A stretch of DNA of 64,000 bases from contig NZ_SMGE01000001.1 in NCBI RefSeq assembly GCF_004339525.1, positions 930,001 through 994,000 of the forward strand. Direction: 5' to 3'. How positions within the stretch are numbered: the stretch's first letter is position 1; each line of letters starts with the position of its first letter. Below, piece by piece: positions 1 to 64,000 of this stretch. Below the pieces are notes generated by a model. The model was not told the origin of the DNA and did no database searches. It saw only the letters and a program-made list of their open reading frames with translations. The DNA is from Flavobacterium sp. 90 (lineage in GTDB: Bacteria > Bacteroidota > Bacteroidia > Flavobacteriales > Flavobacteriaceae). A program made the translations under genes and the position numbers.

Positions 1-1475
1 GCGATTTCCGCTGGTGATGAATCATCTTTGAAATACAAATGATCATTTAAAACAGAATATTCAACTTCAGCATTTAACCACGGTGTAAAAACATTTGCAC
101 TAAGCGTATTGATTTTTTCGTTTTTAAAGCTATTCGACCAATTGTACTTTACGTAACTACTTTGATATAAATTGTAATTGTTGTTTGGTAATTTATTGAC
201 GTTTCTATATCTAAAATCAAATTGTATTTTTTCATTTAAATTGTACCTCAACTTAGCATCTAAATCAGAAAGTGATACATTTGTGATTGATCTTGAATAT
301 AAAAAGCGACCATTCCATTTGTTTTTCTGATATTCATACTGTCCTCCAAAATTATTAATCTGCTGAAACAAATTATCAGGAATAGTTCTTCCATCAGTAA
401 AAACTATTATTCTGTCATACTTATAATTTGATCTGTAATCGTCTATAAAAAAATTGAATTTCCCTAATAGAGAATTTTCATAAGTAGCTCCCACTTTATT
501 ATACAGCTTCTCAAAACGAGTCTGATCGTTAATATTACTAGTTGTATAAGACTCTCCAAAACGCTCAACCGGTGCATTATCTACCGTAGAAATTACTGTT
601 GGCTGATTGTATTCGAAGAATTTATATTCGTAATTAAATTGATGTGTTATATATAAATTATTGCTTCCGTCTTTTGGATTTATTCTAAAAGCATGATCAA
701 AAAACAAGCGTCTTCCTTTTAAAAATGACTTCGCATCTGTTAGGTAAACTTGTAAACGCTGGCGGTTTTTATAATCTTTATTATCACTTTCAAAATCTGT
801 TGGTGTTGTTATTCCGCCATTTTCTTCATTAGAAATATCCTGTGAAGTAAAGTGAGCGTTCAAAGCATATCTTCTATCTGTTGTTGCATAACTCGTTGTA
901 AACCTAAAGTTTCCGGCACTTACCAATTGGTTTATATAATCTCCCTCTGAACGTAAACCTCTGTAAGCAATAGAAAAGTTAAGATTTTTGGATGTATTTA
1001 ATGTAATAAAAGAGTCAACGTTTTGCCCTTTATTTATTGTTGTATTAAAAAATAATTCAGTTAACGGAGTTGCAGCTGAGTAATATTTAATATCACTCAC
1101 TTCCATATAATTAAAATGTTTGCCTTTAAAACCAATTTCAGGATATGGAGAAAAACTAGTTAAATTATATTGTAATGTATTATAAGTTTGTCCAATATTT
1201 GAAAAAGGCAATAATCCAAAATTATCTTTTCGAAGATAATTTTGTCTATAGGCACTTTTTAATGTTAATGATGTGTCTACGTAAGTCGTATCATGTTCCA
1301 GTGTGATAATTTTGTATTGATCAATAGTTGCAACTAATGATTTTTTCTTCTTTACAGTATCTGTTATACTTGAATATTTTGTGTTCATGTCTAAACCATT
1401 TTTAGGAACGGTTTTTTCTTGAGAAAACAATAATGTTGGTACAACTAATAGATATAGAAAAATGAATATTCTCAT
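1..1475 (-). CDS. Putative outer-membrane porin (Porin_10-like), 3' end outside window
   Basis: The frame is open from an ATG at 1475 to the window edge, 491 codons, so the C-terminus is missing. It begins with a signal peptide (MRIFIFLYLLVVPTLLFSQ). After it come a short Lys/Thr-rich stretch and long alternating aromatic/polar segments (for example YRQNYLRKDNFGLLPF and FNYMEVSDIKYYSAATPL) typical of beta-barrel strands. The pattern matches the family annotated as putative porin in Flavobacteriia. It should sit in the outer membrane; the substrate cannot be read from sequence. It lies downstream of the SusC/SusD pair but behind a terminator, with its own TAnnTTTG box. Family assignment is by pattern, not by a database search. 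Confidence 0.72.
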   Translation of the reverse strand, partial: MRIFIFLYLLVVPTLLFSQEKTVPKNGLDMNTKYSSITDTVKKKKSLVATIDQYKIITLEHDTTYVDTSLTLKSAYRQNYLRKDNFGLLPFSNIGQTYNTLQYNLTSFSPYPEIGFKGKHFNYMEVSDIKYYSAATPLTELFFNTTINKGQNVDSFITLNTSKNLNFSIAYRGLRSEGDYINQLVSAGNFRFTTSYATTDRRYALNAHFTSQDISNEENGGITTPTDFESDNKDYKNRQRLQVYLTDAKSFLKGRRLFFDHAFRINPKDGSNNLYITHQFNYEYKFFEYNQPTVISTVDNAPVERFGESYTTSNINDQTRFEKLYNKVGATYENSLLGKFNFFIDDYRSNYKYDRIIVFTDGRTIPDNLFQQINNFGGQYEYQKNKWNGRFLYSRSITNVSLSDLDAKLRYNLNEKIQFDFRYRNVNKLPNNNYNLYQSSYVKYNWSNSFKNEKINTLSANVFTPWLNAEVEYSVLNDHLYFKDDSSPAEI

Positions 1476-1517
1476 TTGATGGCTTTATATGTAATTATTT
1501 CGACAAAATTTATCAAG

Positions 1518-1525
1518 CAAAGGTA
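1518..1525 (-). promoter_or_regulatory. Candidate -7 box (TACCTTTG) for the porin gene
   Basis: On the minus strand this reads TACCTTTG, an exact match to the Bacteroidota TAnnTTTG element, 43 bases before the ATG at 1475. No convincing -33 TTG was seen. Confidence 0.42.
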
Positions 1526-1582
1526 AAAGATAAAAACGTATAAAAAAATACTTTTAGTATTGTGAAAATTTCAAATTAGAAT

Positions 1583-1614
1583 ATAAAAAAACTGCCCAAT
1601 ATTTTGGGCAGTTT
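1583..1614 (-). terminator. Rho-independent terminator after the SusC/SusD pair
   Basis: ACTGCCC (1591-1597) pairs with GGGCAGT (1606-1612) and A-T pairs extend the stem. Read on the minus strand the hairpin is followed by a run of six U. It lies 18 bases past the SusD stop codon and separates that operon from the porin gene. Confidence 0.8.
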
Positions 1615-1631
1615 ATAACATAAATGAAAAA

Positions 1632-3104
1632 TTATAGTTCGTTTTGTTTCACTAGCGGATTTGCATCGATTTCTACTTTAGGAATCAACCATTGCCATCT
1701 TTTATCTCCCGAGGGAACAATCATAACTCCATTAGTAATTCCTGAATCATGATTTGCACCTGTTCTGTCTAAAGCAGAATTTGTTCTTTTTAAGTCAAAA
1801 AATCTAAATCCTTCTCCCCATAATTCTATCCTTCTTTGCAATAAAATTTCATCAACTAAAGCTTGTCCTGTGTTAGTAGATAAAACATATTCCGGATTTC
1901 TTGCTTTCTCAAAATCATAAAGAATTGTTGCAGCATCAGCTTGTCCTAATCTTGCCTTTGCTTCGGCTTCTATCAAATACATTTCGGCTGCACGCATATA
2001 AGGCACATCACATCTACTGTCTCCAGTACCAATCGCAAGAAATTTTTGACTTGTATACGGAAATTTAACGAAAACACTCGTAAGCTCAAGATTTGGATGA
2101 CTTCCATCTTTACTAAAAATAGTAGAGCGTACATCTGTGGGCGGAATCAAATTATACAATTTACTGTTAATTGCTTTAGGACAAGAACGTATTACAGTTG
2201 AGCTAAAGTTTCTGGACATATAAGCTCCAAAATTCCCAAAATATTGCGTTTGCACTTCGTTAATATGACTTCCCCACATCCATTCTTTATTATTATAATT
2301 ATTAAATCCGGCTCCGTAATCTGCAACAGACATTAAGCTCATTCCTGATCTTGCTTTATTCGCATAATCAGCCGCAATAGCCCAATTTCCCTGAGTTAAA
2401 GCTACACGTCCTTTTAATCCTTGCGCTACTTTTAGATTTAAATGAGAATTATTTGGTTTTGAATATCCTGCTAGCAAAATATTAGCTTCGTCTAAATCTT
2501 TATTAATCTGAGCATATACTTCTTCAACGGTGGAACGTGGAAAATTACCGTTTCCAACTGTTAAAATAATCGGAATCCCTAATTGAGAATTAGCTTCTCC
2601 ATTAACGTATCTTTTACCATACAATTGCACTAATTGAAAATGACAAAACGCACGGTACAATAATGCTTGCCCTTTTACAATATTTTTATCCTTCACAGAT
2701 CCAATAGCAGTATCTGTTGCATTAATAATAGTATTGGCATTTCTTATTATTCTATAATATGTTCTATACGGAAAACGAATATCTGCCGAATTTTCATTAC
2801 TTAATGCACTCCAATTATACACCTGTAAAAACCACCCATTTGTAATTGGAAAAACCACATCATCACCAGCAATATCTGTTTGCTGCATTAAACCTCCAAG
2901 ACCAGCCTGACTTTGATCTTCATAAGTAATGTATAGAGATCTGTGAATACCGTTTAAGGTAATCATAAGATTTTCAGTCGTTTTAGTTGCTCCATCGTAA
3001 TCTACAAACTCAGTAGGTTTTTTTTCTGAAAAATCCTCTGAACAAGCTCCCAGAACTACAATTGTAACTATAAGCAAAACTTGTTTTATATAATTTGATT
3101 TCAT
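1632..3104 (-). CDS. SusD/RagB-family nutrient-binding outer-membrane lipoprotein
   Basis: 490 residues. The N-terminus is a lipoprotein signal peptide with lipobox VLGAC (Cys about residue 21), so the mature protein is lipid-anchored at the outer membrane. The remainder shows SusD hallmarks: an N-terminal TPR-like region with RAFCHFQLVQLYG near residue 150, GIPIIL after it, and the C-terminal signature AEMYLIEAEAKARLGQ followed by ELWGEGFRFFDLKR. SusD proteins cap the SusC barrel and hold the ligand. The gene starts 4 bases after the SusC stop, so the two are co-transcribed. No glycosidase, protease or anti-sigma gene is adjacent, so the ligand remains unknown. Confidence 0.93.
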   Translation of the reverse strand: MKSNYIKQVLLIVTIVVLGACSEDFSEKKPTEFVDYDGATKTTENLMITLNGIHRSLYITYEDQSQAGLGGLMQQTDIAGDDVVFPITNGWFLQVYNWSALSNENSADIRFPYRTYYRIIRNANTIINATDTAIGSVKDKNIVKGQALLYRAFCHFQLVQLYGKRYVNGEANSQLGIPIILTVGNGNFPRSTVEEVYAQINKDLDEANILLAGYSKPNNSHLNLKVAQGLKGRVALTQGNWAIAADYANKARSGMSLMSVADYGAGFNNYNNKEWMWGSHINEVQTQYFGNFGAYMSRNFSSTVIRSCPKAINSKLYNLIPPTDVRSTIFSKDGSHPNLELTSVFVKFPYTSQKFLAIGTGDSRCDVPYMRAAEMYLIEAEAKARLGQADAATILYDFEKARNPEYVLSTNTGQALVDEILLQRRIELWGEGFRFFDLKRTNSALDRTGANHDSGITNGVMIVPSGDKRWQWLIPKVEIDANPLVKQNEL

Positions 3105-3108
3105 ATTG

Positions 3109-6100
3109 TTAAAAATTTAAATTAAAACCTAACGTAATTACTCTGGATGGAATATATCTGTTTTGAGTCGTTCCGTTAAAAGTTTGAGTTGGATCCATTC
3201 CCTGACGCTTAGTGAACAGCAATAAATTTTCGCCATTCATATATAGCGTTGCATTATCAATTGCTAATTTGGAAATTAAATCGGAAGGCAATTTATAAGA
3301 CAGGTTAATTTGTCTGAGTGATAAATAATCTGATTTCATTAACCATCTGTCTGAGGCAGAAGAAGACTGAGTATTTCTAGTCACATCTAAACGAGGAACA
3401 TCTGTTATATCTCCAGGTTTTTGCCATCTGTCAAGAATGTCTGTACTTAAAGCAGATCCATAATTATTACCTGTATGCATTAAAGAAGCATAATTTGAGT
3501 CATATGTTTTACCACCTATCTGGTAAGAGAACATAACATCTAACTGAAGCCCTTTGTATTTAAATGTAGTGCCAAAAGTTCCAAATAAATCTGGTATTGC
3601 AGAGCCAGCATAATGATATAATGCTTTATTTTGATCTGTTGTCACATTCACACCATTTACAACCCTTTGCGTAATATCACCAGCAACAATTAAATTTGGA
3701 TCGGAGACATAAAGTGCATATCCATCTCTGGAATCTACACCATACCAATCTCTTAACCAATATTCATAAATGGAATGACCTACTGTTAATTTTTTAGTGC
3801 CATCTATAATTTCTTTCTGTGGCAACTTGGTAATTTTGTTGTCGATTGTTGATGTATTCACATTTAAACTCCATGAAAAATCATTGGTTTTAAGAATTAC
3901 ACCGTCCAATGAAATCTCAAAACCTTTATTTACCATCGATCCAATATTTTCAACTCTGTAATCTAAACCCGAGGATAACGAATTGGGAACATCAAAAATA
4001 AGCCCATCAGTATTTCTATTATAATATTCAATACTTCCCTTAAGCCTGTTCTTAAACAAACCAAACTCTACCGCAATATCCTTTTGAGTATTGACCTCCC
4101 ATTTCAAATCGGGTGCTGCTGCCCCATATATAATCACTCCACCTTCACTGGCGTTATCATAACCTAATTTATAAGTAGATTGACCTATATAATAATTTAA
4201 ACCATTCGTTATCGTACCATCCTCGTCTCTATCTGAAGCTATATGCGAATCATTACCAACTTGCCCCATTGATGCTCTAAGTTTCAAATCATTTACCCAT
4301 GAAACATCACTAAGAAAGTTTTCTTTAGAAACGACCCAAGCCCCACTAAAAGACCAAAAATTACCCCACTGGTTATCTTTCGCAAATTTTGAAGACGAAT
4401 CTCTGCGTAACGATGCCGAAAAAATATATTTATCCATATAATCATATCCAACTCTTGAGAAATAAGACTCAGTTGAATAATTTCTAGTAATAGATTCTAA
4501 AGTAGTAACTGTAGCGTAATTGATGAATTCTATATTATCCGGCGCAACCTGACCAGTCTTTACGCCTGTAGTCCAATTTCTTTCGTAATCAAAACTTTCA
4601 TGACCTAACAATGCAGTAACAGAATGATTTCCTATTTTTTTCAAATAATTCAATAATTGATTATAAGTGACGCCTGTAAAAATCCTATCCTCTTTAGCCA
4701 TCAATCCCGTAGGAGATCCATCACCAATAAGAGTATTGTATGAATAAGTTCTGTTAGAATAAGTTTTATCAATAGAAGCATTAGTTGTGAATTTGAAATC
4801 TTTTAGAAAACTAATTTCAAAAAAAGTTCTTCCCGAAAGCGCTAATCCCTTTTTAACATCTGTATTATTTAATGTTTCATATACTATATTACGACCACTA
4901 GACGCTCCTGAACCTCGGAGAGTTGAATAAACTTTTTCGCCATTATCATCAAGTACATAATCACCGTTTTCTGTATGATCAAAAACAGGATAAATTGGCC
5001 CCATATATCTTGTTGTTCTAAACGGATTGTTGAAAGAATTTGTGTTAGCAACTCCATCAGTGCCTAATTTAGAATTTGTTAAAGTCCCAGACATGTTTAT
5101 TCCGGTTCTAAACCAGTTGTTTAAACTCGTATTTAAATTCAAGCGACCAGTTGTTCTTTCGAAACCAGTATTTCGTATATATCCCTCTTCATTAAGATGC
5201 CCTAAAGAGGCAAAATAATTTGATTTCTCTGATTTACCCTGATAGGAGAAATCAACATTTTGACGAACACCTGCTTGCTCTAATTGCTTTTCCCAATCTA
5301 AATCGTCAGGATATAACAATTGTGCATTTGGATTTAATTTCCCATCAGTTCCAACAATACTATTATTTGGAACATTAAACGGATTCGTCACTAATACTAC
5401 TGGAACTCTAGTTGATGCATATGCATTTGCTGCGTCAATTTGAGTCTGATTGGCTATAGGTCGGCTATTTCTTATAGCTTCCCATTCTAAAGGATAGTAT
5501 TGATATGCATCGACTCTTTTATAATCCTTTATTGACCTTGAAGTCATTCCCGTGCTTACATTCAATGAAAATTTATCTTTATTAGATTTTCCTGCTTTTG
5601 TCGTGATAATAATTACTCCATTTGCAGCTTTTGAACCATAAAGTGATGTTGAAGAAGCGTCTTTTAAAACCGTCAAACTCTCAATATCATTTGAATTTAT
5701 ATTGCTAATATCTCCGGCAAACGGAACTCCATCCACAACATATAATGGCGTGTTTGAACCATTAACTGAGCTAAATCCACGTATTCTTATTTCTGGTGCT
5801 GATCCTGGCTGACCAGCAGAACTTTGAACTTGAACTCCTGAAGTACTTCCTTCTAAAACAGAAAGAGCATTTGTTAAAGGTCTGTTTTCAAGTTGCTCAG
5901 ATTTAATTTGAGTAGCAGAACCTGTGTATGAAGATTTTTTAGCTTTACCATAAGCCACTACAACAACTTCATCCAATTCCTTTCCATCCTCTTTCAACTT
6001 AGCATTAATGCTTGATGAACTACCAACTGTAGCTAAAGCATTCTGCATTCCCATATAAGAGAATACTAAGACATCCCCCGTTTTTGCCTTCACAACATAT

Positions 6101-6276
6101 TTACCATCGAAATCTGTTTGGGTACTATTTTTTGTGCCTTTTACAGTTACGTTCGCACCTGGAATTGGTCCACTATTATCTGAAACAACTCCAGAAATCA
6201 TTCTTTCCTGTGCAAAAGAAAATTGCATCATAATCAAGGCTAAGAATGTTAAAAAACATGTAGATTTCAATCTCAT
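3109..6276 (-). CDS. SusC/RagA-family TonB-linked outer-membrane transporter
   Basis: 1055 residues, a usual SusC length. Order of parts: signal peptide ending at FSFAQ (about residue 22); carboxypeptidase D regulatory-like domain (ISGVVSDNSGPIPGANVTVKG, about 27-95); a TonB-box-like DEVVVVAYG near 102-110; plug domain with SAGQPGSAPEIRIRGFSSVN, PLYVVDGVPF and LKDASSTSLYGSKAANGVIIITT; then a 22-strand type barrel ending in the terminal beta strand RVITLGFNLNF. It imports a ligand handed over by the SusD partner, powered by TonB-ExbBD. It is the first gene of a two-gene operon. Substrate cannot be inferred because no hydrolase or dedicated regulator neighbours it. Confidence 0.95.
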   Translation of the reverse strand: MRLKSTCFLTFLALIMMQFSFAQERMISGVVSDNSGPIPGANVTVKGTKNSTQTDFDGKYVVKAKTGDVLVFSYMGMQNALATVGSSSSINAKLKEDGKELDEVVVVAYGKAKKSSYTGSATQIKSEQLENRPLTNALSVLEGSTSGVQVQSSAGQPGSAPEIRIRGFSSVNGSNTPLYVVDGVPFAGDISNINSNDIESLTVLKDASSTSLYGSKAANGVIIITTKAGKSNKDKFSLNVSTGMTSRSIKDYKRVDAYQYYPLEWEAIRNSRPIANQTQIDAANAYASTRVPVVLVTNPFNVPNNSIVGTDGKLNPNAQLLYPDDLDWEKQLEQAGVRQNVDFSYQGKSEKSNYFASLGHLNEEGYIRNTGFERTTGRLNLNTSLNNWFRTGINMSGTLTNSKLGTDGVANTNSFNNPFRTTRYMGPIYPVFDHTENGDYVLDDNGEKVYSTLRGSGASSGRNIVYETLNNTDVKKGLALSGRTFFEISFLKDFKFTTNASIDKTYSNRTYSYNTLIGDGSPTGLMAKEDRIFTGVTYNQLLNYLKKIGNHSVTALLGHESFDYERNWTTGVKTGQVAPDNIEFINYATVTTLESITRNYSTESYFSRVGYDYMDKYIFSASLRRDSSSKFAKDNQWGNFWSFSGAWVVSKENFLSDVSWVNDLKLRASMGQVGNDSHIASDRDEDGTITNGLNYYIGQSTYKLGYDNASEGGVIIYGAAAPDLKWEVNTQKDIAVEFGLFKNRLKGSIEYYNRNTDGLIFDVPNSLSSGLDYRVENIGSMVNKGFEISLDGVILKTNDFSWSLNVNTSTIDNKITKLPQKEIIDGTKKLTVGHSIYEYWLRDWYGVDSRDGYALYVSDPNLIVAGDITQRVVNGVNVTTDQNKALYHYAGSAIPDLFGTFGTTFKYKGLQLDVMFSYQIGGKTYDSNYASLMHTGNNYGSALSTDILDRWQKPGDITDVPRLDVTRNTQSSSASDRWLMKSDYLSLRQINLSYKLPSDLISKLAIDNATLYMNGENLLLFTKRQGMDPTQTFNGTTQNRYIPSRVITLGFNLNF

Positions 6277-6576
6277 CTTAAGTTATTTTTTGGTTAATTA
6301 GTTAACAAAAATGAAATTATTTTCTTACAATTACAACTATACACGTGTTAAATATTATAATTTTTCTTACTTTTTAAATAAAAAATAGACAGAAGTCTAC
6401 AAAAACAAATCATAAAACGCAGTAAATCCGTTATTTAAAGAATTCACTTACATTTTAAAAAAAAGTGCTGTTTATTCTAAAAAGAGCAGAAATGCATCCA
6501 ATTATTATTATTTGATTGGCTTCTATTTCTATTTTTTAGAAAAAAAATCTAATATTTGCTTTTTAAAATTTGAAAA
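6277..6576. other. Divergent intergenic region between susC-like gene and rnhB
   Basis: 300 very AT-rich bases holding the promoters of both divergent genes. I found no exact TAnnTTTG match in the susC direction. In the rnhB direction TAATATTTG at 6550-6558, 19 bases before the ATG, resembles the -7 element with one extra base. No ORF, RNA gene or hairpin of note was seen. Confidence 0.4.
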
Positions 6577-7236
6577 ATGCTTGCAAAAAATTTCTCTGGA
6601 TTTGTTTTCGAAAGTGGAACTGATGAAGCTGGTCGTGGCTGTTTGGCTGGACCGGTAACTGCCGCCGCAATAATTCTACCCGCAGATTTTGAGCATGAAA
6701 TTTTAAATGACAGTAAACAATTGTCTGAGAAGACAAGAGCTTCTTTAAAACCAATCCTTGAAGAGCAGGCGGTTTGCTTTGCTGTAACACATTTATTTCC
6801 TGCCGAAATTGACGAAATAAACATTCTAAATGCTTCGATGAAAGGAATGCAGGAATGCATTTTAAAATTAAATCAAGTTCCTGAGTATATTATTGTGGAC
6901 GGAAATCGTTCTCTGAATGCTAAATTGGGTTTAAAGAATACAACTGGTAAACAATTTACTAAAGCCGAAATAGAACTGCTAAAATCCATTCCTAACCAAA
7001 GCATCATAAAAGGTGATGCCAAATTTTTAAGTATTGCTGCTGCGTCTGTCCTTGCAAAAACATATCGGGACGAATATATGGATCAAATCCACGAAGAATT
7101 CCCAATGTACAACTGGAAAAAAAACAAAGGTTATCCCACTAAAGAACATCGTGAGGCGATTAAAAAATATGGCCCTACAAAATACCATCGAATGAGTTTC
7201 AGGCTTTTGCCAGATCAATTAGAGTTTGAGTTTTAA
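6577..7236 (+). CDS. rnhB: Ribonuclease HII
   Basis: 219 residues, normal for RNase HII. It cuts the RNA strand of RNA/DNA hybrids and starts removal of misincorporated ribonucleotides. Visible motifs: [14 protein letters not shown] (residues 14-27, with the catalytic Asp16-Glu17 pair), [11 protein letters not shown] (44-54), YIIVDGNR near 105-112 with a third acidic residue, and [21 protein letters not shown] containing the last catalytic Asp region. Cytoplasmic. The ATG at 6577 is the first in frame and leaves the family N-terminus complete. It is a single-gene unit, ended by the long hairpin at 7239-7280. Confidence 0.96.
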
Positions 7237-7238
7237 AC

Positions 7239-7280
7239 AAAAGAGAAAGGCTTATCAAATCTGATAAGCCTTTCTCTTTT
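7239..7280. terminator. Strong bidirectional terminator between rnhB and a convergent gene
   Basis: A perfect 19 bp inverted repeat: 7239-7257 pairs with 7262-7280 around a 4-base loop (AATC). The stem begins with AAAAGAG and ends with CTCTTTT, giving U-tracts in both directions, as suits convergent genes. Confidence 0.88.
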
Positions 7281-7329
7281 TAATGTTTTCTCTAATATTC
7301 GATTACTTAAAATCGTTTTAAATACAATA

Positions 7330-8181
7330 CTATTTTTTACTTTTTAAGAATTCAGCAAATTGCTTTGTATCAAAATAAAACGGTCTGATTGCCGTGATTT
7401 TTCCGTTTTTTAAATCGAAATGCTCCGAAATTGGCATTGAAAGGAATTTACCGGATTTCTTTGCTTTGCATTTTATGGTGAAATAAATAATTACTTCATT
7501 TTTAGTCGCATTGCTAAAATAGACTGGTTCTTTTTCTATTTCTAAATCAAAAAATTCACTTGATTTTGCATACATTTTAGTCCATTCATTAAAACCTTTA
7601 TAAGTTCCGCCATAAGGCAATCCTTCAGCTTGACTGTAAACTGCGCCTTCTTCTACTAAAGCCGAAATTGCTGTTAAGTTTCTGGTTTTAAAAAGTCCTT
7701 CAAAATATTGTGCGACAACTTTAAAATTATCAGTTTCCAGATTTTTCAAAATTTCCTCGTCTGACAATGTAACTTCTGAATCCCAAAAACCTATAATTTT
7801 ACTTACCTGACCTTTCCCGTTTAATCTGGCAAAATCACGGCCTCCCATTACAAGTTTTCCTTTTGAGTCTAAAATCTTCCAGTCCCAACTTACATAATTG
7901 TCTTTTACAACTTTTTTACCTGAAGTTAATCCTGCATCCGGATATTTTTTATAAAACTCATTTATAACGTTATTTAGCGCAACCGCACCTTTGATAGATG
8001 CCGACGGATCTTCGAAAGTACTGTCGTCTAACCAAATCGTTTTTATCAATTTTAGTCGTGTATCGCTATTATGTTCTTGCCATACTTTTTCGTAAACTGC
8101 AATTGGATTTAATTTATCTTTCTTTTGAGCAAAAAGACCATTAAGCATAAAAAGAAAGCACACAAAGTAGATTTTTCTCAT
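7330..8181 (-). CDS. Secreted protein with two SnoaL/NTF2-like domains
   Basis: 283 residues. Signal peptide MRKIYFVCFLFMLNGLFAQ places it in the periplasm or outside. Two halves each look like the SnoaL/NTF2-like cone fold: residues about 25-140 (IWLDDSTFEDPSASIKG, then VSWDWKILDSKGKLVMGGRD and KIIGFWD) and about 150-280 (VVAQYFEGLFKTRNLTAISA, YGGTYKGFNEWTKMYA, then SEHFDLKNGKITAIRPFYFD). Such domains occur in small enzymes and ligand-binding proteins, so no reaction can be named. It stands alone and converges on rnhB. A TAAATTTG box lies upstream. Confidence 0.65.
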   Translation of the reverse strand: MRKIYFVCFLFMLNGLFAQKKDKLNPIAVYEKVWQEHNSDTRLKLIKTIWLDDSTFEDPSASIKGAVALNNVINEFYKKYPDAGLTSGKKVVKDNYVSWDWKILDSKGKLVMGGRDFARLNGKGQVSKIIGFWDSEVTLSDEEILKNLETDNFKVVAQYFEGLFKTRNLTAISALVEEGAVYSQAEGLPYGGTYKGFNEWTKMYAKSSEFFDLEIEKEPVYFSNATKNEVIIYFTIKCKAKKSGKFLSMPISEHFDLKNGKITAIRPFYFDTKQFAEFLKSKK

Positions 8182-8222
8182 AAGTTTTTAAATTTAGTTA
8201 AAGCTTTTTAGATGTACAAAAC

Positions 8223-8230
8223 CAAATTTA
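8223..8230 (-). promoter_or_regulatory. Candidate -7 box (TAAATTTG) for the SnoaL-like gene
   Basis: An exact TAnnTTTG match on the minus strand, 42 bases before the ATG at 8181. The -33 element is not evident. Confidence 0.38.
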
Positions 8231-8345
8231 CCATAAAAACCGCAAAGAATCACAACTCTCGCATAATTTAGCATCAATTCAAAATCAGGATTCCGAACCC
8301 AGCATTTTTACATTTTTTGCAACATTTTTATTCAAAAATAAATTT

Positions 8346-8945
8346 CTATCCTAAAACAGAAACTTCATCCGTATTTTTGAAAGTTGCTTTAATCTCATTT
8401 TCCCACTCAAAAATACTTTCAGCAGAAGCCCTATCTGCTTTATCAAAGTAAAAATGCTTTTGAATTTCCAATCCACAATAAGAAAAGATTCCAATATCAG
8501 ATGTTAATGCAAGTGCTTTATCCATTCCCATTGCTTCGTATTCTGCATTCGATTTTCCATGCGAATTGATTATTATTGTTTTCTTTCCTGTTAACAATCC
8601 TTTTTGAACGCCCTGATCGTATCGATAAGCAAATCCGTAACTAAAAACACGATCAATAAAACCTTTCATAATCGCCGGCATTCCCGTCCACCAAATCGGA
8701 TAAATAAAAATAAGCTGATCTGCCCAAGTTATAAAATCCTGTTCTGTTTTTACATCGTCTGCGACTTTGCCAATTCTTTGGCCGTGCATATCTTCCAGAG
8801 ATAAAACCGGATTAAAATTAATTTCATTCAAATCCCGAACGATAACTTCTTCTCCTTTTTTTTCTAAACTTTCTACAACAGTTTGTTTGAAGAAATGGTT
8901 TAAACTTGCTGAATTTGGATGCGCATAAATAATTAAATTTTTCAT
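8346..8945 (-). CDS. NAD(P)H dehydrogenase (quinone) family flavoprotein
   Basis: 199 residues with a flavodoxin-like fold. MKNLIIYAHPNSASLNHFFKQ is the FMN/FAD-binding first strand and loop of the MdaB/KefF/NQO type. LIFIYPIWWTGMPAIMKGFIDRVFSYGFAYRY is the flavin-binding and dimer region that is near-diagnostic for this family, followed by GLLTGKKTIIINSHG. It should reduce quinones or other electrophiles by two electrons in the cytoplasm. A TACATTTG box lies 28 bases upstream. Together with the SDR and AraC genes upstream it gives this stretch a redox/detoxification flavour, though the SDR terminator at 9036 suggests separate transcription. Confidence 0.85.
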   Translation of the reverse strand: MKNLIIYAHPNSASLNHFFKQTVVESLEKKGEEVIVRDLNEINFNPVLSLEDMHGQRIGKVADDVKTEQDFITWADQLIFIYPIWWTGMPAIMKGFIDRVFSYGFAYRYDQGVQKGLLTGKKTIIINSHGKSNAEYEAMGMDKALALTSDIGIFSYCGLEIQKHFYFDKADRASAESIFEWENEIKATFKNTDEVSVLG

Positions 8946-8973
8946 GTTTTCTATTTTTAAAGATTGAACATGA

Positions 8974-8981
8974 CAAATGTA
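8974..8981 (-). promoter_or_regulatory. Candidate -7 box (TACATTTG) for the quinone reductase gene
   Basis: An exact TAnnTTTG match on the minus strand 28 bases before the ATG at 8945. Confidence 0.45.
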
Positions 8982-9030
8982 GAATGCAAGTTTCGAGAAG
9001 AATTGTAAGAAAACGAAATCCGTTCTTTCA

Positions 9031-9061
9031 AAAAAAATCCCGTTATTAGTATAACGGGATT
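9031..9061 (-). terminator. Rho-independent terminator after the SDR gene
   Basis: AATCCCGTTAT (9036-9046) pairs perfectly with ATAACGGGATT (9051-9061) around TAGT. On the minus strand the stem is followed by a U-run. It lies 30 bases past the SDR stop. Confidence 0.85.
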
Positions 9062-9090
9062 CCTTTTAAAAATTAATTTATTTTCTGCGA

Positions 9091-9930
9091 TTAATAAGAA
9101 GTAGAAGTTGTCAAATCTTTCCAGGTTGCCAGATCTGTCTTTACAATTTCTATTTTACTATTTGCCATGTCGTAGGCATCTTGTCCTAAGAATAAATGAA
9201 GCGGAGGATTTTTCTCATTACTTATTTGAATCAAAGCATCAACCGCTTTTTCAGGATCTCCGGGTTGATTTCCGTTAATTTCATTTTGATGTGCTAAAAC
9301 TGATTGACGAGCTTCTTCATAATCCGCGATTGGATTTTTAGGCAATCCCATAGAACCTTCTGATAAAAAACTGGTTCTAAAATATCCCGGATAAACCAAA
9401 GTCACATTTACACCAAAAGCTTTCGCTTCTGCCTGCAAACCTTCAGTCAAACCAGAAACTGCAAACTTTGTCGAACAATAAATTCCCCAACCCGGAAAAC
9501 CTCCGTGATATCCACCAATTGATGAAATATTAAAGAAATGCCCTGATTTATTAGCTCTGAAATGTGGCATTGTATTTCGAATCACATTCAATAAACCAAA
9601 TACATTTACATCAAAATTACGTCTTGATTCTTCATCTGAAAGTTCTTCCAAAGTTCCAATTTGTCCATAACCGGCGTTATTTACCACCACATCAATCGTT
9701 TTAAAATGATTGATTGTATTTTGAACTGCTTCCTGAACACTGCTTTCAGTCAAAATATCCATTGCAATAGGCAAAAAATGATCTGATGTTGCGCCAATTT
9801 CAGTAATTAAAGCGTTTACATCTCTAGAAGTTGCGGCAACTTTATATCCGTTTGCCAATAATTTTTTAACCAACGTTAATCCCAAACCTTTTGAAGCTCC
9901 TGTAACGAACCATACTTTATTTGTATCCAT
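9091..9930 (-). CDS. Short-chain dehydrogenase/reductase (SDR family oxidoreductase)
   Basis: 279 residues, classical SDR. Cofactor motif TGASKGLG (residues 10-17), NNAG (84-87), a Ser in FNISSIGG (about 136-137) and the catalytic YCSTK (Tyr151, Lys155). The N-terminal TSRD after the second strand suggests NADP(H) preference. The C-terminal part (about 180-279) matches the type of SDR often next to AraC regulators and quinone reductases in Flavobacteriia. Substrate unknown; cytoplasmic. It lies immediately downstream of two AraC regulators on the same strand but has its own TACTTTTG box. Confidence 0.92.
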   Translation of the reverse strand: MDTNKVWFVTGASKGLGLTLVKKLLANGYKVAATSRDVNALITEIGATSDHFLPIAMDILTESSVQEAVQNTINHFKTIDVVVNNAGYGQIGTLEELSDEESRRNFDVNVFGLLNVIRNTMPHFRANKSGHFFNISSIGGYHGGFPGWGIYCSTKFAVSGLTEGLQAEAKAFGVNVTLVYPGYFRTSFLSEGSMGLPKNPIADYEEARQSVLAHQNEINGNQPGDPEKAVDALIQISNEKNPPLHLFLGQDAYDMANSKIEIVKTDLATWKDLTTSTSY

Positions 9931-9954
9931 TTTAATAGTGTTTTAATTAGAATA

Positions 9955-9962
9955 CAAAAGTA
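9955..9962 (-). promoter_or_regulatory. Candidate -7 box (TACTTTTG) for the SDR gene
   Basis: An exact TAnnTTTG match on the minus strand, 24 bases before the ATG at 9930 and inside the gap that follows the AraC gene. Confidence 0.48.
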
Positions 9963-10014
9963 AGTCGCTAGTTGACCTTAGGGCTAACGAGATTCAAACC
10001 ATAAATTACAAAAA

Positions 10015-10914
10015 TCAAACAGTTCTAAATTGTCGTGGCGTAATTTGAATATTTTTCTTGAAGAAGTTATTGAAATGTGTTGGTTCTTCAAATCCCAGAC
10101 TATATGCGATTTCTGAGATATTCCAATCGGTGTGTTTTAAAAGGATTTTTGCTTCTTGCAGAATACGTTCTGCAATAATTTCCGAAGTTGTTTTTTGCGT
10201 CGTTTCCTTCAAAGCTCTATTCAAATGATTGACATGAATCGTCAATTGATCTGCAAAATCTGCTGCCGAACGTAATCCAAAACGCTGTCTTGAATTTTCA
10301 ATAGGAAACTGTCTTTCCAGTAATTCCAAGAACAAAGAAGATATTCTGCTTGAAGCATTAGAATGCTGAGTAACAGAAATATTAGCCGGCTGCATTTTCA
10401 TGGCGCTATGAATCAAATCAAAAACTAAATTCCGCAATACATCATATTTATAGGTATAATCAGAATTTATTTCGGTAATCATTTGCTCAAAAATGCTTTT
10501 GATTCTTTTAACCTGTTCGTCATCAATAGCAAAAACAGGCGATCCGTTGGGTTTAAAAACCGGATATTCCTTTAAATTCCCAAACTGATGAAAAAAAGCT
10601 TCGGTAAATACACAAAAAAAGCCTGTTTGCTGTTCTTCTAATTGTTCCCAATTATACGGTATTTGTGGATTAGCAAAGAAAAGTGCTTGATTTTCAATCT
10701 CCACAACTTTATCAGCATAATGCACTTTGTTCTTCCCAATGATCAAACTTATCTTAAAATAATCTTTTCGGCTGTACGGAATAGGTTTTGCACTGCAACC
10801 CATAAATTCATCCAATACAAAAACATTAAAATGTCCGATTTCTTTTTTGAGATTATCGGGCATAAAAAGTGCTTTATTAAGATAAAAATCCTCAATACTT
10901 TCTAATTTTTCCAT
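10015..10914 (-). CDS. AraC-family transcriptional regulator
   Basis: 299 residues. The first about 170 form a cupin-like sensor (HFNVFVLDEFMGCSAKPIPYSRKDYFKI; ENQALFFANPQIPYNW). The last about 100 carry the two AraC helix-turn-helix units, with RLRSAADFADQLTIHVNHLNRALKE-like first unit and the second unit SEIAYSLGFEEPTHFNNFFKK followed by ITPRQFR. Effector unknown. It precedes the SDR gene on the same strand and is a plausible activator of it. A second AraC gene lies 27 bases upstream, so the two regulators are tandem. Confidence 0.92.
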   Translation of the reverse strand: MEKLESIEDFYLNKALFMPDNLKKEIGHFNVFVLDEFMGCSAKPIPYSRKDYFKISLIIGKNKVHYADKVVEIENQALFFANPQIPYNWEQLEEQQTGFFCVFTEAFFHQFGNLKEYPVFKPNGSPVFAIDDEQVKRIKSIFEQMITEINSDYTYKYDVLRNLVFDLIHSAMKMQPANISVTQHSNASSRISSLFLELLERQFPIENSRQRFGLRSAADFADQLTIHVNHLNRALKETTQKTTSEIIAERILQEAKILLKHTDWNISEIAYSLGFEEPTHFNNFFKKNIQITPRQFRTV

Positions 10915-10941
10915 TTCACAAAGTTACAAAATTCAAACAAT

Positions 10942-11763
10942 CTATTCTCCTTTAGAACTGCAAATATCGTTTTGGAATTTGAGGAATTTGGTTGGAGAAA
11001 TATTCATGTAATATTTAAAGTCGTGTATCAATTGACTTTGATCATAATAACCACATTGTTCTACGACCGAAAGCCAATCTGTTTTAGAATCATTCAGAAT
11101 ATCTTTCTGAATAACTTCTACAGCTTTCAAAAATCTTTCGTAACGACTGATTTCTTTAATTGTATATCCAAAAAACTTCTTTTGATTCAATTGGATATTC
11201 CGTTCTGATTGATTGGTTTTTGAAGCAATTGCTTTTATCGGATTTAAATTCTCATCCTTAAAATCAGCCAAAAGTGTTGTTAAAGCATTTTGCTCTTTTA
11301 GGTAAGGTTTACAAAATTCTAAAATATAATCGACACGCTCTTTTGTATCTGATAAAAGATTAAGTTCTTCCCATAAAACCGAAAAACAATTTTCAGCCAG
11401 CAAAGCATCGGGGTGAATGGGTAAAGAATGCGTTAATAATGCATTTCCGAAGAATCTATAAAAAGCATCTTCTTTAAAATTGGCAACTAATATCTCTGAA
11501 TTGGGTTCTAAAGTATAATCAAATGATTGTTTTATTGGTCCTAAAACAATGCATTTTTCGACTTCGAGGATCGTGTTTTTCTCTGATTTTAAAGATGATT
11601 TTGTTCCGAAGTTGAAAACCAAAATCGTCTGAAAACTGGGTAATAAAGTTTTCGTTACAGGAAATACCGTTTTGTTTTCGGCAAAATAAAAATGAGAAAA
11701 AACAGATTCAAATGCTGAAGGAACAGCAATTCTATGATTGTTATTTTCTTCAGCATTTTTCAT
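10942..11763 (-). CDS. AraC-family transcriptional regulator (divergent sensor domain)
   Basis: 273 residues. The N-terminal 150 residues include LPSFQTILVFNFGTKSSL and IVLGPIKQSFDYTLEPNSEILVANFKEDAFYRFFG, as in AraC proteins with a DUF6597-type sensor. The DNA-binding part is at the C-terminus, with VVEQCGYYDQSQLIHDFKYY and ISPTKFLKF as the second helix-turn-helix. The first helix-turn-helix (AIASKTNQSERNIQLNQKKFFG) is less canonical. Effector and targets unknown. It sits between lipB and the other AraC gene, all on the minus strand, with 21 bases to lipB and 27 to the next AraC gene. Confidence 0.88.
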   Translation of the reverse strand: MKNAEENNNHRIAVPSAFESVFSHFYFAENKTVFPVTKTLLPSFQTILVFNFGTKSSLKSEKNTILEVEKCIVLGPIKQSFDYTLEPNSEILVANFKEDAFYRFFGNALLTHSLPIHPDALLAENCFSVLWEELNLLSDTKERVDYILEFCKPYLKEQNALTTLLADFKDENLNPIKAIASKTNQSERNIQLNQKKFFGYTIKEISRYERFLKAVEVIQKDILNDSKTDWLSVVEQCGYYDQSQLIHDFKYYMNISPTKFLKFQNDICSSKGE

Positions 11764-11784
11764 ACTATTTATATTTTAGAAGCT

Positions 11785-12486
11785 TTAAGAAACAAACTCA
11801 GCTTCAAACAAATTCGTTAAGTGCTTTACGATTTTAGCCTTTACTTCGTCTTCATCGACTTTTTCCACACCAAGTTCTACTTGCAAAGATGTAACGCCTT
11901 TTCCGCGAATTCCACACGGAATAATATTGTCAAAATAACCTAAATCTACGTTTACATTCAGCGCAAATCCGTGCATAGTTACCCAACGTGAAGCACGAAC
12001 ACCAAGAGCACAAATTTTACGCGCAAACGGAGTTCCAACATCCAGCCAAACGCCAGTTTCGCCATCACTACGTCCGCATTTTAAACCGTATTCTTCTAAA
12101 GTCAAAATAATAGCTTCTTCAAGAAAACGTAAATACTTATGAATATCGGTAAAGAAATTTTCTAAATCTAAAATCGGATAACCTACAATTTGTCCGGGTC
12201 CGTGATACGTAATATCTCCGCCACGATTGATCTTATAGAAAGTTGCACCTTTTGCTTCAAGCTGCTTTTCGTTTAATAATAAGTTCTCTAAATCACCGCT
12301 TTTCCCCAAAGTATAAACATGCGGATGTTCTACAAACAGTAAATAATTTGGCGTTGGTAAATCAAGTTCTTCTCTTCTGTTTTTGATTTTTAAGTCGACT
12401 ATATCCTTAAAAAGTTCTTCCTGATATTCCCAGGTCGATTTATAATCTTTACTTCCTAAATCCTGAAGTTGAATTTTTTTGTTCAT
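11785..12486 (-). CDS. lipB: Octanoyl-[ACP]:protein N-octanoyltransferase (lipoate biosynthesis)
   Basis: 233 residues. It transfers octanoyl groups from acyl carrier protein to lipoyl domains of enzymes such as pyruvate dehydrogenase, the first step of endogenous lipoate synthesis. Family motifs are intact: RGGDITYHGPGQIVGYPI (residues 88-105), GVWLD, KICALGVRASRWVTMHG with the catalytic Lys157, and PCGIRGKGVTSL with the catalytic Cys191. Cytoplasmic. The start lies 5 bases after the upstream lipoprotein stop, so both genes are probably one transcript. lipA is not in the window. Confidence 0.97.
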   Translation of the reverse strand: MNKKIQLQDLGSKDYKSTWEYQEELFKDIVDLKIKNRREELDLPTPNYLLFVEHPHVYTLGKSGDLENLLLNEKQLEAKGATFYKINRGGDITYHGPGQIVGYPILDLENFFTDIHKYLRFLEEAIILTLEEYGLKCGRSDGETGVWLDVGTPFARKICALGVRASRWVTMHGFALNVNVDLGYFDNIIPCGIRGKGVTSLQVELGVEKVDEDEVKAKIVKHLTNLFEAEFVS

Positions 12487-12491
12487 TTTAA

Positions 12492-13247
12492 TTATTTTTC
12501 AAACTCAACTTCAAAGTTAAGTTTGTCAGGATTCTCCATATAATCCGTGAAAGGGTATTGAATTGTAATTGATTTTCGATCTTCGCTAAACAAAGCATTT
12601 GGGTTTGAAACTTTCTTGATTCGCTTAGGAAAATGGTACTTTATAATATAGTTTGACGAAGCAAAGATCATCTTAGACATATCTGCCGCGGAATCTTTTA
12701 CTTTTTGAACTGCTTGTTTGTCTATTATTGCCTTACGCGTAAATTTCTTTCCGTCGTATGTATAGCTTAATTTACTTTTATTATCTCCGAAACCTGCTCC
12801 AAATGCTGCTGTAGGATTTGCGCCCGTTCCTTCTAATTTTTGAAGCGCAGATGTCGTTTGCAATATATCCTGTAATTCGTTTACGTTTTTAAAATCTGTA
12901 GAAAGCGTCATTAGAAACTCTTTTTGCTCTGCATTCATTTTAGTATTTACTACAAAATTTTCCAGTTTTTTAAGTTCCTTTTGAGTCTCCGGAGATAGTT
13001 TTGCAATACTGTCTTTTTTCTCTTCAAATATTTGTTTGAAGGTAAAAGTCGTATCAATATTTTTCTTAGCGTCTGCTCCCATTTGACTTCCTACTTGATC
13101 TCCGGCCATTGCCATTAACGAAGAACCATCCATATCAACAGAGAATTTACCGGTTCCATTGTCATTGATGTACATGTTTTCAGTAAACGTGCAACTTGTT
13201 AATGTTGCTAATAAAAAAGAAAAACTAAGAAGTTTATATAATTTCAT
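12492..13247 (-). CDS. Hypothetical lipoprotein, paralogue of the next upstream gene
   Basis: 251 residues. Signal peptide with lipobox TLTSC (Cys about residue 19) makes it an envelope lipoprotein. After the lipid anchor it has FTENMYINDNGTGKFSVDMD and AGDQVG. A similar layout (ITETIQINPDGTGTIEVV, then LAGDQ) occurs in the lipoprotein at 13484-14209. Both also end with a KYHFPKRIKKVSN / KYHFPKKIKSVSN segment, so the two are paralogues. Function unknown. It is the first gene of a likely operon with lipB, driven by the TATCTTTG box at 13264. Confidence 0.75.
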   Translation of the reverse strand: MKLYKLLSFSFLLATLTSCTFTENMYINDNGTGKFSVDMDGSSLMAMAGDQVGSQMGADAKKNIDTTFTFKQIFEEKKDSIAKLSPETQKELKKLENFVVNTKMNAEQKEFLMTLSTDFKNVNELQDILQTTSALQKLEGTGANPTAAFGAGFGDNKSKLSYTYDGKKFTRKAIIDKQAVQKVKDSAADMSKMIFASSNYIIKYHFPKRIKKVSNPNALFSEDRKSITIQYPFTDYMENPDKLNFEVEFEK

Positions 13248-13263
13248 ATGGGTTAATTTTTAT

Positions 13264-13271
13264 CAAAGATA
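13264..13271 (-). promoter_or_regulatory. Candidate -7 box (TATCTTTG) for the lipoprotein-lipB operon
   Basis: An exact TAnnTTTG match on the minus strand, 16 bases before the ATG at 13247. Confidence 0.52.
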
Positions 13272-13330
13272 CGAAGACTATTTTTATTTATTTAATCGTT
13301 GATTTGTTTAATTGTTTATGTGAAAATTGC

Positions 13331-13475
13331 CCACGGATTCAACGGATTTAAACGGATTGAACGCGGGTTGTTTCATGATAATCTTTGTCAAAGTTTAAAA
13401 CTTTGACAAAGATCGTCGCTTCAAAGAAAAATAAAAAATCCGCTTTAAATCCGTTTAAATCCGTTGAATCTGTGG
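13331..13475. repeat. Nested inverted repeat between the two lipoprotein genes
   Basis: The outer arms 13331-13358 and 13448-13475 are 28 bp and match at 27 positions. Inside them, 13381-13396 and 13398-13413 form a perfect 16 bp inverted repeat around one base. The outer arm is built from ATCCGTTTAAATCCGTTGAA-type sequence; degenerate relatives lie at 32127-32165 and 63655-63680. It could fold into a long cruciform or RNA hairpin and may serve as a 3' end. Confidence 0.8.
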
Positions 13476-13483
13476 CCAAAAAA

Positions 13484-14209
13484 TTATTCTAAAACCACTT
13501 CTAAATTTGTCATTTCCGGATTTTGCAAACAATCCGAAAGTTTAAATTCTAAGGTTAATGCTTTTTTATCCGAACTAATAATTGCTTTTTCGTTTGAAAC
13601 GGATTTTATTTTCTTTGGAAAATGATATTTTAAAGTGTAAGATTGCGTCAATTTTAAAGAAGTATATTTAGGATCTGCCGTTGCAAATTGATTTTTTGTT
13701 TTTTGAAGTTCCTCTTGATTTGTAACAGAAACCGATCGCTTAAAAACGGTTCCGTCAAAATGATATTCTACTTTATAATAATGATTTTCGGCGGTCAGTG
13801 CATAATTGTGTTTGATATCATTTGCATAATCTTCGGTTTTATACAAATCCGGAATTTCTGAAACTTTATTAAAGTTAAACGACATTACGGTTCTGAATTC
13901 TTTTTCGAAAGAACTGTTTTTTGTATGCACTTTTACATTCGAATATTTTTGAAATAATTGCTGTTCTATTGGCGTATATTTCACAAATGTCTCGTTGTAC
14001 CTTTTAATATAATCCTCAAAAACATAGGTTGTATCTTTAAAAACATCTTCATGTGCGTATTGATCTCCCGCCAATTGCATATAACTGTTTTCATTTCGTA
14101 GTTGGACAACTTCAATGGTTCCGGTTCCGTCTGGATTGATTTGAATGGTTTCGGTAATTTGGCAACTTGAAAGGATAAGAAGAATTATTAAGGCTGATAT
14201 GGATTTCAT
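13484..14209 (-). CDS. Hypothetical lipoprotein, paralogue of the gene at 12492-13247
   Basis: 241 residues from the ATG at 14209. This start gives a clean lipoprotein signal peptide, MKSISALIILLILSSC. A longer frame reaches 14338, but its extra 43 residues (including GFDFAQPDNNA) are read from the inverted repeat at 14294-14399, so I reject that start. The mature part shares INPDGTGTIEV, LAGDQ, YHFDGTVFKRSV and KYHFPKKIKSVSN with its neighbour. Function unknown; envelope-anchored. It ends beside the nested inverted repeat at 13331-13475. Confidence 0.72.
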   Translation of the reverse strand: MKSISALIILLILSSCQITETIQINPDGTGTIEVVQLRNENSYMQLAGDQYAHEDVFKDTTYVFEDYIKRYNETFVKYTPIEQQLFQKYSNVKVHTKNSSFEKEFRTVMSFNFNKVSEIPDLYKTEDYANDIKHNYALTAENHYYKVEYHFDGTVFKRSVSVTNQEELQKTKNQFATADPKYTSLKLTQSYTLKYHFPKKIKSVSNEKAIISSDKKALTLEFKLSDCLQNPEMTNLEVVLE

Positions 14210-14293
14210 TTTTTCTAGAAGGTTCTTTTGAAAAGGTTCTGAGAAGCTAAGATACTGAGGTTTTTGTTTAGTTTCATGCATTTTTAACGCATT

Positions 14294-14399
14294 ATTGTCA
14301 GGCTGAGCGAAGTCGAAGCCACTCCTGAAATTTTGCAATAAAAATCGTCAATCTTTGTCGAGCTACTCGTGTGGCTTCGACTTCGCTCAGCCTGACAAT
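14294..14399. repeat. Perfect 29 bp inverted repeat of the CTTCGCTCAGCCTGACA family
   Basis: 14294-14322 is the exact reverse complement of 14371-14399, with 48 bases between. The core GACTTCGCTCAGCCTGACA recurs imperfectly at 31205-31270. It is a dispersed intergenic element of a kind I associate with Flavobacterium; translating through it gives the spurious SGFDFAQPDN peptide. Confidence 0.88.
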
Positions 14400-14462
14400 G
14401 CTTTACAAAACGATCTAAACCCACCAACTAAAAGCTCTTATAAAAACTAAAACTTCTAAAAT

Positions 14463-14528
14463 AGCCCCGATAGAAGCGGTATCCTTTTTTGCTTTTTCGG
14501 CAAAAAAGATACAAGTGAATAGCGGGAC
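14463..14528 (+). repeat. Structured repeat element, copy A
   Basis: The conserved blocks GATAGAAGCGGTATCC and GATACAAGTGAATAGC bracket a hairpin. Proposed pairs: P1 CCCG (14466-14469) with CGGG (14523-14526), P2 GTATC (14479-14483) with GATAC (14508-14512), P3 TTTTTTGC (14485-14492) with GCAAAAAA (14500-14507). A second copy at 37274-37342 keeps the blocks and changes P1 and P3 in a compensatory way. It ends 106 bases before the lysS start. Confidence 0.7.
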
Positions 14529-14604
14529 AAAAGGACTTTGAAAACCAAAAATTTGTGCTTCAAAAAATCTAAAAACTGCATTCTGAAATCTACATTCTTT
14601 TCTT

Positions 14605-14612
14605 TATCTTTG
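14605..14612 (+). promoter_or_regulatory. lysS promoter -7 box (TATCTTTG)
   Basis: An exact TAnnTTTG match 22 bases before the lysS ATG. It is followed by CAC, a context often seen after this element. No clear -33 TTG. Confidence 0.6.
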
Positions 14613-14634
14613 CACACTTAAAAAAGAGCACAAA

Positions 14635-16338
14635 ATGGCATTATCAGAACAAGAAATCATTAGAAGAGAGAAACTTCAAAACTTACGCAACTTAGGAATC
14701 AATCCTTACCCAGCTAATCTTTTTCCTGTAAATCATACTTCGAAGCAGATTAAGGAATCTTTTGAAGAAGGTAAGAAGGTGATCGTTGCCGGACGTTTGA
14801 TGAGTATCAGAGATCAGGGAAAAGCTTGTTTTGCTGAATTGCAGGATAGCGAAGGGCGTATACAATTGTACGTGAATCGCGATGTTTTGTGTGAAGGTGA
14901 TGATAAAACTTTGTACAACACGGTTTTTAAAAAATTAACTGATTTAGGTGACTTTGTTGGTATTGAAGGAGAATTGTTTACAACACAAGTTGGTGCAAAA
15001 TGTATTCGTGTGAGCGGTTTTACTTTCTTGAGTAAAACACTTCGTCCGCTTCCTTTACCAAGAGTTGATACAGACGGAAACGTTCACGACGCTTTTACAG
15101 ATGCTGAATTGCGTTACAGAATGCGTTATGTTGATTTAACGGTGAATCCACATGTTAAAGAAAACTTCATTAAGCGTACAAAATTGTTTACCGCTATGCG
15201 TAACTATTTTAACGATGCAGGTTATCTTGAGGTTGAAACTCCGGTTTTACAATCAATTGCTGGTGGAGCTTCGGCAAGACCTTTTATCACGCACCATAAT
15301 TCGCTTGATATTCCGCTTTACATGCGTATTGCAAACGAATTGTATTTGAAAAGATTAATTGTTGGTGGTTTTGAAGGTGTTTATGAGTTTTCGAAAAACT
15401 TTAGAAATGAAGGTATGGACAGAACGCATAATCCTGAATTTACTGCAATGGAAATATATGTAGCCTACAAAGACTACAACTGGATGATGGAATTTGCTGA
15501 AGGTTTGCTTGAGCATTGTGCAATTGCTGTAAACGGAACTAGCGAAGTTACTTTTGGTGAACACCAAATTAACTTTAAAGCGCCTTATGCTCGCGTTACA
15601 ATGACGGATTCTATCAAACATTTTACTGGTTTTGATATTTCAGGTAAAACTGAAGAAGAATTGTTTGAAGCTGCAAGAGGAATGGGAATCGACGTTGATA
15701 AAACAATGGGGAAAGGAAAATTAATTGATGAGATTTTTGGCGCTAAATGCGAAGGAAACTATATTCAGCCAACTTTCATTACTGATTATCCAAAAGAAAT
15801 GTCTCCTCTTTGTAAAGAACACCGCGACAATCCGGATCTTACAGAGCGTTTTGAATTAATGGTTTGTGGTAAAGAAATTGCAAATGCTTATTCTGAATTG
15901 AACGATCCAATTGATCAACGTGAGCGTTTTGAAGATCAAATGCGTCTTTCTGAAAAAGGTGATGATGAAGCTAACGGAATCATCGATGAAGATTTCTTAA
16001 GAGCGCTTGAATACGGAATGCCTCCAACTTCTGGAATGGGAATTGGTATGGACCGTTTGATTATGTACTTAACAAATAATGCTTCAATTCAGGAAGTTTT
16101 ATTGTTCCCACAAATGCGTCCGGAGAAAAAACAAGCTCAAATTGAATTGTCTGACGAAGAGAAATTTATCCTGGATTTATTGAAAGGAAATGAAAATAAA
16201 ATGGATCTTCAGCAATTAAAAATTACTGCGAATTTAAGCGGTAAAAAATGGGATGCATCTATGAAAAATTTATCTAAACACGGTTTAACTAAAGTTGCCG
16301 TTGAAGGCGAGTTTAAATTTGTGGAATTGGTAGAGTAG
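14635..16338 (+). CDS. lysS: Lysyl-tRNA synthetase (class II) with a C-terminal extension
   Basis: 567 residues. It charges tRNA-Lys with lysine in the cytoplasm. An N-terminal OB-fold anticodon-binding domain (about 50-150, VAGRLMSIRDQGKACFAELQD) precedes the class II core: motif 1 around EVETPVLQSIAGGASARPF, motif 2 with FEGVYEFSKNFRNEGMDRTHNPEF, and motif 3 GMPPTSGMGIGMDRL. After FPQMRPEKK, where many bacterial LysS proteins end, about 65 residues follow (EEKFILDLLKGNE to EFKFVELVE) that resemble a small winged-helix unit. The gene is monocistronic: own promoter at 14605 and hairpin terminator at 16400. Confidence 0.97.
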   Translation: MALSEQEIIRREKLQNLRNLGINPYPANLFPVNHTSKQIKESFEEGKKVIVAGRLMSIRDQGKACFAELQDSEGRIQLYVNRDVLCEGDDKTLYNTVFKKLTDLGDFVGIEGELFTTQVGAKCIRVSGFTFLSKTLRPLPLPRVDTDGNVHDAFTDAELRYRMRYVDLTVNPHVKENFIKRTKLFTAMRNYFNDAGYLEVETPVLQSIAGGASARPFITHHNSLDIPLYMRIANELYLKRLIVGGFEGVYEFSKNFRNEGMDRTHNPEFTAMEIYVAYKDYNWMMEFAEGLLEHCAIAVNGTSEVTFGEHQINFKAPYARVTMTDSIKHFTGFDISGKTEEELFEAARGMGIDVDKTMGKGKLIDEIFGAKCEGNYIQPTFITDYPKEMSPLCKEHRDNPDLTERFELMVCGKEIANAYSELNDPIDQRERFEDQMRLSEKGDDEANGIIDEDFLRALEYGMPPTSGMGIGMDRLIMYLTNNASIQEVLLFPQMRPEKKQAQIELSDEEKFILDLLKGNENKMDLQQLKITANLSGKKWDASMKNLSKHGLTKVAVEGEFKFVELVE

Positions 16339-16399
16339 TTTTAAAAAAAATCAAAATTTTAAATACCAAATTCCAAAATTGGAATTCATAATATATTTA

Positions 16400-16436
16400 A
16401 AGAAAGGAATTCATAATAGAATTCCTTTCTTATTTT
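16400..16436 (+). terminator. Rho-independent terminator after lysS
   Basis: AAGAAAGGAATTC (16400-16412) pairs perfectly with GAATTCCTTTCTT (16419-16431), loop ATAATA, followed by ATTTT. It lies 62 bases past the lysS stop. Confidence 0.85.
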
Positions 16437-16465
16437 AAAAAGATAACAACAAAACATTAAAAGGA

Positions 16466-16936
16466 TTGAGTACATTACTTATTATTACAATTTTAATATC
16501 ATTTATCTGTTATCAAATTTACTTTGAAAAAGTTATTACAAAAAAGGTTCCTATACAGAGAAAAGAAAAAATATTTAAATTATTAAGCACTAAATTTGAG
16601 GGATTAAAAGAAAATCATCTTGGTTTTTTTGAATTTACCTTAAACAATAAAAATATTTTATTTGATTATAAAGCTATTAGACATAAAAATGGTTTTTCAA
16701 ATATCTTAAAGATATATTTAGATATCTCAACAATAGAAGAAGAAATTAAACAGCTATGTAAAATTCATTTTTATTGTATAAAGATTGACAATAAAGATTG
16801 GATAGAAATGCCTGTCGAAGTATTCTTTGACTCACTAAATAATCTAGTTAAATATTCAAGCAAAACTGTTGATCGAATAATTTCAGAAACCGAAATTTAT
16901 ATTTCAGAGAAAAGAAGAGAACGAGACACAAAATAA
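16466..16936 (+). CDS. Small membrane-anchored protein of unknown function
   Basis: 156 residues from a TTG at 16466. An in-frame stop at 16436-16438 and the absence of an early ATG leave TTG as the best start; AAAGGA sits just before it. One N-terminal membrane segment (LLIITILISFICYQIYF) is followed by a charged, Lys/Ile-rich cytoplasmic or periplasmic domain with a conserved-looking YCIKIDNKDWIEMPVEVFFDSL. I do not recognise the family. It follows the lysS terminator, so it needs its own promoter, which I could not identify. Base use matches the neighbours. Confidence 0.55.
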   Translation: MSTLLIITILISFICYQIYFEKVITKKVPIQRKEKIFKLLSTKFEGLKENHLGFFEFTLNNKNILFDYKAIRHKNGFSNILKIYLDISTIEEEIKQLCKIHFYCIKIDNKDWIEMPVEVFFDSLNNLVKYSSKTVDRIISETEIYISEKRRERDTK

Positions 16937-16944
16937 CTTGTCAA

Positions 16945-17130
16945 AGATATTCCATCGGAATATATCATCGGTAGAAAATAAAATATTGTTTTGCATTGTG
17001 TCCCGTAAGGACACCTGTTTTTTACGGAAATGAAACATTTTCATCATTGATCAAACGTTCCTACGGAACGTACAATCGTAATTCTAATTTTATTCTACCG
17101 AGCAAACATTCCTATGGAATGATTTTTTTT
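16945..17130. repeat. Cluster of short CC-N3-GG palindromes
   Basis: Five small palindromes of the form YCC-N3-GGR stand in a row: ATTCCATCGGAAT, TCCCGTAAGGA, GTTCCTACGGAAC, ATTCCTATGGAAT and close variants. They are linked by A/T-rich spacers. The related GCTCCTTTGGAGC occurs at 28976-28990. This is a non-coding intergenic repeat field between two small membrane-protein genes. Confidence 0.65.
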
Positions 17131-17134
17131 ATAT

Positions 17135-17170
17135 AATCCGACAGGTTTTTAAACCTGTCGGATTTTTTAT
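17135..17170. terminator. Terminator-like hairpin (CCGACAGG family)
   Basis: 17135-17148 (AATCCGACAGGTTT) pairs perfectly with 17151-17164, followed by TTTTTTAT. Its position, 20 bases before the next ATG, means it closes the preceding unit. Confidence 0.72.
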
Positions 17171-17190
17171 TTAAATTTAACCACATAGAA

Positions 17191-17622
17191 ATGCCTATGT
17201 CAAAAATTAAAAATTACTTACTTTATACCATATTTATTGTATTCACAGTACTTGGTTCATATTTACTAATCGATTCATTTATAAATCCAGAATTAGAGTT
17301 TTCTGAGGATGTTGTACTCAAAAACAGAATTAAATATATCAATGGTATTCTTTTCTTTGGTGGATTAGGCTATATCTATTATCTCATAAAAGAAAGGAAA
17401 ATTGACACAAATCAGAATACGTTTAAAACGAATATTACCATGTTTTTTGGCTGTTTAATATTTGTCCTAAATTGTTTATTCATAATTCTACATCCCGAAA
17501 CATTTAAAAAAGGAACCAAATTAACACAAATGATTATTGGCTATAGTGGAGTATTATTTTTTGGCGCTGGTTTACTTATGTCAGTTTATAGATTAATAAA
17601 AAATCTCTCTAAGACAAATTAA
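17191..17622 (+). CDS. Small integral membrane protein of unknown function
   Basis: 143 residues with four predicted membrane helices: YLLYTIFIVFTVLGSYLL, YINGILFFGGLGYIYYL, TMFFGCLIFVLNCLFII and GYSGVLFFGAGLLMSVYRL. Helices 2 and 4 share the pattern G-x-LFFG-G, so the protein may be an internal duplication of a two-helix hairpin. Two ATGs lie close together (17191 and 17197); either may be used. No family recognised. It follows the hairpin at 17135 and precedes a convergent lipoprotein gene. Confidence 0.6.
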   Translation: MPMSKIKNYLLYTIFIVFTVLGSYLLIDSFINPELEFSEDVVLKNRIKYINGILFFGGLGYIYYLIKERKIDTNQNTFKTNITMFFGCLIFVLNCLFIILHPETFKKGTKLTQMIIGYSGVLFFGAGLLMSVYRLIKNLSKTN

Positions 17623-17654
17623 TAAAACGGATCAAAAACCGAGAGATTCATATT

Positions 17655-18257
17655 TTAAAAGGAATACTTCTCTAACTTCTTTCCATCAATATCCAAAACC
17701 TTTGCACTTTCTCTTGAAGCGTCTTCTTTGACAACTTCCTGAACCGATGGATTTGACGGATATTTTCCGTTTTTAAGTTTTAAAAGGTGAAATTTCCCTC
17801 CACTTACGACTATTAGATCATAGAATTTTTCAGATACTGAAGTGGTTACATAAATAGGAAAATCAGTTACGGTAAATTTATTGATTAAACTTCCGTCATT
17901 ATTTAAGATATATCCTGAACAACCACCGCTTCCGCAAAAATAAGCATTCGAGAAACCTACAAAATACTCGTCTTTTTTGTCATTGTTTAAATCGAAAGCA
18001 CTGTAATAAAAAAATCGATCGTCTTTGGTCAATGCCGGTAAATCCGCTTTTAGTAAAACCAGGAGCTGTTTTCTAATTAATTGTACAGCTTTATCATCTT
18101 TTGCAGGAGCGTCGCTTATATCTGCACTACCCGTTGCAGTCTTTGTCAATGTATCATTTGCAACTGCTTCAACAACATTTTCTTTTTCTGTTTTTTCTTT
18201 ATTTTGACATGATATCATTCCTAAAATCACAAATGCCATTAAAATTTTTCTTTTCAT
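17655..18257 (-). CDS. Hypothetical lipoprotein with Cys-Gly loop
   Basis: 200 residues. The signal peptide has lipobox GMISC (Cys about residue 17) followed by a charged linker (QNKEKTEKENVV). The mature part has FDLNNDKKDEYFVGF, which resembles a calcium-binding DxNxDxxxE loop. It is followed by YFCGSGGCSGYIL, whose two Cys could form a periplasmic disulfide. I do not recognise the family. It lies 35 bases downstream of the dehydrogenase gene on the same strand and may be co-transcribed with it. Confidence 0.65.
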   Translation of the reverse strand: MKRKILMAFVILGMISCQNKEKTEKENVVEAVANDTLTKTATGSADISDAPAKDDKAVQLIRKQLLVLLKADLPALTKDDRFFYYSAFDLNNDKKDEYFVGFSNAYFCGSGGCSGYILNNDGSLINKFTVTDFPIYVTTSVSEKFYDLIVVSGGKFHLLKLKNGKYPSNPSVQEVVKEDASRESAKVLDIDGKKLEKYSF

Positions 18258-18292
18258 AATTTCTCTTTTTTTAAATTCTTATGATTATGTTT

Positions 18293-19318
18293 CTAAACCA
18301 ATAAAGCGGCTTTATTCTCAATATCATTTTGCGCCAATAATGACTTTATATTATTGAAAGTTACTAAAGCAATCTGCGTTAAAGCTTCATTAGTAAAAAA
18401 GGCCTGATGCGCCGTTACCAAAACATTTGGAAAACTCATTAAACGCTGAATCGCATCGTCCTGAATAATATCTGCCGAAAGATCTCTGAAAAATAATTTC
18501 TCTTCTTGTTCGTAAACATCGATTCCCAAGTATCCAATTTTCCCTTCTTTAAGACCTTCAATAACCGAAGCTGTTTCTATTAATCCGCCTCGACTTGTAT
18601 TGATAATCATTACGCTGTCTTTCATCTCATCGATAGACTTGTTATTAATAATATGTTTGGTTTGCTCATTTAGCGGACAATGAAGCGAAATGATATCACT
18701 CGATTTGAAGATTTCTTCGAGAGAAACGAATTGTACTCCGTCTTTTTCCATTTCGGCATTTGTAACAATATCATACGCCAGAACTTTACATCCAAAACCT
18801 AAAGCGATTTTTGCAAAAGCTTTTCCAATATTTCCCGTTCCGATGATTCCAATTGTTTTTCCGAATAAATCAAAACCTAATAATCCGTTTAAAGAAAAAT
18901 TTTGTTCACGAACTCTATTATAAGCTTTATGTGTTTTTCTATTTAAAGTCAAAATCATGGCAATTGCATGCTCTGCAACTGCTTGCGGCGAATATGCAGG
19001 AACTCGGCAAACTTTTAAATTATATTTTTTTGCAGCCTCTAAATCGACATTATTGAAACCTGCACAACGTAAAGCAATAATTTTCACTCCCTTTTCTGCT
19101 AACTGTCTTATAACGGATTCATTTACGATATCATTTACAAAAACACATACAATTGAAGCGTTTTCAATCAAAATAACAGTCTGAGGATTTAATTGGGTTT
19201 CAAAAAAATCCAACTCAAAACCAAAGTCTGTATTGTATTTATTAAAGAAAGCTTTATCATAAGGCTGCGTCGAAAAAAAGGCGATTTTATTACTATTTGA
19301 TGTAGTCGTTAAACTCAT
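18293..19318 (-). CDS. D-2-hydroxyacid dehydrogenase (D-lactate dehydrogenase type)
   Basis: 341 residues. The NAD-dependent D-isomer-specific 2-hydroxyacid dehydrogenase fold is clear: GIIGTGNIGKAFA (157-169) binds NAD; Arg243 in NTSRGGLIE, an acidic residue in DVYEQE (268-272) and His304 in TAHQAF form the catalytic set. CRVPAYSPQAVAEHAIAMIL (104-123) and VYEQEEKLFFRDLS resemble fermentative LdhA, so interconversion of pyruvate and D-lactate is the likely reaction. Cytoplasmic. It may share a transcript with the downstream lipoprotein. Confidence 0.92.
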   Translation of the reverse strand: MSLTTTSNSNKIAFFSTQPYDKAFFNKYNTDFGFELDFFETQLNPQTVILIENASIVCVFVNDIVNESVIRQLAEKGVKIIALRCAGFNNVDLEAAKKYNLKVCRVPAYSPQAVAEHAIAMILTLNRKTHKAYNRVREQNFSLNGLLGFDLFGKTIGIIGTGNIGKAFAKIALGFGCKVLAYDIVTNAEMEKDGVQFVSLEEIFKSSDIISLHCPLNEQTKHIINNKSIDEMKDSVMIINTSRGGLIETASVIEGLKEGKIGYLGIDVYEQEEKLFFRDLSADIIQDDAIQRLMSFPNVLVTAHQAFFTNEALTQIALVTFNNIKSLLAQNDIENKAALLV

Positions 19319-19397
19319 GATCTCTGTTTTTTTGATTCTTAAATTATGGTTTTACTAAGTTAAGTAATTAAATCTGAAGTAAATTTCTGATCATAAA

Positions 19398-19428
19398 AAA
19401 AGAGCTTCTCTCAAAGCTCTTTTGTCAA
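19398..19428 (-). terminator. Rho-independent terminator after the DUF4274-like gene
   Basis: AAAAGAGCTT (19398-19407) pairs with AAGCTCTTTT (19414-19423). On the minus strand it is followed by a U-run (AAAAAA before 19401 on the plus strand). It lies 16 bases past the stop at 19439. Confidence 0.78.
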
Positions 19429-19438
19429 AATAGTTTTT

Positions 19439-20362
19439 TTATTCTCTAAATTTTAAATGATCTGTACTAAAAAGCAACCCAATTCCGCTGTAAGGATCTC
19501 TTTTTAAATCATAAAAGTTATTTGCTCCAGCCAAATCATGATACAAATCAATCATTATTGAAGATTCCTGAAATCCATCAATTGTATGTTTTATAATAGT
19601 ATCAGATAAACAAGTTAGCTCTTTTGTAGTATTTGTAATTCCGATGTTATTTCCAGTTTCCCAATCCCAAATAGTCCAATCCCAATTGTGTGTTTTTTGA
19701 ACAGCATCCATCCATAAATAAGAAAGATTGTTGATTTTAATTTTCCCTAATTCCTTTTCTTTCCAATATTCAACACTTTCGATTATCGCTTTTATTGTAT
19801 TCTCTGTTTGATCGTAAACAAAATCAGGATTTGAAATCTGAATAGTTTTTATAGCATCAGCAATTTTAGTGTTGATAGTTTTTAATTCCTTTTCGTTGGG
19901 CTTTCTTAAAAAAGCAAATTCAATGTCTTGTCGGTCAAAAGCAATTCCAGGTGATTTCACCAACATTTCTGCAGGAATACATTTTGCATTAGAATATTCG
20001 TTAAGAAACTCTTCTCTCGGATCAAAAGAAAAATTCTCATCAGCATAAAAACCGGAAACATATCTTTGCTCAATTTCCTTAACGATTTGATACGTTTCAA
20101 AATTTATATCTTCTTTTATTTCGTCTTCGGTTTCAAACCTGCAAAAATAATCCGGTTGCAACATCCAATACAAACAAAGAGCGGTTCCTTTATCAAGATG
20201 TTTTTGTTTGATTATCCATTCAAAAGGTTCAATTCCGTCATCATAATTCCAATTTTGTACAAACTGATGCAATTCGGGAGCGGTTAATTTTTGATAAGAC
20301 ATCTCGCTATTTACAGCTTTTAGAACTCGATTTTTACTCTTTTTATTAAATAATTCTTCCAT
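19439..20362 (-). CDS. DUF4274-like protein
   Basis: 307 residues, no signal peptide. The N-terminal third has FVQNWNYDDGIEPFEWIIKQ and LDKGTALCLYWMLQPDYF, the pattern of DUF4274 proteins (short helical domain with D-x-GTAL-x-LYW). The remaining 200 residues are unfamiliar, with KIADAIKTIQISNPDF and several Trp-rich stretches (HNWDWTIWDWETG). Function unknown, probably cytoplasmic. It has its own TAAATTTG box and terminator, so it is a single-gene unit. Confidence 0.6.
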   Translation of the reverse strand: MEELFNKKSKNRVLKAVNSEMSYQKLTAPELHQFVQNWNYDDGIEPFEWIIKQKHLDKGTALCLYWMLQPDYFCRFETEDEIKEDINFETYQIVKEIEQRYVSGFYADENFSFDPREEFLNEYSNAKCIPAEMLVKSPGIAFDRQDIEFAFLRKPNEKELKTINTKIADAIKTIQISNPDFVYDQTENTIKAIIESVEYWKEKELGKIKINNLSYLWMDAVQKTHNWDWTIWDWETGNNIGITNTTKELTCLSDTIIKHTIDGFQESSIMIDLYHDLAGANNFYDLKRDPYSGIGLLFSTDHLKFRE

Positions 20363-20393
20363 TTCTATATTTTACAAATCCAATATTCTCCTA

Positions 20394-20401
20394 CAAATTT
20401 A
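20394..20401 (-). promoter_or_regulatory. Candidate -7 box (TAAATTTG) for the DUF4274-like gene
   Basis: An exact TAnnTTTG match on the minus strand, 31 bases before the ATG at 20362. Confidence 0.43.
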
Positions 20402-20578
20402 AAAACCTATTTTTATAAATACATCATTAAATACAAACACTTCTTAAAAATCTCAATATCAGACAAATCGCTATTTTATATTTTTAATTTTGTTAAATAA
20501 TCTATAATTCTGATACTCAGATTAAACCTATTGAATCTGATAAAGTCTAAATGGTATAACAATTAAAAAACTTACATC

Positions 20579-21019
20579 ATGAAAAAATTATTCATCGCAG
20601 CTTTGTTATTCATCGGAGTAGCTAGTTTTGCACAAGAAGCGGATCAAAAACCACCTCGCGAACAAAGAGAAAGATTGACTCCGGAACAACGTAGTGACAA
20701 ACAATTAAAAAAACTTACTTCTGAATTAAACTTAGATGCAAATCAACAAGCACAAGTAAAGCAACTTCTAGCCGACAGAAATGCTAAAGCTGAAAAATTT
20801 AAAGAAACCCGTAAAGCAAAAAAAGACAGCGATGTAAAACCAACTGCAGCTGAAAAAGAAGCTTTCAAAAAAGAAGTAATAGCCGAAAGAGATGCAAATG
20901 ATGCTAAAATGAAATCTATCTTAAATGCAGACCAATACACAAAATGGAAAGCAATTCAGGAAGAGAATAAAGACAAAGCGAGAGAGAAAATGAAAGAATA
21001 CAAAAAAGAGAATAACTAA
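20579..21019 (+). CDS. Periplasmic Spy/CpxP-like helical protein (one domain copy)
   Basis: 146 residues: signal peptide (MKKLFIAALLFIGVASFAQ) then an almost fully helical, charged protein. The order is LTPEQRSDKQLKKLTSELNLDANQQAQVKQLLADR, a linker, then DAKMKSILNADQYTKWKAIQEEN. This helix-hairpin arrangement with LT-x-EQ type motifs resembles LTXXQ/Spy chaperones, which bind unfolded periplasmic proteins. The gene 165 bases downstream carries two copies of the same domain. An inverted repeat CAGATT/AATCTG lies in the leader (about 20518-20538), and a partly similar GATTAAAC stretch precedes the sister gene. Chaperone function is inference. Confidence 0.72.
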   Translation: MKKLFIAALLFIGVASFAQEADQKPPREQRERLTPEQRSDKQLKKLTSELNLDANQQAQVKQLLADRNAKAEKFKETRKAKKDSDVKPTAAEKEAFKKEVIAERDANDAKMKSILNADQYTKWKAIQEENKDKAREKMKEYKKENN

Positions 21020-21030
21020 TTATAGTTTAC

Positions 21031-21060
21031 AAAAAGAGGCTTTGATAGCCTCTTTTTTAT
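21031..21060 (+). terminator. Rho-independent terminator between the two Spy-like genes
   Basis: AAAAAGAGGCT (21031-21041) pairs with AGCCTCTTTTT (21047-21057), loop TTGAT, then further T residues. The two genes are therefore separate units. Confidence 0.85.
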
Positions 21061-21183
21061 TTTTGAAAAGTTTTATGCTTTCCTTATTACTTTCTGTTAA
21101 TTAAAAGATAAATCCGACAATTCGATTAAACTTAATAAAATCATGGCAGTCTAATTGCTATAAACCTTTTAAAAAAACGAATT

Positions 21184-21924
21184 ATGAAAAAATTATTTAT
21201 CGCAGCTTTATTATTCGTTGGAGTAATAAGTTTTGCACAAGACATCAATCAGAAAACGACACGTGATCAACGAGAAAAATTAACTCCGGAACAACGTAAT
21301 GAAAAACATTTACAAAAGTTAACTTCTGAATTGAATTTAGATAAAAAACAACAGGAACAAGTAAAACAGTTACTGGCAGAAAGAAGTGCCAAAGTCGAAA
21401 AGTTTAGAGATGGTAAAAAAGACAGCAAAACAAAACCTACTGAGGCAGAAAGAGAAGCTTTTAAAAAACAAATGGATACTGAAAAAGCAGCAAACGATGC
21501 TAAAATGAAATCAATTCTAAACACCGATCAGTACACAAAATGGACTGCTCTTAAAAAAGAGCACGATCGCAAAGGCGATCATAAAGGCAGAAGAGACATG
21601 AAATCTCCACAAGAACGCGATCAGGCACATTTGCAAAAATTGACTACAGATCTAAATTTAAATACAGATCAGCAAAAACAAGTTAGCGAGCTTTTGTCTG
21701 ACAGAAGTACCAAAATGGCAATGCTTAAAAAGAGCCGAAGAGACAATGCAACACCACCAACTGATGCTGAGAAAAAAGCCATGAAAAAACAAATGGAAGA
21801 AGATCACAAAGCAACAGATGCAAAAATGAAATCTATTTTGAATGCTGATCAATATAAAAAATGGACAGCAATTCAAAAAGAACGTAAAGACAAAATGAAA
21901 GAACACAGAAAAGATAAAATGTAA
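21184..21924 (+). CDS. Periplasmic Spy/CpxP-like helical protein (duplicated domain)
   Basis: 246 residues: signal peptide (MKKLFIAALLFVGVISFAQ) and two successive copies of the domain found once in the upstream gene. Copy 1 spans about 22-118 (LTPEQRNEKHLQKLTSELNL to MKSILNTDQYTKWTALKKEH). Copy 2 spans about 138-240 (SPQERDQAHLQKLTTDLNL to MKSILNADQYKKWTAIQKER). The tandem genes arose by gene duplication and then an internal duplication or fusion. Chaperone-like or metal/stress-related periplasmic role by analogy with Spy; not proven. The C-terminus is strongly basic. Confidence 0.72.
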   Translation: MKKLFIAALLFVGVISFAQDINQKTTRDQREKLTPEQRNEKHLQKLTSELNLDKKQQEQVKQLLAERSAKVEKFRDGKKDSKTKPTEAEREAFKKQMDTEKAANDAKMKSILNTDQYTKWTALKKEHDRKGDHKGRRDMKSPQERDQAHLQKLTTDLNLNTDQQKQVSELLSDRSTKMAMLKKSRRDNATPPTDAEKKAMKKQMEEDHKATDAKMKSILNADQYKKWTAIQKERKDKMKEHRKDKM

Positions 21925-21933
21925 TTGAGTTCA

Positions 21934-21969
21934 AACAAAAAAGAGGCTTTAAAAAGCCTCTTTTTTGTT
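21934..21969. terminator. Bidirectional terminator
   Basis: 21934-21950 pairs perfectly over 17 bp with 21953-21969; the stem carries GAGGCTTT/AAAGCCTC and both flanks give U-tracts. It separates convergent genes. Confidence 0.88.
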
Positions 21970-21977
21970 ATACATTC

Positions 21978-24452
21978 CTATTTTGGATTAAGAATTAAAT
22001 CAATTCTTTTGATACAATCTTCATAATGGTATTTTGTTTCTGTGTTTACGGGTCTTGCTTTTGCTGCTAAAAGTGTGCTTCGTAATGCCGTTAATTCACC
22101 TCGAACTAAAGCTCTAAGATCAGATTGTACCACATTATAATAGGTCGTTGATTTATCTGTTGGTTTAATTTCCTCGATCATCAAAGTTCCCATTCTGTCA
22201 ATATAACCTCGTTGTAAGTTTCTTCTATATATTGTCACATTAGCTGGAGTTACTGCTTCTTTCCAGATTCCTTTTCTGGTATCTTTCAGTAAATCTAAAG
22301 CTTTGTAAGTATCAGCGCCAAGAATTTCATTATCCATTAATCTACCAATTCGGGAGATACTCAATAAATTATTTAAGTGACGTACTTGTAAACTTCTAAA
22401 CTTTTCTGAATAACCTGCAGAATTTGTATTTTTTAAAGTATTTACATTTACAATCCAGGTTGGCGAAGCAAAAGCATTTGTTTGAAGCCAATTCATCGCT
22501 TCGATTTGTTTTGCTTTCGGCACAACTTCATAAACATTTCCGGGCTGATTTGGTTTTTTAGTATTTTCATAAACACCGCCAACATTCGTCACAACATGAC
22601 CAACATATCTGCTCCAAACGTCCAGCATTTCTTTATATAATTCGTCTAAATCTTCATAATTATTGGTCACATTACTCGTCCATTCGCTTAAATGTCCTGC
22701 AACATATTCCAGATTTTTAAGTCCGTATGAACTTGCTTTCATCGAATTGTTTCCAATATCTTCTGTTTGAGAAGTTGGATCAAAAGAACTGCCCTGATCT
22801 CCAAATTTATAAATTGGATTTCCTGCTTTTTCCAAAATCCATTTGTCTAAAGTTACTTCTTCAGCTTCAGGAGATTTTGCATTTGGAATCACTCTGTATC
22901 CCCAATTTAATGCATAATGATCGTAAGCTCCCATTTTGCGAATAAAACGAATATTTTTATCTCCGGGTTGTGCAATATAATTAAAACGGGCATAATCCAT
23001 TATACTTGCCGAGATTCCGTTTTGTTGTGTAAAATCACCATTTCTGTAACTCTCAACATCATATGCACAACTTGCACCCATATTATGCGGAAACCCTAAA
23101 GCATGACCAACTTCGTGAGCAATAACCATTCGCATCATTTCGCCCATTTCTTCATCACTGGTTTGTAATGTTCGCGCTGAAGGATTTGCTGCTCCGGTTT
23201 CTAATAAATATCTGTTTCTGTAAGAACGCAAATGATTGTGATACCAAATCACATCGCTTTCGATAATTTCTCCCGTTCTTGGATCTGAAACACTTGGTCC
23301 AACTGCATTTCGCGTCGTACTTGCTACATAACGAATAACCGAATAACGCACATCTTCAGGACTAAAATCAGGATCTTCCTCTTTTGTTGGAGCATCTTTT
23401 GCAATAATCGCATTTTTAAAACCTGCCGTTTCAAACGGTTTTTGCCATTCTTCTATTCCTTGTTTTATGTATTTTTTTAATTTTTCCGGCGTTGCAGGAT
23501 CTAAGTAATACACAATTGGTTTTATTGGTTCAACCAATTCTCCTCTGTTGTATGCTTCAGGATCTTTTGGCTCTAATCTCCAACGTCTGATATATGTTTT
23601 AAGATCTGATTTTAATTCATTGCTTCCGTAATCGTACTGACTTACTGTAAACCAACCCACACGCGGATCTGCCAATCTAGGTTTCATTGGTACTTCCGGT
23701 AATAAAATCATCGATTGATTCATTTGAATACTTATCGATTCTGTTTCTTCCAGCGTTGAAGGTTTTGAAGCATTATAAGTCATATCCTGAATTACTTCAA
23801 TATTCATCGGAAAACTTTTAATCTTATTGATAAAGCTTCGCGAATCGTCAAGTCCTTTTACTTTGTAAGTATCACGCATTTCTGCTGATATTCCGGTAAT
23901 TGCCTTAACATCTGTGCTGTAAAATTTAGTTACATCAATAACCGTATTTGCAGAATCTTTACTGAAAGCTACAATATCAAATGCAAATAATGTAGGCTCA
24001 TAATTATTTGATTTTACCGAAATACTAATAGGTAAAGTATCATTTGCAACCGCATTATAGGATTTTGATTTGATAAGGATTTTATCCTGAAAACGCTGCC
24101 AAACGATCAATTGTTCATTAGTTTCAGAACCGGCATTTACATATCCTCCGCCTAAATTAGCAGGCAATTTCGAAAGTCTGCTTACCAAAAGCATATCTTT
24201 ATTTAAGTACTTATTCGGGATTTCAAAGTAGTATTTTTTATCGACCTTGTGCACTTTAAAAAGTCCGTCATCAGAAACAGCGTCTTTAGTAATTACTTTA
24301 CTGTATTCTTTAATTGTCGATTCTGGCTTTTTTTCTGGAGGTGCAACTACAGGATCGCCTTTTTTTGATTCCTTTTTGTTCGATTGGGCAAACTGATTAT
24401 TAGAAAATAGCATGAAAAATGCCATTGTAATAAAAATGCAAAATTTATTCAC
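21978..24452 (-). CDS. Secreted zinc metalloprotease (DUF5117/DUF4953 type)
   Basis: 824 residues. Signal peptide ends near FAQ (residue 23), then a Lys/Pro-rich linker. Residues about 90-290 match the DUF5117 region (LLVSRLSKLPANLGGGYVNAG, then WRRLEP-like RRWRLEPKDPEAY). The catalytic motif HEVGHALGFPH gives His446, Glu447, His450 and His456, the metzincin zinc-binding set. The tail resembles DUF4953. It probably acts in the periplasm or at the cell surface; substrate unknown. A long uncharacterised tail with several helices follows. Own -7 box (TATTTTTG) at 24484. It converges on the Spy-like pair. Confidence 0.88.
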   Translation of the reverse strand: MNKFCIFITMAFFMLFSNNQFAQSNKKESKKGDPVVAPPEKKPESTIKEYSKVITKDAVSDDGLFKVHKVDKKYYFEIPNKYLNKDMLLVSRLSKLPANLGGGYVNAGSETNEQLIVWQRFQDKILIKSKSYNAVANDTLPISISVKSNNYEPTLFAFDIVAFSKDSANTVIDVTKFYSTDVKAITGISAEMRDTYKVKGLDDSRSFINKIKSFPMNIEVIQDMTYNASKPSTLEETESISIQMNQSMILLPEVPMKPRLADPRVGWFTVSQYDYGSNELKSDLKTYIRRWRLEPKDPEAYNRGELVEPIKPIVYYLDPATPEKLKKYIKQGIEEWQKPFETAGFKNAIIAKDAPTKEEDPDFSPEDVRYSVIRYVASTTRNAVGPSVSDPRTGEIIESDVIWYHNHLRSYRNRYLLETGAANPSARTLQTSDEEMGEMMRMVIAHEVGHALGFPHNMGASCAYDVESYRNGDFTQQNGISASIMDYARFNYIAQPGDKNIRFIRKMGAYDHYALNWGYRVIPNAKSPEAEEVTLDKWILEKAGNPIYKFGDQGSSFDPTSQTEDIGNNSMKASSYGLKNLEYVAGHLSEWTSNVTNNYEDLDELYKEMLDVWSRYVGHVVTNVGGVYENTKKPNQPGNVYEVVPKAKQIEAMNWLQTNAFASPTWIVNVNTLKNTNSAGYSEKFRSLQVRHLNNLLSISRIGRLMDNEILGADTYKALDLLKDTRKGIWKEAVTPANVTIYRRNLQRGYIDRMGTLMIEEIKPTDKSTTYYNVVQSDLRALVRGELTALRSTLLAAKARPVNTETKYHYEDCIKRIDLILNPK

Positions 24453-24483
24453 TTATTGGTAGGTTTAGTGGTTATTCGATAAA

Positions 24484-24491
24484 CAAAAATA
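24484..24491 (-). promoter_or_regulatory. Candidate -7 box (TATTTTTG) for the metalloprotease gene
   Basis: An exact TAnnTTTG match on the minus strand 31 bases before the ATG at 24452. Confidence 0.4.
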
Positions 24492-24569
24492 ATTTTTATT
24501 CTACTTATAAAAAAACAAACTCACTTCTTAACATTTTATTAACAAGTATAATCGAAATTAAAATCATAA

Positions 24570-24603
24570 AAAAAGGTTCAGTTTTTATAAAAAACTGAAC
24601 CTT
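24570..24603 (-). terminator. Rho-independent terminator after hemL
   Basis: AAGGTTCAGTTTTT (24573-24586) pairs perfectly with 24590-24603 around ATA. The minus-strand product ends in a U-run. It lies 30 bases past the hemL stop. Confidence 0.87.
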
Positions 24604-24633
24604 AAATTGAAAATATTTTTTGTTTTCTAAGAT

Positions 24634-25920
24634 TTAAAAAGTCTTTGAAACCTTATCAATTGCATTAATTGTAAAATCTAAATCCTCATATGTTAATGCA
24701 TCAGTAATAAACCATGTTTCATAAGCCGATGGCGCAATATAAACTCCTTCGTTTAATAAACCGTGAAAGAATTTCTTGAACGTTTCATTATCACCTTTTG
24801 CTGCTGTTTGAAAATCAACAACCGGATTTGCATCAAAATGAACAGAAATCATTGAACCTACTCTATTGATTGTAAAAACAACATTATTAGCTTTTAAAAC
24901 TCTGTCAATTCCTGCTTCTAAATAAGCTGTTTTTTCGTCTAAACGATCAAAAATTGCACGATCATTATCAAGAGATTGCAACATTGCTAATCCTGCCGCC
25001 ATTGCTAACGGGTTTCCAGACAATGTTCCGGCTTGATAAACTGGTCCAAGTGGTGCAAGATAATTCATAATTTCGGCACGTGCAGCAAAAGCACCAACCG
25101 GCAAACCTCCACCAATTACTTTTCCGAAAGTAACAATATCAGCATTGATGTTAAACAATTCCTGAACTCCACCGCGAGCCAAACGGAAACCTGTCATTAC
25201 CTCATCAAAAATCAGTAAAATTCCGTTTGCAGTACACAAATCTCTTAAACCTTGTAAGAAATCTTTTTGAGGCGGAATACATCCCATATTTCCTGCAACT
25301 GGTTCGATGATTATTGCTGCGATTTCGTTTTTGTTAGCTTCAATTAAAGTTTTTACATTCTCTAAATCATTGTATTTTGCCAACAAAGTATCTTTTGCAG
25401 TTCCTTCTGTAACTCCCGGGCTATTTGGAGATCCAAAAGTTACAGCTCCACTTCCCGCCTGAATCAAAAACGAATCAGAATGTCCGTGATAACAACCTGC
25501 AAATTTTATAATTTTATCTCTTTTTGTAAATCCGCGAGCCAGACGAATCGCACTCATACAAGCTTCTGTACCTGAATTTACAAATCTTATCTTATCAATA
25601 TTCGGAACCATAGAAACCGCCAAAGCAGCAATTTCAGTTTCTAATTCTGTTGGCATTCCAAATGAAGTTCCCAATTTTGCTTTCTCAATTACGGCATCAA
25701 CAACTGGCTGATACGCATGCCCTAAAACCATTGGTCCCCAGGAATTGATGTAATCAATTAATTTATTTCCATCTTCGTCATATAAATAAGCACCTTTGGC
25801 ACTTTTTACAAAAATAGGAGTTCCTCCAACCGCTTTAAAGGCTCTTACTGGCGAATTTACTCCTCCCGGAATTACTTTTTCTGCTTCAGCAAAAAGCTGA
25901 CTACTTCTTTTATATATCAT
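24634..25920 (-). CDS. hemL: Glutamate-1-semialdehyde 2,1-aminomutase
   Basis: 428 residues, full length. It converts glutamate-1-semialdehyde to 5-aminolevulinate, the last step of the C5 route to haem. PLP-binding Lys267 sits in [17 protein letters not shown]. Other family motifs: [12 protein letters not shown] (22-33), [17 protein letters not shown] (114-130), CYHGHSDSF (143-151), [12 protein letters not shown] (235-246) and [14 protein letters not shown]. Cytoplasmic. A small membrane-protein gene lies 39 bases upstream on the same strand; co-transcription is possible. The terminator at 24573 closes the unit. Confidence 0.97.
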
Positions 25921-25959
25921 TTTTTATTTTAGTTTTTTGAGTTCAGGTTTTAGATTTAA

Positions 25960-26217
25960 TTAGAAAATTAAACGTTGATCTAATATAAACTCATTAAAAT
26001 ATTTTTGTTCTATTTGATCTTCTTCACTAAGTTCTTTCATTTTTTTATTAGACATTCCAATCGGAGAATAAAATAACCATTTCCAGGTTGGACGATGTTT
26101 TATAAAAAAATGCCTTTCGGCAAATTCATCATGAATATAAACTCCACAAAAAACTCTAATACTTAGAATTATTGCAAAAGTAAAGATTCCAACTGTGACA
26201 TTCTTTTTCATAGACAA
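25960..26217 (-). CDS. Small single-pass membrane protein of unknown function
   Basis: 85 residues. One N-terminal hydrophobic segment (VTVGIFTFAIILSIRVFCGVYI), then a Trp/His-rich stretch (FFIKHRPTWKWLFYSPIG) and an acidic helix (KMKELSEEDQIEQKYF). No family recognised. It lies between the glucosaminidase gene (47 bases upstream) and hemL (39 bases downstream), all minus strand, so it may be part of a longer transcript. The size and continuous open frame with flavobacterial codon use favour a real gene, but support is modest. Confidence 0.5.
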   Translation of the reverse strand: MSMKKNVTVGIFTFAIILSIRVFCGVYIHDEFAERHFFIKHRPTWKWLFYSPIGMSNKKMKELSEEDQIEQKYFNEFILDQRLIF

Positions 26218-26264
26218 TTTTGTAGCAATTTTATAATTAACAATTAATAATGAACAATTGACAA

Positions 26265-27155
26265 TTATTTTACCCTCAACTTCTGTCCAATAGAAAGCGC
26301 ATTATCAGATAGATTATTTTTCTGCTTTAAATCATCAACCAATAAGTTGAATTTTTTTGAAATCGAATATAAAGTATCTCCTTTTTGAACTTCATACAAA
26401 TTAGGATCGTTGGAATTTACATTCGAATTTGAATTTGAAGGATTTTTTGCGGGCGGAGTTGTTTTCTCAAATGGTTTGTAATTTTTCCCCGTAATCTGAC
26501 AATCATATTGATGCAGATTATATCTTTCTATATAACTGATTAATTTATCCGGATAATTAGGATCTGTTGCATAACCACAGGCTCTTAATCCTTTTGCCCA
26601 AGCTTTGTAATCGTCTTTTTCATAGGTAAATAAGCTTGCGTATCTTTTTTTCCCAACCAAAAACAAGGCGTGATCTCTATAAGATTCTGAAGCTTCGGTA
26701 TATTTCCTGAAACATTCCTGAGCCGAATCATCATCATGACGAACGCTTTCGCCCAACCAATCATTATGACATTTTATTCCAAAGTGATTGTTTGCATCTA
26801 AAGCTAAATCTCCTTTTCCTGCACCGGATTCCAGAATTCCCTGCGCCAAAATGATACTTGCAGGAATACCATATTTCTGCATATTTCCCATTGCAATATC
26901 TTTAAATTGCAAAATATAATTATTGATTAATTCACTGGTAACAACCGTTTTAGAAGTAGATTGAATAACCTCGGTTGTATTATTTGTAGAAGGATAATTT
27001 TTGCCTATTGGCTTTACCGGAGCTTGTTTTTTGGTAGTTGCCACTCTTGGCCTCTGAACCGCAGCCGCTTTTTTAGTCGTTGCAATAGTAGGTTTACTCG
27101 ACGAACAACTTACTAAAGTAGCCAGAATTAAGAATGTTATTATTTTTTTAACCAT
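26265..27155 (-). CDS. Lipoprotein glucosaminidase with LysM domain
   Basis: 296 residues. Signal peptide with lipobox TLVSC (Cys about 17), a Thr/Lys/Pro-rich linker, then a glucosaminidase domain of the FlgJ/Mannosyl-glycoprotein endo-beta-N-acetylglucosaminidase type (about 95-230). Its landmarks are IPASIILAQGILESGAGKGDLALDANNHFGIKC, with the catalytic Glu in LESG, and later GLRACGYATDPNYPDKLISYIE. A LysM peptidoglycan-binding repeat ends the protein (YEVQKGDTLYSISKKFNLLVDDLKQKN to GQKLRV). It cleaves cell-wall glycan strands from the envelope. Its start overlaps the upstream gene by 8 bases, indicating translational coupling. Confidence 0.93.
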   Translation of the reverse strand: MVKKIITFLILATLVSCSSSKPTIATTKKAAAVQRPRVATTKKQAPVKPIGKNYPSTNNTTEVIQSTSKTVVTSELINNYILQFKDIAMGNMQKYGIPASIILAQGILESGAGKGDLALDANNHFGIKCHNDWLGESVRHDDDSAQECFRKYTEASESYRDHALFLVGKKRYASLFTYEKDDYKAWAKGLRACGYATDPNYPDKLISYIERYNLHQYDCQITGKNYKPFEKTTPPAKNPSNSNSNVNSNDPNLYEVQKGDTLYSISKKFNLLVDDLKQKNNLSDNALSIGQKLRVK

Positions 27156-28044
27156 TGCATATAAGTATTGGTAATTTTTTCTGCTTCAATTTTATATTCA
27201 TTCCATCAATTCCCTGCAATCCGCCGGTATGAATGAGTAATATTTTTGAACCCGCAGGAAAATAGTTTTTATGTATTAAATCTATAACGCCAAAAACCAT
27301 CTTTCCTGTATAAATTGGATCTAAAGGCACTTTATTTTCTTCAAAAAAAGCATTGATAAATTCAATTAATTCTAAATTTATCTTCCCATAACCTCCAAAA
27401 TGATAGTCAGAAATTAAATTCCAGTTATCTTTTTTTGCAAAAATACGAATTTCATCTGTTAAAAAGTCACCTTTTAACGCCGGAAACCCTAAAACTTTCT
27501 GATGCGACAACGCACTATTAATCAATCCGGATATGGTTCCGCCAGTTCCAACAGCGCAGCAAACGTAATCAAAAACTGCATCTTTTTCCGTTAGAATTTC
27601 CTCGCAGCCTTTTACCGCCAACTCATTTGTTCCGCCTTCGGGCACTAAATAAAAATCTCCGAATTTCTCTTTTAATTTTTCTATAAACGAAGTTTCACTT
27701 TTATGTCGGTAATCTTCGCGGGTTACAAATTCAAATTGCATTCCGTTTTCCTGAGCAAATTTCAAGGTTGGATTTTCTTCGATTTTATCAAAGATTTCTT
27801 CTCCACGAATAATTCCTATTGTTTTAAAACCCTGCTCTTTTCCTGCATATGCAACCGCTGCAATATGATTCGAAAAAGCACCGCCAAAAGTTAACAAAGT
27901 CGTTTTGTTTTCGGCTTTAGCCTGAAGTAAATTATATTTGAGTTTTCTGAATTTATTTCCCGAAACAAAAGGATGAATCAAGTCTTCTCTTTTAATTGTC
28001 AGAGAAATATTGTTCTCAAAAACAGTATGAATTTCCTGGTTCAA
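27148..28044 (-). CDS. PLP-dependent ACC deaminase / D-cysteine desulfhydrase family enzyme
   Basis: 298 residues, slightly short for the family. SGNKFRKLKYNLLQA (about 28-42) holds the PLP Lys, FGGAFSNHIAAVAYAGKEQG (about 54-73) the substrate loop, and AVGTGGTISGLINSA the phosphate-binding glycine loop. ACC deaminases and D-cysteine desulfhydrases share this fold, and the sequence alone does not separate them here. The enzyme is cytoplasmic. It sits in a tight operon: 3 bases from the upstream HExxH gene and an 8-base overlap with the downstream glucosaminidase gene. Confidence 0.85.
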   Translation of the reverse strand: MNQEIHTVFENNISLTIKREDLIHPFVSGNKFRKLKYNLLQAKAENKTTLLTFGGAFSNHIAAVAYAGKEQGFKTIGIIRGEEIFDKIEENPTLKFAQENGMQFEFVTREDYRHKSETSFIEKLKEKFGDFYLVPEGGTNELAVKGCEEILTEKDAVFDYVCCAVGTGGTISGLINSALSHQKVLGFPALKGDFLTDEIRIFAKKDNWNLISDYHFGGYGKINLELIEFINAFFEENKVPLDPIYTGKMVFGVIDLIHKNYFPAGSKILLIHTGGLQGIDGMNIKLKQKKLPILICNG

Positions 28045-28047
28045 AAT

Positions 28048-28389
28048 TTATTTTTCTTTTAAAGTTATGTAATTTAAAAAACCGAAAAAAGATCGGTTTT
28101 TCAAATAATCAGTATCATTTTCATTCGCATAAGCTTCTCTTTCAAAACTTATATTTCGGTACGCCAAATCTTTGTTTTTATATTGAATCAACCTTATTAT
28201 ATATTCTAAAACATAAAAAATATAAAAAGGAAGAATCAGCAATTCTAATTGTTGTCTGAGATGAATTTTTTCGTGATTTACAAAAACGGGATTTTCTTTG
28301 TCCTGATTGTATTTTAAAAATACAAACGGAAACACAGCCATTCCGCGATATCCTTTCGGAATTAAATATTTAGCAACAATCAGAAACAT
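28048..28389 (-). CDS. Tiny membrane protein with HEKIH zinc-peptidase-like motif
   Basis: 113 residues. NHEKIHLRQQLELL (about 39-52) contains an HExxH motif, followed by a membrane segment (LPFYIFYVLEYIIRLI) and then ISFEREAYANE, whose Glu sits at the distance where gluzincin peptidases place the third zinc ligand. No separate catalytic domain exists, so this would be a minimal membrane metallopeptidase, or a relative that has kept only the metal site. No family name recognised. First gene of the operon with the PLP enzyme and the glucosaminidase. Confidence 0.65.
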   Translation of the reverse strand: MFLIVAKYLIPKGYRGMAVFPFVFLKYNQDKENPVFVNHEKIHLRQQLELLILPFYIFYVLEYIIRLIQYKNKDLAYRNISFEREAYANENDTDYLKNRSFFGFLNYITLKEK

Positions 28390-28456
28390 TAGCTGTAAAA
28401 TTTATAAATTTGTAGATAAAAAATGTTCGATTTCGCTAAAATCATAATCATCTTAC

Positions 28457-28464
28457 TAAATTTG
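28457..28464 (+). promoter_or_regulatory. Candidate -7 box (TAAATTTG) for the DUF5522 gene
   Basis: An exact TAnnTTTG match 38 bases before the ATG at 28503. A second TAAATTTG lies at 28405-28412. Confidence 0.42.
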
Positions 28465-28502
28465 ATTTTAATAAAATAAGAACAAGAATCCAAAGCAGAT
28501 TT

Positions 28503-28688
28503 ATGAAAGAGCAAAGTAATGAAAATAAACTAATCGAAGGCGAAGATTTTTACTATACGCCCGAAGGTTATAAATGCTTTACTGAAAAACACCATCTAAA
28601 ACGTGGTTATTGCTGCAAAAGTGGCTGCCGTCATTGTCCGTACGGATTTGATAAAAACACAGGTCAAATTAGAAAAAAGTCTAATTAG
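28503..28688 (+). CDS. DUF5522 small Cys-rich protein
   Basis: 61 residues. FYYTPEGYKCFTEKHHLKRGYCCKSGCRHCPYGF carries the invariant Cys-Cys-x3-Cys-x2-Cys cluster of the DUF5522 family (written here in pieces: GYCCKSGC and RHCPYG). The four clustered Cys plus an earlier one suggest zinc or Fe-S binding in the cytoplasm. No function is established. It is divergent from the HExxH operon. Confidence 0.83.
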   Translation: MKEQSNENKLIEGEDFYYTPEGYKCFTEKHHLKRGYCCKSGCRHCPYGFDKNTGQIRKKSN

Positions 28689-29223
28689 AAAATGTGTCAA
28701 TTTGATAATGAGATAATTAAAAAAAACAGATTAAGAATCAAAAATCTAAAATCACCAATCTAAAATATTTATATGGATATTCTCTTGCGAAAATTTAGGA
28801 TTACGATCCACAAATCCTATCACAGGTCGGATATTCGTTATCCCTAGCTTTTTTAATTAGAAAATGTGTCAATGTGCCAATGAGTCAATTTTAAAATTAT
28901 CTCAATTAGAAAATGTGCCAATTTGATAATTAGATAATTAATTTTTGACCTAATTTGCATTGACAGGTATTTCGCTCCTTTGGAGCTTTTACAAGCTGAT
29001 CGTGTTGTTTTCTATAAATATTGCGCCTTTCCAAGGCTTAAATAAATCCGTTAGGATTGCAATATTTATAGCATAAGAATTTGGCGATTAGAATTTAAGC
29101 CTCAGCGGGGCGACATAATTTAATTTAAAAAAACAAAAAATTAATCTGTTGTTAATCTTGCTAAATTATCTTAGCGACTTAGTCCCGATGCTTCGGGATA
29201 GCAACTAAGCACCTTAAAAAAAA
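28684..29223. repeat. 535-base non-coding field of several repeat families upstream of hutU
   Basis: No gene was seen. Three tandem copies of an AGAAAATGTGyCAATTTGAT element start near 28685, 28858 and 28908. Relatives of this element occur at 55013-55060, 55108-55145 and 63550-63590. An inverted pair CTATAAATATTGC (29012-29024) and GCAATATTTATAG (29059-29071) brackets more CC-N3-GG palindromes. A 16-base palindrome TCCCGATGCTTCGGGA lies at 29183-29198, just before hutU. Confidence 0.75.
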
Positions 29224-31200
29224 ATGATTTTTCAAGAAGAAATAAAACAAGGAATTCCATCTATATTACCTCCAAAAAAGGATTACGATTTAGCCATTAA
29301 TCATGCGCCAAAACGAAAAGAAATCCTTTCGGCAGAAGAAAAAAAACTGGCGCTTAAAAATGCATTACGTTATTTTGAAGCTAAACATCACGCTGAATTA
29401 ATCGTCGAATTCTCTGAAGAATTAGAAAAATACGGTCGTATATATATGTATCGCCTTCGTCCTGATTACAGAATGTACGCAAGACCAATTGACGAATATC
29501 CGGGAAAATCATTACAGGCAAAAGCAATTATGCACATGATTCAGAACAATCTGGATTATGCTGTGGCGCAACATCCGCACGAGTTAATTACGTATGGCGG
29601 TAACGGAGCTGTTTTTCAGAACTGGGCACAATATTTATTAACGATGCAATATTTGTCTGAAATGACAGATGAGCAAACCTTGACGATGTATTCAGGACAT
29701 CCAATGGGATTATTTCCTTCGCATTCTGAAGCGCCAAGAGTTGTGGTTACAAACGGAATGGTGATCCCAAATTATTCTAAACCGGACGATTGGGAAAAAA
29801 TGAATGCTTTGGGCGTTTCACAATACGGACAAATGACAGCTGGAAGTTATATGTACATTGGTCCACAAGGAATTGTACACGGAACTACGATTACGGTTTT
29901 GAATGGTTTCAGAAAAATAAAACTAAATCCTGAAGGAAATTTATTTGTAACATCGGGACTTGGCGGAATGTCCGGTGCACAACCAAAAGCCGGAAATATT
30001 GCAGGTTGTATTACGGTCTGCGCCGAAGTAAATCCTAAAATCACCAAAATTCGTCACGAACAAGGATGGATTAATGAAATTGTAACTTCGACAGAAGAAT
30101 TGGTCAAAAGAGTCACTTTGGCGAAAGCCAATAAAGAAGTGGTTTCGATTGCTTATTTAGGAAATGTGGTTGATGTTTGGGAATGTTTCGACAAAGAAAA
30201 TATCAAAATTGATTTGGGTTCTGACCAGACTTCGCTTCACAATCCTTGGGCGGGAGGTTATTATCCAGTCGGAATTTCTTTTGAAGAAGCAAACGAAATG
30301 ATGGCAAACAATCCTGAATTATTCAAAGAAAAAGTACAGGAATCTTTACGTCGTCAAGCGAAAGCAATAAACAAACATACCGCAAAAGGAACTTACTTTT
30401 TTGATTACGGAAATGCCTTTTTACTAGAAGCTTCGCGTGCCGGCGCCGATGTAATGGCAGAAAATAATATCGATTTCAGATATCCAAGTTACGTTCAGGA
30501 TATTATGGGACCAATGTGTTTTGATTACGGTTTTGGCCCTTTTAGATGGGTTTGTACCTCAGGAAAACCAGAAGATTTACAAAAAACTGATACAATTGCA
30601 AGTCAGGTTTTAGAAGAATTGGCTAAAACTTCTCCAAATGAAATTCAGCAGCAAATGCAGGATAACATCAAATGGATCAAAGGTGCACAGGAAAATAAAT
30701 TGGTTGTAGGTTCTCAAGCCAGAATCTTATATGCTGATGCCGAAGGTCGTATTAAAATTGCTGAAGCTTTTAACCAAGCGATTGCAAAAGGCGAAATTGG
30801 AACTGTTGTTTTAGGACGCGATCATCATGATGTTTCTGGAACGGATTCTCCTTACAGAGAGACTTCTAACATCTATGACGGTTCTCGTTTTACGGCAGAT
30901 ATGGCGATTCAAAACGTGATTGGAGACAGCTTTAGAGGTGCAACCTGGGTATCGATTCATAATGGCGGCGGAGTTGGCTGGGGAGAGGTTATAAATGGCG
31001 GATTTGGTATGGTTCTTGATGGTTCTAAAGAGGCTTCAAAACGTTTAGCATCAATGCTTTTCTGGGATGTTAATAACGGAATTTCAAGAAGAAGTTGGGC
31101 GAGAAATGATGAAGCAATTTTTGCTATAAAAAGAGCGATGGAAGTTCAGCCTTTATTAAAAGTAACATTGCCTAATATCGTAGATGAAAATCTATTTTAA
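29224..31200 (+). CDS. hutU: Urocanate hydratase, long Bacteroidota form
   Basis: 658 residues, about 100 longer than the usual 550-560 residue enzyme. It converts urocanate to imidazolonepropionate in histidine breakdown, using tightly bound NAD. Motifs: YGGNGAVFQNWAQYLL (about 124-139), MYSGHPMGLFPS, NYSKPDDWEKMNALGVSQYGQMTAGSYMYIGPQGIVHGTT in shorter blocks, and FVTSGLGGMSGAQPKAG for NAD binding. The catalytic Cys region is FDYGFGPFRWVCTSG. No other hut gene lies in the window, so this member of the pathway is detached. Preceded by the repeat field; a TATCTTAG near 29167 is a weak -7 candidate. Confidence 0.95.
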   Translation: MIFQEEIKQGIPSILPPKKDYDLAINHAPKRKEILSAEEKKLALKNALRYFEAKHHAELIVEFSEELEKYGRIYMYRLRPDYRMYARPIDEYPGKSLQAKAIMHMIQNNLDYAVAQHPHELITYGGNGAVFQNWAQYLLTMQYLSEMTDEQTLTMYSGHPMGLFPSHSEAPRVVVTNGMVIPNYSKPDDWEKMNALGVSQYGQMTAGSYMYIGPQGIVHGTTITVLNGFRKIKLNPEGNLFVTSGLGGMSGAQPKAGNIAGCITVCAEVNPKITKIRHEQGWINEIVTSTEELVKRVTLAKANKEVVSIAYLGNVVDVWECFDKENIKIDLGSDQTSLHNPWAGGYYPVGISFEEANEMMANNPELFKEKVQESLRRQAKAINKHTAKGTYFFDYGNAFLLEASRAGADVMAENNIDFRYPSYVQDIMGPMCFDYGFGPFRWVCTSGKPEDLQKTDTIASQVLEELAKTSPNEIQQQMQDNIKWIKGAQENKLVVGSQARILYADAEGRIKIAEAFNQAIAKGEIGTVVLGRDHHDVSGTDSPYRETSNIYDGSRFTADMAIQNVIGDSFRGATWVSIHNGGGVGWGEVINGGFGMVLDGSKEASKRLASMLFWDVNNGISRRSWARNDEAIFAIKRAMEVQPLLKVTLPNIVDENLF

Positions 31201-31204
31201 ATAG

Positions 31205-31270
31205 AAGTGTCATTCTGAGCGAAGTCAAAAACTAACGAAAAAAGGGCTTCGACTACGCTCAGCCTGACAA
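31205..31270. repeat. Imperfect inverted repeat of the CTCAGCCTGACA family
   Basis: GTCATTCTGAGCGAAGTC and GGCTTCGACTACGCTCAGCC face each other around an A-rich centre, immediately after the hutU stop. It is the degenerate relative of 14294-14399 and may form the 3' end of hutU mRNA. Confidence 0.75.
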
Positions 31271-31299
31271 AAAGATGAGAACATTAAATTTTTAAACAT

Positions 31300-31839
31300 A
31301 TGAAAACATTCAAATTAGTACCCGTTTTTTTGCTCTTAATACTAGCTTCATGTAGTACGGTTAGTGTTTATTCTGATTATGATAAAAACGTAGATTTTGC
31401 GCCTTATAAAACTTATGCTTTTTTTAAGCCGGGAATTGATAAGGTCGAAATATCTGATTTGGATAAAAGACGAATTCTACGTGCCATTGATGATCAAATG
31501 CAAGCCAAAGGTTTTACCAAAAGTGAAAACCCAGATTTATTAGTGAACATTTTTACTAAATCAAGAGAACAAGTTAACGTAAACCAATTTAGCGCTGGCT
31601 GGGGTTATGGTTGGGGTTGGGGATGGAATCCTTATATGATGTATGGAGGAAACCAGACTACAGTATCAACTTCTACAGAAGGAACCCTATACATTGACTT
31701 AATTGATGCCAAAAAGAAAGAAATGATCTGGCAAGGCGAAGGCGTAGGAACTCTGACTAAAAATGTTGACAAAAAAGATGCAAGAGTAAATGAAATTGTG
31801 AGCAAAGTTTTGGCGCAATATCCGCCAGTTAAAAAATAA
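31300..31839 (+). CDS. DUF4136 envelope lipoprotein
   Basis: 179 residues. Lipobox LASCS (Cys about 18) follows a short signal peptide. The domain order is that of DUF4136: VSVYSDYDKNVDFAPYKTYAFF near the N-terminus, DKRRILRAIDDQMQAKGF in the middle, and GTLYIDLIDAKKKEMIWQGEG then KNVDKKDARVNEIV near the end. A glycine/tryptophan-rich loop (WGYGWGWGWNPYMMYGG) lies about residue 98-114. Envelope-anchored; role unknown. It follows hutU by 99 bases, separated by the inverted repeat. Confidence 0.85.
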   Translation: MKTFKLVPVFLLLILASCSTVSVYSDYDKNVDFAPYKTYAFFKPGIDKVEISDLDKRRILRAIDDQMQAKGFTKSENPDLLVNIFTKSREQVNVNQFSAGWGYGWGWGWNPYMMYGGNQTTVSTSTEGTLYIDLIDAKKKEMIWQGEGVGTLTKNVDKKDARVNEIVSKVLAQYPPVKK

Positions 31840-31966
31840 TTAATACATTTGCCATTCAATTATTTGAAATGAAAAACTTAAATAACATTATTATCTCTAT
31901 TACTATTATTGCAATTCAGCAATAATGGCGAGGTATTATATAAATAAGTAAACAAAATACAATTTA

Positions 31967-31997
31967 TAAAACCTCCCAAATCGGGAGGTTTTTTTAT
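31967..31997 (+). terminator. Rho-independent terminator after the DUF4136 gene
   Basis: AAACCTCCC (31969-31977) pairs with GGGAGGTTT (31983-31991), followed by TTTTT. Confidence 0.85.
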
Positions 31998-32015
31998 TTA
32001 GCGAATATTAAAGTC

Positions 32016-32097
32016 GCCACGAATTTCACGAATTAACGCGAATTATTCTTTTCCATCGTTAAGAAAAAAATTAGAGAAAATTTGTGCAATTCGTGGC
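32016..32097. repeat. Inverted repeat of the GCCACGAATTTCACGAATT family
   Basis: The left arm near 32016-32036 and the right arm near 32076-32097 are about 20 bp with a few mismatches, each ending in GCCACGAATT. A closer pair of the same family lies at 40135-40259. Confidence 0.75.
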
Positions 32098-32184
32098 AAA
32101 AAAAACAACAAACATCACATTTTAACTACAGATTAAAAATCATTTGAAATCATTTAATCTGTGGCAAAAAACAATTTAAACATT

Positions 32185-33429
32185 ATGAATCTATTTAACG
32201 AAGTACTTGCTGCCCAAAAGCAATTAGAAAATGTAGTTGCTGCTACTCCACTCACGCAAAATCTGAATCTTTCAGAAGAATTTGAATCTACTATTTTATT
32301 AAAAAGAGAAGATTTACAAATTGTGCGGTCGTACAAAATCAGAGGCGCTTACAACAAGATTTCTTCGTTAAATGATACCGAAAAAGCAACCGGAATTGTT
32401 TGTGCAAGTGCCGGAAATCATGCACAAGGTGTTGCTTATTCCTGTCATCTTTTGCAAATACAAGGCAAAATCTATATGCCAAAAACAACTCCAAAGCAAA
32501 AAGTAAAACAAGTACAATTATTCGGAAAATCGTTTGTTGAAATTGTGCTTACCGGAGATACTTTTGATGATGCTTATGCTTCGGCTACAGCCGATGCCAT
32601 TAAAAATCATAAAATCTTTATCCATCCTTTTGATGATGAAAAAGTCATTGCAGGTCAAGGAACCGTTGGATTAGAAATTCTTGAAAGCTATAAAGAACCA
32701 ATTGATTACGTTTTTGTTCCGATTGGCGGCGGAGGATTAGCTTCGGGTTTATCCGAAGTTTTTAAACATTTAAGTCCACATACTAAAATTATTGGCGTGG
32801 AGCCAAAAGGAGCGCCTTCGATGAAAACTTCGATTGAAGAAAACAAAAACACCGCTCTAACCACAATCGATAAATTTGTAGATGGCGCAGCGGTGAAACA
32901 AGTTGGCGATAAAACTTTTGAAATCTGTCGCTATAATTTAGAAGACATCATCTTGGTTCCCGAAGGAAAAGTTTGTACCACAATTTTACGTTTATACAAT
33001 GAAGAAGCAATGGTTGTAGAACCTGCGGGCGCATTAACAATTGCAGCTTTAGACTTTTATAAAGAGAAAATAAAAGGAAAAACAGTCGTTTGCGTCGTAA
33101 GCGGAAGTAATAATGACATCGAAAGAACTGCCGAAATAAAAGAGCGTTCTTTATTGTATGAAGGTTTAATGCATTATTTTATGATTCAGTTTCCACAGCG
33201 TCCGGGAGCTTTAAAAGAGTTTGTAAACAATATTTTAGGTCCTGATGATGATATAACTTATTTTCAATTTGCTAAGAAAAACAGCCGCGAAGTAGGTTCT
33301 GTAGTTGTGGGATTAGAATTGAAAAACAAGAATGATATTCTGGCGATTAAAATGAATATGACCAAAAATGGTTTTGAATTTCAATATTTAAACGACAATC
33401 AGGATTTGTTTACTCAATTAATAGGATAA
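32185..33429 (+). CDS. ilvA: Threonine ammonia-lyase (threonine dehydratase)
   Basis: 414 residues from the ATG at 32185. A GTG at 32161 would add 8 residues but lies in a TTAATCTGTGGC repeat remnant, so I prefer the ATG. It deaminates threonine to 2-oxobutanoate, the entry to isoleucine synthesis. PLP motifs: REDLQIVRSYKIRGAYNKI (Lys in SYKIRGA), ASAGNHAQGVAYSC, and the glycine loop PIGGGGLASGL. The last about 90 residues (FMIQFPQRPGALKEFVNNIL to LNDNQDLF) form one ACT-like regulatory domain, as in short-type IlvA. No other ilv gene is nearby. Confidence 0.94.
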   Translation: MNLFNEVLAAQKQLENVVAATPLTQNLNLSEEFESTILLKREDLQIVRSYKIRGAYNKISSLNDTEKATGIVCASAGNHAQGVAYSCHLLQIQGKIYMPKTTPKQKVKQVQLFGKSFVEIVLTGDTFDDAYASATADAIKNHKIFIHPFDDEKVIAGQGTVGLEILESYKEPIDYVFVPIGGGGLASGLSEVFKHLSPHTKIIGVEPKGAPSMKTSIEENKNTALTTIDKFVDGAAVKQVGDKTFEICRYNLEDIILVPEGKVCTTILRLYNEEAMVVEPAGALTIAALDFYKEKIKGKTVVCVVSGSNNDIERTAEIKERSLLYEGLMHYFMIQFPQRPGALKEFVNNILGPDDDITYFQFAKKNSREVGSVVVGLELKNKNDILAIKMNMTKNGFEFQYLNDNQDLFTQLIG

Positions 33430-33434
33430 AAAAT

Positions 33435-33467
33435 AAAAGGCTGCCTGAATAAATTAGACAGCCTTTT
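33435..33467. terminator. Terminator between convergent ilvA and GH30 genes
   Basis: AAAAGGCTG (33435-33443) pairs with CAGCCTTTT (33459-33467). It gives a U-run in both directions. Confidence 0.72.
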
Positions 33468-33507
33468 AAACATCAATATAAAATTACTAATTGAATTCCT
33501 GATGTAA

Positions 33508-35913
33508 TTATTGCTTCAATACCTTTTTAGAATAAGAACCTGTTTTATCGCTTACTCTCACGATATAAACTCCTTTTGGAAGTCTTGAAACTTCTATTTC
33601 GGATGGATTTCCTTTTACAAAATCTACATTTTTCTTAAGGATGTTTTGTCCTCCAATATTGAATACTTCTACAGTAGCGCTTCCTTCATGATTGGTATCA
33701 ATTTTTAAATAATCATTTGTCGAATTAATAAAAATTGCCATATCGGTTGAAGTTTCGCTAGTTGGTGCAATTTCTGTTAAAGCTCTTTTTGCTGTTGATT
33801 CTACCTGAACCAATTGCCATTGTTGGTTTAATCCACTTGTATAATCCCAAACCTGAATATTAGCTCCATTTGCTGTAGAAACATTTTCAACATCCAACGA
33901 TTTATTACTGTTTACGTTGATAATACTGTAATATCCACCTCCCAGACTATTAACAGTCCATTTAAATTCATTAGAACTAGAGAACGTTTTTTGCTGCACT
34001 TTCAATCCATTTGCTGTTCCATTGTTTTCAACTGCCAAATACATTCCTGTAGATTTTACAATAATGTAATAACTACCGCTTCCTGTAGAAACAAATTTCC
34101 AACGTTGGTTGCTTCCGCCTCCGCCTGTAACATCATATTGCTGAATACGACCTCCGCTTGTAGTCGAATTATCTGCAACATCTAAACCTTTGTTACTGTT
34201 TCTTGAAATGATATTATAGTATCCAGGAAATCCTGTTGTTCCAGCATTTATTGTTATAGCGCTAGTTGCAGTTTTAGAACCGTCTACTGTAGTAACGGTA
34301 ATAGTAGCATTTCCGGCAGCAACTCCAGAAACCAATCCGTTTGAATTTACGGTTGCAACCGAAGTATTACTTGAACTCCAGTTTACTGCTGTATTTGTTG
34401 CATTACTTGGCGAAATTGTAGCTGTTAATTGTTGTGTTTGTCCCGCCGTAATAGTTGCCGAAGCCGGACTCACACTAACGCCTGTAACCGCAACCGGATT
34501 TGAAGCTCCCCAATTAAATGTCACAGCAGAAGATGCTGGAACTGCATAATCAAATGCCGAAGATCCTGATACTACTTTGATTGTATTTGCAGATCCTGAA
34601 TTGTAAATTACAAGTGCAATTGATCCGTCAGGATTTTTGAATGCAGAAGAAGTAATCGAACCACTTGTACTTGACGAAGCAACTCTTAAAGCGCCCGGTT
34701 TTACAAATTTTGAGATTTGACCAATAATGTAGTAAGCGACATTTTTAGTATAACTTGTACTATTGTTAACCGTTACGGCTCCCAAACAAGTCGTACATCC
34801 GCCAGGAGTGCGCGGTCCTAAACTTGAATTATTGGCGGCATTCCATTCTAAGACTGTTTTTGCCCAATTAGTCGTGCTTCCGATAACCACATTTTGCATG
34901 TGCCAGCCAAAGTCTCCGCTAAAACTTCCGCCTGAACCTGTGTATTGTTCTGTAAAATAAACATTCTTGTTTGTAGCATTTTTTACTGTTGACATTGCTG
35001 AGATATTTCCCAAATACAAGTGAAATGCAGCTCCGTCAACGTAACTGCTATTATTCAAAACATCAATAGGATAAGCCGTATTATCGCAATTATGATCAAA
35101 AGCGATAATTTTAATTCCGCCATATCCGGCTGCTGCCATTTGTGGTCCAAGTTGTTGATTGATAAAATTCTTTTGCTCTGTAGAATTCATCAGCATACTT
35201 GGTTCATTGTTTGGATTTTCAGGTTCATTTTGAGGTGTGATTCCCCAAATAGAAATTCCCTGTGCTGCCATTGCATCAAAATATTTCACAAAATACTTTG
35301 CATAAGCAGCATAATATTGTGTTTGCAGATTTCCGCCAACCCACGAACCGTTACTTTTCATCCAGCGTGGCGCTGACCAAGGCGTTGCTAATATTTTTAT
35401 GTTTGGATTGATTAGCTTAATCTTTTTTATAATTGGAATCAAATAAGTTAAATCTGGTCCGTTTAGACTAAAATTATTCATGTTAACATCTCCCGAAGTT
35501 TCGTTATAACTATAAGAAGAACTGCTTAAATCTGAAGCTCCAATACTAATACGAACCACATTTGCGTTTAAACCTGTAGTAGGATTATACAAATCATTTA
35601 ATAGTTGATTTTGCTGAGTTGCTGCCATTCCGCTAATTACTTCGCAACTTCCTTCGGTAAGTGTATAACCAAATCCATCCATTGTCTGATAAGTAGTTCC
35701 GGCATTAACCGTTACTGTTGAAGGATTAGATCCTGAATTAGCTCCAAAACTTACAGTACCTTGCTGTTGCAATAGTTTTGTCTGATCGCCCGAAGTAATC
35801 CACGGAGTAACTGTTTGAGCATTTACATTAGTAATAAACAAAAGCATTATAATGACCTTTATCATTATCGTAGCTTTTAATTGGTTTTTAGGTTTTAAGG
35901 TAGTTTTGTGCAT
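33508..35913 (-). CDS. Secreted GH30 glycosidase with Big_2, ricin-type and T9SS domains
   Basis: 801 residues. Signal peptide ends near NVNAQ (about residue 33); a second ATG at 35865 would shorten the n-region. GH30 barrel about 70-470: DGFGYTLTEGS (79-89), acid/base Glu230 in TPQNEPEN and nucleophile Glu322 in YFTEQYTG. The DGFG and VRISIGASD blocks resemble the beta-1,6-glucanase branch of GH30, so a fungal-type glucan is a possible substrate. Then a bacterial Ig-like Big_2 domain (about 475-560), a ricin-type beta-trefoil (about 570-705) with repeated NSNK-LDV units, and a C-terminal T9SS sorting domain ending SRLPKGVYIVRVSDKTGSYSKKVLKQ. Exported by type IX secretion, probably surface-attached or released. 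Confidence 0.92.
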   Translation of the reverse strand: MHKTTLKPKNQLKATIMIKVIIMLLFITNVNAQTVTPWITSGDQTKLLQQQGTVSFGANSGSNPSTVTVNAGTTYQTMDGFGYTLTEGSCEVISGMAATQQNQLLNDLYNPTTGLNANVVRISIGASDLSSSSYSYNETSGDVNMNNFSLNGPDLTYLIPIIKKIKLINPNIKILATPWSAPRWMKSNGSWVGGNLQTQYYAAYAKYFVKYFDAMAAQGISIWGITPQNEPENPNNEPSMLMNSTEQKNFINQQLGPQMAAAGYGGIKIIAFDHNCDNTAYPIDVLNNSSYVDGAAFHLYLGNISAMSTVKNATNKNVYFTEQYTGSGGSFSGDFGWHMQNVVIGSTTNWAKTVLEWNAANNSSLGPRTPGGCTTCLGAVTVNNSTSYTKNVAYYIIGQISKFVKPGALRVASSSTSGSITSSAFKNPDGSIALVIYNSGSANTIKVVSGSSAFDYAVPASSAVTFNWGASNPVAVTGVSVSPASATITAGQTQQLTATISPSNATNTAVNWSSSNTSVATVNSNGLVSGVAAGNATITVTTVDGSKTATSAITINAGTTGFPGYYNIISRNSNKGLDVADNSTTSGGRIQQYDVTGGGGSNQRWKFVSTGSGSYYIIVKSTGMYLAVENNGTANGLKVQQKTFSSSNEFKWTVNSLGGGYYSIINVNSNKSLDVENVSTANGANIQVWDYTSGLNQQWQLVQVESTAKRALTEIAPTSETSTDMAIFINSTNDYLKIDTNHEGSATVEVFNIGGQNILKKNVDFVKGNPSEIEVSRLPKGVYIVRVSDKTGSYSKKVLKQ

Positions 35914-36310
35914 AGTTTTCTAGTTTTTTAATAATTTAATTTTTCTCATTTTTTAAGATTAATTTTAATAATTCACAACAATATTATGTTAATTTTAATT
36001 AAAATGACATTTATTCGACTTTACAAATACACATCAAACTAAGAATTTTCCTTAACAAAAACTTATCTAACAATTTTTTAATTACCTGTTTTTCAATTAT
36101 TTAAAATTAACAAATAACTAAAATCTTACTTTAAAACTATGCAAATACAAGACGGCTTATATTTTAACCTCATAAATGTAAGATTTAGCTTGAAAATGGG
36201 AGCCTTTTGGGATTAATTTACTTTAGATAAAATAATCTTAAAATGATAAATATCAGAAAACAGAAGTGATCATATATCGTATTTTTGCACTTCACTTTAT
36301 AGCATAAAAC
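35914..36310. other. AT-rich divergent spacer
   Basis: 397 bases between the GH30 gene and the haemoglobin gene. It carries the haemoglobin -7 box at 36280-36287. I saw no gene, hairpin or repeat family in the rest. Confidence 0.5.
36280..36287 (+). promoter_or_regulatory. -7 box (TATTTTTG) for the haemoglobin gene
   Basis: An exact TAnnTTTG match followed by CAC, as at lysS, 23 bases before the ATG at 36311. Confidence 0.58.
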
Positions 36311-36697
36311 ATGGCAACTCTTAAAGATATTTCGAACCTGGAGGATATAAAAACAATGGTCAATACTTTTTATGATAAGATTAGAAAGGATGATCTTCTT
36401 GGCCCAATTTTCAATGATAAACTGCAAGATCGCTGGCCTGTGCATTTAGAAAAAATGTATGGCTTTTGGCAAACTATTTTATTTGATGTTCGCGCTTATT
36501 CCGGAAGTCCTTTTCCTCCGCACAAACAATTACCGGTAGACAAAACTCATTTTGATCGTTGGATTGCGATTTTTAATACTTCGATTGACACTCAATTTTC
36601 AGGACCAATTACAGAAGAGGCAAAAATGCGCGCCACAAATATGGCGTTTATGTTCAATCATAAAATTGAATATTTTAGAAACGCAGACAATCATTAA
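36311..36697 (+). CDS. Group III truncated haemoglobin
   Basis: 128 residues, the usual length. MVNTFYDKIRKDDLLGPIFND carries the B-helix Tyr (Tyr21) expected in the distal pocket. GFWQTILFDVRAYSGSPFPPHKQLPVDKTHFDRW has the group III signature GxPFPPH-x-LP, with His80 as the likely proximal haem ligand. FNTSIDTQFSGPITEEAKMRATNMAFMFNHKIEYF closes the fold. Cytoplasmic; binds O2, NO or sulfide-type ligands by family analogy. Single gene with a canonical -7 box. It lies downstream of no haem or nitrogen gene. Confidence 0.9.
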   Translation: MATLKDISNLEDIKTMVNTFYDKIRKDDLLGPIFNDKLQDRWPVHLEKMYGFWQTILFDVRAYSGSPFPPHKQLPVDKTHFDRWIAIFNTSIDTQFSGPITEEAKMRATNMAFMFNHKIEYFRNADNH

Positions 36698-36755
36698 TTC
36701 AAAAATTTGCAGGATATTTCGCTATATAGTTTTGGATTATAATTTTTTAAATAGT

Positions 36756-36763
36756 TAAATTTG
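36756..36763 (+). promoter_or_regulatory. Promoter for the gene at 36784 (TTG-N21-TAAATTTG)
   Basis: TAAATTTG at 36756-36763 with TTG at 36732-36734, 21 bases between, matching the Flavobacterium -33/-7 arrangement. The ATG is 20 bases downstream. Confidence 0.55.
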
Positions 36764-36783
36764 ACCAAACCAATATTTGAAAT

Positions 36784-37224
36784 ATGTTTAAAACATTACT
36801 CTCTTTTCTTCTTTCTCTTTTTATTTTTAATGGTGCTCAGGCACAAACAGTTAAATCAATTTTATACAAAGGCACTATTGACGGAAAAACCGCTGTAACT
36901 TTTTATATAAAAGCTGAAAATCATCCTTGCAACGCTGATCTAATGTATACTTCGATGTATCGTTACGACAATTCGGGCAATTGGATTCAGTTAAATACAA
37001 CTCAAAATAAAAAAAACGAGAACGAATTTGTATTTGTTGAGCAAGGATTTACCGGTGTCATGATTTTAAAGAAAGACAGCGCTACTCTAAACGGCTTATG
37101 GATAAGTCCCGACACTAAAAAGCAACTGAAAACAGAGCTGAAAAAAGTCCCCATGACGGCAAAAGACATTCAATTCTATGAAGATAAGATGGAAAAGGTA
37201 AATTATGAAAACAATGATTGCTAA
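36784..37224 (+). CDS. Secreted protein of unknown function
   Basis: 146 residues. Signal peptide MFKTLLSFLLSLFIFNGAQA then Gln; the mature part is about 125 residues rich in beta segments (SILYKGTIDGKTAVTFYIK, TAMDLMYTSMYRYD-like) with MILKKDSATLNGLWISPDTKKQ near the end. Two Cys (PCNAD and the C-terminal NDC) could form a disulfide. No family recognised. It has a good promoter and stands alone between the haemoglobin and hydroxylase genes. Confidence 0.65.
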   Translation: MFKTLLSFLLSLFIFNGAQAQTVKSILYKGTIDGKTAVTFYIKAENHPCNADLMYTSMYRYDNSGNWIQLNTTQNKKNENEFVFVEQGFTGVMILKKDSATLNGLWISPDTKKQLKTELKKVPMTAKDIQFYEDKMEKVNYENNDC

Positions 37225-37273
37225 AGCCTTACTTCTGGATAATTAAAAAGATTCTTTTGAAAATTAAAGCCCT

Positions 37274-37342
37274 AGCCCTGATAGAAGCGGTATCCTTTTT
37301 CTGGCTTCTTTAGCTAGGAAAAGATACAAGTGGATAGCAGGA
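37274..37342 (+). repeat. Structured repeat element, copy B
   Basis: Same blocks as copy A at 14463: GATAGAAGCGGTATCC and GATACAAGTGGATAGC. P1 is CCTG (37277-37280) with CAGG (37338-37341), a covariation against CCCG/CGGG in copy A. P2 is GTATC (37290-37294) with GATAC (37323-37327). P3 is TTTTTCTGGCT (37296-37306) with AGCTAGGAAAA (37312-37322), longer and different in sequence from copy A but still paired. It ends 148 bases before the hydroxylase start. Confidence 0.7.
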
Positions 37343-37490
37343 AATAGCTCCAAAAAATCCAAATAAACTACAACTCTATATCTAAAGAAACTGCAATAAA
37401 AAATCATTTCGAACAAAAAAATTGTGATGAATAGCAAAAAATAGCGTCTTAAATTCGTAATTTTACATTCTAATCTACAACGTTTTCGAA

Positions 37491-39248
37491 ATGAATGCAA
37501 GTATTGAAACCAACCCATTATTAGAGCGATTGCCTAAACATTTAAAGCAATTTATTAAATCGCAGGATTATAGCGATTATACGCCAATTAATCAGGCCGT
37601 TTGGCGCTACGTAATGCGTAAAAACGTAGATTATTTATCAAAAGTTGCTCATAGTTCGTATTTAGAAGGTTTGCGCAAAACGGGAATCGAAATTGATTCG
37701 ATCCCAAGTATGTACGGAATGAACCGAATCCTGACCGAAATTGGCTGGGCTGCTGTTGCCGTTGACGGGTTTATTCCGCCAAATGCTTTTATGGAATTTC
37801 AGGCTTATAATGTGCTTGTTATTGCTTCGGATATTCGTCAGTTAGAACATATTGAATATACGCCTGCGCCGGATATTATTCACGAAGGTGCCGGTCACGC
37901 TCCTATTATTGCGAATCCTGAATATGCTGAATATTTGCGTCGTTTTGGCGAAATTGGCTGTAAAGCGATTTCATCACACAAAGATTATCAGATGTATGAG
38001 GCGATTCGATTGCTTTCAATTTTGAAAGAAGCCGAAGATACTCCGCAAGAAAAAATCGATGAAGCCGAAAAAGCGGTTGCCGATTTGCAGAATAATATGG
38101 GCGAATTGTCTGAAATGGCTCAGATTCGAAACCTGCATTGGTGGACGGTTGAATATGGTTTAATAGGAACTGTTGAAAATCCAAAAATATATGGCGCCGG
38201 ATTACTTTCTTCGATTGGCGAAAGTGCCTGGTGTATGACGGATAATGTAAAGAAAATCCCTTATGATATTTCGGCTGCGAATCAAAATTTTGATATTACG
38301 CAATTGCAACCTCAACTATATGTTACACCGAATTTCTCTTATTTAAGTTTAATTCTGGAGGAATTTGCTAATAAAATGGCTTTAAGAACGGGAGGTCTTT
38401 CGGGAATTCAGAAGCTAATTCATTCGAATGCTTTAGGAACTATTGAATTGAGTACTGGTTTGCAAATTTCGGGAGTTTTTACCAATGTTTTGGAAGATGA
38501 AGGAAAACCTGTTTACATTCAAACTACAGGAAAAACCGCTTTATCGTATCGCGAAAAAGAATTGGTTGGACACGGAACTTTAACGCATCCGCACGGTTTT
38601 GGAAGTCCGATTGGGAAATTAAAAGGCTTTAATCTGGCGATTGAAGATATGAGTCCAAAGGATTTGCAAGCGTACTCTATCGTTGAAAATGAAACTGTAA
38701 AACTGGAGTTTGAAGGCAATATTATTGTTGAAGGAGAAATTATTACAGGCTCAAGAAACTTACACGGAGAAATTATTCTGATTAGTTTTAGAAATTGTAC
38801 CGTTACTCATGGCGAAACGATTTTGTTTCAGCCTGATTGGGGGAATTATGATATGGCAATTGGTAAAAAAGTGGTTTCTGCTTTTTCCGGTCCAGCCGAT
38901 GTGAATAGTTTTGATCTTATAAATTCTGTTCCAAAAACAACTACTATTAAAGCTAAGCATACAGACGAACGTGATGATCTTGAAGTTCTTTATCAAACTG
39001 TTCGCTTGACTAGAGAAAATAAAGATTCTAAATCTGAATTAAAATCTGTCTTTACTAAACTGAAAGAAAATCATCCTAATGATTGGTTGCTTTCTGTTGA
39101 AATTGCTGAGCTTTTGAAGGATTCAAATGAAGATCAGCTTCTACAGGAACTATTAGTTCATCTTGATCAATTGAAAGTTAAACGTCCAGAAGTGGCGCAT
39201 TTAATTGCTGGCGGATTGGATTTGATTTTTGATAAAGAAGCGGTTTAG
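37491..39248 (+). CDS. Aromatic amino acid hydroxylase (phenylalanine 4-monooxygenase), long form
   Basis: 585 residues, twice the size of a bacterial PhhA. The iron-binding catalytic core is in the first about 330 residues: PDIIHEGAGHAPIIANPEY (His131 and His136) and WWTVEYGLIG (Glu221) are the metal facial triad. It hydroxylates phenylalanine to tyrosine with a pterin cofactor. The remaining about 250 residues (ELVGHGTLTHPHGFGSPIG onward, SFRNCTVTHGETILFQPDWG) are a Bacteroidota-type extension of unknown role. The structured repeat copy B lies upstream. Phenylalanine is the most likely substrate; tryptophan or tyrosine cannot be excluded. Confidence 0.9.
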   Translation: MNASIETNPLLERLPKHLKQFIKSQDYSDYTPINQAVWRYVMRKNVDYLSKVAHSSYLEGLRKTGIEIDSIPSMYGMNRILTEIGWAAVAVDGFIPPNAFMEFQAYNVLVIASDIRQLEHIEYTPAPDIIHEGAGHAPIIANPEYAEYLRRFGEIGCKAISSHKDYQMYEAIRLLSILKEAEDTPQEKIDEAEKAVADLQNNMGELSEMAQIRNLHWWTVEYGLIGTVENPKIYGAGLLSSIGESAWCMTDNVKKIPYDISAANQNFDITQLQPQLYVTPNFSYLSLILEEFANKMALRTGGLSGIQKLIHSNALGTIELSTGLQISGVFTNVLEDEGKPVYIQTTGKTALSYREKELVGHGTLTHPHGFGSPIGKLKGFNLAIEDMSPKDLQAYSIVENETVKLEFEGNIIVEGEIITGSRNLHGEIILISFRNCTVTHGETILFQPDWGNYDMAIGKKVVSAFSGPADVNSFDLINSVPKTTTIKAKHTDERDDLEVLYQTVRLTRENKDSKSELKSVFTKLKENHPNDWLLSVEIAELLKDSNEDQLLQELLVHLDQLKVKRPEVAHLIAGGLDLIFDKEAV

Positions 39249-39442
39249 TATATTATTGCACGCAGATTTGGCGGATTTAAACTGATATGCGCGGATTTTT
39301 TTTAATCTCGCGAAGGCGCTAAGTCGCAAAGTTTTTACCTCATTTTATGTCATTTCGATCCCGAAGCTTCAGGATCGAAATGACAAGATTGCGGAAAAAC
39401 CTTTGAACCTTTGCCTCTCTGAACCTTTGCACCTTCCTCAAA
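39249..39442. repeat. Repeat cluster after the hydroxylase gene
   Basis: It holds a diverged copy of the TCTCGCAAAGACGCAAAG element at 39304-39331 and a 38-base near-palindrome at 39348-39385 centred on CCGAAGCTTCAGG (arms TGTCATTTCGATCC and GGATCGAAATGACA). A CCTTTGAACCTTTGC tract of the kind seen near 63900 follows. Confidence 0.75.
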
Positions 39443-40072
39443 TCATAACTTCAAATCCTGATTCAGCTCTTTTTCTGATTCAATAGTTTTTCCGTTGTAT
39501 TGAAGTTTCCAACCCATTGAATTGGTTAGAATTAAAATCTTAGATAATTCGCTAATCAAACGATTTTGTGCGTTTGTTTTCAAAGTGGAAGCTTCGATTT
39601 TCTTAGCTAAATTTGCTTTTACAGATTTGTTGATTTTATTGTAATCGTCTCCCGTAAACGGATTCAGCTTGCTTTGTTCAACATCATAAAACTGAATATC
39701 AGGATTAATCGTGATTTCTTCTTTTGGGATATTAAGAATTGTGATGGTTTTATTCTTTTCGTCGATATCGTATTTCATTTTATGCAAATCGTAAGCTACA
39801 GTAACATTTGCATTGACAACAACAAGTGCTTTCTTCTCAAAAGAAACCATATCCATCAAGTATTTCTGCTGGTTTTTATACGTGATAACTTCTGAAAAAT
39901 GTCCTTCAGTAACCACCAATTTACCAACATTAAGAATTTGCTGCTGAATCAGATTGGTGTTATAATCGATGGTAGAATCATCTTCTTTTTTGAACTGACA
40001 GTATTTGAAACCCAGAACTATCACAAGTACGAGCGCAGCTAAAACTATTATCCTTTTTATTAAATTTTGCAT
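39443..40072 (-). CDS. DUF4230 membrane-anchored protein
   Basis: 209 residues. One N-terminal membrane segment (IKRIIVLAALVLVIVLGFKYCQF) and a mostly beta domain. VNANVTVAYDLHKMKYDIDEKNKTITILNIPKEEITINPDIQFYDVEQS is typical of DUF4230 proteins. The family is broad and functionally uncharacterised. The body should face the periplasm. It converges on the hydroxylase gene and follows the TamL gene, from which an inverted repeat separates it. Confidence 0.85.
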   Translation of the reverse strand: MQNLIKRIIVLAALVLVIVLGFKYCQFKKEDDSTIDYNTNLIQQQILNVGKLVVTEGHFSEVITYKNQQKYLMDMVSFEKKALVVVNANVTVAYDLHKMKYDIDEKNKTITILNIPKEEITINPDIQFYDVEQSKLNPFTGDDYNKINKSVKANLAKKIEASTLKTNAQNRLISELSKILILTNSMGWKLQYNGKTIESEKELNQDLKL

Positions 40073-40134
40073 TCCATTATTTTATTAGACCAATTTACTG
40101 CTTTTTTTAGTTTTTTCCGCCACGAAATTTTTTT

Positions 40135-40259
40135 GCCACGAATTTCACTAATTTACACTAATTGTATTGGCTATAAAATAGGACTACACGAATTCTTAAT
40201 TTGTGTAATTGATTATTATACACAAAGTATGATTAGTGTAAATTCGTGAAATTCGTGGC
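40135..40259. repeat. 27 bp inverted repeat of the GCCACGAATTTCAC family
   Basis: 40135-40161 matches the reverse complement of 40233-40259 at 26 of 27 positions, with 71 bases between. A shorter inverted pair (ACACGAATT and AATTTGTGT) lies inside. It is adjacent to the TamL stop and may act as its 3' end. Confidence 0.85.
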
Positions 40260-40270
40260 GAAAACCTTTT

Positions 40271-42598
40271 TTAAAATGGATATCCAATTGCGATATTCAG
40301 AATCAGATTATCTTTTCGCCATGGACCACTTCCAAAATCAATATCCTTGATTACCCATCTTTCGCCTTCAGGTAAATAAGGTTTTCTAAGCGGAAATGCC
40401 AAATCGGTTCTTAAAACCAGAAAAGACAAATCAAAACGTAAACCGGCTCCGGCTCCAACCGCAATATCTTTCATGAAATCTTTAGTAATTTCTCCACCAG
40501 GTTTGTTCGGATCTGCATTTAAAAGCCAAACATTTCCTGCGTCTATAAATACAGCTCCGCGAACAATACTAAAAAGTTTTGCTCTGTATTCTGTACTAAA
40601 TTCCAGTTTTAAATCTCCTGATTGATCCGGTAAAAAATCATTGGTAGTTTTGGTATTCAAGTAACTTCCCGGTCCCAAAGATCTTGCTCTAAAGGCACGA
40701 ATACTATTGGTTCCTCCCACAACAAATTGTTTGGATGTTGGCAATGCGCTTGAATTTCCATACGGAAGTCCAGCACCAACAATGATTCTACTTGCCAATT
40801 CGCTTTCTTTTCCGAGTTTTAAATAATGCCTGAAATCGGCTCTCATTTTTACATATTGGCTAAAAGGAACATTAAATATTTTTATCGTATCATTCTTTTT
40901 AACATTTGCTCCTGTAGCCAAACCTGTTATGTTTCCCGCCAAATCTAAATCTCCGCTAAAATAGAACGTATTCTTTTTACGTTTCTGCATTGTATTGGTA
41001 TAGGTGTAGGTATAAGTTGGGCCAAAAATCAATTGTTTTTCAATTACTTTTCCCAACGATTCGTCTTCTTTAATATCTTCTAAATATTCTGCCGTAACAT
41101 GATTTGGACTAACATAAGTAACATCAATAACATTCAATTGATGTTCTTTTCGAATATTCTCTTTCCATTGATATCCGAAAGATGTTTTAAAAGAATTTAA
41201 AGCATACAATTGTGTTCTGTTTTGGTATTCATATCTCACAGCTGCTTTCGTTCTCGGCACATATTCGCTATTACCTTCAACATGAAAAAACGGAACGATA
41301 AATCTAGGCCATGTTAAACTGGTTTCTGTACCAAGTTTATAAATATTCTTCCCATTATTATCTCCCGAAAGTTGAAAATCGGCACCACCAAAAACAGAAA
41401 CCGTAAGCAATTCTGCTCCTCTAAATAAGTTTCTATTATTCCAATTTACATTGACTTCTGTTCCCGTATAACTAGCCGAATTTGTTTTCCCTAAAACCTC
41501 AAACCGAATAAATTTCTTTGGCAAAAGTGTCAAATAATAATAGGAATCCAGCGTATTAGGTAAACTATCCGAAGGTTTAAATTCGTTTTTTACAAAGCTA
41601 AAAGTTCCCAGATTCACAAACCGATTTAGCGTTAAATTATGATCTTTTCTATTGTATAAATCTCCTTTTTTGAAATAGATTGCCCGATCAAAAACTCTCG
41701 GTTTAAAAGTATCTGCCGTGTCTATAATCGTGAAATCTTTGTACTGAACAACATCTTCGGGTTTGTATTTAATGCTGTCTTTTGAAATGGCAAAATTCGG
41801 GTAAACAATAATTTTGTTAATCTTATAAGATGTAAGTGCTTTTGGCGGTGTATCTGCTTTTATTACCAGCCTGATTTTTACTTCATGATCGCCTTTACTA
41901 CTATCAACTTGCGCTAAAATATAATCCGGATTAAAATAATAATATCCCTTTTCTTTAAGTCTTGCATCTATACGCTCACGTTCGGCTTTTATAATATCCA
42001 AATCATAAGGTTTACCAACTTTTAATAAACTTCTTCGGCTCGATCTTGCTATTAATCTTGACATTGCCAACGAATCATCTGGAAATGTCACGCTTTTTAT
42101 GATGTATCGTTTTTTGGGTTCAACCGTATATTCCGCCGTTACTCTTTTGTTACTAACGGTAGAATCGGCACTTACGCGGGTTTTAAAATAACCTCGGTTT
42201 TCAGTGAAATTTCGAAGAACTGAAGCATTGTAATCCAAGTCGACTTTACTAAAAAGTACCGGCGGTTCACCAACTTTATTTCGCAACCAATATCGAATCC
42301 CTTTATCTTTTTTGGGCTGTCCGGCAATATTATAAATCCATAATTTAGGACGTAATCCCAGGAATTGTTTGTTAGGTTTTGGACGCAACAAACCTTCAAG
42401 TTCCGTCTCCAGTTCTTTGCGTTCTTTCTTTTTTATAATCGTGTCTTTGACGGTCACAGAACCCCCTGTATACAACAATTCTCCATCAGGCAAATACTTT
42501 GTATTGCTGCATCCAAAAACAAAAAATAAGGATAGCGCAATAAAATATCTGATGTATGCTGTTTTTATATTGCTATGTTTTTTGCTCATTTCCTTCAA
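40271..42598 (-). CDS. tamL: TamL: lipidated BamA/TamA-family outer-membrane assembly protein
   Basis: 775 residues. A lipoprotein signal peptide with FVFGC (Cys about residue 30) is unusual for an Omp85 barrel and typical of TamL of Bacteroidota. POTRA-like repeats fill about 35-400 (VKDTIIKKKERKELETELEGLLRPKP; KSVTFPDDSLAMSRL). The C-terminal barrel includes FVVGGTNSIRAFRARSLGPGSY, the (V/I)RG(F/Y)-type loop motif, and ends in NIAIGYPF. With TamB it is thought to help insert outer-membrane proteins or move lipids. Its start overlaps the TamB stop by 26 bases (17 if the second Met at 42589 is used). Confidence 0.9.
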   Translation of the reverse strand: MKEMSKKHSNIKTAYIRYFIALSLFFVFGCSNTKYLPDGELLYTGGSVTVKDTIIKKKERKELETELEGLLRPKPNKQFLGLRPKLWIYNIAGQPKKDKGIRYWLRNKVGEPPVLFSKVDLDYNASVLRNFTENRGYFKTRVSADSTVSNKRVTAEYTVEPKKRYIIKSVTFPDDSLAMSRLIARSSRRSLLKVGKPYDLDIIKAERERIDARLKEKGYYYFNPDYILAQVDSSKGDHEVKIRLVIKADTPPKALTSYKINKIIVYPNFAISKDSIKYKPEDVVQYKDFTIIDTADTFKPRVFDRAIYFKKGDLYNRKDHNLTLNRFVNLGTFSFVKNEFKPSDSLPNTLDSYYYLTLLPKKFIRFEVLGKTNSASYTGTEVNVNWNNRNLFRGAELLTVSVFGGADFQLSGDNNGKNIYKLGTETSLTWPRFIVPFFHVEGNSEYVPRTKAAVRYEYQNRTQLYALNSFKTSFGYQWKENIRKEHQLNVIDVTYVSPNHVTAEYLEDIKEDESLGKVIEKQLIFGPTYTYTYTNTMQKRKKNTFYFSGDLDLAGNITGLATGANVKKNDTIKIFNVPFSQYVKMRADFRHYLKLGKESELASRIIVGAGLPYGNSSALPTSKQFVVGGTNSIRAFRARSLGPGSYLNTKTTNDFLPDQSGDLKLEFSTEYRAKLFSIVRGAVFIDAGNVWLLNADPNKPGGEITKDFMKDIAVGAGAGLRFDLSFLVLRTDLAFPLRKPYLPEGERWVIKDIDFGSGPWRKDNLILNIAIGYPF

Positions 42599-45500
42599 TT
42601 TGATTTTCCTTTTTTTCCTTGTCTTCCTTCTCTTTCTTTTTGGCTCTTTCCTTGCGTAATTTCTCTTCTTTTATCATTTCTTTTTCTGCCGCTGTGCGAT
42701 GAAAAAGCTCTCTGAATTTGTTGTAACTCATCGTGATAATAAACGCAACTCCAGTCTCAATAACCTGACCTTCTACTGCAACCTGATATTCATTTTTTCG
42801 ATAAGCACGAACCATATATCGTCCGTCTTTTGTAAGCTGATAATCCAGCGCTACGTCGCCCGCAATATTCGTACTTTGTTCGTTGGCGCGTTCTTGTCCT
42901 TCAACCGCAAAACTGCTACCTACGGTAACTTTTAATCGATCATCGAGAAGTTTTTTAGAAACACCAACATTCAAATCTGTTCTGTTTTCTCTGCTCCCTG
43001 ACGTATAATCATCCGTAGATTCTAAATCAAATTCTAACTGAACTCCGGTAATTAATTCTCCTGCCAAATCATTTAATTGTTGCGAAAGTATTTTACTCAC
43101 ACTTTGTCTTGCCAAAGATTCTGCACTTGTTCCGCCGCTTTCACTCGCAAACGGATTTTCGCCAATAAATCTATTCAATAATAAAAGCGCAAAAACCTGT
43201 TTGTTTAATTCGGCTGGTTCTTGTCTTAGTTGTTGTAATTTCGTTTGTGTAAGAGACACAACATCTGTAGAAACATCATAATTCCCGTCCGGAAGTACAA
43301 TATCAAATGTAATTTCAGGCTTCAAAAGTTCCCCGTTCATCTTTAATAAAGTCTGAAAAGGAATTTTCTGTTTGTACGTATTTCTAACTGTTGGATTATC
43401 TGTTGGCAATTGGTTTCCAAGTAAATCGATTGGCGCTGCATCTACTTTATAAATCGCTGTAATATTCAAAGTTGCCATTGTTGGCTCACCATTCCAGGTA
43501 ATCGAACTTCCTTTTTGAATATTAAATTTTCGTCGAATCATATTGAAATTCATTTCATATGCACCATCAGAAAACTCATATTTACCGGTTAAAGTTGTTT
43601 TCCCCGAAGGATCGATTCCGCCAATAAGTTCTGCTTCACCTTTTAGATTCAGATAATCACCATTTCCTTTGTCGATAACCAATGTCAATTCCGCCTCTTT
43701 ATCTATCGAAATCGCAACACTCACATCCATCCCAATTAACTGCGATTGATTTAATTTTTGCTGCATTGCCGCAGTCTGTTTCAGATACTGATTGTCTTCA
43801 TCTACAAATTCTACAATTCCTTCACGATCTGCAATCGAAGGATCTGATTGTGGTAAAACAACAGTGAATTTCGTGTCTTTATTTATTTTGATATTTCCGC
43901 CAACGATTGGGTTTGCCAGTGTTCCTTTAATATTTAACTTGCTGTCCAGAATCAAATCTCCATAAAACAAATCATTATCTTTTTCTTTAGAATGTATCGC
44001 TCTAAAATCTTCTGCAACAACGGTTAAACCGAAATCAAAATTGGTATAATCTGCTGATTTAATAGTTCCGTTTATCGTTAATTCATTATCATTTTCATCC
44101 TTGAAAGTAAAACTGTCAAATGTAATTACATCATTTTGAAGCGTAATTTTTTCCTCTTCCGTTTTAAAATATGAATTGAATTTCGTGACTCTGAAACCTG
44201 TATTTTTAAAGTCTAATTCCCCATTTACTTTTGGCGCAGACGCGTTTCCGCTAATTTTGAAATTTCCGGTCAAAAATCCTGTTCCTTCGGTAAGATTTCC
44301 CATACTGAAACCCTGAATACTTTTGATCTTCAATTTGTTAAAATCCAGATTAAAATCCAGATTTCCATCGTCTATTTTATAGTTTCCAGTTAGGTTTACA
44401 TCATTTCCTTCTCCACTTAGCGTAACATTTGCTGCCAATAAATTATTGGTTTTATTATCGACTTTTATTGCAATATCTCCAACAGGTTCTCCTTTAAAAG
44501 CAAATTGATCAACTTTAATATCCGATGTAAAAGTTGGTTTTGTCATTACATTTTCAACCAAAGCATTTCCGTTAATCAAACCTTGCATTAATAGTTGATC
44601 TTTTTTGACGATGTTCATAATCGTCTCAATTTTGAAGTTTACAAAATCAACTTTAAGCGGTGCATTATCCTGATTTCCCTGCGATTGAATTCTAAGTTCA
44701 TTTCCTGAATTTTCTAAGAAAAACTTATTGATATAAAGTCGTTTTCCTCCAAACTCAATGGCATTTTCAGGATCAACATTCCATTTATCATAATTCAGGA
44801 CAAAGTTTTCTGCATCAATTTTGAAGATGTTTTTAGAATCTTCGGCTTTAAAATTTCCTGCAATAAAATATTGTTGTTTGTCTTTTGCATCTTTCACTTC
44901 AAGTGCATAAGTCAAAAGATTATTCTCTACTTTTCCTGATAAACTCGTAAACGGAATCTTCAAAGAACCGCTTTCAATTGTTGCCACAGAAATTGCATAT
45001 TCTAAAGCATTTTCTTTGGCTTCGATATTTATTTTTCCGTCAGAAATAGTGTTATCCGCATATACAATTCTCGGAATCGTTCCTTTTATTTCTAAAGAAT
45101 CTGCAACATTATTGTACTTTCCGGTAATATTAATGGGTTCTAAACCTGTTAATTTCGGAACGAGTTTAAAAAGTATCGGATCATTATCAATCTTTAAAGT
45201 AAATGCCAAACGTTGTTCGTCTGATTCGCCATTTGCTTTCGGATTTTTTAAATCAATATATTTCGAAAGTGACTTTTTTATTGCCGCCGTTAATGTTGTC
45301 AGTTTGTATTTTCCGTCAACTTCTGCTTTTAAAAACTGAGACGAAATTTTGATATTATTTCGATTATTATCTGCGAAAGCAATTATTCGCATAGAATCCA
45401 AAACGATTGGTTCTGCGTCTTGCAAAATCTGAATGTTCGAAAGAAACACTTTTCCATTTAGAAAATCTGGATTACTATTGGCAATATCTGCATCTATATT

Positions 45501-47663
45501 TCCGCGCAATTTCATTGGTCCGGCATGAAGATTCAGCTTTTCTAAATCGGCAATATCAAGGTTTAATTTTAATTTTATTGAAGGATACTTTTCTTGTGTA
45601 TTTCCGCTCGCAACCAAGTCAAAATTTAAGTTTGGATCTTGCATTCCTGATTTTACATCGAATGAACCGTTTGCGATATTTCCTTTTAAAGCTAAATCTT
45701 TATACGTGTATTTATTGAAAACTGCTTTCTGAACCAAACCGTCAAATTGTGCCTGAGCCGTTTTTGGATCTAAACCTTTGCCTTTTACTTTCGCTTTAAG
45801 CGTAATTTTTCCAATCGAATCATTTTTGATTAATCGTCCCAAATCAAAATCTAACAAATAAACCGTCGCGTCGTATTTCTCTTTTTTCTTAATACGCTGA
45901 TCAAATAAAGCATCAATTTTGGCATTTCCGAAGCTGCTGTTTAAAGCCAAATTGGTTTTGAAATTCTGAACTGAACCTTTAAATTTTCCACTTAAATTAA
46001 GTTGAGAAGGCAACTGAATATTCTTCGGAATTGTTCCCGCCGGTACAAACGAATAAATGTCTTTTGAAGTACTTGAAAGTTTTTTAATATCTAAATCATA
46101 ATACGCTTTTTGTGCATCAGGCAAACCTTTTATTTTCCCCGAAAGGGCAACTTTTGTAGTTCCAATTCCGCTCATTTCGAATTGCGGAATATTCAAATCT
46201 TTGATTTTTCCGCTCAAGCGTGTGTTCAAATATAGAATTGCATTTGGATTACTCTTAAACGGATTCGTTTTTTGCAAATCGGGAACAAAAAGCAAAATGT
46301 CTCTAAACCCAATTTTTGATTGTTTTAGATTTGCGTCTAAAGTAAGGTTTCCTAAATCTTTAGAAATCGAGGCAATCGAAGAATAAGAAACTTTGGCTTT
46401 ATCCTGAAGTAATGTTTGCGGCGTTTTTAAATATAAATCATTCAAATACGCATTTTTAGGTCCGTAAAAGAAGTCTGTTTTTAAAGACTGAATTTGCAAT
46501 CCGCTTTTATCATTTACAGTTAATGCTTTTATATTTCCTGAAATTGTATCGTTTCCATAATACAATTTTTCAGCTTTAAAATTGAATTTATCCAAATCCA
46601 TATGGCTGTAATCAATTCCTTTTGAAACGGGTTTTGATTGCATATCATCAAATTTGAAAGCAATATTTTCTAAATTAACATCTGCCAATTTCACTTTCCA
46701 ACCAGCTTGTTTTATTGCTGTTGTATCTAAATTTGGCGCTTGAATTTGTTTGTCTTTTGCTCCTAAACGTAAGTTTCCTTTTAGATTTTTTAATTCGAAA
46801 GAATCAAAATCCAAAAGCTGATTATTCAAATCTATCTTATTTACTGATAAATCTAAATTGCCCAGTTTTATTCCCGAATCTAATTTGGAATCTTTATTGT
46901 CATAAGCAATATCAATTTTTGACAAACTGATTTTGCCTAATTTTAAATTGAAATCTGTTCTTTTCGAAATTGTATCAACGGTTTTCACCGAAACTTCAGC
47001 AATTTTCTCTACAACATCTTGATTTAAAACTACTTTTAATCCTTTTAAATCAATATTTGGAATATCAAAATCCATTTTATCCAAATCGAATTCTTTGAAT
47101 TTCGTATCAAAATGTGTAAGGTTTACCCGAACATCATTTTTAGAAAAATCGTCTTTAAAATTAAAATTCACGTTATCAAGATCAACTTTGACAACTGATA
47201 TTTTGAATGGTTTACTATTCGGATCGTCGACTTTTGGTTCTTTTGATTCAAACGCTTTTATGATATAATCGAAGTTGAAAACGCCGTCTTTATTTCTGGA
47301 AATATTAGCTTTGACATTTTCCAATGCAACCGAATTGATTTCTAATTCGCTACTTACCAATTTAAATAAATCGACATCGAGTTGTAAACGTTTACCTGCC
47401 AATAAAGTATCTTTTTTTTGATCTTCAAAATAAAAACCTTCAAGAACTACATCTTTAGGAAATTCTATCGAAATGTGATCTAAAGAAACTTTGGTTTTGA
47501 TTTTGCCTTGCAGATAGGTAATCGCTTTGTCTTTTACATAATTTTGAACGGAAGGAACCTGAATCAAAACAATCAGCAATAATAAAAGTACGATAATAGA
47601 AGCCACGCACCAAAGAAGTACACGTAGTGTTTTTTTAAGAAAATGAATGGGTTTCTTATTCAT
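42573..47663 (-). CDS. tamB: TamB: translocation and assembly module inner-membrane-anchored protein
   Basis: 1696 residues, larger than the E. coli protein. One N-terminal membrane anchor (VLLWCVASIIVLLLLLIVLI) is followed by a very long repeated beta-helix-like region spanning the periplasm. The C-terminal third shows the DUF490/TamB signature: TLTGKYEFSDGAYEMNFNMIRRKFNIQKGSSITWNGEP and later LNVGVSKKLLDDRLKVTVGSSF, then the Lys/Glu-rich tail (EKLRKERAKKKEKEDKEKKE). TamB and TamL work as a pair between inner and outer membrane. It is the first gene of the two-gene operon; no clear promoter found. Confidence 0.94.
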   Translation of the reverse strand: MNKKPIHFLKKTLRVLLWCVASIIVLLLLLIVLIQVPSVQNYVKDKAITYLQGKIKTKVSLDHISIEFPKDVVLEGFYFEDQKKDTLLAGKRLQLDVDLFKLVSSELEINSVALENVKANISRNKDGVFNFDYIIKAFESKEPKVDDPNSKPFKISVVKVDLDNVNFNFKDDFSKNDVRVNLTHFDTKFKEFDLDKMDFDIPNIDLKGLKVVLNQDVVEKIAEVSVKTVDTISKRTDFNLKLGKISLSKIDIAYDNKDSKLDSGIKLGNLDLSVNKIDLNNQLLDFDSFELKNLKGNLRLGAKDKQIQAPNLDTTAIKQAGWKVKLADVNLENIAFKFDDMQSKPVSKGIDYSHMDLDKFNFKAEKLYYGNDTISGNIKALTVNDKSGLQIQSLKTDFFYGPKNAYLNDLYLKTPQTLLQDKAKVSYSSIASISKDLGNLTLDANLKQSKIGFRDILLFVPDLQKTNPFKSNPNAILYLNTRLSGKIKDLNIPQFEMSGIGTTKVALSGKIKGLPDAQKAYYDLDIKKLSSTSKDIYSFVPAGTIPKNIQLPSQLNLSGKFKGSVQNFKTNLALNSSFGNAKIDALFDQRIKKKEKYDATVYLLDFDLGRLIKNDSIGKITLKAKVKGKGLDPKTAQAQFDGLVQKAVFNKYTYKDLALKGNIANGSFDVKSGMQDPNLNFDLVASGNTQEKYPSIKLKLNLDIADLEKLNLHAGPMKLRGNIDADIANSNPDFLNGKVFLSNIQILQDAEPIVLDSMRIIAFADNNRNNIKISSQFLKAEVDGKYKLTTLTAAIKKSLSKYIDLKNPKANGESDEQRLAFTLKIDNDPILFKLVPKLTGLEPINITGKYNNVADSLEIKGTIPRIVYADNTISDGKINIEAKENALEYAISVATIESGSLKIPFTSLSGKVENNLLTYALEVKDAKDKQQYFIAGNFKAEDSKNIFKIDAENFVLNYDKWNVDPENAIEFGGKRLYINKFFLENSGNELRIQSQGNQDNAPLKVDFVNFKIETIMNIVKKDQLLMQGLINGNALVENVMTKPTFTSDIKVDQFAFKGEPVGDIAIKVDNKTNNLLAANVTLSGEGNDVNLTGNYKIDDGNLDFNLDFNKLKIKSIQGFSMGNLTEGTGFLTGNFKISGNASAPKVNGELDFKNTGFRVTKFNSYFKTEEEKITLQNDVITFDSFTFKDENDNELTINGTIKSADYTNFDFGLTVVAEDFRAIHSKEKDNDLFYGDLILDSKLNIKGTLANPIVGGNIKINKDTKFTVVLPQSDPSIADREGIVEFVDEDNQYLKQTAAMQQKLNQSQLIGMDVSVAISIDKEAELTLVIDKGNGDYLNLKGEAELIGGIDPSGKTTLTGKYEFSDGAYEMNFNMIRRKFNIQKGSSITWNGEPTMATLNITAIYKVDAAPIDLLGNQLPTDNPTVRNTYKQKIPFQTLLKMNGELLKPEITFDIVLPDGNYDVSTDVVSLTQTKLQQLRQEPAELNKQVFALLLLNRFIGENPFASESGGTSAESLARQSVSKILSQQLNDLAGELITGVQLEFDLESTDDYTSGSRENRTDLNVGVSKKLLDDRLKVTVGSSFAVEGQERANEQSTNIAGDVALDYQLTKDGRYMVRAYRKNEYQVAVEGQVIETGVAFIITMSYNKFRELFHRTAAEKEMIKEEKLRKERAKKKEKEDKEKKENQIEGNEQKT

Positions 47664-47965
47664 ACGTCAATAAAACACGTTAGATTAAAGTTGCGTTATT
47701 ATAAAGCTGTATTTATACAGTTTACAAAATTGAAAAAATTAAACTTTAACAATTTACACAATTACACGCAATTATTCTAAAATTTCAGGTACAAATAATT
47801 ATTTTCTTACTTTTTGATTTGCCACGAAAGCGCAGAGACGCAAAGAAAAAGGATACGAATTTAAAAGACTTGGCGTCTTCGCGACTTTGCGCGCAATTTT
47901 CGCCAATACTTTAAAAAAACTTAAAAAACAATCTCGCAAAGTCGCGAAGTCGCAAAGAATATTTT
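47664..47965. repeat. Spacer with CGCAAAGTCGCGAAG-type repeats
   Basis: 302 bases between TamB and the GSCFA gene. The first about 155 are plain AT-rich. From 47821 several units of the GCAAAGACGCAAAG family occur in both orientations, one complete 28-base copy being 47930-47957, which lies just after the GSCFA stop and may be its 3' end. Confidence 0.75.
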
Positions 47966-48937
47966 TTAAAACTTAATATGAGACCATTTCTCTTCTATAA
48001 CCGTGATTTTTTGATGAAGTTTGGCTAAGAATTTCTGATGTTGTTCTGATTCCGGATTGAAGCTTCGATGGCGCAAACTTTTTTGAATTTCTTCGATTTC
48101 CTGCATCGTCGGAATACTGTTTTCAGAAATATAGTTTTCACTGAATTTATGCCAGATATAATCGATTGCTACTTGATTTGGATGTAGCATATCTTCGGAA
48201 TAAAAGCGATAATCACGAAGTTCGTCCATCATGATTTCGTAAGACGGAAAATAATTATGAATTATATCCCGAAGCTTCGGGAGTGAATTATGAATCTTTA
48301 AAACTTGGTGAAGTCCGGCAAACAAATGTGATTTACTTAATTGATTTTCTGCAAATCCGTCTTTTATATGTCGAACAGGAGAAACGGTAAAAATGAAATT
48401 TACATTCGGGTTCAAAACCTGAATCAAATCTATTGTATTCTGGATGCTTTTCTGAATTACTTCAACCGATAATAACTCTTTTTCAAATTGTTTTTGAGGA
48501 ACTTTATGGCAATTTGCCACAATCTGATCGTTTTCGATATTTCGATAAACCCAGGAAGTTCCATAAGTTATAATAATGTGCGAAGCTTCCTTTAATTGTT
48601 TACTGGTTTCTGTAATTGCTTTATTTAATGTTTCCAGCAATTCTTCCCGATCAGAATTACTTAAATCCGAATGTACTTCATAACTGTGCCAACGCTCATT
48701 ATAAAAGAAAACATCTTTCTCTGTATAGAATTCCTGTTTAATGATTCGGCTAATAATTTTCTCGATCGAAACCGGATTAAAAATAATCCCAAACGGATTT
48801 GTTGTGTTTTGAAACTTAAAATAGTCGAATTTCTCCGCCATATTTTCGGCAAAACAAGAACCAAATGACACTACTTTTGAGTTATAATCAATAGGATTAT
48901 TAGCTTTTGAAATTGGTATTTGGGTTCTGAATTGCAT
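47966..48937 (-). CDS. GSCFA-domain protein with a 33 bp in-frame palindrome insertion
   Basis: 323 residues from the ATG at 48937; a longer frame adds ten residues of weak support. SKVVSFGSCFAENMAEKF (about 20-37) is the GSCFA signature, an SGNH-hydrolase-like fold with the Ser in GSC. Also ITYGTSWVYRN, NFIFTVSPVRHIKDGF, FPSYEIMMDELRDYRFYSEDMLHPN. Substrate unknown; the family is linked to esterase or acyl-transfer roles by fold only. Between KIHN and YFPSYE the protein carries SLPKLRDIIHN, an 11-residue segment read through the palindrome at 48267-48282; see the separate entry. Confidence 0.88.
   Translation of the reverse strand: MQFRTQIPISKANNPIDYNSKVVSFGSCFAENMAEKFDYFKFQNTTNPFGIIFNPVSIEKIISRIIKQEFYTEKDVFFYNERWHSYEVHSDLSNSDREELLETLNKAITETSKQLKEASHIIITYGTSWVYRNIENDQIVANCHKVPQKQFEKELLSVEVIQKSIQNTIDLIQVLNPNVNFIFTVSPVRHIKDGFAENQLSKSHLFAGLHQVLKIHNSLPKLRDIIHNYFPSYEIMMDELRDYRFYSEDMLHPNQVAIDYIWHKFSENYISENSIPTMQEIEEIQKSLRHRSFNPESEQHQKFLAKLHQKITVIEEKWSHIKF
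48253..48295. repeat. 33 bp in-frame duplication with 16 bp palindrome inside the GSCFA gene
   Basis: The palindrome TCCCGAAGCTTCGGGA (48267-48282) is perfect. It is flanked by direct repeats AATTATGAAT at 48253-48262 and 48286-48295, exactly 33 bases apart, so reading frame is kept. The same palindrome, with one or two changes, lies in intergenic DNA at 29183-29198 and 39359-39374. Confidence 0.8.
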
Positions 48938-48980
48938 GTCGTTTATTTTAAACACGAATTTCACCAATTTTTACCAATAA

Positions 48981-49012
48981 AAAAACCAAATACAAGAAAG
49001 TATTTGGTTTTT
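48981..49012 (-). terminator. Rho-independent terminator after the lipoprotein gene at 49037
   Basis: AAAAACCAAATAC (48981-48993) pairs perfectly with GTATTTGGTTTTT (49000-49012). On the minus strand the U-run follows, 24 bases past the lipoprotein stop. Confidence 0.87.
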
Positions 49013-49036
49013 GATATAATTTCGAAATTGGATTCC

Positions 49037-49828
49037 TTAATAAGTATATTCTATTTCATATTCTATTGATTTTCCGTCACCCGCAAATGATGTTTGTTTC
49101 GTTGGAAAATCTTTATCATTATAAATATAATTGCTTAAATAAACAGATGTATCAGGCGAATCACTATCTACTCTTTTAATTTTCGATATGTTGTTACGCG
49201 AAATTTCTGTTTCTTTCAATAATAGATCTAAACCTAAAATATTTTTTAAAGGATTATTTTTAGTATCATATTCATACGTTCTTGTCGATGTAGAAACTCC
49301 TCTGACATTTTTGTCTTCAATAAGATTACCTTCTTTATAAGTAAAAGTTCCTTCGCTGATCTTTTTTTCAATTTGCGTATCTGCATCAACTTCGTAATCA
49401 ATATATGAAATCAAATTATTAGAAACATGCGTATAAATTGTTTTGCCAATATATGTTCCGTTAGGATATTGAGGCGTGAAATATTCTCTTGTAATTCTGG
49501 TTTTTAATTTTCCGTTTTCATAAGTATATTCAGCTTCCATATCTTTAGTTTCTAAACCTTTAGAATCAATATCAAATAATTGCTGCTTGGTAATAAAATT
49601 TCCTGTATATGTAAAAAGTGCTTTTGAACGTACTGATATGCTACTTACAATTTTGTTCCCGTCATAAGTTATAGTGTTTTTAGTATTTGTACCCAAATCT
49701 GGTGAAGGATAGCTATAAGTAATTGTTTTAGGCAAGATAGATGTATCTTCTGAAGAATTATTATCATCATTTGAACATGATGTAAGTACTAAAGTAAAAG
49801 CGCTAAAAAGCAATAAAAGGTTTTTCAT
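49037..49828 (-). CDS. Hypothetical lipoprotein with strand-turn repeats
   Basis: 263 residues from the ATG at 49828, which gives a good lipoprotein signal peptide (MKNLLLLFSAFTLVLTSC). The upstream in-frame Met at 49894 is rejected because it would bury the signal peptide. After a Ser/Asn/Asp linker the protein consists of short repeated beta hairpins (NTITYDGNKIVSSISV, AEYTYENGKLKTRI, GTFTYKEGNLIEDKN, RTYEYDTKNNPLKN) resembling RHS/YD-type units. Envelope-anchored; function unknown. Own -7 box at 49854. Confidence 0.72.
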   Translation of the reverse strand: MKNLLLLFSAFTLVLTSCSNDDNNSSEDTSILPKTITYSYPSPDLGTNTKNTITYDGNKIVSSISVRSKALFTYTGNFITKQQLFDIDSKGLETKDMEAEYTYENGKLKTRITREYFTPQYPNGTYIGKTIYTHVSNNLISYIDYEVDADTQIEKKISEGTFTYKEGNLIEDKNVRGVSTSTRTYEYDTKNNPLKNILGLDLLLKETEISRNNISKIKRVDSDSPDTSVYLSNYIYNDKDFPTKQTSFAGDGKSIEYEIEYTY

Positions 49829-49853
49829 TTTTTGGAATTTGTTTTTGGTCGAG

Positions 49854-49861
49854 CAAATATA
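49854..49861 (-). promoter_or_regulatory. Candidate -7 box (TATATTTG) for the lipoprotein gene
   Basis: An exact TAnnTTTG match on the minus strand, 25 bases before the ATG at 49828. Confidence 0.47.
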
Positions 49862-49997
49862 ATTGAAATTGTTTCGATTAAGAGATTTAAACAATCTTTA
49901 ATATCTAATAGCAAACAACATAGGCAAGAAATTATCTTAGTCAAAAAATTTACATTTTTAATAACTAAAAGCCACTTTATAGCGTCAAACTATTCAC

Positions 49998-50005
49998 TAC
50001 TTTTG
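49998..50005 (+). promoter_or_regulatory. -7 box (TACTTTTG) for the ABC transporter gene
   Basis: An exact TAnnTTTG match followed by CA, 26 bases before the ATG at 50032. Confidence 0.55.
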
Positions 50006-50031
50006 CATCTGCAATAAATTTAAACTCACAC

Positions 50032-51777
50032 ATGAAATTACTATATTCTTATATAATCAAACACAAAATGCTTTTGTTTTTTGCGTTGATTATGGCCTCC
50101 ATCAACATTTGTTTCAGCTTATCAGACTCTGTAATAACCGGTAAATTAATGCAGGATTGCGGTGTTGGTTTGCATAAATATGCCGGAAACGAAATGGGTT
50201 TTATAAAATCTTTATCATTCTGGTTGGGTCTTTCGCTTGGTGCTGCGATGATTTCCAGAATCACCAAAAATTTTCAGGATTACTTTACCAATGTCGTTAT
50301 TCAGCGAACTGGTGCACAAATGTATACTGACGGAATTAAAAAATCTCTTGATTTACCATTTGCTGAATTCGAAGATCAACGAAGCGGCGAAACATTAAGC
50401 AAACTGACGAAAGTACGCTCTGATTCTGAAAAACTAATTACGCTTTCGATTTCTTTAATCTTTCAAACCATTATCGGATTCATATTCGTTATCGTTTATG
50501 TTGCCCGAATTGATTATCGTATTTCGATTATCTTTTTGATTACGGCTCCAATTATTGCTTTGATTAGTTCTTATTTGGGAAAAAAAATAAAAATCGTTTC
50601 TCGAAAAATTGTCAATCAAACCAATGCTTTGGCAGGTTCTACAACAGAAAGTTTAAGAAATATCGAGCTTGTAAAAAGTCTTGGATTAACTTATCAGGAA
50701 GAAAAACGTCTAAATTTAAATACGTTTAAAATTCTACAGCTTGAATTAGAGAAAATCCGTTTTATCAGAAGTTTGAGTTTTATTCAGGGAACAACTGTTC
50801 ACTTTTTACGAACTTGTGTCGTTTTTACTTTGTATTATTTCTTGTTTGGAAATAAAATTATCGTTGGTGATTTACTAACAATGGTATTCTTTACTTTCTT
50901 CATTTTTGGACCTTTACAGGAATTAGGAAATTTCATTATCGCTTTGAATGAAACCAAAGTTTCAATGGAAAACTTCAAAACCTTATTAAGTGCTCCAAAA
51001 GAATTTCGTCCTAAAAATCCAAAACATGTTGGAGCAATTCAGTCTTTGCTTTTTAAAGATGTAAGTTTCCAACATAAAACTGCAAAATTTAAGGCTGTAG
51101 AAAACATAAATTTCGACATTAAACAAGGTGAAACAGTTGCTTTTGTTGGCCCGTCCGGTTCCGGGAAAACAACTTTGGTAAAATTATTAGTTGGTTTATA
51201 CACGCCTGCCGAAGGAAAAGTTCTTTATAACAAAATTGATTCTACCGAAATTGATTTGCTCGATTTAAGAAAACAATTAGGTTTTGTAACTCAGGATGCG
51301 CAATTATTCTCGGGAACAATCCGTGAGAATTTATTATTCGTAAAACCTAATGCAACCGACGAAGATTTATATGATGCATTAAAACGTGCAAGTTGCGAAA
51401 AACTGCTTCAACGCGCAGAAGATGGTTTAAACACAACAATTGGCGAAGGCGGAATTAAAGTTTCGGGTGGTGAAAAACAACGTTTATCTATTGCACGTGC
51501 GATTCTTAGAAATCCGAATTTATTGATTTTTGATGAAGCAACTTCTGCATTAGATTCTATTACTGAAGAAGAAATTAATGCTACAATCAGAAATATATCA
51601 GATCAAAACAGAATCACCGTTTTAATCGCCCACAGATTATCAACGGTAATGCACGCCGATAAAATATTTGTATTAGAACAAGGTAAAATTATCGAGCAAG
51701 GTAAACACGAAGATTTAATTGCTGAGAAAGGTTTGTATTACGCTATGTGGCGTCAGCAAATTGGCGAACGTAAATAA
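50032..51777 (+). CDS. ABC transporter with fused membrane and ATPase domains (exporter type)
   Basis: 581 residues. Six membrane helices make up the first about 310 residues. The nucleotide-binding domain follows with Walker A GPSGSGKTT, Q-loop region LGFVTQDAQLFSGTIREN, signature VSGGEKQR, Walker B LLIFDEATSALD and switch AHRLSTV. As a half-transporter it should work as a homodimer in the inner membrane and pump out lipid, peptide or drug; the substrate cannot be read. Monocistronic. The stop codon is followed after ten bases by the inverted-repeat end of the GxxExxY cassette, which supplies its terminator hairpin. Confidence 0.94.
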   Translation: MKLLYSYIIKHKMLLFFALIMASINICFSLSDSVITGKLMQDCGVGLHKYAGNEMGFIKSLSFWLGLSLGAAMISRITKNFQDYFTNVVIQRTGAQMYTDGIKKSLDLPFAEFEDQRSGETLSKLTKVRSDSEKLITLSISLIFQTIIGFIFVIVYVARIDYRISIIFLITAPIIALISSYLGKKIKIVSRKIVNQTNALAGSTTESLRNIELVKSLGLTYQEEKRLNLNTFKILQLELEKIRFIRSLSFIQGTTVHFLRTCVVFTLYYFLFGNKIIVGDLLTMVFFTFFIFGPLQELGNFIIALNETKVSMENFKTLLSAPKEFRPKNPKHVGAIQSLLFKDVSFQHKTAKFKAVENINFDIKQGETVAFVGPSGSGKTTLVKLLVGLYTPAEGKVLYNKIDSTEIDLLDLRKQLGFVTQDAQLFSGTIRENLLFVKPNATDEDLYDALKRASCEKLLQRAEDGLNTTIGEGGIKVSGGEKQRLSIARAILRNPNLLIFDEATSALDSITEEEINATIRNISDQNRITVLIAHRLSTVMHADKIFVLEQGKIIEQGKHEDLIAEKGLYYAMWRQQIGERK

Positions 51778-51787
51778 GTTTTTTTTT

Positions 51788-51845
51788 AATCTCGCAAAGA
51801 CGCAAAGTCGCAAAGTTTTTCTTTAATTCTTTGCGACTTTTTTTA
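51788..51845 (+). repeat. Left end of the GxxExxY cassette; doubles as terminator of the ABC gene
   Basis: A 28-base block (51788-51815, starting AATCTCGCAAAGACGCAAAG), 13 bases of spacer, then CTTTGCGAC and seven T. 51804-51815 pairs with 51829-51840 to make a hairpin with a T-tail. The reverse complement of the right end (52300-52354) matches at 27 of 28 bases in the first block and 16 of 16 in the last. Confidence 0.85.
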
Positions 51846-51869
51846 TTACTAAGTTTTTAAGTTTAAAAG

Positions 51870-52247
51870 CTAGAGATTTGAAACTACTCTTTTGATACCA
51901 AGTTTTATTATTGGAACATTAAAATTAATTAATAATCCTAATTTCATTTTCGTGATTTTGAGATAAGTCAAAACTTGCTTTGCGTGAACATCTGAAATTT
52001 TTTCAATTGATTTGATTTCTAAGATCACCTTATTTTCAACTATTAAATCTGCTCTAAAACCAATATCTAAGTTTATTTGATCCCAAATAACAGGAAGCAC
52101 TTTTTGTCTTTCTACATTCAAACCTCTCTTTGTCAATTCATGATGCAGAATCGCCTCATAAACAGATTCTAACAATCCTGGACCAAGTTTTACATGGATT
52201 TTATAACATACATCGACTACAATAGCTGAAATTTCATTTTCTGTCAT
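51870..52247 (-). CDS. GxxExxY protein (PD-(D/E)XK nuclease-like)
   Basis: 125 residues. GLLESVY (residues 24-30) is the family signature. A nuclease-like active site is intact: FRADLIV with Asp67, then LEIKS with Glu77 and Lys79, and a helix with HAKQVLTYL (Gln91). This matches the PD-(D/E)XK fold of the PDDEXK_3 family, whose members are small, often multi-copy and without an assigned role. No signal peptide, so cytoplasmic. It sits between convergent ABC and alaS genes inside inverted repeats. No -7 box was recognised upstream; transcription may depend on the right repeat end. Confidence 0.88.
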   Translation of the reverse strand: MTENEISAIVVDVCYKIHVKLGPGLLESVYEAILHHELTKRGLNVERQKVLPVIWDQINLDIGFRADLIVENKVILEIKSIEKISDVHAKQVLTYLKITKMKLGLLINFNVPIIKLGIKRVVSNL

Positions 52248-52299
52248 TTTCTCTTTTTATAAATTTAAAGAAAAAGCTTACATAAAAATTATTAAACTT

Positions 52300-52354
52300 A
52301 AAAAAAGTCGCAAAGCATATAAAATACTTTGCGACTCTGCGTCTTTGCGAGATT
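52300..52354 (-). repeat. Right end of the GxxExxY cassette; doubles as terminator of alaS
   Basis: On the minus strand: a 28-base block (52354-52327), 11 bases of spacer, then CTTTGCGAC and seven T (52315-52300). It begins 6 bases after the alaS stop and forms a hairpin with a U-tail, so it can end alaS transcription before the GxxExxY gene begins. Confidence 0.85.
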
Positions 52355-52360
52355 AAAAAC

Positions 52361-54991
52361 TTACTTCACGAACTCAACCGCTTTAGCCAAAGCCTCAGCA
52401 ATTCCGTCAGCGTTTTTACCTCCTGCGGTTGCGAAGAAAGGTTGTCCTCCTCCTCCTCCTTGGATATATTTTCCTAATTCGCGAACAACTTGTCCTGCGT
52501 TTAGTTTTCTGTCTGCAACTAAATCTTTAGAAATATAACAAGTCAACATTGGTTTTCCTTCTTCGACTGTAGCCAAAAGTAAAAATAAATTACTACCTAA
52601 ATTCCCTAATTCATAAACTAAGTCTTTTGCTCCTTCCGGATTCAAATCAACTTGTTTTGCTAAGAATTGGATTCCGTTTATTTCTTGTAATTCTTTAGCC
52701 AAATCACCTTTCATGTTTTTAGCTTTGTCTTTCAATAATACTTCCAATTGTTTTTTCAACTGAATGTTTTCTTCTTGTAAAGACTGAATTGCTTTTACAG
52801 GATCCTGAGCATTTTTCAACGTTTCTTTAATTTCTTCGTAAGAAAGCAATTGTGACTCAAAATATTCTTTTGCAGCTTCACTTGTAATTGCTTCAATTCT
52901 TCGGATTCCTGATGCTACAGCGCCTTCAGAAACAATCTTGAAATGCCAGATATCAGATGTATTTGCAACGTGAGTTCCTCCACATAATTCGACAGAATCA
53001 CCAAACTTAATCATACGAACCAAATCTCCGTATTTCTCTCCAAACAAAGCAATTGCTCCTTCTTCGATAGCCTGATCTTTTGGAATTGCTCTTTTTTCGA
53101 TCAATGGCAAACTCTCACGAATTCTTGCATTTACAAAATTCTCTACTTCTTTTAATTCTTCGTCTGAAACTTTAGAGAAGTGAGAAAAGTCAAAACGCAA
53201 TGAAGCATTTCGAACCATAGATCCTTTTTGCTCAATATGAGTTCCTAAAATCTTACGCAAACCTTGGTGCAATAAATGCGTAGCCGAGTGATTTGACGAA
53301 GTTTTTGCTCTTTGAATTGCATCAACAACAGCATTAAAAGTTCCGGTTAAATTTTCCGGTAACGATTTTGCCAAATGTATCGTTTGGTTGTTCTCTTTTT
53401 TAGTATCAATAATATAAACGATGTCTCCGTTTTGAGATTCAAGATATCCTTTATCTCCCGTTTGTCCTCCGCTTTCTCCGTAAAACGGAGTTGCATTGAA
53501 AACCAATTGATAAATTTCACCATCTTTTACACTATCAACTCTACGGTATTTAGTGATTTTTACCTGGTGCGATAATCTGTCATAACCTACAAATTCCTGA
53601 ATATCATCTTCTACAATTACATTCCAGTCTCCGGCAGTTACTTTTGAAGCTGCACGAGATCTTTCTTTTTGTAATTGCAATTGTTCTTTAAATCCTTCTT
53701 CGTCTAATTTCAATCCTTTTTCTGAAAGAATCAAAGCTGTTAAATCGATAGGAAAACCGTAAGTATCATACAATTCAAAAGCTTTTTTACCGTCGATTGT
53801 ATCTCCTGTATTGTTCAAAATTACAGCATCTAAAAGTACTAATCCCTGATCAAGTGTGCGTAAGAAAGAGTTTTCTTCTTCACGAATTACATTCGAACAA
53901 AGTGCTTTTTGAGTTCTGATTTCAGGGAAAGAATCTCCCATTTGCTCACTCAAAGTTTCTACCAATTTATAGATAAAAGCTTCCTTAATATTTAAGAAAG
54001 TGAATCCGTAACGAATTGCACGACGCAAAATTCTACGAATCACATAACCAGCTCCGGTGTTAGACGGCAACTGACCATCGGCAATAGCAAAAGCTACCGC
54101 ACGAACGTGATCTGCAATAACACGAATTGCAATATTTACTTTTTCCTCAGCCTCATTTGATGCTTTAACAGTATAATGTGCTCCGGTAATTGTTTCGATT
54201 TCTCTGATAATAGGCATAAAAACATCTGTATCATAATTTGATGTTTTACCTTGCAATGCCATACACAAACGCTCAAATCCCATTCCGGTATCTACGTGTT
54301 GTGCAGGAAGTTTTTCTAATGATCCATCAGCTTTACGGTTGAATTCCATGAATACATTATTCCAGATTTCAACTACTTGCGGATGATCGTTGTTTACAAG
54401 ACTTTTTCCTGAAACAGCAGCTTTTTCTTCCGGAGTACGTAAATCAACGTGAATTTCAGAACAAGGTCCGCATGGTCCCTGATCTCCCATTTCCCAGAAA
54501 TTATCTTTCTTGTTTCCAAGAATAATTCGGTCTTCGTCGATTAATTCTTTCCAGATATCCCAAGCTTCCTGATCAAACGGAACATTATCTTCTTTGCTTC
54601 CTTCAAAAACAGAAACATAAAGGTTTTCTTTTGGAATTTTATAAACTTCTGTCAGTAATTCCCAAGCCCAGTTGATTGCTTCCTTTTTGAAATAATCACC
54701 AAAAGACCAGTTCCCTAACATCTCAAACATGGTGTGGTGGTAGGTATCAATACCAACTTCTTCAAGATCGTTATGTTTTCCTGAAACACGAAGACATTTT
54801 TGCGTATCGGCTATTCTTGGACTTTTTGGCGTTCCGTTTCCTAGAAAATATTCTTTGAACTGGGCCATTCCCGAGTTATTGAACATTAAGGTTGGATCGT
54901 CTTTAAGCACAATAGGAGCTGATGGCACAATAGTATGGCCTTTGCTCTCAAAAAAGTCTAGAAATTGTTTACGTACGTCTTGTGATTTCAT
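52361..54991 (-). CDS. alaS: Alanyl-tRNA synthetase
   Basis: 876 residues, full length. It charges tRNA-Ala and edits misactivated Ser/Gly. Catalytic class II core about 1-450: [47 protein letters not shown], and [11 protein letters not shown]. The editing domain has [11 protein letters not shown] and the zinc-site CGGTHV. The C-terminal oligomerisation domain ends in [21 protein letters not shown]. Cytoplasmic. Divergent from the M23 peptidase gene. Its stop is followed at once by the right end of the GxxExxY cassette. Confidence 0.97.
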
Positions 54992-55012
54992 ATTTAAATT
55001 AAGAAAATGTAT

Positions 55013-55145
55013 CTGTTTATTAATGTGCCAATTTGATACTGTGATAATTAGATAATTTTAAACTAAAAAACTTACAGTTCTAAGCAATAAATCGTCTCCT
55101 TATACATTATCTAATTATCAAATTGACTCAATTATCTAATTATTT
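55013..55145. repeat. AATTAGATAATT-type repeats in the alaS/M23 divergent spacer
   Basis: AATGTGCCAATTTGAT with AATTAGATAATT (55021-55058) and an opposing ATTATCTAATTATCAAATTG (55108-55127) face each other. They belong to the family repeated at 28685-28945 and 63550-63590. Confidence 0.65.
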
Positions 55146-55184
55146 AATTCTTGAAAAAAAGCTTCGAACAACTGAAACATTTAT

Positions 55185-55192
55185 TAAATTTG
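55185..55192 (+). promoter_or_regulatory. Candidate -7 box (TAAATTTG) for the M23 peptidase gene
   Basis: An exact TAnnTTTG match 47 bases before the ATG at 55240. Confidence 0.38.
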
Positions 55193-55239
55193 TTCGACTA
55201 ACTTATTTTACAAGCTGCAAAAATAGGGTATTTTAAAAT

Positions 55240-56217
55240 ATGGCGAAAGTAAAATATTATTACGACTCAGAAAATCTGGCTTATACGAAAATAAAAACCA
55301 GAAAAAGGATCAAAATTGGCTATGCAATACTGTTTTTGGTAGCTTCAGCCTTGTTTGGTTTTTTTGTTTTTATACTATTAATCAACACGCCTTACTTCGA
55401 AACGCCAAAAGATCGTTTGCAAGCACGTGAAATTGAGAATTTGAAATTGCAATATGCCATTTTAAACAAAAAAATGGACGAAATTGATGATGTAACTGAA
55501 GCATTAGAAAATAGAGACAACAATATATACAGGGTTTATTTTAATAAAACTGAAATTCCGGATTCTATTCGAAAAGCAGGTTTTAGAAATCCTGAACGTT
55601 ATAAAATTTTAGAAGGTTATAACAACTCTCAATTGGTGTTGAATACAACGAAACGAATTGACAGATTGTCTAAAGAATTGGCGATTCAGTCAAAATCACT
55701 GGATGAAATTTTGAAATTGGCGAGTACAAAAGGGAATTTATTATTGGCAATTCCGGCGATTCAGCCTGTTCGAAATGAAAACTTAAAGCGAATGGCTTCG
55801 GGTTTTGGATACAGAACTGACCCTTTCACGAAAGTGCGAAAAATGCATAACGGAATGGATTTTACCGCTAACACAGGTTCTCCAGTTTATGCCACAGGCG
55901 ATGGCGTTGTAGAAAGAGCCGATGCCGCAGCGTCAGGATTTGGAAATCATGTTGTGATCAGGCATGGTTTTGGATACGAAAGTTTATACGCGCATTTGAG
56001 CAAATACAACTGTCATCCCGGACAACATGTCAAACGTGGCGATGTTATTGGATACGTGGGAAGTACCGGAAGATCTGAAGGTCCGCATTGTCATTATGAG
56101 GTTCACAAGGATGGAAAAGTCGTAAATCCGTTGAACTTTTATTACGGAAATATTTCAGCTGTCGAATATGTGGCAATTTCGCAAATGGCAAATCAGGAAA
56201 ATCAGTCATTAGATTAA
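55240..56217 (+). CDS. M23-family metallopeptidase, membrane-anchored
   Basis: 325 residues. One membrane segment at about 27-49, a coiled-coil-like region about 58-160, then a LytM/M23 domain. Zinc ligands: HNGMD (His203, Asp207) and HCH (His283, His285), with GFGYRTDPF and YAHLSKYNCHPGQHVKRGDVIGYVGSTG between. It cuts peptidoglycan cross-links or acts as a regulator of such cutting in the periplasm. The gene is followed after 46 bases by MerR on the same strand, with a TATTTTTG box between, so MerR may have its own start. Confidence 0.93.
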   Translation: MAKVKYYYDSENLAYTKIKTRKRIKIGYAILFLVASALFGFFVFILLINTPYFETPKDRLQAREIENLKLQYAILNKKMDEIDDVTEALENRDNNIYRVYFNKTEIPDSIRKAGFRNPERYKILEGYNNSQLVLNTTKRIDRLSKELAIQSKSLDEILKLASTKGNLLLAIPAIQPVRNENLKRMASGFGYRTDPFTKVRKMHNGMDFTANTGSPVYATGDGVVERADAAASGFGNHVVIRHGFGYESLYAHLSKYNCHPGQHVKRGDVIGYVGSTGRSEGPHCHYEVHKDGKVVNPLNFYYGNISAVEYVAISQMANQENQSLD

Positions 56218-56232
56218 TACTGCAAAAAGTAG

Positions 56233-56240
56233 TATTTTTG
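56233..56240 (+). promoter_or_regulatory. Candidate -7 box (TATTTTTG) for the MerR gene
   Basis: An exact TAnnTTTG match 23 bases before the ATG at 56264, inside the gap after the M23 gene. Confidence 0.48.
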
Positions 56241-56263
56241 GATAAAATAGAAAATTAAAAAAT

Positions 56264-56596
56264 ATGCATATTGAGCTTTCAAAAGATAAAAGATATTATA
56301 GTATTGGCGAAGTTGCCAAAGCTTTTAATGTCAATGCATCATTGATTCGTTTTTGGGACAGCGAATTTGACATTTTGAAACCTAAAAAGAACGCCAAAGG
56401 CAACAGAATGTTTACGCCGGACGATATTACAAACTTGCAATTGATCTATCATTTGGTCAAAGAAAGAGGTTTTACTCTTGAAGGCGCCAAAACACATTTG
56501 AAAGAGGGACAGAAGAAAACATTAGATAAATTCGAAATAATACGTAAATTAGAGTCCATAAAAACACAATTAAACGAGATTAAAAACGAATTATAA
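56264..56596 (+). CDS. MerR-family transcriptional regulator
   Basis: 110 residues. YYSIGEVAKAFNVNASLIRFWDSEFDILKPKKNAKGNRMFTPDDITNLQLI is the winged helix-turn-helix of MerR proteins (HTH_17 type), in pieces SIGEVAKAFNVNASLIRFWD and NRMFTPDDI. A coiled helix follows (KTHLKEGQKKTLDKFEIIRK). No effector-binding domain beyond the dimerisation helix, so it is a minimal MerR. Targets unknown. It lies between the M23 gene and lemA in the same orientation. Confidence 0.88.
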   Translation: MHIELSKDKRYYSIGEVAKAFNVNASLIRFWDSEFDILKPKKNAKGNRMFTPDDITNLQLIYHLVKERGFTLEGAKTHLKEGQKKTLDKFEIIRKLESIKTQLNEIKNEL

Positions 56597-56640
56597 CATT
56601 AATAATCAATAATTAGAAATAAACTTAAATCAAAACTGAT

Positions 56641-57222
56641 ATGAAAAAATGGTTAATCCCCGTAGGAATTATTGTTGTACTAATTGCTATTATTGCTTTT
56701 TGGTCAATTGGAATTAAAAATACAGGTTTACAAAAAAGCCAGGCAGTTAACAAAGAATGGGGAAATGTAAGTACTACTTACCAAAGAAGAAATGACCTTA
56801 TTGGAAACTTGGTTAATACTGTAAAAGGTGCAGCTGATTTCGAAAAATCGACTTTAACAGCTGTTATCGAGGCTCGTGCAAAAGCAACTTCTGTAACAAT
56901 CGATCCAAGTAATGTAACTCCTGAGCAACTTTCTCAATTTAACCAGGCTCAAAGCGGAGTATCTTCTTCTTTATCAAGATTATTAGTTTCTGTTGAACAA
57001 TATCCAACATTAAAAGCAAACGAAAACTTCTTGAAATTACAAGATGAATTGGCTAGTACTGAAAACCAAATTTTAACAGCAAGAACTCGTTTTAACGAAG
57101 CTGTACAAGATTACAACGGATATGTTCTTGCAATTCCAAACAAATGGTTCTTGGATTACAAAGAAAAACCATACTTTGAAGCTGTTGCAGGTGCAGAAAA
57201 ACCAGTTGAAGTAAAATTCTAA
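56641..57222 (+). CDS. lemA: LemA family protein
   Basis: 193 residues. One N-terminal membrane helix (WLIPVGIIVVLIAIIAFWSIG), then the LemA helical body: KSQAVNKEWGNVSTTYQRRNDLIGNLVNTVKG (short blocks NKEWGNVSTTYQRR and DLIGNLVNTV) and later LLVSVEQYPTLKANENFLKLQDELA. LemA proteins are membrane-bound with the bulk facing the periplasm in this class; no enzymatic role is known. It starts a run LemA-TPM-TPM seen in many Bacteroidota. Confidence 0.93.
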   Translation: MKKWLIPVGIIVVLIAIIAFWSIGIKNTGLQKSQAVNKEWGNVSTTYQRRNDLIGNLVNTVKGAADFEKSTLTAVIEARAKATSVTIDPSNVTPEQLSQFNQAQSGVSSSLSRLLVSVEQYPTLKANENFLKLQDELASTENQILTARTRFNEAVQDYNGYVLAIPNKWFLDYKEKPYFEAVAGAEKPVEVKF

Positions 57223-57285
57223 AAAAGCATTTAGTATTTTAGGCAAAAATCTAAAATCAACAATCTAAACTCTAAAATTATTTCA

Positions 57286-57723
57286 ATGTCAAAAGTAGAA
57301 GATTTTTTATCCAAAGTAGAAGAGCAAGATATTGTAGAAGCTATTCGCGTAGCAGAACAAAATACTTCTGGCGAAATTAGAGTACATATAGAACAAACGA
57401 CTTCTAAAGTCCCTTTTGACAGGGCTTTAGAAGTTTTTTATGATTTAAAAATGAATGAAACACAACTTCAAAATGGTGTTTTATTTTACTTTGCTGTAGC
57501 AGATAAAACTTTTGCTATTTGCGGAGACAAAGGAATAAATGATGTTGTAGCATCAGATTTTTGGGATTGTACCAAAGATGCAATGGTGGAGCAATTTAAA
57601 TCAGGAAATTTTAAACAAGGTATTGTCGACGGTATTTTGAATGCCGGTGAACAATTAAAAAAATACTTTCCGTGGTCTGAAGATGACACTAATGAATTAT
57701 CAAACGAAATATCAAAAGGATAA
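57286..57723 (+). CDS. TPM-domain protein (small, no signal peptide)
   Basis: 145 residues. Most of it is one TPM (YgcG-type) domain: EQNTSGEIRVHIEQTTSKVPFDRALEVFYDLKM, then NGVLFYFAVADKTFAICGDKGIND (short block FAICGDKG) and DGILNAGEQLKKYFP. No signal peptide or membrane segment, unlike its downstream sister. The stop is 3 bases from the next start, so the two are coupled. Domain function is tied to metal or phosphatase-like activities in some family members; role here unknown. Confidence 0.87.
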   Translation: MSKVEDFLSKVEEQDIVEAIRVAEQNTSGEIRVHIEQTTSKVPFDRALEVFYDLKMNETQLQNGVLFYFAVADKTFAICGDKGINDVVASDFWDCTKDAMVEQFKSGNFKQGIVDGILNAGEQLKKYFPWSEDDTNELSNEISKG

Positions 57724-57726
57724 ACA

Positions 57727-58563
57727 ATGAAAATTTTCAAAAATAAAATCTCAAGTTCCAAAAGAATTTTTCAGTTTACCTTTTTACTGTTAGCGTTTTT
57801 TACCTGTAATGGTGCTTTTGCACAATTTACAATTCCGGAAAAACCAAGTCTTCAAACTTCTGTTTACGATTATGCTAATATTTTAAGCGCTTCTGAAAAA
57901 GCACAATTAGAAGAAAAACTAATTCGTTATTCAGATTCAACTACAACCCAAATTGTAGTGATTACAATCGAAAGTTTAAAAGGCGAAGATGTTAGTCAGC
58001 TTGCTACAAAATGGGGACAAACCTGGGGAATTGGAGGAACTGCAAAAGACGATAACGGTGTTGTCATTTTACTGGCAAAAAACGAAAAGAAAATTGCCAT
58101 TAATCCAGGATATGGAGTCGAAGATCGCTTAACAGCAGGAATTGGCGGAACAATTATCCGAAATATTATTATCCCGGAATTCAAAGCAGGAAGTTTTTAT
58201 AATGGTCTTGATAAAGGTACAGATGCTATAATTGATGTCTTTAAAGGGAAATTTAAAGGCGAACGCAAACAAACCAAAGGAAAAGATTTTCCGATATTCC
58301 CATTTATTGTAATTGTTGTAATTGTATTAATTCTACTTTCGCGAAATAAAGGCGGTGGAGGAAATTCAGGCAATAATGGCGGTGGAGGTCCTAGCCTTCT
58401 TGATGTTATTCTTTTAAGTAGTCTTGGCAGAAGTGGCGGAAGCGGATTTGGTGGAGGTTTCGGTGGCGGATCATCCGGTGGAGGTTTTGGCGGTGGCGGA
58501 GGCTTCGGAGGAGGTTTTGGCGGCGGCGGATTCTCTGGTGGAGGTTCTAGCGGAGGCTGGTAA
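57727..58563 (+). CDS. TPM-domain membrane protein with glycine-rich tail (YgcG-like)
   Basis: 278 residues. Signal peptide ends near GAFAQ (about residue 33). TPM domain about 45-170: LQTSVYDYANILSASEKAQLEEKL, TTQIVVITIESLKGEDVSQLATKWGQTWGIG, AINPGYGVEDRLTAGIGGTIIRNIIIPEF in short pieces. A membrane helix (FPIFPFIVIVVIVLILLS, about 187-204) and a tail of about 70 residues made of GGG, SGG and FGGG repeats end the protein. Co-transcribed with the smaller TPM gene and likely with lemA. Confidence 0.9.
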   Translation: MKIFKNKISSSKRIFQFTFLLLAFFTCNGAFAQFTIPEKPSLQTSVYDYANILSASEKAQLEEKLIRYSDSTTTQIVVITIESLKGEDVSQLATKWGQTWGIGGTAKDDNGVVILLAKNEKKIAINPGYGVEDRLTAGIGGTIIRNIIIPEFKAGSFYNGLDKGTDAIIDVFKGKFKGERKQTKGKDFPIFPFIVIVVIVLILLSRNKGGGGNSGNNGGGGPSLLDVILLSSLGRSGGSGFGGGFGGGSSGGGFGGGGGFGGGFGGGGFSGGGSSGGW

Positions 58564-58617
58564 ATTTCAGTTTTCAGTCGCAGTTTTCAGTTTTTTGTTT
58601 CAAGTTTAAAATCATTT

Positions 58618-59400
58618 ATGAAAATTAGTTTTTATTTCTTTATTTTTTGTTCCTATTTCACTTCTTATTCACAAGAGTTTTTTGATAATGATAAAATAGA
58701 AAGCGGTAAACAAATTGAAGAATTAAATACTATTATTCTACAGAATCCAAGTGCAGAGAATTATTATTACAGAGGTTATAATAATTATATAAGTGAAAAT
58801 TATCCGGAAGCATTGGCTGATTATAACAAAGCGCTCTCGATAACACCAAATGATTTTAATATTTATTTTAGCAGAGGAAATCTAAGTATAAAATTAAAGG
58901 ATTACGAAAGTGCCATTGCAGATTTTTCAAAATGTATTTCTTTAGATAAAAATTCTCAAAAGGCTTATTTTAATAGAGCTTTTGCCGAGAGAAAAATATT
59001 CAATCGTACGGGTGCAATAGACGATTATTCAAAAAGTATCGCTTTAAAGCCTGATAATAACATATCAGCCTATCAAAATAGGGGATTATTAAAAAAAGAA
59101 CTAAATTTACACAAGGAAGCAATAGCCGACTTTGATAAAGTTATCGCAATTGACCCAAAATCAGTAGATGCGTTTCAGAATAGAGCCATTTCAAAAGCAA
59201 TGCTTAATTCAAAAGATGCTTTACTTGATTTTAATGAAGCTGTAAAATTAGCGCCTGAAAATTCAGAAGTATACTTTAATAGAGCACTTTATTTTATTAA
59301 TTTCAAAATAAAAGGAGATTATTGCTCAGATTTAAAAAAAGCTTTTAATTTTGGCTATTTACCGGCACAAGAATTATTAATAGAACTTTGTAAAATTTAA
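58618..59400 (+). CDS. Secreted TPR-repeat protein
   Basis: 260 residues. Signal peptide MKISFYFFIFCSYFTSYSQ. Six TPR-like units follow, for example NYYYRGYNNYISENYPEALADYNKALSITP, FNIYFSRGNLSIKLKDYESAIADFSKCIS and VDAFQNRAISKAM (written as short blocks). TPR arrays bind other proteins. A CAGTTTTCAGTCGCAGTTTT tract lies just before the start, a repeat form I associate with Flavobacterium. Rrf2 begins 9 bases after the stop. Confidence 0.82.
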   Translation: MKISFYFFIFCSYFTSYSQEFFDNDKIESGKQIEELNTIILQNPSAENYYYRGYNNYISENYPEALADYNKALSITPNDFNIYFSRGNLSIKLKDYESAIADFSKCISLDKNSQKAYFNRAFAERKIFNRTGAIDDYSKSIALKPDNNISAYQNRGLLKKELNLHKEAIADFDKVIAIDPKSVDAFQNRAISKAMLNSKDALLDFNEAVKLAPENSEVYFNRALYFINFKIKGDYCSDLKKAFNFGYLPAQELLIELCKI

Positions 59401-59409
59401 TACCTAAAG

Positions 59410-59823
59410 ATGTTATCACATAAAGCAAAATACGCCCTTAAGGCCTTACTTTATTTAGCAGAACAAGACGAAAATCACATTTCTAAAACTATAGAAATTG
59501 CTGATGGAGCCAACATTCCTAAAAAGTTTTTAGAGCAAATTTTATTAGATCTAAAACGTGGTCGTTTTGTGAGTAGTAAACAAGGAAAATTTGGCGGATA
59601 TTATCTTATAAAGTCCAAAAATGAAATAACTCTTGCCGAAATTCATCGATTATTTGACGGTGCAATTGCACTTTTACCTTGTGCTTCTTTAAACTTTTAC
59701 GAACCTTGTTCTGATTGTAAAACCGAGGAAGAATGCAGTCTGAGACATGGTTTGATGCTTATTCGCGACGAAACTCTTAAAGCGATGCAAGGCATTACTA
59801 TAGCCTCCCTTATAAAAAAATAA
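59410..59823 (+). CDS. Rrf2-family transcriptional regulator, Fe-S type
   Basis: 137 residues. The winged helix is complete: MLSHKAKYALKALLYLAEQD, ISKTIEIADGANIPKKFLEQILLDLKR, GRFVSSKQGKFGGYYL (about 51-66). Four Cys cluster at residues 91, 100, 103 and 109, close to the spacing used by IscR/RsrR-like proteins to hold an Fe-S cluster. Members sense Fe-S status, cysteine supply or redox/NO. An operator-like inverted repeat and promoter lie just downstream, in front of a Cys-ending leader ORF and a TonB receptor gene, so it probably regulates those. Confidence 0.92.
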   Translation: MLSHKAKYALKALLYLAEQDENHISKTIEIADGANIPKKFLEQILLDLKRGRFVSSKQGKFGGYYLIKSKNEITLAEIHRLFDGAIALLPCASLNFYEPCSDCKTEEECSLRHGLMLIRDETLKAMQGITIASLIKK

Positions 59824-59835
59824 AAAAATATTTTC

Positions 59836-59861
59836 TAATTCCTAGTAAATCGATAGAATTA
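59836..59861. promoter_or_regulatory. Operator-like inverted repeat upstream of the leader ORF
   Basis: TAATTCCTA and TAGAATTA face each other around GTAAATCGA, an imperfect dyad of 26 bases. It sits immediately upstream of, and close to, the -7 box at 59867, and just after the Rrf2 stop. It is the obvious Rrf2 site candidate, not shown. Confidence 0.42.
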
Positions 59862-59866
59862 ATATT

Positions 59867-59874
59867 TATATTTG
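59867..59874 (+). promoter_or_regulatory. -7 box (TATATTTG) for the leader ORF and TonB receptor
   Basis: An exact TAnnTTTG match followed by CA, 38 bases before the leader ATG at 59913 and 197 before the receptor ATG. Confidence 0.55.
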
Positions 59875-59912
59875 CAGAAAATAATTAACAAATCATTTAC
59901 AAAGTTTTAACC

Positions 59913-60023
59913 ATGAAAGTAAATTACAGTAAATCAGGTGTAACCAAAAATCTTTTGCAAAGAAATCAAAATCAATTCACTACCGTGAATAGCAATTCGT
60001 TTATGATATGTATGTGTTGGTAA
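59913..60023 (+). CDS. 36-residue leader-like ORF ending in a Cys-Met-Cys-Trp tail
   Basis: ATG at 59913, TAA at 60021. The peptide begins MKVNYSKSGVTKNLL, is hydrophilic, and ends SFMICMCW. It has two Cys, three Met in all and one terminal Trp in the last six residues. It lies between promoter 59867 and the TonB receptor start (48 bases after its stop), on the same strand. Cys-rich peptide ends ahead of uptake genes are a known design for cysteine-sensing leaders in other bacteria; that role here is inference. I saw no attenuator hairpin after it, so coupling could be through translation or Rho. It may also be a small peptide product in its own right. Confidence 0.6.
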   Translation: MKVNYSKSGVTKNLLQRNQNQFTTVNSNSFMICMCW

Positions 60024-60071
60024 AAAAAAATTTATTTTAAATTCTACTAATCACATATACTTAATCTGAAA

Positions 60072-62633
60072 ATGAAAAATTCTATAAAAAACACCCTAAC
60101 AATATTATTATTTTTAACCTTCTCTGTTTCGTTTGCACAAACTGTTGAAGGTATAGTTTTTACAAATGAAAATATTCCTCTTGAAGCAGCAAACATTGTT
60201 ATTAAAGGAACAACTTCTAATACAACTTCTGATCAAAACGGAAAATTCATAATTGATACAAGAGGAAAAGTTCCTTTTACAATTCTGGTTCAATATGTAG
60301 GATATAAAACTACTGAGTTAGAATTTACTGCTTTGCCAACAGCTCCATTACAAGTAACTCTTAACGAAGAAAATGCACTTGTTGAAGTTGTAGTTTCTTC
60401 AAGACGTCGTATAGAAAAAGTTCAGGATGTGCCAATTGCAATATCAGTTATTACTGGTAAACAAGCTGAACAAACCGGAGCTTTTAACGTAAATCGTATT
60501 AAAGAACTTGTTCCATCTGTACAACTTTATTCTTCAAATCCTAGAAATACAGGTATCAATATTCGTAGCCTTGGTTCACCATTTGGACTTACAAATGACG
60601 GAATCGATCCCGGAGTTGGTTTCTATGTAGACGGTGTTTATTACGCTCGCCCTGCTGCTACAACTTTAGATTTTATTGATGTAGAACAAATCGAGGTTTT
60701 ACGTGGGCCACAAGGATCATTGTTTGGTAAAAACACGACTTCTGGAGCGTTCAACATTACTACTCGCAAACCAAGTTTTACTTCTGGCGCTGACTTCGAA
60801 GTAAGCTACGGAAATTATAACTTCTTGCAAGCTAAAGCTTCTATTACCGGAGGTTTGACTTCAAAATTAGCTGGTCGTATATCTTTTTCAGGTACTCAAC
60901 GTGATGGTTTAATCGATAATGTTGCTACAGGAAGACCTACAAACACCTTAAACAATCAAGGAATTAGAGGTCAATTACTTTATACTCCTTCAGAAAATAC
61001 CAATATTATATTAGCCGCAGATATTACAACGCAACGTCCTGATGGATATGCGCAAGTAGTTGCCGGAGTTGCTCCAACAAAAAGAGCTGCTTACCGTCAG
61101 TTTGATGCTATTATTAAAGACCTGAATTATCAATTACCAAGTTTAAACGCTTTTGATCGTAAAATTGACCACGATACTCCATGGCGTTCAAATCAGGATA
61201 TGGGAGGTATATCTTTGAACATTGATACAAAAATTGGAGGCGGAACTCTTACTTCGACTACAGCTTGGAGATTCTGGAACTGGGATCCTTCAAATGATAG
61301 AGATTTTACAGGATTACAAGTTTTAGCAAAATCTCAAAACCCAACAAGACAAACTCAATTTACACAAGAAGTTCGTTATGCTGGTCAGCTTACCTCTAAA
61401 ATAAGTGGTGTTGTAGGTGTGTTTTTCATCGACCAAACATCAAAAACAAATGGTACTGAAGAATCTGGTAACGCACAATGGAGATTTGCTCAAAGTACTA
61501 CAAGTAACTTATGGAAAACTCCAGGACTTTTTGAAGGATACGGAATCAAAACTGACGCTAGTATCAGATCATCAAGTGCTGCGGTATTTGGACAATTAGA
61601 CTGGGCAATTACAGAACGTTTCCATATATTACCAGGTTTAAGATATAACTTTGACAAGAAATCAGCTGATTATTCCCGTAAAACATACGGTGGTCTTCAA
61701 ACAACTGATCCTGCATTAATTGCTTTGCAAAAATCAGTTTACTCAGATCAGGCATTTACATCAGATACTGATAATACTGACTTCTCAGGAAACTTAACTT
61801 TGACTTATAAAGCGTCTGACAAAATCAATGCTTATGCGACTTATGCAAAAAGTTACAAACCAGTTGGAGTAAACGTAGCCGGACTTCCTACAGATTCAAA
61901 AGGTCAGCCTTTATTAGATCTTTCGGTAATCAAACCAGAGAAAGTAAATCATTATGAAATTGGAGTAAAAACTTCTCCTTTCAGAAATTCAGTATTCAAC
62001 TTAGCATTCTTTAATACTGAGATTAAAGATTTCCAAACAAACGTTCAGGCTGCTGAATTAGGTGTAAACCGTGGATATCTTGCTAATGCAGATAAAGTAC
62101 GTGTAAGAGGTGCAGAATTAGACGCTAGTTTTGTAGTAAACAGAAATCTAACAATAAATGGTGCTGCAACTTATACTGAAGGTACTTATGTGAAATTCAC
62201 AAATGCACCACTTCCATTAGAAGAAACAGGAACTACTGTTGGAGGAGTTCAGGTAGCTTATAAAGATGTTTCAGGAACAGATTTGCCTGGTGTATCAAGA
62301 TGGGCAGGATCATTGGGTGGTGAACTTTCTGATGATGCTAAATTCTTTGGAAACGCTGGAAAAATATTCCTTGCTGTTGATTCTTATGCACGTTCTGAAT
62401 TTTCTTCAAGCCCTTCAGCTTCAAAATACTTAATCGTTCCGGGTTATGCGATCTTTAATGCTCGTTTAGGTTTCCGTGCTTCCGAAGGTTTATCGATTCA
62501 CTTTTGGGGACGTAACTTATTGAACAAAGATTACTACGAACAATTATTGCCTGCTGGTGGAAACACAGGACAATATGCAGGTGTAATTGGAGATCAAAGA
62601 ACATACGGAATCACATTGAAATACAAATTGTAG
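60072..62633 (+). CDS. TonB-dependent outer-membrane receptor with carboxypeptidase-like N-domain
   Basis: 853 residues. Signal peptide ends at SFAQ (about residue 23), carboxypeptidase-D regulatory-like domain about 25-105 (VEGIVFTNENIPLEAANIVIKG), then plug and barrel. Plug marks: ISVITGKQAEQTGAFNVNRIKELVPSV, GVGFYVDGVYYARPAATTLDF and IEVLRGPQGSLFGKNTTSGAFNITT (short pieces). This is the single-component receptor type, not SusC. Substrate unknown; the preceding Rrf2 and Cys-ending ORF hint at sulfur or iron-sulfur supply. Followed by a terminator at 62661. Confidence 0.92.
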   Translation: MKNSIKNTLTILLFLTFSVSFAQTVEGIVFTNENIPLEAANIVIKGTTSNTTSDQNGKFIIDTRGKVPFTILVQYVGYKTTELEFTALPTAPLQVTLNEENALVEVVVSSRRRIEKVQDVPIAISVITGKQAEQTGAFNVNRIKELVPSVQLYSSNPRNTGINIRSLGSPFGLTNDGIDPGVGFYVDGVYYARPAATTLDFIDVEQIEVLRGPQGSLFGKNTTSGAFNITTRKPSFTSGADFEVSYGNYNFLQAKASITGGLTSKLAGRISFSGTQRDGLIDNVATGRPTNTLNNQGIRGQLLYTPSENTNIILAADITTQRPDGYAQVVAGVAPTKRAAYRQFDAIIKDLNYQLPSLNAFDRKIDHDTPWRSNQDMGGISLNIDTKIGGGTLTSTTAWRFWNWDPSNDRDFTGLQVLAKSQNPTRQTQFTQEVRYAGQLTSKISGVVGVFFIDQTSKTNGTEESGNAQWRFAQSTTSNLWKTPGLFEGYGIKTDASIRSSSAAVFGQLDWAITERFHILPGLRYNFDKKSADYSRKTYGGLQTTDPALIALQKSVYSDQAFTSDTDNTDFSGNLTLTYKASDKINAYATYAKSYKPVGVNVAGLPTDSKGQPLLDLSVIKPEKVNHYEIGVKTSPFRNSVFNLAFFNTEIKDFQTNVQAAELGVNRGYLANADKVRVRGAELDASFVVNRNLTINGAATYTEGTYVKFTNAPLPLEETGTTVGGVQVAYKDVSGTDLPGVSRWAGSLGGELSDDAKFFGNAGKIFLAVDSYARSEFSSSPSASKYLIVPGYAIFNARLGFRASEGLSIHFWGRNLLNKDYYEQLLPAGGNTGQYAGVIGDQRTYGITLKYKL

Positions 62634-62660
62634 TCAGTTAGTTAATTTTTTATATACACA

Positions 62661-62696
62661 AAGCGAGGTAGGTTTTTAAACTTACCTCGCTTTTTT
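62661..62696 (+). terminator. Rho-independent terminator after the TonB receptor
   Basis: 62661-62675 pairs with 62678-62692 (AAGCGAGGTA and TACCTCGCTT core, one G-U pair), followed by TTTT. Confidence 0.85.
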
Positions 62697-62810
62697 ATTA
62701 CCAATCATGAAATCACAAAATAGCTTTTAAAACGAATTTAAAAATCAATTTATACTTCTATAAATCAATTCTCATTTGTATATATTCGCAGCCTGAATTA
62801 TATAGATTAG

Positions 62811-63551
62811 ATGAAATTTGTCAAAACACTGTTCTTATTTGGCCTTATAAGTCCATTTTTATCGGCACAAAATCTAAAGAAAACAGATCAGCAAACCCTT
62901 ACCTGGATTAGATATTATAACATTTTACCTATAACGGAAAAGTGGGCAATTCACTCTGAATTTGACAATCGCAGTTTTTTAAATCCTGTTCACGAAAATC
63001 TATTTGTTATAAGAGTTCAAGGTCGTTATCGCGTCAATAAATTTGCAGAATTAGGAGGAGGTTTTGCTTATTTTAATGTAAATACTCAAGATCCTAATAT
63101 CGATCCGGATTTCTCTGTTCCGGAATATCGAGTTCAACAAGATATTACTTTCATAAACGATATTGGAAAAATTACATTTCACAATCGTTTTCAACTTGAA
63201 GAACGGTTTATTCAAAAAACCAATAAAATAGAATTATTGGATGATTTTTCTTTTGCTTACCGATTTAGATATAGATTACAATCGACTTTTGATCTTTGGA
63301 AAAAAGAAAAACGAAGCCTAAAAGCAACTATTTCTGATGAAATCATGTTTAATTTTGGAGAAGATAATAGAAAAAATACGTTTGATCAAAACCGATTTTA
63401 TGTCGCATTGCGTTATCATTTTAATCCTAATATTGGTTTAGAAGTTGGCTATCTAAAAAGCTTTCAGCGACGTGCAAGCGGTCTTGATTTTTATGATCGG
63501 GATATTATTCGTTTTACGCTTTATCATAGAATTGACAGGAAAATTAGATAA
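62811..63551 (+). CDS. DUF2490 outer-membrane beta-barrel protein
   Basis: 246 residues. Signal peptide MKFVKTLFLFGLISPFLSAQ. The mature protein is an alternating strand/turn barrel with YYNILPITEKWAIHSEFDNRSF near the N-terminus and LEERFIQKTNKIELLDDFSFAYRFRYRLQ in the middle, ending GLDFYDRDIIRFTLYHRIDRKIR (pieces). This is the DUF2490 pattern; function unknown. Own weak -7 box (TATATTCG near 62781). It follows the receptor terminator, so regulation may be separate. Confidence 0.86.
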   Translation: MKFVKTLFLFGLISPFLSAQNLKKTDQQTLTWIRYYNILPITEKWAIHSEFDNRSFLNPVHENLFVIRVQGRYRVNKFAELGGGFAYFNVNTQDPNIDPDFSVPEYRVQQDITFINDIGKITFHNRFQLEERFIQKTNKIELLDDFSFAYRFRYRLQSTFDLWKKEKRSLKATISDEIMFNFGEDNRKNTFDQNRFYVALRYHFNPNIGLEVGYLKSFQRRASGLDFYDRDIIRFTLYHRIDRKIR

Positions 63552-63942
63552 TGTGGTAATTTGATAATGTGGCAATTAGATAATTTTCCTTGAAATTTAA
63601 TTTGAATTCAAAAAAAAGACGCAGTGCTGTGCGCCTCTAACTTCAATTAGATCTGTTCAATCCGTAAAATCTGTGGGCATAAAAAAGACGCACTGCTGTG
63701 CGCCTCTACGATAAAATCTTTGTCGCTCTACAATTCAAAAAAACCTTAGAACCTTAGAATCTTAGAATCTTTTCTAAGACGCACTGCTGTGCGCCTCTAC
63801 GATAAAACCTTTGTCGTTTTACAATTTTTAAAAAACCTTAGCAGCTCAGAACCTCAGAAACTTAGAACCTTTTCTAAGACGCACTGCTGTGCGCCTCTAC
63901 GGAAAAACCTTTGTTCCTTCGAACCTCTGAACCTTTGTACCT
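63545..63942. repeat. Tandem ~90-100 bp repeat with GCACTGCTGTGC hairpins
   Basis: After an AATTTGATAATGTGGCAATT remnant come four copies of GACGCACTGCTGTGCGCCTC (first copy has one change): 63618-63639, 63687-63708, 63778-63799 and 63878-63899. Spacings are 69, 91 and 100 bases. Each core can fold as GCAC-TGCT-GTGC. Between them are CCTTAGAACCTTAGAATC-type tracts. No gene is seen here. Confidence 0.85.
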
Positions 63943-64000
63943 TTAATCCCTTCTTCTCTTCCCTCCTTTTTCTGCGGCTGCAAAATTTCCAAATTTATAG
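63943..64000 (-). CDS. C-terminal fragment of an unidentified gene
   Basis: On the minus strand a frame enters at the window edge and stops at 63943-63945. Its last 18 codons read YKFGNFAAAEKGGKRRRD. The strongly basic tail and continuous frame suggest the true end of a protein, perhaps a nucleic-acid-binding one. Too short to name. Confidence 0.45.
   Translation of the reverse strand, partial: YKFGNFAAAEKGGKRRRD

Follow-up and report, generated by a model that had tools for sequence, protein, structure and literature searches.

A cysteine-codon leader peptide predicted ahead of a TonB-dependent receptor gene in Flavobacterium

The window analysed here is a stretch of 64,000 nucleotides from Flavobacterium sp. 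90, and the locus of interest lies near its end. An Rrf2-family regulator gene (59410..59823, +; PF02082, E 2.6e-32; TIGR00738 above cut-off) is found directly upstream of a 36-codon ORF (59913-60023, +; MKVNYSKSGVTKNLLQRNQNQFTTVNSNSFMICMCW, then the TAA stop), the tail of which reads Met-Ile-Cys-Met-Cys-Trp. An imperfect dyad, CCTAGTAAATCGATAGA (59841-59857), is placed just 5′ of the box TATATTTG (59867..59874, +), which stands 38 bases ahead of the ATG of the ORF and is presumably a −7 promoter box of the Bacteroidota type. Taken over 59841..59863 (CCTAGTAAATCGATAGAATTAAT), this operator-like dyad overlaps the promoter and is a candidate Rrf2 site, conserved in the promoter alignment and with pattern matches elsewhere in the same genome.

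The ATG of a TonB-dependent receptor (60072..62633, +; CarbopepD_reg_2, Plug, and beta-barrel domains: PF13715, PF07715, and PF00593) follows 48 bases past the stop of the short ORF, and this receptor is the presumed regulated gene. A DUF2490 protein gene comes next (62811..63551, +; PF10677, E 1.1e-39) and is possibly cotranscribed with the receptor; in the best 80 of 503 receptor loci, a DUF2490 match was present in 61, at variable distance. The ORF, its Cys-Met-Cys-Trp tail, the spacing of the box, the dyad, and the 48-base gap, all listed in the preliminary description, were confirmed by the sequence.

Profile searches gave no Pfam or NCBIfam match for the short ORF. In Rfam, the region 59300-60300 produced three weak matches to unrelated families, all below the gathering score, and thus no riboswitch or T-box. 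No terminator-like site was found between 60023 and 60072. Within the 64-kb window no sulfur gene adjoins the receptor, the sulfate operon of this genome being located elsewhere (near G000:C1:1587000). Solved structures named no substrate for the receptor, the best match being a pesticin receptor over residues 99-288.

Of the 503 loci found with the receptor in named genomes, the best 80 were retained, and all of these come from the Flavobacterium group. Every one of the 80 has, ahead of the receptor, a short ORF carrying Cys among its last eight codons, and in 77 the tail of this ORF ends in Cys-x-Cys; the exceptions are L035, with Cys-x-x-Cys, and two loci that have a single Cys, L041 (MMCMWW) and L082 (MMCMS). 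The distance from the leader stop to the receptor ATG is 46-59 nt in 79 of the 80, and 133 nt in L087. The constancy of tail and gap, which had been put forward as a check on the leader, is therefore borne out. No Cys-tailed ORF was found upstream of any of the 275 other genes of these related loci, and of the 39 genes compared within the window, each encoding 150 aa or more and with 300 nt of upstream sequence available, the receptor is the only one preceded by an ORF that ends in a Cys-x-Cys tail. A Cys-tailed ORF before this receptor is far above chance.

The receptor itself is unevenly distributed. Among the matches listed in a genus-wide scan, 80 of 249 genomes have a full-length orthologue with an identity of 60% or more, so many species are without it. 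The exact motif TGYATGTGYTGGTRR was matched in 9 of 60 genomes, three times as this leader (own genome included) and six times in unrelated places, and ATGTGYATGTGY is present at one place in the own genome.

Twenty more divergent orthologues of the genus were fetched, and each is preceded by a leader that contains two or more Cys (for instance MCMCMC, MCCMCMC, and MMCRCCF) and has an unrelated body. A collection of 94 leaders, that is, the one in the window, 78 of the 80 named loci, and 15 of the 20 divergent loci, shows a length of 34-37 codons in 87 and a gap of 45-59 nt in 93. Cys-x-Cys is found near the stop in 91, with Met as the middle residue in 81 of these (in MCMCMC leaders the first Cys pair was counted, not the last). 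It is followed by Trp and the stop in 39 of the 91 and directly by the stop in 33, an indication that Trp is not essential. The sequence TAnnTTTG stands ahead of all 94 leaders; its first base is 42-51 nt from the ATG in 91 of them and closer in L121, L133, and L137.

The leader body is partly conserved within the main clade and changes completely between clades, with Cys-x-Cys persisting. The bodies contain a single Cys in 2516 residues compared with 0.62% Cys in the window proteins, and no such ORF precedes the 275 other genes, so the Cys codons themselves seem to be held in place. Four loci have lost a Cys of the tail, namely L041, L082, L162 (MMCMWW), and L166 (IMYMC), the last two coming from a later search. 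Codon usage in the 91 tails is biased at the first Cys (TGT 88 vs TGC 3, against a background of 281:189; P 3.5e-16, relatedness not corrected for) and only slightly at the second (63:28; P 0.07, with the same lack of correction). The bias toward TGT could reflect slow wobble decoding.

The tail codons are complementary to the start region of the receptor, a feature absent from the preliminary description. In detail, TGTATGTGTTGGTA (60009-60022, +), which comprises the Cys-Met-Cys-Trp codons and the first two bases of the stop, can pair with TACTAA-T-CACATATA (60045-60059, +), that is, receptor bases −27 to −13, in a predicted hairpin of 14 bp. The fold of 60000-60092 has a z-score of −1.97, with 6 of 200 shuffles folding as well. 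In 38 nonredundant loci out of 91 leaders (L087, L133, and L137 dropped), the mean z-score is −1.58 for tail plus gap, +0.79 for the gap alone, and −0.22 for the whole leader region.

Duplexes were calculated for 41 of 93 leaders (L087 dropped). The tail-gap duplex averages −11.6 kcal/mol, compared with −6.6 for shuffled tails (the own tail being better in 39 of the 41) and −6.8 for the promoter region; it barely beats the gaps of other loci (−11.2), and pairing is poor in L122, L133, and L134. Nearly the same helix is paired in 86.6% of 574 cells in the 41 loci, compared with 19-54% for slid versions, a comparison in which the named helix is favored by having been chosen from these same sequences.

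The pair at the third base of the Cys codon is kept for the first Cys in 34 and for the second in 23 of the 41 aligned sequences. Paired cells, compensatory cells, and the covariation score of the helix did not rise above shuffles in this alignment, the columns of which vary little, and a compensatory change is found in one sequence only (L056). Over all loci, change in the gap does not clearly follow the use of ATA as the middle codon (the gap has T in 2 of the 5 leaders with ATA and in 14 of the 81 with ATG), and RNAalifold retains just five pairs at −0.02 kcal/mol. Among distant leaders, the z-scores are near zero or mild in L124 (0.22), L173 (−0.13), L180 (−0.18), and L171 (−0.79), and lower in L125 (−1.86), L172 (−1.72), L142 (−1.60), L174 (−1.58), and L126 (−3.40). 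In the receptor orthologue of G141 (L148:10196-10267; leader MIQYRLFKRPYCCFYQKQKSFKR), the Cys codons are located in a strong hairpin (z −3.40), unlike those of the main clade.

A translational attenuator is recognized by leader codons complementary to the start region, a property that is conserved at these loci, and the hairpin is read here, on these folding and alignment data, as a conserved and slowly changing element with a presumed function. The conservation of the gap element may come from DNA binding, as this element resembles the promoter dyad.

It is concluded from the sequence comparisons that the ORF preceding the receptor is most reasonably a cysteine-codon leader peptide. The mechanism considered likely is a leader sensing cysteine through its Cys-Met-Cys codons, with translational attenuation of the receptor by the tail-to-start hairpin and a TATATTTG promoter under Rrf2. 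The leader would be transcribed from this promoter, probably under Rrf2 control at the dyad, and its translation would report on the supply of cysteine and perhaps of methionine. With Cys-tRNA plentiful, the ribosome would read through and leave, the tail would pair with −27 to −13, and the 14-bp hairpin would hinder initiation at the receptor. With Cys-tRNA scarce, the ribosome would stall on the tail, the hairpin would be blocked, and the receptor would be made.

Translational attenuation is favored because the receptor leader has no terminator and its tail codons can pair with −27 to −13. Classical attenuators of the trp and his type carry, in the leader peptide, codons for the amino acid that is sensed, and the leader-codon principle is common to them and to the receptor leader, which differs in having no terminator. 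In the erm genes, translation is attenuated by pairing of the leader with the initiation region. Here likewise leader codons would pair with the initiation region, and stalling would open the start; the receptor leader differs in that it is proposed to sense an amino acid and to operate with no Shine-Dalgarno sequence. The principle of leader pairing with the ribosome binding site is given in the available text of PMC13236596. For Flavobacterium johnsoniae, the part of PMC6847099 at hand describes mRNA structure near the start codon as tuning initiation and Shine-Dalgarno sequences as absent, so that repression by a stem that ends at −13 is plausible.

The same cysteine-sensing leader could have another output, namely Rho-dependent termination in the gap, with a ribosome stalled near the stop shielding the RNA and a ribosome that has left giving Rho access ahead of the receptor. 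The receptor locus has no intrinsic terminator. For the Cys leaders of Actinobacteria, which likewise lack one, a similar output is proposed in the accessible part of PMC1262725, and according to the portion consulted of PMC9426467, Rho is active upstream of a TonB receptor in the CruR operon. The gap, however, is short (48 nt) and AT-rich with no C-rich stretch, and Rho would leave the conserved tail-gap complementarity unexplained; this output is regarded as unlikely.

The Rrf2 gene is a constant neighbor of the leader. It is found in 79 of the best 80 of 503 loci, and in each of the 77 loci in which gene and leader could both be placed it ends less than 200 nt from the ATG of the leader. 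The protein has four Cys in the arrangement C-x8-C-x2-C-x5-C, a pattern that would suit an Fe-S or redox sensor, and CymR and IscR are among the solved structures that its sequence matches. As the gene adjoins the leader and the dyad is shared with other promoters, Rrf2 is plausible as a transcriptional layer, acting through putative binding at the dyad.

The left part of the 3′ arm of the hairpin (60045..60059) is similar to the promoter dyad. The gap element could then be mainly a second Rrf2 operator, either a roadblock or a half-site, with control at the level of transcription and the leader only as a fine adjustment. In many loci the gap copy has CTACTAAT and the preceding A/T bases in common with the promoter dyad, the copy in the window matches the operator pattern with three mismatches, and the gaps of L172, L173, and L174 contain the full TCTA..TAGA palindrome. 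On the contrary, the right half in the main clade is not an operator half; it mostly reads YACATATA or CATATATA and pairs with the Cys-Met-Cys codons, and L124 and L125, with no neighboring Rrf2, still have Cys leaders. A gap element serving chiefly as an operator is thus quite improbable, and the hairpin-forming leader is retained as the preferred reading.

The sulfur connection comes from more distant relatives. In G171 and G209 the leaders end in SCCCCCCC and LCSCCCC, and both are located inside a sulfate-assimilation operon, between sulfite reductase and the receptor and with no adjacent Rrf2. The gene order there is cysH-cysD-cysN-P271-cysK-cobA-cysJ-cysI-leader-receptor-TauE/cysG, in which P271 is a 271-aa ORF and some of the names are our reading of the proteins.

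Outside the genus, 395 order-level and 395 phylum-level genomes were scanned at a threshold of E 1e-60, and the receptor was matched in 15 of them, in one case (G951) with only 28% identity. A clear Cys leader, with tails such as HCCCCCCC and RCCMCS, is present in five of the 15 (G510, G865, G761, G709, and G700); G891 is ambiguous, and in the other nine genomes with a match no Cys leader was seen.

Gene context was compared in 14 genomes, three within the genus and 11 beyond. Six of them (G171, G209, G510, G761, G865, and G884) have the receptor next to genes of sulfate assimilation, and in five of these six a Cys leader precedes it, G884 being the one with no leader. In three further genomes, G427, G354, and G324, the ORF lists show other neighbors. 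The membership of the target gene in sulfur assimilation is given by orthology only (6 of the 14 genomes). The sulfur link that the preliminary description had suggested is independently supported by these orthologues and by a second leader of the own genome with a classical attenuator layout, described below. The receptor is probably an importer of a sulfur-bearing nutrient, as predicted from this context.

A tail rich in Cys and Met before a TonB receptor could also sense metal or thiol as an arrest peptide, the nascent Cys-Met-Cys binding Cu(I) and relieving or causing the stalling. The precedent is CruR, a DUF2946 protein of 145 residues that contains CXXC and RAPP and is described in the part seen of PMC9426467 as a copper-responsive uORF before the TonB receptor BfrG. 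The two are alike in that a uORF with Cys residues precedes a TonB receptor, and they differ in that the ORF studied here has no Pfam match, hence no DUF2946, and no CXXC plus RAPP layout. Moreover, the Cys are the last codons and would still be inside the ribosome when read, and the receptor is tied to sulfate assimilation in the genomes named above, copper genes having been outside the scope of that search. Metal sensing is accordingly judged very improbable. A small functional protein or the precursor of a modified peptide as the product of the ORF, for which the conserved length and the partly conserved body in the main clade could speak, is hardly credible given the missing Pfam and NCBIfam matches and a body wholly changed between clades around a retained Cys-x-Cys.

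Leaders of this kind are known from another phylum. Cys-codon leaders with no terminators were predicted for cys operons in Actinobacteria (Mycobacterium, Propionibacterium, and Bifidobacterium) in the available part of PMC1262725, and mycobacterial ones are cited as tested (Canestrari 2020) in that of PMC13236596. As far as these texts describe them, they share with the leader of the window a short ORF, Cys codons near the stop, a position before sulfur genes, and the lack of an obvious terminator. They differ in the phylum, in the target, which is a TonB receptor here, and in the Cys-Met-Cys of this clade as opposed to a run of Cys. The mycobacterial leaders are leaderless by the title of the work, whereas here the box ends 38 nt before the ATG and a 5′ UTR of ~30 nt is expected; the tail-to-start hairpin is proposed here, unlike in the Actinobacteria leaders as far as described.

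For Flavobacterium psychrophilum, leader-peptide attenuation upstream of amino-acid operons is reported in PMC9723704, in the consulted portion of which cysteine is not mentioned. A literature search lying mostly outside subscription journals gave no report, in the texts as available, of Cys leaders in Bacteroidota, which is weak evidence of novelty. If the proposed mechanism is true, cysteine-sensing leader peptides occur in Bacteroidota, a TonB receptor is linked to sulfur nutrition, and the locus offers a clean test of RNA pairing as a translation switch in bacteria whose translation starts without Shine-Dalgarno sequences.

Other candidate cysteine attenuators, likewise absent from the preliminary description, were found at the heads of sulfur operons in relatives. 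In G171, G209, and G141, tandem Cys leaders (e.g., MIFTVCNMCCCMGKISAETTIA) are followed by terminator-like hairpins with T-runs; these attenuator-like leaders of the divergent sulfate operons are located at L146:2221-2510, L147:18131-18372, and L149:12868-13128. Of the 30 cysH loci fetched (132 genomes match), 5 have clusters of Cys codons in short ORFs no more than 700 nt away, and in the other 25 none were found.

In the own genome, a copy of the dyad at L226 (G000:C1:4634297) drives MKNYSLYIIPFMCCSEICCMSNDAMKWR, which is followed by a strong terminator, a second leader MRSNRNTNIMMQCCLMKIPCWRMQ, and a glutamate dehydrogenase-like gene with NCBIfam matches below cut-off (G000:C1:4634286-4634696; L226:1490-1900; relatives L254-L283). 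Cys leaders and terminator are found in 29 of 30 fetched loci of this type, and L275 has neither in the part inspected. According to the folding, a stall at the last Cys codons would give an antiterminator of −18.0 kcal/mol, and after passage of the ribosome only the terminator, of −15.0 kcal/mol, would form. By its predicted folds, the leader of the gdh-like gene is a textbook cysteine attenuator layout, and it fits that of the classical attenuators.

The dyad pattern, allowing up to three mismatches, gave 117 matches in the own genome, compared with 76 when the pattern was reversed, and chance therefore accounts for most of the matches. Matches with at most one mismatch are four, namely the promoter of the receptor leader, L226, L225, and L227; the copy at L227 has no visible sulfur link. 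At L225:1501-2266 (G000:C1:691184), the one-mismatch dyad and a TACCTTTG box are placed ahead of an ECF sigma factor gene. Seven matches have two mismatches, and two of them were inspected. One (L234:1500-1657; G000:C1:5087598) is positioned ahead of a SAM riboswitch (RF00162, 76.6 bits), and nothing is evident near the other (L228).

An operator-like dyad is thus common to the receptor promoter, the second Cys attenuator, and the promoter of the SAM riboswitch, which suggests a sulfur regulon under a shared operator, to which Rrf2 would bind. The two-mismatch dyad preceding the SAM riboswitch at L234 further suggests a two-layer sulfur regulon in Bacteroidia, in which an Rrf2-type operator is combined with a Cys leader or a SAM riboswitch and the receptor leaders would be Shine-Dalgarno-free translational attenuators pairing Cys-Met-Cys codons with an A/U-rich start; this wider scheme is tentative and somewhat more doubtful than not.

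The sulfate operon of the own genome (L141) showed no convincing Cys leader, the only Cys-bearing short ORF found there being antisense and overlapping the end of the local Rrf2 gene. The operon region thus carries an Rrf2 gene of its own (MLSKKTKYGIKAL...; L141:15745-16155), distinct from that beside the receptor leader, and its promoter has a similar dyad.
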